Source: a virus. Taken from it: DNA of 30,797 bases. Positions 1-30,797 of the stretch are shown piece by piece. Each line of letters opens with the position of its first letter. The first letter of the stretch is position 1. The notes below the pieces were generated by a model, which searched no databases, was not told the origin of the DNA, and saw only the letters and a program-made list of their open reading frames with translations. The translations under genes and the position numbers were made by a program. The DNA is taken from the IMG/VR virus record IMGVR_UViG_3300017779_000080, positions 1-30,797 of that record; one strand, 5' to 3'.

Positions 1-31
1 AAGCTATGAGTGAAGATTGTATTGCCTGTGA

Positions 32-73
32 CGGATAAAAACAATGAAGGGGACCTCGTTTGAGATCCCCTTC
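32..73 (-). terminator. Strong factor-independent terminator ending the late operon
   Basis: On the minus-strand RNA the stem is GAAGGGGAUCUC with GAGGUCCCCUUC, a 12-bp stem with one U-G pair and an AAAC loop (plus 46-73). It is followed by AUUGUUUUUAU (plus 45-35). The U-G pair becomes a C-A mismatch on the plus strand, and no U-run follows there, so the element serves minus-strand transcripts. It lies about 47 bases beyond the last stop codon. Confidence 0.8.
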
Positions 74-79
74 GGTTAC

Positions 80-120
80 AGGAACTTTTGGGTATGGTAC
101 GCCCAGTTATCTTTGTTCCT
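80..120 (-). repeat. Second inverted repeat just upstream of the terminator
   Basis: AGGAAC (80-85) pairs with GTTCCT (115-120), and inside it TGGG (89-92) pairs with CCCA (102-105), so the RNA from the end of the 250-aa gene to the terminator may fold into a two-part hairpin. It overlaps the stop codon region. It may protect the transcript's 3' end; no function is shown. Confidence 0.4.
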
Positions 121-872
121 TATAGTAATTTTTTAGTTCCTTTATAGCCATAATAAACTTCATCTAAACTGTCGTATATTTGTTTACCAAGCTTATTTTT
201 TTTAAGAATTTTACTTACAGGTTTAAAATATTTACCTTTTTTTAGAATTGCAGCAACAGGATCTCCACTAATTAAACTCGCTGCTGTATCAGCTGCTAAA
301 ACAGGAGGTAAAAATGATGAGACTGTATTAATCCCTTGACTTCTTGATAATATGCTTTTAGCCTGTTTACTATTAACACTTCCATCATCTTTATCAGCTA
401 ATTCTTTAAGAGCTTTAAGATCTTGTAATGAAGTTGGAAAATCACCTCCATTTTTATCTGTTTTTAAAACAGATCTAATTCCATCAAGAGGGTTTCCAGT
501 TAATGTTCTTAAATCTTCAAGAAATTCTTTACCACTGGGCCTTCGCTTTTTCCCTTCTACTTTAGTGATAGTATCTTTTGGAGGATTATTAGCATACCAT
601 TTTTTAATAGTCTCTGTGCTTGCTCCAGTTGGAAAACTAGATCCTTTAGATGTATCAACTAAAGCTGTTTCTCCAACTTTTTTATTTTTTGGTGCATTAA
701 CAATTACTTCATCTAAATTAGGTCTATGAATAGATCCTTCACCAAAGTGTTTTGCATATTCTGCATCAGACATTTTAGAGTCACTTTTAGTTGTATATTC
801 TAAATTATCTTCATCTTTAGGCTCTTCTTTTCTAAGAGGACTATTATTCATAAATTTATTTGAAAATGCCAT
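120..872 (-). CDS. Last gene of the operon, unknown function (250 aa)
   Basis: I do not recognise a family. The protein starts MAFSNKFMNNSPLRKEEPKD, with SPL at 11-13, followed by a charged, probably disordered stretch to about residue 110. A small Gly/Leu-rich region (about 115-150) and a hydrophobic segment SSFLPPVLAADTAASLISGD (about 185-204) come next. It ends in a Lys-rich helical part (KGKYFKPVSKILKKNK) and KLL. The hydrophobic segment followed by basic helices resembles membrane-active peptides, but that is only an impression. Its stop lies within a hairpin-forming region, and the operon terminator follows 47 bases later. Confidence 0.7.
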   Translation of the reverse strand: MAFSNKFMNNSPLRKEEPKDEDNLEYTTKSDSKMSDAEYAKHFGEGSIHRPNLDEVIVNAPKNKKVGETALVDTSKGSSFPTGASTETIKKWYANNPPKDTITKVEGKKRRPSGKEFLEDLRTLTGNPLDGIRSVLKTDKNGGDFPTSLQDLKALKELADKDDGSVNSKQAKSILSRSQGINTVSSFLPPVLAADTAASLISGDPVAAILKKGKYFKPVSKILKKNKLGKQIYDSLDEVYYGYKGTKKLL

Positions 873-877
873 AATAT

Positions 878-1018
878 TTATTTTTTACAGACACACTCCG
901 CTACTGGACAGTCTGCTACATTTATAACTAATTTTGAAACTAACCAGTTCCATTTACAACAACACTTACACCAGCAAGCTTGCATCCATAAACCTAGTTT
1001 TACTAATAATTTTCCCAT
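878..1018 (-). CDS. Cysteine-rich small protein (46 aa)
   Basis: This short open frame fills the 145-base gap between the 83-aa and 250-aa genes. It starts with ATG at 1018, five bases after the previous stop, and ends with TAA at 878-880, five bases before the next ATG. The protein begins MGKLLVKLGLWMQACWCKCC and continues CKWNWLVSKLVINVADCPVA, ending ECVCKK. It has eight Cys (15, 17, 19, 20, 21, 37, 42, 44) and four Trp. The N-terminal part is amphipathic or weakly hydrophobic. Cys pairs CxC, CCC and CxxxxCxC could bind metal (zinc or iron) or form disulphides. Function unknown. The exact fit between its neighbours supports it as a gene. Confidence 0.6.
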   Translation of the reverse strand: MGKLLVKLGLWMQACWCKCCCKWNWLVSKLVINVADCPVAECVCKK

Positions 1019-1023
1019 AATAT

Positions 1024-1275
1024 TTAATCTTTAATTGGACGTTCAGCGTCGTCTGTTTTTTTCATTTGAATTTTACCGTTTACACATTCAAATTCAGTTT
1101 TTTCTCTATTGTATTCTGCTAAATTATCTTCTGCGCTAATAGGTTTTTCATATTTTTCCATCTTACCATCAACTCTTCTTATCGACGTTTTAGATTTTCT
1201 AGACATATAGCTTGCTTTTTTCTTTTCCCAAGCCGCTGCGCATTTATCTTGTTTAAATGGTGATTTACTTTTCAT
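1024..1275 (-). CDS. Small basic protein of unknown function (83 aa)
   Basis: This is a Lys/Glu-rich protein starting MKSKSPFKQDKCAAAWEKKK, with SPF at 5-7 and two Cys residues (C12 and one in EFECVNGKI). It is largely helical in the first half and has a charged C-terminus. It starts inside the last codons of the 112-aa gene (11-base overlap) and its stop TAA lies five bases before the next small gene. No family recognised. Confidence 0.65.
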   Translation of the reverse strand: MKSKSPFKQDKCAAAWEKKKASYMSRKSKTSIRRVDGKMEKYEKPISAEDNLAEYNREKTEFECVNGKIQMKKTDDAERPIKD

Positions 1276-1603
1276 CTTTTAAGTGTGTTACGTAGTTACC
1301 TTTTTTATCTTTTTTAACTGTAGAGTAATCTTGAGCACTAAGCTGTGGATATTTTCCAGTTTGTTTTTTAACAGCGTCTTCTAATTCAAACTCCTCTACA
1401 TAGTCTCCTTTCTTATATTTATTAGAAACTCTTATAGTGTCTTTTACTTTTTCTCTAGGATCTTTTTCTTTTTTAACTGGACTATCTTCTGGTGCTGCTA
1501 ATATCTTAGCTTTTAATTCTTCAGGTAATCTATTTTGTTTTCCTACTAGTTTTTTATCTATAGGCGATTTTTCTATAAATCCTTTTTGAAATGGTGAACT
1601 CAT
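1265..1603 (-). CDS. Small Lys-rich protein with three SP-hydrophobic motifs (112 aa)
   Basis: I do not recognise a family. The protein is highly charged (Lys/Glu/Asp) and likely mostly disordered. It starts MSSPFQKGFIEKSPIDKKL, so SPF (3-5) and SPI (13-15) are close together, and SPV recurs at 41-43 before KKEKD. The second half has a KYKKGDYVEEFELEDAVKKQ segment (about residues 63-82) that may fold. The start overlaps the previous stop as ATGA, and the end overlaps the next gene by eleven bases. This tight coupling suggests the small proteins are made together. Confidence 0.7.
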   Translation of the reverse strand: MSSPFQKGFIEKSPIDKKLVGKQNRLPEELKAKILAAPEDSPVKKEKDPREKVKDTIRVSNKYKKGDYVEEFELEDAVKKQTGKYPQLSAQDYSTVKKDKKGNYVTHLKDEK

Positions 1604-1884
1604 GATTTTTTAGTTTTATTTTTTTGACAAAAGTTTCTAGCAGCTTCTACACTACCGAAACCCCATTTTTTTAGTGCCATTGCTTTTTTAGTTGGTTCGC
1701 CTTTAGCATCTTTCATTGCTCCAGCCATACCCGCAAATCTACAAGCAAATGACACTCTTCGCTTGTTAGTTCCTTTTGTAAGTCTCTTACCTAATTTCTT
1801 ACCGGTTTCAGATGTATACTCTGACCGCATTTTTCTATTTTGCTTTTCGTAAGCTTTTTCTTTTATTTCTACAGGTGATTTCAT
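1600..1884 (-). CDS. Small basic phage protein, DUF6321-like (94 aa)
   Basis: This is a very basic protein (many Lys and Arg) starting MKSPVEIKEK. The core RRVSFACRFAGMAGAMKDAK (about residues 42-61), then GEPTKKAMALKKWGF, follows a pattern I associate with small phage proteins of the DUF6321 type: a Cys-bearing aromatic strand, GPMKDxxGxPT and a Lys/Ala helix with Trp. The number is from memory and unverified. A second Cys lies in ARNFCQ. It starts one base after the peptidase stop, so it is co-transcribed and probably co-translated. Function unknown. It carries SPV at residues 3-5. Confidence 0.75.
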   Translation of the reverse strand: MKSPVEIKEKAYEKQNRKMRSEYTSETGKKLGKRLTKGTNKRRVSFACRFAGMAGAMKDAKGEPTKKAMALKKWGFGSVEAARNFCQKNKTKKS

Positions 1885-1885
1885 A

Positions 1886-2239
1886 TTAATATGTCCAAAT
1901 TACATTTTGTGATTTATCTTTATCGATGTCTACATGTATAAAAGATTTAGCGACACCTATTCTTTTAAAACCGGTCTTTGTTAATAAGCTTAATAGTTTA
2001 AACCTATCGCTAGATGTTGTGCATGATATATCAACAGCTAAACCTTTTACGTGTGAAGAATCTGCAACACCACCTATTTTTTTATTTCTAGCTTTTGTTC
2101 TATAACCAGAATTTACTCTAATAGGTTTACCATATTCTTTTCTTACCGCATCTAGCATATATATTATTTCTTTATTCATATGCCTACCGCTACCTGGTTC
2201 ATCAGGTGAATCAAACTCTTCTAGCTTAAAATATTTCAA
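1886..2239 (-). CDS. M15-family peptidase, putative endolysin (117 aa)
   Basis: This is a compact single-domain zinc peptidase of the M15 type (peptidase_M15_3-like), expected to cut peptidoglycan stem peptides. The motif set is present: INSGYRT equivalent VNSGYRTKARNKKIGG (residues 42-57), SSHVKGLAVDI with H63 and D70, and FIHVDID with H102, giving the zinc ligands H63, D70 and H102. It ends IWTY. It has no signal peptide, so release would depend on a holin, and the candidate holin lies immediately upstream with an ATGA overlap. The length is that of the catalytic domain alone, without a cell-wall-binding domain, which is common in phages of Gram-negative hosts. Confidence 0.85.
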   Translation of the reverse strand: MKYFKLEEFDSPDEPGSGRHMNKEIIYMLDAVRKEYGKPIRVNSGYRTKARNKKIGGVADSSHVKGLAVDISCTTSSDRFKLLSLLTKTGFKRIGVAKSFIHVDIDKDKSQNVIWTY

Positions 2240-2397
2240 TCTTCTTTTTCTTTTTTAATGTTAACCCATTTAGATATTGTATACCCTATAGTTATAAGTA
2301 ACAATAAAATTTTTAAACCGTCTTCTATTTGTGTAAAGGTTGTAACGCCTAGTGTACCTACGCTCATAGCGTATAGCTTCATATCTGATAAACTCAT
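2236..2397 (-). CDS. Putative holin, single membrane segment (53 aa)
   Basis: The best start is the ATG at 2397 (MSLSDMKLYAMSVGTLG), one base after the previous stop. A longer form from 2427 would overlap the previous gene and adds only a polar MIHQKNAENK. A membrane helix runs over about residues 22-44 (TQIEDGLKILLLLITIGYTI), followed by a basic end KKEKED. The layout of a short Asp/Lys N-terminus, one or two weak helices and a charged C-terminus is usual for small phage holins. The gene overlaps the peptidase start as ATGA, giving a holin-endolysin order. The holin role is inferred from topology and neighbour. Confidence 0.6.
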   Translation of the reverse strand: MSLSDMKLYAMSVGTLGVTTFTQIEDGLKILLLLITIGYTISKWVNIKKEKED

Positions 2398-2398
2398 T

Positions 2399-2803
2399 TT
2401 ATTCTCCGCATTTTTTTGATGGATCATCTACTCTTCTCCAGTCTTCTTTTTCAAACCAGTCTCTGAGTGTAGCTCCTTTTTTACGAGCGCCTTTAACATT
2501 TGTTTTAGACGATCTTTTATATTTACCTTTTGCGCCAGCGGATTTTTTAGAGTTTACTAGCTTTTCTCTTTGTTCTTTACTCATACTTCTTATTTTAGAA
2601 GCTGGTAAGCAAGTTTTAGTTGTACCACCACCTTTTTGTTTATTAAGTGGAGATCTTTTTTCTTCTGCATGTGCTAAACCGATTTTATTACCGTCACCTC
2701 TACCAGATACAGCAGCAGTTCTATTGCGCATTTTATTCCACGGCTTTGAGTGCATTACAGTTGCAGCACAATGCATCATTGGTGTTTTTTGTTTATAAGC
2801 CAT
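2399..2803 (-). CDS. Small basic phage protein with RDWFEKEDWRRVD motif (134 aa)
   Basis: This is a very basic protein with three visible parts. The N-terminal part is Met/His/Cys-bearing (MAYKQKTPMMHCAATVMHSK). The middle is Gly/Lys-rich with RSPLNKQKGGGTTKTCLP (about residues 50-67). The C-terminal part has KYKRSSKTNVKGARKKG and ends RDWFEKEDWRRVDDPSKKCG-E. I recognise the middle and end from small basic proteins of marine phages of unknown function (the family may have a DUF number that I cannot confirm). Its start shares bases with the previous stop. The next gene begins one base after its stop. The motif SPL lies at residues 51-53, after a processing-like Lys-Arg pair. Confidence 0.75.
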   Translation of the reverse strand: MAYKQKTPMMHCAATVMHSKPWNKMRNRTAAVSGRGDGNKIGLAHAEEKRSPLNKQKGGGTTKTCLPASKIRSMSKEQREKLVNSKKSAGAKGKYKRSSKTNVKGARKKGATLRDWFEKEDWRRVDDPSKKCGE

Positions 2804-2955
2804 TATTTCTTTTTACCTCCAAAGTTACTAGGTCCACCAGCTTTAGTACATCTTACGCCCCAACCTGAAGCGTAAGCACTAGGCCAAACCTTAAATTTTC
2901 TTTTTGCAGCAGCCTTACAAGCTGAGCTTATTTTACCATATAAAGGACTACTCAT
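2803..2955 (-). CDS. Small basic protein with WPSAYASG motif (50 aa)
   Basis: This gene starts with ATG at 2955, inside the last codons of the giant gene (8-base overlap, GATGAGTAG), and its stop overlaps the next start as TAATG at 2801-2805. The protein begins MSSPLYGKISSACKAAAKRK and continues FKVWPSAYASGWGVRCTKAGG, to end GGKKK. The run KVWPSAYASG followed by a Cys/Lys segment is recurrent in small proteins of marine and other environmental phages. The overlaps on both sides make it a genuine member of the operon. Function unknown; a basic, possibly DNA- or virion-associated role is a guess. It carries the SP-hydrophobic motif (S3-P4-L5). Confidence 0.75.
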   Translation of the reverse strand: MSSPLYGKISSACKAAAKRKFKVWPSAYASGWGVRCTKAGGPSNFGGKKK

Positions 2956-4954
2956 CTTTTTTCTTTTTTTGTAATTCAATTATTTTTTTAACTCTAGCGT
3001 CTTCATAACGCAATGCTTTAATTTGTTTTTTATCAAGACCTAAATCAAGAAGCATCTGTGTTTGCTCAGCGGTATTAGTATCGCGTTTCATAACATCAAT
3101 CTCTTGCTTTTTACGCTCTGCTTCTGTAGGTTCAACTGGCTTATCCCAACCACCGTAGTAAGGTAAACCAACGTCATAAGAAGACCAGCCTAGTGCCATA
3201 GAAACTTTTTGCCACATTTGTGATTGCTCACTCATTATACCTCTTATATTATTAGCTTTTTTAATAACACGATCAATAGGTATATTTGTTGTAGCTGTTA
3301 TAATTTGAGCACCTGCTAAATAAGCTGGGTTATCAAGACTAAAACCTTTTTGTTTTATTTCTTTCATGTTCCAGCTAAAACTTTTTAACCCACCTACAAT
3401 TTTTCTATATTTAGAACTAATAGCTGGTGAAAAACTAAGAGCCTCTATAGCTGCTTTTTCATACTCAGGTCTGTTTTTACTAGATTCTTCATATATTTTC
3501 ATTAAAGAATTTTTAGCAGCAACCATAGCCATACCTGCAATACCTAAACCTTTTAACTGAGAATCAATCATACCATTAGCTACTCTAGCTATTTTCTTGC
3601 CATCTTGTTTCTTTTTAGCAGCACTTTTTTCTTCGTCTTCATCATCATCACCAAAACCTATAGCAAACAATGCTTGTTGTAAAGCATTGAATATTAAGTT
3701 TTGCATAACACCGTAATATGCTATTCTTGATATATGTGTTTTAGCATCGCCTCTACCAGCAATAAGATCTTGTATTGATCTTTTTTGTATTCTAACATAC
3801 TGCATTGGTGTATTTGCCCAGTTAAGTATAACACGACCAGCAGCAGAAGCTTGTTGCATACTAATTTTATCAGGCGAACTAGACTGTTGACTTTCTTCCG
3901 CAACTAATCTAAAGTCTTGAAAAGCTTTTTCTGTAGCCAACTCTTTGCTCATACCTTCTTTAATATACTTATTAAGTCTATTTCTATAGAAAGTAGCACC
4001 ACCTGAAGCAATAGCAAAACTATCTGCGTATCTTGTAAGCACAAAACCTTTACTTAATAAAAACGCTATAGCAGATTTAACTTTGTTCTTAGAATCTTTT
4101 ACAGCATCTGCTATTTCAGATTCACTTACGTTTATTTTAAGACCATTTCTACGTTGTGTTAAATAGTCAGAGTTCATGAGCGTCATGAAATCTCCCCAAA
4201 ATTGTTTTTGGTTTGCAAACGCTTTACCTGCGGCTATAATATTATTATCACCCCAATTTATAAAGTTTACAGCAGAAATTGTTTGAAGTAGTGCAGATCT
4301 TGTATTTAAGAACATTACAGCACCAACAGAGTTGTTAACCCAATCTAAAACAGCGCTTGTTTGATCATTGTAACCAAGTCTGTTTGTACCAGCCTTCATT
4401 CTAGTTAATGTGTTCTCTAAAGCTTTACGCCATCTTGTGCCGTAAGCAGCTTCCATTTTGTTTAAATTCTCAGGTGAAAATATAATATCTACATTTTCTC
4501 TAAACTCTTGTTGATATTCTTTACGGTTAACGTCATTTATACCACCAATAATATCTGTAGTTAAATTACCACCTAACCAATCTTTACCGGGCTTAGGATA
4601 TGGTTTACCTTTTTGTATTGACATTAGTTGATCCGCAAAAGCCTGAAGCTTAGCTTCATCAGTTATAAACTTGTTAAGCTTTCTAGTGTCAGCTTTTGAA
4701 AGTCCAGGTATTGACATACCTTGCTGAGTCCACATGTAAGTACGAAGCGCATGTTGATATGTAAATTTACCAACACCTGTTTCTGTTTCTAAAGTTGTAG
4801 GTAAACCTGGGAACTGCTCTTTTAAAGCCATGAAATCATTAGCCGCAGCTATCTTAGCTTGAGTTATAGAATCTTCAGCTTTATTATATGTGTCAATAAG
4901 ATTTGTTTTTAAGAACTCATATTGAGCTTCTCCTTTCTTACCGTTACCTATCAA
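2948..4954 (-). CDS. Giant internal virion protein, C-terminal part after frameshift (668 aa)
   Basis: The only in-frame start near the beginning is a TTG at 4954, overlapping the previous stop. The first ATG-coded Met is around residue 42. Reading this frame upstream of the TTG gives GLLYS until a TGA at 4981-4979, and AEDFK of the previous frame joined to GLLYSLIGNGKKG makes a smooth reading. The protein is helical. It has ADSFAIASGGATFYRNRLNK (about residues 310-329), ILNWANTPMQYVRIQKR, YYGVMQNLIFNALQQALFA and an acidic DDDEDEE patch (about 434-440). I recognise this set as the conserved C-terminal module of giant marine phage proteins. It is probably not an independent gene. Confidence 0.75.
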   Translation of the reverse strand: MIGNGKKGEAQYEFLKTNLIDTYNKAEDSITQAKIAAANDFMALKEQFPGLPTTLETETGVGKFTYQHALRTYMWTQQGMSIPGLSKADTRKLNKFITDEAKLQAFADQLMSIQKGKPYPKPGKDWLGGNLTTDIIGGINDVNRKEYQQEFRENVDIIFSPENLNKMEAAYGTRWRKALENTLTRMKAGTNRLGYNDQTSAVLDWVNNSVGAVMFLNTRSALLQTISAVNFINWGDNNIIAAGKAFANQKQFWGDFMTLMNSDYLTQRRNGLKINVSESEIADAVKDSKNKVKSAIAFLLSKGFVLTRYADSFAIASGGATFYRNRLNKYIKEGMSKELATEKAFQDFRLVAEESQQSSSPDKISMQQASAAGRVILNWANTPMQYVRIQKRSIQDLIAGRGDAKTHISRIAYYGVMQNLIFNALQQALFAIGFGDDDEDEEKSAAKKKQDGKKIARVANGMIDSQLKGLGIAGMAMVAAKNSLMKIYEESSKNRPEYEKAAIEALSFSPAISSKYRKIVGGLKSFSWNMKEIKQKGFSLDNPAYLAGAQIITATTNIPIDRVIKKANNIRGIMSEQSQMWQKVSMALGWSSYDVGLPYYGGWDKPVEPTEAERKKQEIDVMKRDTNTAEQTQMLLDLGLDKKQIKALRYEDARVKKIIELQKKKKDE

Positions 4955-4981
4955 GCTATATAATAAACCTTGAAATCTTCA
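4951..4981 (-). other. Frameshift junction in the giant gene
   Basis: Between the TGA at 4981-4979 (downstream frame) and the TGA at 4953-4951 (upstream frame) the reading must move by -1, or equivalently one base has been lost. The upstream frame reads GAT TTC AAG GTT TAT TAT ATA GCT TGA. Adding one A to give TTC AAA GGT TTA TTA TAT AGC TTG restores a single frame. There is no classic slippery heptamer of the A AAA AAG kind. A lost A in a short A run (real mutation or sequencing error) is simplest. Confidence 0.7.
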
Positions 4982-7900
4982 GCTGATGAAGCCATTGTAA
5001 GCCAATCAAATCTACCTTTATCTCTACCTACTGTTTTAGCTTTAGCAGCAGAAAATTGTTTAAATGATTCAATGCCAGAAGAATCTTCAATCATTTGATT
5101 TACTATAGTATCAAATGTACTTGTTTTACTAAACTTAGCTTGTTGCACTCTAGACTTAACATCTATTTGATCTAATACATCTTTAACTGCTTTAACATTT
5201 TTACTAGCATCATCTGCAAAATAAAAGTCATTATAACCTTCAGCTGCTTTACCAGCGATCCATCTACCTTTTGCAGCAGCGGTACCATCGGCTAAGCCTG
5301 TTATGTTACCTAAAGGTATATTAATACCTAAAGCTTTCATAAAAGCTTTTATAGGACCAGCTGCACTTTGTGGTCTAGCTGTTAATATAAATAAATCTTC
5401 AGTACCTCTTGTGTCTGCTATTTTTTTAGCAACATTAAATAAAGGTCCTTTCTTGCCATCAATAACTTGCTCAAATTGACTAAAATCAAACGTAGCACCT
5501 TGCTCTTCAAGTGTGGCAGCTTGTTCAGCAAATTGAGTTGCGTTTATTTCTTTAGTTCCTCCTGGAACTTCTTTTAAAACCTCTAGTTTTTGTTGTTCAT
5601 TTAAGCTATTAAAGTTTTGTTTAAAACTTGGTAAGTTTTCAAATTCTTTTTTAAATTTTCTTCTAGATATAATATCAAGCATATCACTGTCAATACTAGA
5701 TAATGGATTTATAACAATAACCTTGCTATTAGATCTAGCTAATGTATCGTCAAAATCAAATACTCTTATTTTCTTAACAGGTTTATCTACTTTTCTACCT
5801 TCAGCTAAAGCTTTGTCAAGAGTGTTTAGCTCGTCAGTAACAAGTACACTGTTACCAGCGGCTTTATCACTAAACTTCAAGCTATTGGGTTGCATATTGT
5901 TATTTGTAATACTAGGTTTAATTTTAGCATTACCAGAGCTGATCTGAGCATCAAGTCTTTTAACTGCCTCTGCTTGAGTTATTTCACCAGTCATAACTTT
6001 ATATGTAAGTTCATTTTGAACATATATGTTGTTAGAGTTTTGATCTGATTTAGGTAGTTGACGTGTAAACATTTCAGCTACACTTTTACCCATTATGTAA
6101 AAGTTATTAGAGTTTAAACCTTGTACGCCGTCTCCACTAGAATTTCTATTTACTTGAGGATTAAAATATCTTACTAATGCATTTGGTATTTTACTTACAT
6201 CACCAGTTTTAAAATACTCTTTTAATTCATCATAAAAAAACTGTGTTTGAGTTTCTTTGTAATTATATGACTCACCATACCTACCATCGGTATCTACTAG
6301 TTTATTATCTTGTGTTTCTGTTATACCTAATTGAAAATAAACTTTCTCAATAACAGGCATTAAAAAGTCTACGTCATCATAAAGTTGAGCTGTATACATT
6401 AATGAGGACATGTCATTAGAAGGATCAACGTGCTCTTTTACAGTTTTACCACTTTTATCACGTTTAGCTTTTATGTATTCTTCACTAACACCTTTATCTA
6501 CAGCCATGTTTCTTACTAAATGAGAAGTAGAAACAGATTGAGTTCCATAAATAGCTAGTAAAGATAAATAATTGGCTGGGTCTGCTTTTATAGCATTTGC
6601 CCCGCCCTGCAATATAGCTTTAACACCTTTATAATTGTCATCTACTTTCTTCTGTGCAGAAGGCTTAGAATAGCGATTAGAAACAACAGAAGGACTTTTA
6701 GCCGCTTTTGCCACGTTAACTTCTTTTACATTGTATGAAAGAGTATTACCTTGATCTAACCAAGCTTTTCTATTTTTTTCAGCGTTTTTAAGTATATTAT
6801 CAAATTGTTCACTATTAAAAAATATAGCATTACCTTTAGAACTATAATCTATCATAGTTCCTCTAGTTAAAGATTCTAGTGGAATATATTTCCACATTTC
6901 ATTTTCTATATTTCTTTTTAAATATTCTATAGCTTTAGGGTTTGTTGCTTTAAAGTTATCCACTGTTAACTCCTGGCCTTCAAACTCAACTTTTATATTA
7001 TTATCTTTAGCAAACTTTTCAGCAGCCTTTCTCATTACTTTAACACCTTGCTCGCCTAAAGCAGCTGTGTATACACCAGGTCTTTGCGCTTGCGTAATAC
7101 TAAACTTAGCGCCACCACGTAATCTTTGAGGTGTTGTAGGCACTAAAGTTTCAAACATACGATTTCTAATATGAGTATTTAATAAACCTCGTATTAGTTG
7201 AGCATATTTACTGTCTCTATATAACTTACCTGTAGGCTTGCTTCTAAGAATATCCATGTAATCTTTTAGTGTACCTGTAAGTTTACCATCAGTATACAGA
7301 GCATCTTTCATGTTTTTAGGTATGAAAGTACCTCTACCGCGCGTAGTAGTCTCGTCTTTAGTTTTAGGCAATCTTGCATAATCACTAGCCGCGTTAGCTA
7401 ACAAAAATCTTTGAGCAGCATTTAAACCAGCTTCATCGTAGTTTTGATATGTTCTAGTTTTATCACTAATTGTTTCAGGATTTAAACCAAGCATGTCACC
7501 ATATATTTTAGCTACAGCTGGTGGCACATCTTTTGTTTGACCAAATCTATCTACTTCTACATCTTTAAAACTCTCTGTAGTTGCTTCAGTTATTTTAGTT
7601 TCAAGCTCGCCTTTATCTTTAACACCTGCTTTTTCTATAATTGTATCAGAATACTTAACTGTTTCAGTTGGTGCTTTAGGCGTTCTAGATCGTTTAGTTG
7701 TTTTTTGTTTTGTACTAGTATCTATAACTTGTTTGGCTACTTCAGAATCAATGCTAGTGCCTTCCTGCAGCGTGCCTCCTATTTGTTTAGCACGTTCAAG
7801 TATTTCAGCTTGACGTTGTCGCATCAACGATCCTAAATAAGTATTAAGCTGAGCCGTGTCTGCATTGAAATCAGCAAGCAACGGTTTGTTTCTGCCTGGA

Positions 7901-10900
7901 AATATACCTTGCATTTGCTCGGTTACAGCTGTCTTAACAGCGTCCATTGGTATACTACCTGTTGGATTAAACTTTAGTCCTTTGCTGATTACAGGCCAGT
8001 TAGTTTCAACTATAGCTTCCATTGCGGCAAATCTATCTGTTTGATTACTAGACTCAGAGTTAATAGTCTCAACTAAACCTTCATTTGTAATAACTCCATC
8101 TCTTGAAAGATCTATAAACTCTTGACCTCTAGCGGTAGTTATAGAAGGCGTTGTTCTATCACTAGTAGTTGTCGTACCTTTTCTAATTAAAGCCTCTGCT
8201 CTTTCAGATACTTTACCTTTTTTTATACTTTTGTTGTAATCTTTTATAAAGTTGTACGCGTCTCTACCATTTTGATATTCTAAGTTTGTAAAACCAGCAG
8301 GTTTTAATACTAATTCTTTAAATTTTCTTAAAAATCTAAGTAGGTTTTCACCTAGGTTATCAGTAAAACCTATTTGATTTTTACCTACAAGATCAGAGAA
8401 AACATTGAAATATTCTTCTGCATATGTAGCAGGATCTTTTTCTTGTTTATTGCCGTCCTTGTCTAGTACAAAACTACCATCATCGTTCATTTCATAACGA
8501 TAGTTCGCGTCAATTCTTTGTTGTACTAAATTAAGCTCTTTGCTACTTAAAGTATTTTTAAAATCTTCTACAAGCTCAAGAGCTTTTGCAGGATTAGTAT
8601 CAAATAAAGACTTTTGTATTTTATGTAACAACTCGTGTTCAGCCGCTGTTACCGCACCAACTGAAGCTGCCCACTCTTTGTTTATGTATATTTGATTTGT
8701 TTTAGGATCTACATAAGCATCAACAAATTTAGGTATACCTTCTGGCAAATTGTTCATGTCATCTATAACATTTATACTTTCACCTAAAACTTTTTTAGTT
8801 ACTTGCTCTACGTTTTTAATTGCTTCATCTATAATAGGCTCGTTTTTAGCTTTATTTTCTGCTATTATATATGGAGCTAGTACTTGAGCAGAGCTGGTGG
8901 CTATATTGTTTAAGTTTTTCTGTAACGTTTCTACAGTAAGTTCTTTTGTTTTTTGGTCAAGAGTAAAATCGTTATTTATATCACGAATTTTTCTTACTAT
9001 TTCATATTCTTTAGCCTTATTTTCTAGTAAAATTGCTTTCTCTTCATCTGTCATTTTATCAAGACGTTGAAACTCTTTATTTAGAGCTTTCATGTTTTCA
9101 ACAGTAAGAGAGTTTATTTCTTCTTGTATAGTTTTAGTAACTTCAGTACTTAATCCTCCTTCAGTTGTAAAACCAGTAGTAAGCATTTCATTTAATTCCG
9201 CCACTCTAGCTGTATTTTCTCCAATAACTTGATATGATTGTTTACTTCTAAATGGGGCTACTAATTGTTGGCCTATTAGCGGAGCTCTAACAGCAACACC
9301 AGCTGTCCATAAAGTGCTAAGAGCAGTTTCCGCCATACCATCAAAAAGATTTACATCTTTCTTACCTAGTATGTATCTTTCACCTATGTTACCTATTAGA
9401 TTATCTAACATTTCACTTGGTATCTCTTCACCCATGTCTTTAGCCCATCTACCGCCTGCGGACAAAAAGCCTTTCATTGTATTATTAAAACCTTCTTTAA
9501 ATCCTGGAATATTTTGATAAGAAAACTTAAGTCTTCCAAGCATGCCTTGAGTTATATATTCTGTAGCAACAGCAGAACCTCCAACTAAATGAGCCATACC
9601 ATACATCTGAAATATATTGTAATCAGCAGTTCCAAGATTAATTTCTTTCTGCATTTCTCTAAACTTACTACCAGCAGTAGCCATACCTATTATAGGTAAT
9701 CCGGCTCCACCAGTTCCATATAAAACAGCATATATAGGAAGTTGCTGACCAAAACTTGTGCTAGCCCATCTACCCCAGTCCATTAAGTTTTTATTTTCGT
9801 TTATTGTAGTAGGAAGAGCCATTTCATCGTTAATAATATTAACAACATTATCAATTGAACCAGTGAATTTATCTGTTAATTTTCTACTTAAATCTTCACC
9901 TGTTAACTTGTTATATATTGCTTCACCAATTTTGCCTACAGTTCCAAAAGCAGATACATTAAGTTTCATTCTTTCAGAATATTCTGCTAAACCATTTACA
10001 AACGTATCCAAAGTAGTAGCCGCAAAACCACCGGGAAGTCCAGTTAAAAAACCATAATTTCTACTATACAAATTATTAAATAATAAAGCTTGATCTTCAT
10101 CTTTTACTTTATCTGATAAAACATCTGAATTATTTTTTATAAATTCAATATCTCCTTTATTGCTTTGTATTAGCAAATTAAATTTTTCTCGCGCGGCATC
10201 AACTTCTTCTTGTGTCTTATAAAAGCCGTTTGCTATATTAAATAGCTCTACGTTTCTACTTGCTATATTTTTAGTTGCTAAACTGTCTTTTATCATAAAC
10301 AATTTAGCGTCAAGTTCTTTAGCCGCCGTTTCTAGTTGTATTCTTTTTTCACCTTCAGTATCATCAAAAATATCTTGAAAATTTTTAAATCCTGTTGCTA
10401 AGGAAAACAATTTGGCGCCTGGCGCTGTGCTCATTGAGTTTGCGTTAATTTCTAGCATTATTTTAGAATAAGTCTCTAAAAGTCTCTGCTCTTCTTCTTT
10501 ATAAAACTTGTTTATATATAATTGTTCTACATCTTGTTTAACTTGTTCGTCTGTAACAGAGTTAATATCAACTTTATTTTTTTTTGCGTATTGAGCTTTA
10601 GCTATATTATAAAATTCTGTTTGCTCTGTAAACTCTTTGTCTTCTACTATACCAAATGCGTCATCTTTAAGAACAAGAGATGATACAGCGCTTTTAAATA
10701 AAGGTGGAGTATAACCTACTATTTTTCCCGCTAAATCAAATCCAGATACATCATATTCTTTTCTTTCTACAGATTCTTTAGCTTTTTGTTTAATATCAGG
10801 AAGCATGCTTTGTAGCATGTTATCTATTGATTTTTGCACAGAAGTTTCACCTAAAACTTTTATTACACCTTGCTCTGTATCTAACTCTTCTATTTCTTTA

Positions 10901-11931
10901 TTAAGTTGAGCAAGTTTATTTTTATACTCAGGATCGCTAGGATTAAGAGAGTTTATTTTATTACTTAATTCTTGTTTTTTATTTTTTATTTTTGTTTCAA
11001 CAAGTTTTTTATTGTCTGGATCATTAAGCAATTCTTGAAAATTTTTTCTACTTTTAGCAGCTTCAATTTCGTTTAAATCAAATTTTAAGTCAGCTTTTTC
11101 TTTACTAGTTGCAACCTGCTGTTGCTCATAATTATAAAGAAGCATATCATCAAAAGACTGAGTGCCTTCTCTACTTGGATCAAAATCTTGAAGTTTTGTT
11201 TGCTGTAATTGTTGATTTGCTTTTTCTTTTACCTCAGCTGGTAAAAACCCTAATTGAGACTGTATAGCTGCTACCTGGTTTTGCAAAGCTACATTTTTAG
11301 GATTGTTTTTAGCGCGCTCTGAAGCGTTGATAAACTCTTTGTCGTCTTTACCTTTGTAAAAAACCTGTAAATCTAAATTACCGTCTTCATCTACTTCTGA
11401 TTGATATTTGTAAGTAAAATCACCATCTACAACTTCCTCACCTGAGTTTACTATTTCAACATCAGAGTTTACATCTTTGTATGCGTCTTTTACAGCAGTA
11501 TCTATAGCGTTTCTTCTGCCAGTTTCGTTTTTTTGTTTCTGAACTGTATCGAAAAATCTTTTACGAATTACTTCATAACTTTCTTCCTCTTCTTCAGGTT
11601 CTTGTGATTCCGATAAACCATCTTCCGATGGCGACTCCGTATCTTCTCCCTCGGATGCATTGTCCGGTGTAGTTGTTACAGTCGCATCCTGTTCCTCCGC
11701 AACAACTTCTTGATTTCCCTCTTTTTCAATTACCTCTTCGTTTTCTACAACTTCTTCTTCAACTGGTTCTTGATTTTCAACAACTTCAGGTGTTTCTTTT
11801 TCAGCTAAAACACCTTCAGTATCTTGCATTGATTGCTCTGCTTGCCATTTCCCAAGTTCAGCAATAATCTGATCTCTTGTTAGTGGTGGACTAACAGACT
11901 GAAGTTCTATAGTTTTTTGTTCTATTGTCAT
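4951..11931 (-). CDS. Giant internal virion protein, N-terminal part, with zincin and HAD domains (2326 aa)
   Basis: Residues about 35-125 are an acidic Glu/Val low-complexity linker. Coiled-coil helices follow to about 650. A hydrophobic Gly-rich zone lies near 720-800 (LPIIGMATAGSKF, MAHLVGGSAVATEY). A zincin metallopeptidase motif HELLH sits at 1099-1103 after AA. A HAD-type phosphatase domain spans about 2055-2250, with FDFDDT (2058-2063, nucleophile D2059 or D2061), LTARPQ near 2183 and FADDASKN near 2237. Such multi-enzyme giants are known as polyvalent proteins that are ejected with phage DNA. The frame ends in VYYIA after AEDFK, while the next frame continues smoothly from there, so this is probably the first part of a frameshifted gene of about 2,994 codons. 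The start ATG follows TTAAATTAA. Confidence 0.8.
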   Translation of the reverse strand: MTIEQKTIELQSVSPPLTRDQIIAELGKWQAEQSMQDTEGVLAEKETPEVVENQEPVEEEVVENEEVIEKEGNQEVVAEEQDATVTTTPDNASEGEDTESPSEDGLSESQEPEEEEESYEVIRKRFFDTVQKQKNETGRRNAIDTAVKDAYKDVNSDVEIVNSGEEVVDGDFTYKYQSEVDEDGNLDLQVFYKGKDDKEFINASERAKNNPKNVALQNQVAAIQSQLGFLPAEVKEKANQQLQQTKLQDFDPSREGTQSFDDMLLYNYEQQQVATSKEKADLKFDLNEIEAAKSRKNFQELLNDPDNKKLVETKIKNKKQELSNKINSLNPSDPEYKNKLAQLNKEIEELDTEQGVIKVLGETSVQKSIDNMLQSMLPDIKQKAKESVERKEYDVSGFDLAGKIVGYTPPLFKSAVSSLVLKDDAFGIVEDKEFTEQTEFYNIAKAQYAKKNKVDINSVTDEQVKQDVEQLYINKFYKEEEQRLLETYSKIMLEINANSMSTAPGAKLFSLATGFKNFQDIFDDTEGEKRIQLETAAKELDAKLFMIKDSLATKNIASRNVELFNIANGFYKTQEEVDAAREKFNLLIQSNKGDIEFIKNNSDVLSDKVKDEDQALLFNNLYSRNYGFLTGLPGGFAATTLDTFVNGLAEYSERMKLNVSAFGTVGKIGEAIYNKLTGEDLSRKLTDKFTGSIDNVVNIINDEMALPTTINENKNLMDWGRWASTSFGQQLPIYAVLYGTGGAGLPIIGMATAGSKFREMQKEINLGTADYNIFQMYGMAHLVGGSAVATEYITQGMLGRLKFSYQNIPGFKEGFNNTMKGFLSAGGRWAKDMGEEIPSEMLDNLIGNIGERYILGKKDVNLFDGMAETALSTLWTAGVAVRAPLIGQQLVAPFRSKQSYQVIGENTARVAELNEMLTTGFTTEGGLSTEVTKTIQEEINSLTVENMKALNKEFQRLDKMTDEEKAILLENKAKEYEIVRKIRDINNDFTLDQKTKELTVETLQKNLNNIATSSAQVLAPYIIAENKAKNEPIIDEAIKNVEQVTKKVLGESINVIDDMNNLPEGIPKFVDAYVDPKTNQIYINKEWAASVGAVTAAEHELLHKIQKSLFDTNPAKALELVEDFKNTLSSKELNLVQQRIDANYRYEMNDDGSFVLDKDGNKQEKDPATYAEEYFNVFSDLVGKNQIGFTDNLGENLLRFLRKFKELVLKPAGFTNLEYQNGRDAYNFIKDYNKSIKKGKVSERAEALIRKGTTTTSDRTTPSITTARGQEFIDLSRDGVITNEGLVETINSESSNQTDRFAAMEAIVETNWPVISKGLKFNPTGSIPMDAVKTAVTEQMQGIFPGRNKPLLADFNADTAQLNTYLGSLMRQRQAEILERAKQIGGTLQEGTSIDSEVAKQVIDTSTKQKTTKRSRTPKAPTETVKYSDTIIEKAGVKDKGELETKITEATTESFKDVEVDRFGQTKDVPPAVAKIYGDMLGLNPETISDKTRTYQNYDEAGLNAAQRFLLANAASDYARLPKTKDETTTRGRGTFIPKNMKDALYTDGKLTGTLKDYMDILRSKPTGKLYRDSKYAQLIRGLLNTHIRNRMFETLVPTTPQRLRGGAKFSITQAQRPGVYTAALGEQGVKVMRKAAEKFAKDNNIKVEFEGQELTVDNFKATNPKAIEYLKRNIENEMWKYIPLESLTRGTMIDYSSKGNAIFFNSEQFDNILKNAEKNRKAWLDQGNTLSYNVKEVNVAKAAKSPSVVSNRYSKPSAQKKVDDNYKGVKAILQGGANAIKADPANYLSLLAIYGTQSVSTSHLVRNMAVDKGVSEEYIKAKRDKSGKTVKEHVDPSNDMSSLMYTAQLYDDVDFLMPVIEKVYFQLGITETQDNKLVDTDGRYGESYNYKETQTQFFYDELKEYFKTGDVSKIPNALVRYFNPQVNRNSSGDGVQGLNSNNFYIMGKSVAEMFTRQLPKSDQNSNNIYVQNELTYKVMTGEITQAEAVKRLDAQISSGNAKIKPSITNNNMQPNSLKFSDKAAGNSVLVTDELNTLDKALAEGRKVDKPVKKIRVFDFDDTLARSNSKVIVINPLSSIDSDMLDIISRRKFKKEFENLPSFKQNFNSLNEQQKLEVLKEVPGGTKEINATQFAEQAATLEEQGATFDFSQFEQVIDGKKGPLFNVAKKIADTRGTEDLFILTARPQSAAGPIKAFMKALGINIPLGNITGLADGTAAAKGRWIAGKAAEGYNDFYFADDASKNVKAVKDVLDQIDVKSRVQQAKFSKTSTFDTIVNQMIEDSSGIESFKQFSAAKAKTVGRDKGRFDWLTMASSAEDFKVYYIA

Positions 11932-11936
11932 TTAAT

Positions 11937-13037
11937 TTAACTTAATTTATTGTCTTTTAAAAATTTTTGAGCTTTAGCAGATCTAGCTTCTGATAAATCA
12001 AATACAGCTGCATCTTCTTCGACAGTAGGTAATCTATCTGTAATGAATTGTTTTAAATAGTTATTCATAAAATATTCTACAAATTTTTGTTCAAATAAAA
12101 CTTTTTTATCTTGTGATAATGGTAAATCTTTTTCATAACTCCAACTCTCACCAGCTGCATTAGCGTTTTGTACCATTTGATCGTCTTCTTCTACGCTTGT
12201 TTGTTTAGCTAAATAAACGTTCCAAAGTGCAATAGCTTCTTGTTCTATAGATAATACACCAGCTATCTCAGCATTTATAAAAGGCATGGATTTTTTTGTA
12301 ATTTTATCTAAATCAAACTTAAGTATATTTCTACCTTTACCATTTCCTATATCTATTATTTCATAATCATAAGAACCATCTGGATTTTTCATTACAAATT
12401 CATCTGAAATAGCAGCATTAGGTGATAATTCACCGTTTTGTTGTAAAGAATTACCTTCAAACAAACCAGTTTGAGGCATAACAGACATCATTAATTTTTC
12501 TATATTTGGTGTAGATGTTACAATACTAGTTCCAGCTTTAGCTAGTAAATCTAAAGATGAGCTGTTTATAACAAGAGGTTCTTCAAACATAGGACCCATA
12601 AATATAATTTCCAGTGAACCATTTTCAAGTATATATAACTTCATGTCATAACCATGATCTTTAGAAAAACCAGGTTTAGTATTCATTATAGAGTTAGCAA
12701 CTGTATATTTATAGTTATTGTTTGGATCAAAATTAGACTCTTCTGTAATACTTAATTGAGATACAAGTTCGCTTAAAAAATCAATTGCATCTTGAGGAGC
12801 TTCATCTAATATTTTTAATTGCTTATATTCATATTCACAGTTGCCTTCAACACATGTGTTATTTTGTATAGCAGACATTAATTTAGCATATGTCTTAGCC
12901 GTGGGCCTAAATGCGTTTCCTAGCAAATCAAAATCTACATTGTAATTAGCTGCTATAAATCTTTTATCAAAACCTAACGCGTTACTTTCGTTAAATTGTT
13001 TTAGATATAAGTTTATTTGTATATTTTTATTTTCCAT
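11937..13037 (-). CDS. Unknown protein between ejection-type genes, possible internal virion protein (366 aa)
   Basis: I do not recognise a family. It is acidic, mostly helical at both ends and beta-like in the middle (LKLYILENGSLEIIFMGP reads as MKLYILENGSLEIIFMGP, about residues 131-148). It has a pair of cysteines in NTCVEGNCEYEY (C62, C67) and a C-terminal helix-rich part ending AQKFLKDNKLS. No signal peptide or membrane segment is seen. It lies between the small internal-type gene and the giant gene with gaps of about ten bases or fewer. By analogy with T7 gene order it could be the second ejection protein; this is inference from position only. Confidence 0.6.
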   Translation of the reverse strand: MENKNIQINLYLKQFNESNALGFDKRFIAANYNVDFDLLGNAFRPTAKTYAKLMSAIQNNTCVEGNCEYEYKQLKILDEAPQDAIDFLSELVSQLSITEESNFDPNNNYKYTVANSIMNTKPGFSKDHGYDMKLYILENGSLEIIFMGPMFEEPLVINSSSLDLLAKAGTSIVTSTPNIEKLMMSVMPQTGLFEGNSLQQNGELSPNAAISDEFVMKNPDGSYDYEIIDIGNGKGRNILKFDLDKITKKSMPFINAEIAGVLSIEQEAIALWNVYLAKQTSVEEDDQMVQNANAAGESWSYEKDLPLSQDKKVLFEQKFVEYFMNNYLKQFITDRLPTVEEDAAVFDLSEARSAKAQKFLKDNKLS

Positions 13038-13047
13038 GTGTTATATC

Positions 13048-13776
13048 TTAACATCCTAATTTACCTTGTCCAAATGATAAGGCAGCGTCACCTAGACCGC
13101 TAATTGCACCCATCATCATATTTGAAGATGATGCTTGAGCCGCTTGCTTAGCACCCATTAAAGCTGCAATTTTATTTCTTTGGTAGTTTATATTATCTTG
13201 CTCTCTATTTTCTGTCATTTGCAATTTAATGTTTTCACCCATACCTTGCAATTGTTGAGTTCTACCAGCTTCAGATATTTGTATACCTTGTATTCTTTGG
13301 GCATCAGCCAATTGTTGCTGCTCCATTGCTTGTTGTCCTTGAGCTCTTAGTTTTTCGTTTTGAGCTTCTTGAGTTTCAATACTAGCTGCTACACCTTGTT
13401 TACTTTGCAAAGCTGCTTGAGCTAACGCGGTTGCACCACCAGCGCCAGCACCTGTTGCTCTTAACGTGTCTAATGTATTCGCTAAAGCAATATCAGATTG
13501 CTCTATTTGTATTTCAGCTGCTTTTGTGGAAACACTTAAATTTGCAAAAGGATTAGAAACTTTACTAGAAAGATCTTTAGCTAGTGCTGATACGTCTGTA
13601 ACGCCGCTGTAAGGATTTACAATTTGTTGTCTAGAGTTTTGTAGCTGATTAAGCTTAGCGTTTTCTTTTTTTAATTGTCTAGCTAAGGCTCTAGCTCTTC
13701 TTTTAGCCGCTCTAGACCCAAATATCCCACCTGCTATTTTAAGAGCGCCACCAATTGCCATTGCTGCTATTGCCAT
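13048..13776 (-). CDS. Putative internal virion / DNA ejection protein, small (242 aa)
   Basis: The protein begins with a hydrophobic Ala/Gly stretch (MAIAAMAIGGALKIAGGIFG), then a basic helix (RAAKRRARALARQLKKENAK). An Ala/Gln-rich coiled coil follows, running from about residue 80 to 190, and a short hydrophobic end has MMMGAISGLGDAAL. This layout is that of small internal core proteins such as T7 gp14, which insert in the host outer membrane during ejection. It is placed just after the tail genes and before two further candidate internal proteins, which matches the T7 order of small, middle and giant internal proteins. Family assignment is by layout and context, not by clear homology. Confidence 0.6.
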   Translation of the reverse strand: MAIAAMAIGGALKIAGGIFGSRAAKRRARALARQLKKENAKLNQLQNSRQQIVNPYSGVTDVSALAKDLSSKVSNPFANLSVSTKAAEIQIEQSDIALANTLDTLRATGAGAGGATALAQAALQSKQGVAASIETQEAQNEKLRAQGQQAMEQQQLADAQRIQGIQISEAGRTQQLQGMGENIKLQMTENREQDNINYQRNKIAALMGAKQAAQASSSNMMMGAISGLGDAALSFGQGKLGC

Positions 13777-13794
13777 ATTTTTTTATTTTTATTA

Positions 13795-15270
13795 TTAATA
13801 TCCACTTGAGAAAGTGTAATTAGATGATACTGCAAATAGTTCTTTAAAACCATTAGGATCTGTTACTGTGTCTGTTGATATTTTTACATTTGCAAAAAAC
13901 CCTTTAATTCCAGACATTTGATCTCCAAAAATTATTTCGTTTTCTGCCGCTAAACTATTATTTATTAAATTAGCGCAATACTTGTTTTCTTTTCTATAAA
14001 AACCTGCTCTAAAAACAGGTTGAATAGCTGTTGCTGTAAGAGCTGCAGCGCCTGTTAATGGAGGAACTGAAGAATCATAAGCTCCTTGCATGTAACTTAA
14101 AACTTGAGCCGTTGTATCTGTGGTAAAACCTGAACTAGAACTATAATTACCTGGTCCTGTTTCATCAGAAACAAAAAAATTAACTTGCCAACCATTAGAA
14201 CCTTCATAATTAACGGTATTAAATACTTTTGAATTACTAACCTGAGGATTAAAAGTAAAATTTATAGATGAAGGAGTTGAAACGCCGTAAAAAGTATTAT
14301 AAATATTATTTTGAGCGTTATGTAAAAACAATGCACTTCTGTTTGTTGTATAATGTTGGTTTCTTATACTAAATGATTGACTAGGTTTGTAGCTATAAAA
14401 ACTAATCCAACCTTGAGCTCTTTCGTCATAAGATAAAGTAGGTTCAGATAATTCTAAAGCACTATCAGAAGGCTGAATTGATAAAACATATTCTTTATTA
14501 TAAATGTCCCAGCCACCTATTAATTTACCTAAACCAGCAGAAGAACTATTTACATTAATTATTTGGTTTCTAAAAAATCCGTTCATACCTGCTCTAGATA
14601 TTTCTTCTAAACCTTGAGGTCCTAATCTCATAACAACGCTTTGATTTGGATCTACAAAATACTTATTGTACCCATAAACAGCAAAGCTTTCAGGATTATT
14701 TCCAATACCGTAATTACCTTGAAAAGGTACTATTTGACCTATAACAGTTTTAAAAGAACTAACAGGTAGACCACCACCTTCTGCACTGTATATAGCGTCT
14801 TTATCTATAAGAGCTTTATTTACTTTATATTGTTGAAATATTATTAAATTAGTATCTTCTGCGTAAAGCTTTTGTATTGAACCATTTGCTGGGTCTAAAC
14901 TTTTAGTTATTTCTTCAGCAACACTAAATACATTTGTATTATTTACACCTGTTCTAGAGTTATAAATTCCAGAATATATTAAAGAATTAAATCTTATGCT
15001 AGAATTTGGTTCTTCTTCTACTAAATAAGCTCTAACGCCATAATCAGTTGATGTGTTATTAAATCCAGCTCTTATTCTTGATTCTTCTAAATACCAACTA
15101 CGATTATAGTTAAGGTTTTGTTCTATTGGAAAACCACCTATCTGTTTTGGTATACCATGAGATCCATTCCAAATATCAGATGGAAAGTCTCTAACAGAAC
15201 TTACAACATTTGGAACCTGATTCTTTAATATAAAAGAATTAAAATACTTTACTTCTAAAATAGCTGCCAT
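13795..15270 (-). CDS. Nozzle-like tail protein, C-terminal beta-propeller type (491 aa)
   Basis: The sequence contains the series VNKALIDKDAIYSAEGG (about residues 153-169), NGFFRNQIIN, IGGWDIYNKEYVLSI, TLSYDERAQGWISFYSYKP, then FYGVSTPSSINF and FNTVNYEGSNGW. I recognise this series from large tail nozzle/stabilisation proteins of crAss-like and marine phages, where each element is a propeller blade around a tail tube. Here it stands alone, 31 bases after the 1625-aa gene whose N-terminus resembles the start of the same family. The two may form one structure or be halves of a split ancestor. Many Asn/Ser/Tyr residues and no membrane segment agree with a virion surface protein. Confidence 0.65.
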   Translation of the reverse strand: MAAILEVKYFNSFILKNQVPNVVSSVRDFPSDIWNGSHGIPKQIGGFPIEQNLNYNRSWYLEESRIRAGFNNTSTDYGVRAYLVEEEPNSSIRFNSLIYSGIYNSRTGVNNTNVFSVAEEITKSLDPANGSIQKLYAEDTNLIIFQQYKVNKALIDKDAIYSAEGGGLPVSSFKTVIGQIVPFQGNYGIGNNPESFAVYGYNKYFVDPNQSVVMRLGPQGLEEISRAGMNGFFRNQIINVNSSSAGLGKLIGGWDIYNKEYVLSIQPSDSALELSEPTLSYDERAQGWISFYSYKPSQSFSIRNQHYTTNRSALFLHNAQNNIYNTFYGVSTPSSINFTFNPQVSNSKVFNTVNYEGSNGWQVNFFVSDETGPGNYSSSSGFTTDTTAQVLSYMQGAYDSSVPPLTGAAALTATAIQPVFRAGFYRKENKYCANLINNSLAAENEIIFGDQMSGIKGFFANVKISTDTVTDPNGFKELFAVSSNYTFSSGY

Positions 15271-15301
15271 ATTTATTATTACTTTTTATTTATTTTTTTT
15301 A

Positions 15302-18300
15302 CTATGGTACCATAGCTCTTAAACGTACTTCAACAACTGGTTTTTTAGTATTTCCAAAGCATTGTTCATCACCTCCAAATCCACCAATAAAAACGTTCAT
15401 TCCAACATTTGTATTATCACCACTACCTTGAGATCCCCACCCTTCACTACCTTGTGTTACGTTTAATCTAAGAGTACTGGTTGATGTGAAATTAACCACC
15501 CCACTAGCTGGTATTGTTATTGGACCCGATATTGTATGTTTAATACCATTTGCTGTAGGATAAACACCGGTTGCACTAGGGTTTTGCACTTGTAAAGGAG
15601 TTCCATTATATCCGCTTTCATTAAACACAATATTAATTGCAACATCACCTGAAATCACCGCTTCGGCGGTACTAGCTGCATTATATATAACACCTTCAAG
15701 TCTGAATTTAACGTCTGCATAAAGAGTTTGAACATTAATTGGAAAATACACCATTGACTGTGCGGTACTAGGAATTGGACCTTGACCTCCAGTAGGACTC
15801 CAGTATCTACCTTGACAAACATCATAACTATATCTATTAGAAAGTACACCGCCAGGTAAAATTGGAGGTGGTGCTGGTGGTGCAGGAACAATGGCTGCGA
15901 AACCATTATCAAATATAACAACAGGTTGCTCTAAGAATTCAAATGTTATATCACAAAACTGACATAGATTAGGCGTGCCACCATCACATGCTCTTATAGT
16001 AAGAACATATTTTATATTATTATTTAAAAGGTTTTGTTGCGGAACACTTATTACCGCTTGTTGATTAGAAAGCGCTGGAAAACCTGCTGGTCCAGGACCT
16101 TGAGTTATAATAAATCTCTGCTCTATTTCAGCTGGAGTATCATATACAATGTCTATTCCAGAAACAGTAGTTTCTATTAATCTTGTAATAGCAAAAGTCA
16201 TATCTAACCTGTCTAAACTATCAGTACCAGATCCATTTTGACAAGTAACACCAAAAAGAGGTCCAATTTGACCTTCTGCTAAATCAAAAACAGTAGGAGG
16301 TATTGCCACAGGATTACAACCTCCGTTAGTGCAACAGCATGGATAACTTTTATTTGCATCTATATCTACTACTTGAATTCCACCGGAAGGCGTAGGTAGT
16401 GGACATGTTGACGGAGGAAATAAATTTTCTAGTGTTCCAGTAAATTCAAAAATAAAAGGCTCTGCAGCTGCTTGATTTTCAAATTTTAAAACAAAAGTAT
16501 AATTATAAGAATCTGTATTACCATTTCCACCAGCAACAACAAGACCAGGAGTTGTAGCGACTGCAGGAGCTCCGGTTCCACCGTCTGCTGAGCCAGCTTT
16601 AGTTAATACAATTCTAAACGCACCGGTAGCGATACCAGAGTTGTCTAAAACCTGTTCAACACCAAAAATACCATCAGATGAAACACCTGTGCTAGGACTT
16701 ACAAAATATGGAATTCCCTCTTCATTGTTTTCACTACCATTTTGGTTAACAATAGATAAAAGCTCACATACGTTTTCTGAAGCTACACCTAAAGGAGCAC
16801 CATTAAAATTTACAGGCTGAAAAGGAGTCGTGCATCTTGTGTTAAGATTAAATGAAGCTGCATTAGAGGGATCTGCATTTCTTCCTATGAAACCTTCATT
16901 TAATATAAAAACAAAGTCTGTTAATGTAGTAAATACATTAGCTGCTGGACCTTCGGCTATAGCTTTATTTAATAAATCTATTCTTCCAGCTGTTGATGTT
17001 TCGTAGTATATATCTAAATTAGAAATAGTTGGTGCTGTTTCAAAAACATTTAATTGAGGTTTTCCAGAAAACTTTCCACCACTTGGAACTGCTATTCCAA
17101 ACCTAGTATCATTTGAACTTTCTATTCTAGCTATTAAAGAACTACCATCAGATGTAGTAAAATCAGTACCAGAAGTAGCACCAGCACCACCTGTATAATC
17201 ATAGTTATAAAAAACATATTGATTTGCACTTAAAACAGGGAATTCTTCAAAATCAAATAAATCTTTTATAGTAGCTATTGTTGTAGATAAACTAGCTGAT
17301 CTACCTGGATAAAATTGACCTGTTTGACTAATATTAGTACTGTTTACTCTACCAAACATTCTAACGCTACTAGGAAACTCTCTTTGAGTAGGTCCAACTT
17401 CTTGTAAATCTCTAGGTACTTTATTTATATTGTCGTTGTATAAAACTATGTGAGATGTTGTGTTTATTTCCTTAGTACTATCTAAAGGATAAGCTGCCAT
17501 TGCCATTGGAATATAAACGTTATAATAATCTTGTTCTGTTTGTTTTACAACTATTTTAAAAGAATACCAACCAAGAGGATTATAGTCTTGAGAATTAGCA
17601 TTACCATTGTAAAGACCAGGAGCGCCTGTTGTTTGATTTTTAAAACTATTTATAATGTCTATAAATTGTATTTTTAAGGAATCTCCATCGAAATTTAAAA
17701 TTCCTCCTGAGGGATTTGTAGAAGTATTTTCATTATCTGCAAGAGATCTATATTGAGAATAAGTTGAAGACGCAATAAAACTAGGCAGAAGAGAAAGTTT
17801 TGTTCTAGAAAAAATAACAGTAGACTGTCTCCCGAATCTATCAGCCAATACTACACCTACTTCATATGTTCTGTTTTCTTTAAGTGAAGCGTTTGGATAT
17901 TCTACTATGCTAGTATAATTAGTTACTTTGTTTTCTGATATTGTAAACTTTGGATCTACAGTTGCTCCAATAACACCTTTAGCTCCTGTCGCAAGTGTAT
18001 AATTTAAAAAAGATGGAGGAGTGTGTTTGTCTTGAAAATTACCATATATAACCCTATTGCTAGCTATTTCTTGAGATGCTGCTTTTACAGGTATCTTGTC
18101 AAAAACTCTTACAGTATCACTTTGTGGTAGTGTTTTAAATGGGGGTTTAGAACCATATTCATATTGATAATAATCGCTAGTACCTTGAACGTTATTTAGA
18201 AGAGGAACAGAGTCAACTACTTTTATACTTGTTTGATCTGACTCTTTATATAATATGTCTATTTCTGTTACTTTAAAATTATAACTTAAAGAATTTGCAT

Positions 18301-20179
18301 CTGAAGGTAAAGGTATATTTAAAAGTATTTTATTAACTTTATTTTCCATAAAACCAACCTCTGTACTTCTGTAAGCTTTCTCAGTATCAGAAACACCATC
18401 ACCATTTATATCGGCTCCAATAAAATAACCATCTTGCTCTGGTATAAAACATGGTTGAGTAAAAGGTGCCATTAAAGAATATTCGCCGTCATCAAACTTA
18501 TATCTATATGAAAACCTTACAAACTTATCACTAAGAAAATCTATATTTCCATTGTCTTTAAATACTTGATTGAAATAAGGATTTGGTATTGCAAATCTAA
18601 CAACAGCATTTGCTGCGTACTCTGAGAAACCATTTAAACTAGCACTGGCTACTATAACAAAATCAGTTCCTGAAGTTGTTTTTCCAACAACTTTTATATT
18701 TGTATCTATATAATTTCCCGATGCATTTTTTAAAAATATATTAGAACCAATAATTTCACTAGAACCAACATAAGACTCTATTGCTACTTCAAAATTTGTT
18801 GGAGAAAGAACTGAAAAAAAACCTGTTCCTCCAGCATTTGCTTCAACAGGAAGATACTCACTTATAGCATCCTGCATAGTGGTTTCAGGCTCTGAAAGCT
18901 TAACACTCATTCCAGCAGGAAGATCTTGAGTTTGATTAACAATTATTGAGTTTGGCCAATTTGTTACATCTGTTATAAAAGTATTTTCTTTTACTACACT
19001 TATTGTTAATTCAGCTGTATTACTACTTGATCCTTGAACAACTGTTACTACATCACCTGTTACATATCCAACGCCTTCATTAACTATTTGAAAAGTTGCA
19101 ATGCCTTGACCTGATGCAGAAACTGTTAGAATTTGAATAAGTAAACCTGCTCCAGATCCTCCTTCTACAGGAACACTAGCTGCCACTGCATATCCTTGAC
19201 CCGCTGCTAATAAAGTTGCTGCTATTCCTGTTACACCTAAAGAAATTGTTGGAGCAGTGCCGCTAGCCGCAGGATTAAATGTTATAACATTGCTATTAGA
19301 TACAGCATTTATTGTTTCTGTCTGAACAACAGCGCCAGCAATAGAACTTGGTTGATATAACTCTATTGTTTCATATGGATAGTATTTAGCAACAGATATT
19401 TGATCTTCTGTTGTATAATACGGAGGTGTTCTAGTTATATTTATTTTTCTAGGTTGGTTTCTATTATCTGTAAAAAACAATAATTCTTCTAACAAATTAA
19501 TACCCGTGATAGGATATAATGTTGAAAAGTTTAAAAAAGAACCTTGTACTATAGTAACAAGATTTGTAGTTGTTATATTGTAAGCGACTATAAAATGATC
19601 ATTTGGTAAAAGAGATTTAATAGTTAATCTAGCTGCTGAATTACCACCGTTTACTTGAACAACATCATTTATAGCATAACCAGAACCAAAAGTTTGAATC
19701 ACGGCTTCTGTTATTGCTCCAGATCCATCAACTGTAACTGAAACTGTTAACCCTGTACCAGAACCCGATACAGCGGTTGTTGTACCATTTATCTCGTTTG
19801 TATATGTAGCACCTGCTGCTGTTATTTCTATAGGTCCGTTTGTTATAGAACTTTGATTAGCAGGATAATCAGTGTTATTACCAACGGCTCCGGTTGGAAC
19901 ATATGGATCTATTATATTATTTGTTAATACAGCATATATAGTATTAGAAACTTCGTCAGGAAAAACACCTATAACCTCTAAACTAGCAGCGTTTAAAGAA
20001 GTGCTGAAATCTATTGTTTGTTCGTTACCTAAAACAGTTTGCGCTGTACCTACGTTTTCTCCGGTTGATTTGTTAATAGAAACATTTACAGCGTTTCTGT
20101 ATTCACCATTGGGAATTAATCTATCGTCTAAATCTTTATTCATTTTAGACGATAAAAACGAATTTTTAACTTCTGCCAT
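15302..20179 (-). CDS. Large tail nozzle/hub-like structural protein (1625 aa)
   Basis: The N-terminus (KMNKDLDDRLIPNGEYRNAV, about residues 13-32, then NVSINKS) is a pattern I associate with nozzle or tail-hub proteins of short-tailed phages, with a beta-propeller-like start. Two repeats of the form GxGY-x-x-(G/N)DVVxV lie near residues 137-187 and 339-393. A central part contains the YRYKFDDGEYSLMAPFTQP segment and a TVRVFDKIPVKA segment. The C-terminal third is Ser/Thr/Gly/Pro-rich and has a CCC cluster (C1281-C1283 with C1288) and repeated Ig-like beta sequence. It may form the distal tail and receptor-binding parts. It is much longer than T7 gp12, so extra adhesin domains have probably been inserted. 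Confidence 0.6.
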   Translation of the reverse strand: MAEVKNSFLSSKMNKDLDDRLIPNGEYRNAVNVSINKSTGENVGTAQTVLGNEQTIDFSTSLNAASLEVIGVFPDEVSNTIYAVLTNNIIDPYVPTGAVGNNTDYPANQSSITNGPIEITAAGATYTNEINGTTTAVSGSGTGLTVSVTVDGSGAITEAVIQTFGSGYAINDVVQVNGGNSAARLTIKSLLPNDHFIVAYNITTTNLVTIVQGSFLNFSTLYPITGINLLEELLFFTDNRNQPRKINITRTPPYYTTEDQISVAKYYPYETIELYQPSSIAGAVVQTETINAVSNSNVITFNPAASGTAPTISLGVTGIAATLLAAGQGYAVAASVPVEGGSGAGLLIQILTVSASGQGIATFQIVNEGVGYVTGDVVTVVQGSSSNTAELTISVVKENTFITDVTNWPNSIIVNQTQDLPAGMSVKLSEPETTMQDAISEYLPVEANAGGTGFFSVLSPTNFEVAIESYVGSSEIIGSNIFLKNASGNYIDTNIKVVGKTTSGTDFVIVASASLNGFSEYAANAVVRFAIPNPYFNQVFKDNGNIDFLSDKFVRFSYRYKFDDGEYSLMAPFTQPCFIPEQDGYFIGADINGDGVSDTEKAYRSTEVGFMENKVNKILLNIPLPSDANSLSYNFKVTEIDILYKESDQTSIKVVDSVPLLNNVQGTSDYYQYEYGSKPPFKTLPQSDTVRVFDKIPVKAASQEIASNRVIYGNFQDKHTPPSFLNYTLATGAKGVIGATVDPKFTISENKVTNYTSIVEYPNASLKENRTYEVGVVLADRFGRQSTVIFSRTKLSLLPSFIASSTYSQYRSLADNENTSTNPSGGILNFDGDSLKIQFIDIINSFKNQTTGAPGLYNGNANSQDYNPLGWYSFKIVVKQTEQDYYNVYIPMAMAAYPLDSTKEINTTSHIVLYNDNINKVPRDLQEVGPTQREFPSSVRMFGRVNSTNISQTGQFYPGRSASLSTTIATIKDLFDFEEFPVLSANQYVFYNYDYTGGAGATSGTDFTTSDGSSLIARIESSNDTRFGIAVPSGGKFSGKPQLNVFETAPTISNLDIYYETSTAGRIDLLNKAIAEGPAANVFTTLTDFVFILNEGFIGRNADPSNAASFNLNTRCTTPFQPVNFNGAPLGVASENVCELLSIVNQNGSENNEEGIPYFVSPSTGVSSDGIFGVEQVLDNSGIATGAFRIVLTKAGSADGGTGAPAVATTPGLVVAGGNGNTDSYNYTFVLKFENQAAAEPFIFEFTGTLENLFPPSTCPLPTPSGGIQVVDIDANKSYPCCCTNGGCNPVAIPPTVFDLAEGQIGPLFGVTCQNGSGTDSLDRLDMTFAITRLIETTVSGIDIVYDTPAEIEQRFIITQGPGPAGFPALSNQQAVISVPQQNLLNNNIKYVLTIRACDGGTPNLCQFCDITFEFLEQPVVIFDNGFAAIVPAPPAPPPILPGGVLSNRYSYDVCQGRYWSPTGGQGPIPSTAQSMVYFPINVQTLYADVKFRLEGVIYNAASTAEAVISGDVAINIVFNESGYNGTPLQVQNPSATGVYPTANGIKHTISGPITIPASGVVNFTSTSTLRLNVTQGSEGWGSQGSGDNTNVGMNVFIGGFGGDEQCFGNTKKPVVEVRLRAMVP
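19000..19165 (-). repeat. GxGYxxGDVVxV beta-repeat, copy 2
   Basis: About 55 residues of the same tail protein run from GGSGAGLLIQIL through EGVGYVTGDVVTVVQG to AELTISV. It aligns by eye with copy 1 at the Gly-rich start, the GxGY turn and the DVV strand, but the nucleotide sequences have diverged, so the duplication is old. Confidence 0.6.
19620..19767 (-). repeat. GxGYxxxDVVxV beta-repeat, copy 1
   Basis: About 50 residues of the 1625-aa tail protein run from GSGTGLTVSV through FGSGYAINDVVQVNGG to ARLTI. The layout (Gly-rich start, two beta strands, GxGY turn, Asp-Val-Val strand, short loop, final strand) matches copy 2. Such repeats occur in tail and adhesin proteins of marine phages. Confidence 0.6.
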
Positions 20180-20185
20180 TAAATT

Positions 20186-21427
20186 TTAGTGTTTTATCCA
20201 TTTAGATTTACCTCGCATAACCTGAACTATTTCATCAAGCTTTATATTAGATAATCTTATTTTAGCATTTCTTAATTTAGCACTTCTGTCTCTTTTAAGT
20301 CGCATTATATTGTTAGGATCTTGATTAGCCCTAACAGATACTATATTATAAAGTATAGACGCGTATAAAGCGTCTTCAGCAAGCTTAGGAACTTTAGTAT
20401 CTAAATCAGTTCCTAAACCATCAGATATGTATTCTAATACAATTAATTTATTTGCTAATCCATTTGAAAAAGACATTTTTCCTTCTCTGTGATTTATACT
20501 AAACCAACCGTTTATTTGAGAAGTCTGTGGATCTAAACCATATAATTTACCAGTATTGAAATTACCGTCAAAACCGTATAAATTCCACCAATAAGCAAAA
20601 TCGTCAAAGTTATTTAAAAGATTAAAGTTTAACAAATCTAAATTAGCATTTTTCCAACGATCTTCTGTTATTGAAGTACCTTCGATATCTTCTCCAAAAT
20701 TATCTTGAGTAGGAATACCAGCTGTGTCTTGAACTGGATTATTGTAGGGATTTATTGTAAGATTATTTACAGGATATATTATTCTTTTAATACCTAATTC
20801 ATCAATACGAGAAACTCTTACGTAATTTACGTAATCTTGAGGAAGAACAACACTTAACGATGCAGGTATTGTTAATTCTTGAGAATGTATACTTTTTAGT
20901 GTATCATAGCTAAATTCTTGCAAAGATCTTTTAGCAAAAAATAACACATCTGACTTATCTGCTCTTTGTAATATTTTACCATCGCCTACATAACCAACCA
21001 TAAAATTATCTATAGCATCATTTAAAGTTATATACTCATAACCTCCATAGTTTTCTTCTACAGTGTCACCAAAAGCATCAAAACCAGTTCCAGCGGCAGA
21101 GTTACCATATTTACCACCATCTAATGTTTTTAATTGAACAACAACATAGGAGTTTTGAGGTATTGGAGATCCTCCAGGAAAATTAATTGTATTATTTGAT
21201 ACTGTGTAGGTTGAAGTATATTCATTAAAGCTACCAGGTATCCCACTTGTGCTAGTATAAACTTTAAAATTATTTAAAGCATAATCAACGCTTGTTGGAT
21301 CAGAAGATCCAAATATTAAATCTGTATCAAATGTTGTGACAAAAGCAGTTTGTCCAGAAGCTGCAGTAACTACAAATGGTTGCGCTCCTTGATAATATTG
21401 TTGATTTGTTTCTGTTACTAAACTCAT
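20186..21427 (-). CDS. Putative tail adaptor / neck protein with fibre-like N-terminal domain (413 aa)
   Basis: The C-terminal two thirds carry a pattern I recognise from marine phage neck proteins: LNDAIDNFMVGYVGDGKILQ (about residues 134-153), then a helix with LQEFSYDTLKSIHSQELTIP, VLPQDYVNYVRVSRIDELGI, and a basic C-terminus VMRGKSKWIKH. The first about 110 residues differ: they are Thr/Ser/Gly-rich beta sequence (YQGAQPFVVTAASGQTAFVT...), reminiscent of N-terminal domains of T7-type tail fibres. This could be a docking site for a fibre added to the adaptor. It overlaps nothing. Its stop lies seven bases upstream of the next start, at 20179. The adaptor role is inferred from context and conservation. 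Confidence 0.6.
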   Translation of the reverse strand: MSLVTETNQQYYQGAQPFVVTAASGQTAFVTTFDTDLIFGSSDPTSVDYALNNFKVYTSTSGIPGSFNEYTSTYTVSNNTINFPGGSPIPQNSYVVVQLKTLDGGKYGNSAAGTGFDAFGDTVEENYGGYEYITLNDAIDNFMVGYVGDGKILQRADKSDVLFFAKRSLQEFSYDTLKSIHSQELTIPASLSVVLPQDYVNYVRVSRIDELGIKRIIYPVNNLTINPYNNPVQDTAGIPTQDNFGEDIEGTSITEDRWKNANLDLLNFNLLNNFDDFAYWWNLYGFDGNFNTGKLYGLDPQTSQINGWFSINHREGKMSFSNGLANKLIVLEYISDGLGTDLDTKVPKLAEDALYASILYNIVSVRANQDPNNIMRLKRDRSAKLRNAKIRLSNIKLDEIVQVMRGKSKWIKH

Positions 21428-21431
21428 TTAT

Positions 21432-22208
21432 TTAAGATTTTATGTTTATTTCAGCTGCTTGCGCCTCTTGAGCTGCTACATCTATAATAGTAGGATCGTT
21501 TATAACAACGCCAAAATACTTTAATACATTTATAATTATATTAATTTGTTCAGATATATCTAATTCAAAATCTACAGAACTAGAATTTAATGTTGTTGTT
21601 GGTGTAAACACATATTGACCAACGCTACCAAGTGTATAACCCCATCTAGGTGAAGTTGGGTTTATTAAACAATTAACGCTTACAGAATCTAGCGCATTAG
21701 AAGCAATAGGAAATATTTTTAAAGCTAATTGATTTACGCCGTTTATAAGGGAGTTTGTAGTATAAAACAAAGGATATTGTTTTGTGGGAGCTGTTAATTT
21801 AGATCTTGTTATTTTATCAAAATCTTTTTTACTGACTAATTGTGTTATAGAATTATACTGAGGTTGACCACTATACGTGGTTATTACTTCACCTATTTTA
21901 TATATTTCATTAGTAGTATTATTGTAAAAATCAGCTGTTGCTGTATTATAAGTAAAAGAAATTTCTTTTTCAAAAGGATATAACTTATAAGCTATATCTT
22001 TATACATATTAAAAAACTCTGTATCGTTTTGTGTGTTGTTTTGATTTTGACGATTAACTTGATTACCGTCGGGAAAGTACGATTGAAATATTTCTTTTTG
22101 TACTAAATCAGCAATACTATTAAATTCAGCTGGTGTTACATAACCTCTTTGTTCTTTGTTTAATATATACAAGACTGTTGTGTATACTGTATTTACGCTT
22201 ACTGCCAT
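21432..22208 (-). CDS. Putative neck / head-tail connector protein (258 aa)
   Basis: The N-terminal sequence LNKEQRGYVTPAEFNSIADL (residues 16-35), followed by EIFQSYF, is a pattern I recognise from conserved structural proteins of marine and crAss-like phages. The N-terminal third is helical. The rest is mainly beta, with many Asn and Thr residues, and a helical C-terminus (about residues 219-250). It has no membrane segment or enzymatic motif. It sits with the 413-aa gene 4 bases downstream, between the head genes and the nozzle-like genes, which fits a ring protein joining portal to tail. The exact connector role is inferred. The start ATG follows AAAAAATTAAT. Confidence 0.6.
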   Translation of the reverse strand: MAVSVNTVYTTVLYILNKEQRGYVTPAEFNSIADLVQKEIFQSYFPDGNQVNRQNQNNTQNDTEFFNMYKDIAYKLYPFEKEISFTYNTATADFYNNTTNEIYKIGEVITTYSGQPQYNSITQLVSKKDFDKITRSKLTAPTKQYPLFYTTNSLINGVNQLALKIFPIASNALDSVSVNCLINPTSPRWGYTLGSVGQYVFTPTTTLNSSSVDFELDISEQINIIINVLKYFGVVINDPTIIDVAAQEAQAAEINIKS

Positions 22209-22223
22209 ATTAATTTTTTATTT

Positions 22224-22262
22224 ATACTATAAAGGCGGCCGAAACCGCCTCTGTTATAGTAT
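22224..22262 (-). terminator. UUCG-tetraloop hairpin after the 272-aa gene
   Basis: On the minus-strand RNA the core is GGCGGU-UUCG-GCCGCC (plus 22234-22249), closed by a U-G pair on a UUCG loop. A second outer stem of seven pairs, AUACUAU with AUAGUAU (22256-22262 with 22224-22230), encloses it across an internal loop. It begins 9 bases after the stop of the 272-aa gene and ends shortly before the next start codon at 22208. The U-tract is weak (UUUAUAGUAU), so it may be a partial terminator, a processing site or an RNA-stability element. Confidence 0.65.
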
Positions 22263-22271
22263 CACTTGTTT

Positions 22272-23090
22272 TTATAGTTTTTTATCTATAGATTTATAGA
22301 TCTCAACACCTTCATCTGTTTTTAAGAAAGCAGCAAATGCTGAGTAAGGGTTTTCGTCAAAAGGTACGTTCATTAATTTTCTACCGTTTGATCCCCATGT
22401 AAATGTTCTTTGATCAGGCGATAAATTAATTATACCAATTTCAGTAGCTTTAATAGCTATATTTCTTAATTGAACATTATCATCATTAGCTAAGCTAATA
22501 AATAATTGTGGGCTATTTCTAGCAAACAAAAGAATATCTCTTTTTACTTCTTTAGAACTCATGCTATTTACTTCAGAGCCTTTTTCAACTCTTAAAATAG
22601 CTTCTGCTTGATCTATATCCATGTTTCTAGCCGCATTTAAAGCGTCAATCTGAAAATCTAATATATCTAATTGATCTATAGCTTCTTCAACTGCGCTAAA
22701 TTCTTGATACATTTTACCCTTTAATGGGTGATATAAAGAAAGTAGTTTTTGTAAATTTTGTTTTTCTTTTGGAACTTTTAAATCGCCGTCTTTAAACATA
22801 ATATGACCAAGTGTTGCTTCACCTTTTTGTTCTTCTACAAATGGTGAATCTTGATTAGTTGCATATCTAATTTCTTTTTGCTTACCTGTATTTTTATCAA
22901 AATACAATAAAGCGTGTTTTCTAGTATGCTTACTTGGTATTGTAAAAGTTAAAGGAGATTTATTATTTGTTAAATAATAAAATCTATCTTTTATTTCCCA
23001 CGCATTTTTTGCGGGTTTTTTTGGTGTTTTTGTAACCAAAGGTTGAGGTGCAACCTCTACATTTTCTACTGCTTGAGCTTTTTTAGCCAT
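22272..23090 (-). CDS. Conserved phage protein of unknown function downstream of capsid (272 aa)
   Basis: I recognise the overall pattern (a Lys/Pro-rich N-terminus, then FTIPSKHTRKHALLYFD, LLSLYHPLKGKMYQEF, and SSKEVKRDILLFARN) as a conserved gene beside the capsid gene in marine phages, but know no function for it. Residues 1-30 are probably disordered. Residues 30-110 look like a compact beta-rich domain, and 130-210 are helical, with an Ala/Asp-rich segment ALNAARNMDIDQAEAILRVE. A C-terminal part has DQRTFTWGSNGRKL. It is isolated as its own unit between two UUCG hairpins, unlike the other structural genes, which are packed tightly. A head-completion or head-decoration role is possible from position only. 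Confidence 0.75.
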   Translation of the reverse strand: MAKKAQAVENVEVAPQPLVTKTPKKPAKNAWEIKDRFYYLTNNKSPLTFTIPSKHTRKHALLYFDKNTGKQKEIRYATNQDSPFVEEQKGEATLGHIMFKDGDLKVPKEKQNLQKLLSLYHPLKGKMYQEFSAVEEAIDQLDILDFQIDALNAARNMDIDQAEAILRVEKGSEVNSMSSKEVKRDILLFARNSPQLFISLANDDNVQLRNIAIKATEIGIINLSPDQRTFTWGSNGRKLMNVPFDENPYSAFAAFLKTDEGVEIYKSIDKKL

Positions 23091-23110
23091 GATATAATAA
23101 AATTAAATAG

Positions 23111-23150
23111 TTAATAAAATAATACCCCGCCCGAAGACGGGGATATTATT
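23111..23150 (-). terminator. UUCG-tetraloop hairpin after the capsid gene
   Basis: On the minus-strand RNA the core is CCCCGUC-UUCG-GGCGGGG (plus positions 23125-23142), a 7-bp stem with one G-U pair closed on a UUCG tetraloop. It is extended by about seven A-U pairs (AAUAAUA with UAUUAUU) across one bulged U, then U-rich sequence. It starts about 16 bases after the capsid stop codon. The form is that of a factor-independent terminator or a 3'-end stabilising hairpin that would set a high capsid-to-downstream ratio. Confidence 0.75.
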
Positions 23151-23165
23151 AGTGTTGAATCATTA

Positions 23166-24635
23166 TTAGATTCCTTTGAATAATACAAAGTTGTTAGCAG
23201 CTTGTGTTACTAAACATCTTTCAGATAGGAAGTTAACTTCCATAGCATCTAGAGTTGAAGTAAACGCGCCACCAGCAGAACCTGTTAACCAAGACTTCAT
23301 ACGTCTGTCATCAGCTTGTGAAGCTCTATAACGCACATGTAAGAAAGGTCTACGGATGTTAGTTCCTAATACTTGATCGTAAACAGTTGATGTTCCAGCA
23401 GGTATTAATACACCTTCGATAGAATTAATTCCGTCGATAGCGCCACGAGTTGAAGCGTCATTTAAGTATTTCCAATCAGTTTTGTAGAAATCATAAGAAC
23501 CTCTTCTGAAACCGCTGAACCCTAAGTTCAATGCCATTTCTTCTGAGTTTTCAAATAAACCAAATGCAGTACCACCGGCAGTTCCACCAGAGATTGCAGC
23601 TAGCATATCATCAAAATCAAGAGCTGTTTGTCTTTGTAAGAAAAGCATGTTTTCTTCAATAGCACCTTGAGTATCTAAGTTTTTAAGAATAGCATCAAAG
23701 TCATCGATTCCAGCAGCAGCAGTAAATCCTACTTGTACATTTCCACGATCTTCAATAGCAGCAAATAAACCTTCAGATCCAGGTAATTTTGCAGCACCAG
23801 CTAAAGCTGATTTTTCAGATTCTACCATAGACATTTCTAAGTAATCTTCAAAACGTAGTCTTGTTTCAGACTCAGCTTTTAAATACCATAAATATCCAGA
23901 AGCACCATCTTCAGTTGCAACTTCTACCCATCCAATTTGTGCCATATCAGAACCAGATACTACGTACTGACTTCTAATAATGATTGGAGTGTTTGAAAAT
24001 TGAGTAAACTGAGGATCTACTGATACATAACCATCAGTTGGATTCCCAGCAGCTACTGTGTTTCTATCTAAAGCAACACCTTTTTCATAAGCAGAACCAT
24101 ATACAAATACTTTTACGGATCCAGATGTAAAAACTGAACCAGCTGTGTTTAAGTTATTACCGTTAAACAATGAAACAGTAATACTACCAGCAGTCGCACC
24201 TTGAACACCTACTGTACTTGCAGTTACAATAGCTTTACCTTCTAACCCAGTAACAGGATCTAATACAACAACAGTATCATTTTTTGATATTACATTTTGT
24301 ATAGTAGTTATTGTAGCAGCAGGAGCAACAGTAATAGTGTTATTACCAGCGCCACTAAGAGTACAATCTTTATAAGAGATGTGTAATCTGTTTTGCTCAG
24401 ACCAAATTACTTGATCAGATGTCATTGGCATTTCAGCGCCAACCATTCTTAAGAATCCAGATAACGTTCTGTTTCCATAACGCTCTACTTCTTGTTCATA
24501 AATTTCAGGTAAATACTGCTGAGCAAATGTGTCAGTGTTTCCAGCACCACCGTCATTAAATTTTAAGTAGTTACTATTAGTAATCTCTTGTGTTTGAGAT
24601 GGAATAATACTACCAAATTGAGGAGTTAAACTCAT
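23166..24635 (-). CDS. Major capsid protein (489 aa)
   Basis: This is the shell-forming protein, probably of the HK97 fold. It has the expected length and place (after portal and scaffold). Recognisable segments are an N-terminal region with QQYLPEIYEQEVERYGNRTL (about residues 39-58), then SGFLRMVGAEMPMTSDQVIW, as in capsid proteins of marine and crAss-like phages. A Ser/Thr/Gly/Val-rich insertion follows (about 93-175), and then a helical spine region LRFEDYLEMSMVESEKSALAG (cut here to LEMSMVESEKSALAG). The C-terminal part has RRPFLHVRYRAS. Its codon use is cleaner and slightly richer in C than its neighbours, as often seen in highly expressed genes. A strong hairpin lies just downstream and could end or stabilise the capsid transcript. 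Confidence 0.9.
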   Translation of the reverse strand: MSLTPQFGSIIPSQTQEITNSNYLKFNDGGAGNTDTFAQQYLPEIYEQEVERYGNRTLSGFLRMVGAEMPMTSDQVIWSEQNRLHISYKDCTLSGAGNNTITVAPAATITTIQNVISKNDTVVVLDPVTGLEGKAIVTASTVGVQGATAGSITVSLFNGNNLNTAGSVFTSGSVKVFVYGSAYEKGVALDRNTVAAGNPTDGYVSVDPQFTQFSNTPIIIRSQYVVSGSDMAQIGWVEVATEDGASGYLWYLKAESETRLRFEDYLEMSMVESEKSALAGAAKLPGSEGLFAAIEDRGNVQVGFTAAAGIDDFDAILKNLDTQGAIEENMLFLQRQTALDFDDMLAAISGGTAGGTAFGLFENSEEMALNLGFSGFRRGSYDFYKTDWKYLNDASTRGAIDGINSIEGVLIPAGTSTVYDQVLGTNIRRPFLHVRYRASQADDRRMKSWLTGSAGGAFTSTLDAMEVNFLSERCLVTQAANNFVLFKGI

Positions 24636-24650
24636 AATTTTAAGTTTTTA

Positions 24651-25853
24651 TTAGTTAAATTTTTTAGTTTTTATTTTAAGTTTTGTAGAATCAGCACCTG
24701 AAATAGCTTTAACTTTAAATCCGCCAATAAACACATCGCCTTGAGTAGTCCTAGCTTTAGTGTCACTCAAGTTTTTTGATTTGTTTACAACGTCTTTTAC
24801 AGCGTCTGCTTTTCCTTGCTCATAAAAATGAGAGGCAATTTTATCTACATTTTCAGCAGCATAAATAGCTTTATGATAACCATTAACATCTTTAACATTA
24901 CCGTTTTCGTCTAGGAACTTCCCAACGAGGTTTGTTATATTAGACTGGTTTTCTGCAACTTTATCCTTGTTTTGAATATTATACTTATATTTCTTTTCAC
25001 CAACACTGATATCAAAACCTTTGAAATCATCGCTAAAAAGCTTTTTTGTACTATCCCTAAACATTTGATGCTGTTGCTCAGCTTGTTCTTGCTCCTTGTT
25101 ATATCTATTGAAAAAATCCATAGCTTTTTGTTGTTCCTGAGTAACGCCCGGTCTCAACTTGATCTCGTCGTAATATTTACTCTTGGTTTCCTCTAAAAAG
25201 TTTTTGGCTTTTGCAACTTCTTCTTTAAACGCAAGTTTCTTTTTGCGTATATCCTTATCTTCATCTATGTCTTCATCGTAGTCAAAATCTTCTAACAAAA
25301 GATCAAGATCTTCAGAATCTAAATAAGGTTTATTTTTTTTGTAATACTCTTTAATAAGAGTTTTATCATCTACATTGCTATAGTCAGCATTAAGACGAGT
25401 AAAATCTTCTATTGTTCCACCAGTTTCTTCCATAAAGGCAACTAGTTTTTCAATGTTTTCTGGCAATGGTTTGCCTAATACTTTTTCATCTCTTATAGCT
25501 TCTTTAACTTCCGCCTCAACTTGTTTAACTTCAGCTTCTGTTACTTCTTGGATCGGAGAAAACCCTTGAGTAGTCTCGTTGGACTCTTGTATAGGTTCTC
25601 CCATCTCTGCGCTATCTCCGGATGGTTCTTCCACAGATACCTCCTTTGTTTCTCCGATTTGAATGGCATCGTTTTCTTTTTTAATTTCTACTTTAGCTAT
25701 GTTGCTTTCAATTTCAACTAAAGGTTCTTTAGGATTTATATTTACTTTTGTAACATTATCCTTTGTTTCAGTTAATTTTTTTGGTGTTTTCTTTGTTTTT
25801 AATTTAAAGTCACCTTCCTGTTTAACAGGTTCATTTGTTTTTACTTCTGACAT
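24651..25853 (-). CDS. Putative scaffolding / capsid assembly protein (400 aa)
   Basis: This protein lies between the portal and the major capsid protein, the usual place for a scaffold. It is highly charged and lacks a recognisable globular fold. The N-terminal third is a low-complexity Lys/Glu/Val region. The middle has a strongly acidic stretch (LLLEDFDYDEDIDEDKD, about residues 185-201), followed by helical coiled-coil-like sequence with many Glu, Gln and Lys residues. A basic motif FKLKTKK near the N-terminus (about 17-23) is echoed by KLKIKTKK at the extreme C-terminus. Known scaffolds often bind capsid protein through a short basic C-terminal segment, which would fit. The role is inferred from position and composition. 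Confidence 0.6.
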   Translation of the reverse strand: MSEVKTNEPVKQEGDFKLKTKKTPKKLTETKDNVTKVNINPKEPLVEIESNIAKVEIKKENDAIQIGETKEVSVEEPSGDSAEMGEPIQESNETTQGFSPIQEVTEAEVKQVEAEVKEAIRDEKVLGKPLPENIEKLVAFMEETGGTIEDFTRLNADYSNVDDKTLIKEYYKKNKPYLDSEDLDLLLEDFDYDEDIDEDKDIRKKKLAFKEEVAKAKNFLEETKSKYYDEIKLRPGVTQEQQKAMDFFNRYNKEQEQAEQQHQMFRDSTKKLFSDDFKGFDISVGEKKYKYNIQNKDKVAENQSNITNLVGKFLDENGNVKDVNGYHKAIYAAENVDKIASHFYEQGKADAVKDVVNKSKNLSDTKARTTQGDVFIGGFKVKAISGADSTKLKIKTKKFN

Positions 25854-25884
25854 AATATAATATAATTAAATAATTAAATAAAAA

Positions 25885-28272
25885 TTAAGCAAACGCGTTC
25901 ATATCTACGTCTACATCTTGTTCAAAATCTATTGGAGGTCCATCTACATTTCTTTGTGTTATCATTTCACTTTGCTGCGTACCCTCCATTTTAATACGCT
26001 TGTCTTTCCTGTCTTCTATCATTTTTTCTTTTTCTCCAACAGCTTGCATGTCCATCTGCTTTAACTGCATATCAAACTCAAATCTTCTTTGCATTTTTTG
26101 CATTTCAAGTTCGTTTTGAACTTGCATGCGCTCAATTTCCATTTGATTTTTAGATTGTTCAAATTGAACTTTAGTGTTGCTTACTGCTTCTTGTTTTTGA
26201 ACTTCAGCCATAGCTGTTTTTTCAGCAGTTGAAGCTTGAGCGTCTGCTTGAGCTTGTATGTTAGACTGTTGTATTTCCATGTCTTGTTTCTGCTTAGCTT
26301 TACGCTTTACTTTAAGCATTTGATTAGCTAATTTAAGATTTTTAATTTGTCTTAAATCTATAGCATCTTCAAGATTAATACCACCTTGTTGTATAGCAGC
26401 TTGGATGTTTTGTTCTAATTGAGCTTGTTCTTCTTCATCTGGTTCTAGTTCTAAAAATATACCAAAATCATGAAGATTTAAATTAACTATTTCTTCTAAT
26501 GTTTTTATATTAAAAGTAGATATTGAATTTTGTAAAGCATTTTTAGTTAAAGGAAACTCTAATGCATCAGCTACTTTTAAAGCAATATTTTCTGATATTC
26601 TAAGCGTCAAATAAAGACTAGACTGTAAAACATGTTTAGTTGCAGTATTAGAAGCATTAGCTGCTAGTTTTTGTAATCCAACTAATGTATTACGATCAGG
26701 AAGACTACCGTCTCTAGCTTCGTTTAATCCCGTTACATCACGTATCATTTGTAAATAATATTGATATGTTTGAATTAAACTTGCTATTTTAGCATTACCA
26801 CTTCCACTTTGTAATTCTTGAACTGGAACTTTACCAGCATTCATTTCACCATCTTGTGTAAGTGATCTACCAACTACAGAACCAGTTTGAAAATACATGT
26901 TTAATGCTTCAGCTGGATTGTAATTAGTACCATTACCAAGATCAACCTCAGCTAACCCGTCCATATCTAAATAAACACCGTCTGGTACCATACGAGATAT
27001 AACCTGTTGTAGCTTTAAATGTGTTAACTGAATCATATCAGCAAAACCAGTACATCTACTAACTAAAGATTCTATTCTACCTTTATATATTCTAGGCGCG
27101 CAAATAGCATAATTCATTTTTACCTTAGTAGTATCAGACATAGGTCTTGTCATGTTTTTAGACAATTCCCAGTTTAACATTATATTAGTACCTAATACTT
27201 TAGCACCACTATATAAAACTTCTATCGATCTTGACACTCTTTCAAAGTTATCATTTTCTGGTGGATTAAAAGTATCTGGTTTTTCAATAGCTTTTAATAA
27301 ACCTTGATCAGTTTGTTTTATTTTAAAAACCTGATCATTATATGTTTTGTAATCAAAATACAAAACCTGAACAGTATTATTGTCATAATTACCGTATCCA
27401 GTTATGTATGATTTATTACCAGGAGTATTTTGAATCATTTTTAATTCATCTTCTGGTATACCTGGAAATTCTTTTTTTAACTCTGGTATGGTTAGTGATT
27501 TAACCTCACCAACATAGTATATATCTTCAAAATTAGGATCTTCAGTATAAGAATAAACCATATATGCTGGATCAACGTAATCAACAGTAACACCATTAGC
27601 TGTATTAAAATCTGTTTTAACAGCGGCTATTCCTATAACTGCTAAATCCATGTTTAATCTTCTTCTAGTAAGATTATATTTATTTTTAGCCATAACAGAA
27701 GATATAGCTTCTTCTTGAGCTATTTCTATAGACTGCTTATAACTTAACTGCATGTGCAGTTCTAAATCATCAGGATTTTCAGGTATTACATCTTTACTTG
27801 GTGATTGATATGCGTCAATACCTAGTGTTTGTTCTAAGTTTAAAAGATATTCTTTAGATATCATATCTTCATATAACTTTGTAGCGTAATCAGTTCTTTT
27901 TCTAACTGATTCTGGATCTTGAGCATAAGCCTTTACATCGTATGATTTTTGAGATATACCATTTACAACTATATCTACAAACTTAGATAAAATAGGCACA
28001 GGCGTCCAGTCTAAATTAAGATAAGACAAATCACCATTAATAGATAACTCATCTTTATATTTTTGAACACTTTGTTCACCTCTAGCGTAAAGTCTTAATT
28101 GATTAAAGTTATTCCAATTAGTTAAATATCTATTACCTGTAGTTCTGCCTTGAGAAAACCATTCACCTTCTATAGCTTGTGCTACTTGTCTACCGTATTC
28201 AATACTTGATTTCTCTTGGTCACTAACTACTTGGCTAGGAAATGCACTTCTAGTATTAGTATATATATTCAT
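25885..28272 (-). CDS. Portal protein (795 aa)
   Basis: The portal forms the dodecameric ring at the head vertex through which DNA enters and leaves. Support comes from its place right after the large terminase, its large size (typical of podovirus and crAss-like portals) and its content: an N-terminal helical region, a central mixed region with YVDPAYMVYSYTEDPNFED (about residues 230-248), a conserved helical stretch MIRDVTGLNEARDGSLPDR (about 507-525), and a long C-terminal helical barrel. The last 170 residues are a Gln/Met/Lys-rich coiled coil (KQKQDMEIQQS, MEIERMQVQNELEMQKMQ) ending in an acidic tail (DFEQDVDVDMNAFA). Such long helical C-termini are known from P22-type portals. The start is an ATG after an A/T-rich stretch without a Shine-Dalgarno sequence. 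Confidence 0.88.
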   Translation of the reverse strand: MNIYTNTRSAFPSQVVSDQEKSSIEYGRQVAQAIEGEWFSQGRTTGNRYLTNWNNFNQLRLYARGEQSVQKYKDELSINGDLSYLNLDWTPVPILSKFVDIVVNGISQKSYDVKAYAQDPESVRKRTDYATKLYEDMISKEYLLNLEQTLGIDAYQSPSKDVIPENPDDLELHMQLSYKQSIEIAQEEAISSVMAKNKYNLTRRRLNMDLAVIGIAAVKTDFNTANGVTVDYVDPAYMVYSYTEDPNFEDIYYVGEVKSLTIPELKKEFPGIPEDELKMIQNTPGNKSYITGYGNYDNNTVQVLYFDYKTYNDQVFKIKQTDQGLLKAIEKPDTFNPPENDNFERVSRSIEVLYSGAKVLGTNIMLNWELSKNMTRPMSDTTKVKMNYAICAPRIYKGRIESLVSRCTGFADMIQLTHLKLQQVISRMVPDGVYLDMDGLAEVDLGNGTNYNPAEALNMYFQTGSVVGRSLTQDGEMNAGKVPVQELQSGSGNAKIASLIQTYQYYLQMIRDVTGLNEARDGSLPDRNTLVGLQKLAANASNTATKHVLQSSLYLTLRISENIALKVADALEFPLTKNALQNSISTFNIKTLEEIVNLNLHDFGIFLELEPDEEEQAQLEQNIQAAIQQGGINLEDAIDLRQIKNLKLANQMLKVKRKAKQKQDMEIQQSNIQAQADAQASTAEKTAMAEVQKQEAVSNTKVQFEQSKNQMEIERMQVQNELEMQKMQRRFEFDMQLKQMDMQAVGEKEKMIEDRKDKRIKMEGTQQSEMITQRNVDGPPIDFEQDVDVDMNAFA

Positions 28273-30482
28273 TAACTTATTATTTTTGATGTACTTCCTC
28301 TATTATCGTATTTTTTTATTCCTAAATCAACAGCTTTTAAACTAACAGGAGCACTAGGCACATATCTGTGTTTATTGCAAGCCATTAAAGCTAATCCAGA
28401 ACTAATAGAGGCATCATGCTTAGTTCTATTGTTTATATTAAATTTTGCCCAATCTTCAAGTGTTCTTTGAAAATAAACATCACCATATCCTGTTTCTTTT
28501 AAACCTACAAAATCTTCTATATAAGACTCAATAGCAGCTGCGTGAGCTTGTTTAATGTCTTCACTAGAATTAGGTATACCACCTAACTCTCTTTCAGTTA
28601 CAGAAAGCTTGTTTCTTTTTCTATCAGGTCTGTTCATTGAAAAACCTCTATAACCTCTTCTTTTAAAATGATACAAAAGTCTAGGTTTATTATTTTCTGC
28701 AAGTATTGGCATGCCATAAAAAACACAAGCCATAAGAACATCTTCAAAAAATATTTCAGCTGTTTGAGGTCTAGCTATATATTCTAAAAAAAAATGATTA
28801 GGTGGCGTATCTGTCATTGAAAACTTTGTAAGACCATGTAAAGATCCTTTTGAACCTCTTTTATCTACCGTACCTGATATATCGTAAGGATCACAACCAA
28901 AAGCCCCTAAGTTTTCATTTAAAGGATATTTAATACCTCCTTTAGTTATTACGGCGTTTTGCATATTAACAGGTGGAACCCATGTTATTAAAAATCTACC
29001 ATTGTTATTTGGCATAAACAAAACTTGACTGTCTTGTACGCCATCTTGCCACATGAAATTACCTTTAGTAATATTTATAGAATTTTTAAGATCTTCATTA
29101 AAATCTATTTGCTCATAAATCTTAGTTAGATTAAATAAAGATTCTTTTGACTCATCTCTAAAAGCGTGCTTGGTAGTTCTTGGAAATTGTCTATAAAACT
29201 CATTTAAAGCATCTTGGTCTTTTTTAAGACCTTCAACTTCGTTATCCCAATATTCTATTACACCTAAATCTATAATTTCACCTTGTGGTCCTTCAACAGG
29301 TTTGTCTGGTGTATCGAAGACAGGTAAGCCATAAGAATCAATGTATCCTTCGTAGTTCCATTCCATAGGTATGAACAAGCTATATAATCCAGAACGAGTT
29401 TGTCCATTCGCGTTTCGTTGTGTAACATCTGAGTCATTATATAGTTTTTTAAAGTTATCACCACCTTTGTCTAATGAGTTACTAGTTGAACCCATCATAC
29501 ACTTACCTATAATTCTACTACCTAATCGTAAGCAGGTTTTCGTGACCCTCCAGTTGTTGAGGATGTTCGTCGGGCGTTCCCACTTGCCGCTCTCATCGTG
29601 GACGAGGAGTTTGAGCTTCTCACCGTCATACGAGTTGTCGCCCGTATTTTTCCAGTCGATCGTGGTGTCAAGACCGTCGAGTTCACGTAGCGTTTCGTTG
29701 GTCTCGAGCTTCTTACGCGTGTATTTCGTCGCGGGTACCCTGTACGCAAGTTCTGTCTTTGGACGGTCCATTCCGTCCTGAATTGGTTTGAAAAAGAAGG
29801 GGTAATTAACCGATATCGGTACCACCTTGTCTGTAAACATCTTCTTCGCATCAGGTCCAGATTTAGATAATATTCCAAACCTAGAGTCGCTTGATATGGT
29901 TGCCATATTAACGCACTCCCCGGACGCCATAAATGAGAATCCAGATCGTCTATTCTTAAGGTAGCACATTCCATATGACCTATGATCGGCCTTACAAGCT
30001 TCCCAGAATATGTAGAATAATCTGTTTGATTCCCTAAAATCTGGTTGCCCAACATCAATCTTGGACCACTGCAAGTACATATAGTGAGTACCAGTAATGT
30101 AAGTAGCCACATTCTTATTATAGAACCAAAAGCCTTCTTCCCTGCGGACGAACTCATTATCGATGTAATCATACCATTTTTCCTTAAAGTCTAACGGATA
30201 TTCTTCCCAATCAAATACAGACTTTATTTTTTTTAATACTTTAGGGTATTCCGTATACTCCCATTTATTAGTTTCAAACTTATGTATTTTTTTAGCTTTA
30301 GGTAAAGCTATTTTTAAGTTTTGTATTTCGTATATATCACCTATTATACCGTCTCTACTTATAACAATAATATCATGCTCTTTGTTATATCCATACTCCC
30401 ATTTTTTATAACGGTTCATACGATTTAAAACTTTAGGTTTTACGTGATCTTTTAATACTTTATATAATGTTTGTTCGTACAT
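28272..30482 (-). CDS. terL: Terminase large subunit (736 aa)
   Basis: This is the ATP-driven DNA-packaging motor and headful or end-cutting nuclease. The ATPase half shows the conserved phage segment TGTHYMYLQW (residues 130-139), a degenerate Walker A-like loop KNRRSGFSF (176-184), a hydrophobic strand ending in Walker B acids D296-E297 (KLLVHDES), and a coupling-type motif GSTSN (331-335). The C-terminal half has GAFGCDPYD with D531 and D534, a candidate RNase H-like nuclease active site. The length is usual for large terminases of crAss-like and related marine phages. Its start overlaps the upstream gene's stop, and its own stop abuts the portal start (shared base at 28272). Codon use changes abruptly inside the ATPase domain (see the GC-rich patch), though the protein motifs are intact. 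Confidence 0.93.
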   Translation of the reverse strand: MYEQTLYKVLKDHVKPKVLNRMNRYKKWEYGYNKEHDIIVISRDGIIGDIYEIQNLKIALPKAKKIHKFETNKWEYTEYPKVLKKIKSVFDWEEYPLDFKEKWYDYIDNEFVRREEGFWFYNKNVATYITGTHYMYLQWSKIDVGQPDFRESNRLFYIFWEACKADHRSYGMCYLKNRRSGFSFMASGECVNMATISSDSRFGILSKSGPDAKKMFTDKVVPISVNYPFFFKPIQDGMDRPKTELAYRVPATKYTRKKLETNETLRELDGLDTTIDWKNTGDNSYDGEKLKLLVHDESGKWERPTNILNNWRVTKTCLRLGSRIIGKCMMGSTSNSLDKGGDNFKKLYNDSDVTQRNANGQTRSGLYSLFIPMEWNYEGYIDSYGLPVFDTPDKPVEGPQGEIIDLGVIEYWDNEVEGLKKDQDALNEFYRQFPRTTKHAFRDESKESLFNLTKIYEQIDFNEDLKNSINITKGNFMWQDGVQDSQVLFMPNNNGRFLITWVPPVNMQNAVITKGGIKYPLNENLGAFGCDPYDISGTVDKRGSKGSLHGLTKFSMTDTPPNHFFLEYIARPQTAEIFFEDVLMACVFYGMPILAENNKPRLLYHFKRRGYRGFSMNRPDRKRNKLSVTERELGGIPNSSEDIKQAHAAAIESYIEDFVGLKETGYGDVYFQRTLEDWAKFNINNRTKHDASISSGLALMACNKHRYVPSAPVSLKAVDLGIKKYDNRGSTSKIIS
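29535..30200 (-). other. GC-rich mosaic patch inside terL
   Basis: The terL DNA between about 29535 and 29815 is roughly 53% G+C by hand count of three 60-base rows (29581-29760: 33, 31 and 31 of 60). A flanking terL row (29041-29100) is about 25%. From 29816 to about 30200 the composition is intermediate, then it returns to AT-rich. In the core, Arg, Val, Thr and Asp codons ending in C or G replace the A/T-ending codons used elsewhere. The patch covers about residues 95-316, which include the Walker A-like loop and Walker B. The left edge near 29530 is abrupt and the right edge is gradual. This suggests recombination or gene conversion with a more GC-rich relative, but an assembly chimera is possible. 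Confidence 0.75.
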
Positions 30483-30760
30483 TACTTCTTAGATCTACCT
30501 TCGGCAAAACCTCTAAAAGTTCTTTCTTCTTTAACTTCTTTTGGTTTATCGTTTAATAAGTTCTCTTCTTCTTCAATGCGACTAAGTATTTCAAAGGCAT
30601 CGAATATAGCTAGCTTTTTAGTGGCTGCGGCGTTTTTAAGTCTGTCAGCTGATATATCATCATCTGAATCAACAATAGCTTCTTTAGCTACTTTGATTAA
30701 CTCCTCAACTGCTCGCTGCCCAGCTTGGATTATATTCTTCTTCGTTTCCTTGGTATTCAT
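30482..30760 (-). CDS. Putative small terminase subunit or packaging-associated protein (92 aa)
   Basis: This small charged protein lies directly upstream of the large terminase, and its stop overlaps that gene's start as TAATG, so the two are probably translationally coupled. It is predicted to be almost wholly helical: a Lys/Glu-rich first half, an Ala/Lys segment (KNAAATKKLAIFDAFEIL, about residues 42-59), an acidic stretch with EEEEN, and a basic C-terminus ending GFAEGRSKK. No DNA-binding motif is recognisable by eye. The position, size and coupling fit a small terminase subunit, but that role is inferred from context. The start at 30760 has no Shine-Dalgarno sequence and is the first ATG of this frame inside the window. 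Confidence 0.55.
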   Translation of the reverse strand: MNTKETKKNIIQAGQRAVEELIKVAKEAIVDSDDDISADRLKNAAATKKLAIFDAFEILSRIEEEENLLNDKPKEVKEERTFRGFAEGRSKK

Positions 30761-30797
30761 ACTTAATTACAATATCATTAGATTTCATACAATAAAG

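Follow-up and report, generated by a model that had tools for sequence, protein, structure and literature searches.

PMC12819732 describes disruptins as short phage peptides, amphipathic and cationic, that take the place of spanins and have effects like those of LL-37. According to the same description, the starting point for their discovery was that 13% of the tailed phages infecting Gram-negative hosts have no identifiable spanins, and their archetype is that of PhiKT (Holt et al. 2022, via PMC12819732). For North Sea flavophages, the lysis genes named in the relevant parts of PMC8776804 are endolysins, holins and some unimolecular spanins, and the table row for the podovirus Gundel in that paper gives only a peptidase as lysis gene.

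We found a gene for a 46-amino-acid microprotein in a 30,797-base virus record of IMG/VR (the window, meaning the whole stretch of DNA analyzed; Table 1). The microprotein resembles disruptins, as these are known from their description, in being short, cationic (net charge +5) and predicted to be helical, and in having lysis genes nearby. No lipobox or lipoprotein signal was detected by a simple pattern within this 30.8-kb record, which is a fragment. Unlike disruptins, the microprotein carries a set of four cysteines and additional strictly conserved residues, and its likeness to the PhiKT peptide is one of description. By analogy, it may work like a disruptin, which does not imply that it is one. 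With spanins, it would share the proposed step, which is the breach of the outer membrane, but it has neither the lipobox of o-spanins nor a clear transmembrane segment (maximum Kyte-Doolittle value of 1.44 over 19 residues, below the usual transmembrane mark). Small holins (phrog_920, phrog_3427) are neighbors of the microprotein in many loci; the microprotein itself, by contrast, matches no holin profile. Finally, as in small four-cysteine zinc proteins, a set of four potential ligands is conserved (77 of 77 distinct sequences), but profiles from Pfam, PHROGs and the PDB give its family no match worth keeping (best PDB E-value 1.6), and the family includes relatives without the cysteine set.

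Table 1. Features of the window around the microprotein gene
Feature	Position	Strand	Evidence and remarks
Hairpin of 12 bp, then T-rich stretch	46..73	-	After last operon gene; -26.4 kcal/mol for 35-110, z -3.56
250-aa neighbor, directly downstream	120..872	-	N-terminal NNSPL
46-aa microprotein	878..1018	-	Predicted helix 3-31, then Cys tail; universal Cys C21, C37, C42, C44
83-aa neighbor, directly upstream	1024..1275	-	N-terminal KSPF
112-aa neighbor	1265..1603	-	N-terminal SPF/KSP stretch
94-aa DUF6321 protein	1600..1884	-	PF19846 9.5e-10
M15 peptidase, endolysin-like	1886..2239	-	PF08291 3.4e-20; PHROGs phrog_894 endolysin 1.7e-28
Holin-like small membrane protein	2236..2427	-	Probable internal ATG start (MSLSDMK...); profile similarity only

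The microprotein gene reads from ATG to TAA (MGKLLVKLGLWMQACWCKCCCKWNWLVSKLVINVADCPVAECVCKK), and the gap to each flanking ORF is exactly five bases. The initial annotation had pointed to a complete frame with five-base spacers and to eight Cys and four Trp in 46 residues; the ORF coordinates and the translation confirm both, and we add that the frame lies on the minus strand. The suggestion that this is an overlooked real protein also stands. A close relative (L002/L014) has the same 46-aa frame at a pS of 0.62 and a pN of 0.066, which correspond to 15.5 synonymous differences on 25 sites and 7.5 non-synonymous differences on 113 sites between the window and L118, from the same contig as L002. 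Given that the close relative keeps the frame at this divergence, and that 77 distinct sequences contain it, the frame is more than a chance occurrence. The pooled pN/pS is 0.28 for 48 distinct sequences with the four-cysteine set (hereafter Cys-type sequences), with pairs that are non-independent. Loss of the frame or its cysteines in relatives, together with equally frequent synonymous and non-synonymous changes, had been named as evidence against the gene; instead, the frame and the key cysteines are kept and synonymous change dominates.

In 82 of the 88 loci with an upstream neighbor on the same strand, the spacing to this neighbor is -4 to 16 bases, as is the downstream spacing in 65 of 75 loci. 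We conclude that this ORF is a true, conserved gene. That it is instead a chance open frame is extremely improbable: the small size and the lack of a family match are the sole points for this explanation, whereas length, residues and purifying selection are kept across scores of contigs. A chance frame is ruled out by the pN/pS values and by the conservation in 77 distinct sequences.

Relatives were found using profile scans with growing alignments, which led to 14, then 62 and then 225 confirmed relatives in IMG/VR. Two of the three motifs used in the scan for these 225 contain none of the universal cysteines, and the neighboring DUF6321 gene served for finding relatives as well. The last scan comprises the best 80 of the 225 confirmed relatives, with counts that lean to closer relatives. 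One row (L188), whose gene is cut off at a contig end, was dropped. The 89 mapped loci consist of 82 Cys-type and seven long Cys-free loci (L003-L016, L139, L163-L187, L189-L236 and the window). Outside the Cys type are 12 of 89 sequences, namely the seven long Cys-free ones and five short ones, three of which have one Cys elsewhere.

Searches of existing collections yielded little. The window protein has no match in PHROGs, and 47 members have three stray matches there, of one member each, at 0.035 or worse. There was no match in Rfam, tblastn with five family members found zero matches in 50,697 phage records at E-values up to 10, and profile searches of the complete phage records MW202828, NC_055853, Calle_2 and Gundel_1 found nothing better than an E-value of 0.26. 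No description of the microprotein turned up in searches of open-licence PMC papers on disruptins, DUF6321, elemovirus or flavophage lysis, and cysteine-rich phage microproteins. The microprotein is a member of a large, unnamed family of tiny cationic, predicted helical peptides near lysis genes, and neither gene callers nor family libraries have picked up this family, which has hundreds of members.

Matches in bacterial genomes were limited to two contigs, both from metagenome-assembled genomes (MAGs). These contigs (L170, L171) are phage-like and were assigned to MAGs labelled Aliivibrio and Nitrosomonadaceae. The terminase and portal of the window point to phages of Bacteroidota, so these placements are probably binning errors, and we set the contigs aside when considering the host. 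The terminase and the portal (87 records each) come closest to those of an uncultured Manatee Spring podovirus (62.7% and 50.3%, respectively), followed by those of Flavobacterium, Cellulophaga, Tenacibaculum and Maribacter phages. Judging by these relatives, the host is probably a member of Bacteroidota.

Four cysteines, C21, C37, C42 and C44, are present in all 77 distinct Cys-type sequences, with the spacing C-x15-C-P-x3-C-x-C. The other residues that are invariant in this set are M1, G2, K3, V6, G9, W16, N24 and K29. The remaining cysteines vary: C17 occurs in 63 of the sequences, C20 in 14, C15 in 11 and C19 in 3. Correspondingly, nine sequences have four cysteines in total, 45 have five, 20 have six, two have seven and one, the window protein, has eight and is the cysteine-richest of the 77. 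We therefore rejected eight cysteines as a signature: only four are universal, and the extra ones in the window do not belong to it.

For the same reason, the pattern C-x-C-x-C-C-C, proposed in the initial annotation for searching related phages, is unsuitable, given that C15, C19 and C20 are unconserved. What survives of its emphasis on cysteine richness is the joint set of four, which would fit a metal site or disulphides. Of these two possibilities, linkage by disulphides is the less likely, because the total number of cysteines is odd in 47 of the 77 sequences. The conservation pattern suggests that the four universal cysteines form one unit, with binding of a metal (zinc) as the more likely role. 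A few members (L141, L161, L212, L048) have extra C-terminal residues with much Pro, Asn and Met, e.g., PDPVNMGG, NPQNMGG and PKPTNM.

These observations raise the alternative of a zinc microprotein with four cysteines that stays in the cytoplasm and targets a protein of the host or the phage late in infection, e.g., as a regulator. Its place near lysis genes would then reflect no more than a clustering of late accessory genes in this region. The universal cysteines, the odd totals that argue against fully paired disulphides, the lack of an evident signal peptide and the invariant W16, N24 and K29, which suggest a specific partner, are all consistent with this alternative. However, related forms do without the four-cysteine set, the tail is predicted to be loose and the microprotein matches no known zinc family, and we regard this alternative as rather doubtful.

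The related forms in question are of two kinds. Seven distinct sequences of 36-37 aa (e.g., MGKFLIKIGNKLVAFNEYLKGKWNSLLYKLMFKKEK) contain no cysteine and have the helix and the operon position in common with the Cys type. A short branch of 25-29 aa (e.g., MKKFIDKLQQAWNKLLYKLMFKKYK) has 125 confirmed relatives, the best 80 of which give 54 distinct sequences, one of them with a single Cys elsewhere. The pooled pN/pS of the short branch is 0.16 (51 cores, with non-independent pairs). The four-cysteine set is present in none of the seven long Cys-free sequences and in none of the 54 short ones (from the best 80 of 125), in contrast to 77 of 77 in the Cys type, so the four cysteines come and go as a set. 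Since relatives without them exist, the cysteines are best seen as an add-on and not as the core of the family. The gene for the short peptide (L239-L318; best 80 of 125 contigs) is conserved but too short for usual gene callers.

The first profile, which was made from Cys-type sequences only, finds the Cys-free forms weakly, with E-values of 0.0012 to 0.068. A profile built without any Cys-type sequence finds the Cys types at an E-value of 8e-6 among 16,228 ORFs, and a profile of the short branch alone reaches E-values of 2.3e-7 to 1.4e-5 for the long Cys-free forms and of 2e-4 for the Cys types among the same number of ORFs. Because profiles that lack Cys types recover them, the kinship of the Cys type and the shorter forms is sound, though the shortness of the sequences limits it. 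No two of the listings, with 80 Cys-type, 80 short and 7 long Cys-free entries, have a contig in common, which fits alternatives for one slot.

AlphaFold2, using 47 rows, predicts a single helix at residues 3-31 followed by a loose tail. The confidence is modest, with a mean pLDDT of 65 and a pTM of 0.39; pLDDT is about 75 in the first 20 residues and about 51 in the tail. The net charge is +3 to +9 in the 77 Cys-type sequences (mean +6.3) and +4 to +8 in the 51 short cores. Over residues 2-33, the mean hydropathy of the family is more amphipathic than in 98% of shuffles, with 191 of 10,000 reaching its moment. The window helix alone is weakly amphipathic, in that 10.4% of shuffles match it, which is not significant. 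Amphipathicity is likewise not significant in the part with homology to the short forms, either for the Cys type (2,177 of 20,000 shuffles) or for the long Cys-free forms (12,456 of 20,000), and the helical periodicity of conservation is not significant (moment reached by 2,337 of 10,000 shuffles).

The placement of the frame in a lysis region, as initially annotated, is borne out by an M15 endolysin-like gene that overlaps a holin-like gene by 4 bases (Table 1). The holin-like protein of the window has no direct match to any PHROGs holin family. We call it holin-like because its cluster is similar to a cluster of 49-aa proteins (hhalign 97.3%) that matches the PHROGs holin family phrog_920 at 4.7e-4. 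The strong hairpin listed in Table 1 is likely a terminator; it separates the late operon from the end of an opposed gene, which in relatives is a ribonucleotide reductase gene.

Across the family, an amidase or M15 endolysin gene is found within eight genes of the microprotein in 80 of the 89 mapped loci, and the other 9 have none at that distance. Within the same distance, there is a small holin-like gene in 50 loci and a gene encoding a transmembrane segment plus a coiled coil in 37. These two genes occur together in 0 of 89 loci, and neither occurs in 2. Given that they are never found together, they look like two alternative lysis cassettes. Judged by eye, the coiled-coil gene, which accompanies 36 of the 82 Cys-type loci, could be i-spanin-like; its cassette also includes secreted-looking proteins, one of them faintly thioredoxin-like. 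A protein of 51-72 aa with a DCGC motif is encoded directly beside the microprotein in 50 of the 82 Cys-type loci. Its Pfam scan was empty, and many of these loci also carry GroEL-like genes.

The microprotein could also be an antiholin or other holin partner that sets the timing of lysis by binding the small holin and not by disrupting the membrane. The holin-like gene directly adjoins it in 9 of 89 loci. In the short branch, moreover, the order holin-like gene, microprotein, M15 endolysin occurs in 11 of 80 loci (best 80 of 125), and 9 of these 11 have 4-base overlaps on both sides, including that with the holin-like gene. The 11 are not 11 independent events, since five share one identical peptide and some are near copies. 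Against such a partnership, the holin-like and coiled-coil genes exclude each other throughout the mapped loci, and the partner would have to change in the 36 of 82 Cys-type loci with the coiled-coil gene instead. We consider this role very unlikely.

An N-terminal SP[FLVIMY] stretch (SPF, KSPL, NSPL) is common to unrelated small late proteins: of the 201 distinct proteins encoded in 36 loci, 63 have it, compared to 3.6 expected from shuffles. In the window, it is present in the 250-aa, 83-aa, 112-aa and DUF6321 proteins (Table 1) and in the ORF at 2803-2979, and is missing from the microprotein. The stretch might serve as a tag for targeting to the virion or for processing.

With such neighbors, the microprotein might be a packaged or virion-associated small protein from a late lysine-rich module that is carried with the DNA, with a helix that binds DNA or a virion protein. 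The neighbors are small basic proteins that share the SP[FLVIMY] stretch, one neighboring family matches a stretch of the PHROGs "minor head protein and DNA pilot" family phrog_220 at 2.7e-15, and structural genes precede the operon. However, the microprotein, which lacks the SP stretch, is aromatic and hydrophobic and not merely lysine-rich, and the shortest branch lies between holin-like and endolysin genes in the aforementioned 11 of 80 loci. A virion-associated role is therefore unlikely in our view.

The family is cationic, predicted to be helical and located near lysis genes, and action on the host membrane late in infection is probable on these grounds. Our preferred reading, which we hold tentatively and at somewhat less than an even chance, is that the microprotein is a cationic helical peptide that is made late, is active on membranes as part of the lysis programme and acts like a disruptin or a holin helper. 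Its N-terminal two thirds would fold into a single helix that carries lysines and has a hydrophobic face, lying on or disrupting the host membrane at the end of infection. The microprotein would thus be a third lysis factor, either disruptin-like on the outer membrane or a helper of the holin. C21 in the helix and the tail motif C37-P-x3-C42-x-C44 would make up one joint site, more likely for zinc than for disulphides, that may stabilize or gate the helix.

Several observations count against this membrane-active lysis role. The microprotein gene is found beside either lysis cassette. The distance to the closest holin or endolysin gene is at least three genes in most of the mapped Cys loci; three genes is the commonest distance (33 of 89 loci), and 1 of 89 has no such gene. 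In the short branch, none of the M15, holin-like and coiled-coil genes occurs within five genes in 19 of 80 loci (best 80 of 125). Many small basic proteins without an evident lysis role are encoded in the same stretch. In addition, the strict conservation of W16, N24 and K29 exceeds the needs of a generic membrane peptide.

A more specific proposal, which we put forward as speculation and think quite unlikely, is a new class of lysis microproteins. The minimal form would be a W-N helix peptide of 25 residues, encoded between holin and endolysin, and one branch would have gained additional N-terminal residues and a clamp of four cysteines. Either metal or the passage from the reducing cytoplasm to the oxidizing outside would then switch the peptide on only at cell opening. 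The forms of the family with and without the cysteine clamp make a natural comparison available.

How Bacteroidota phages get through the outer membrane is, to our knowledge, poorly understood. With its 25-46 codons and its place beside holin and endolysin genes, the conserved gene described here would be a small candidate for this step.
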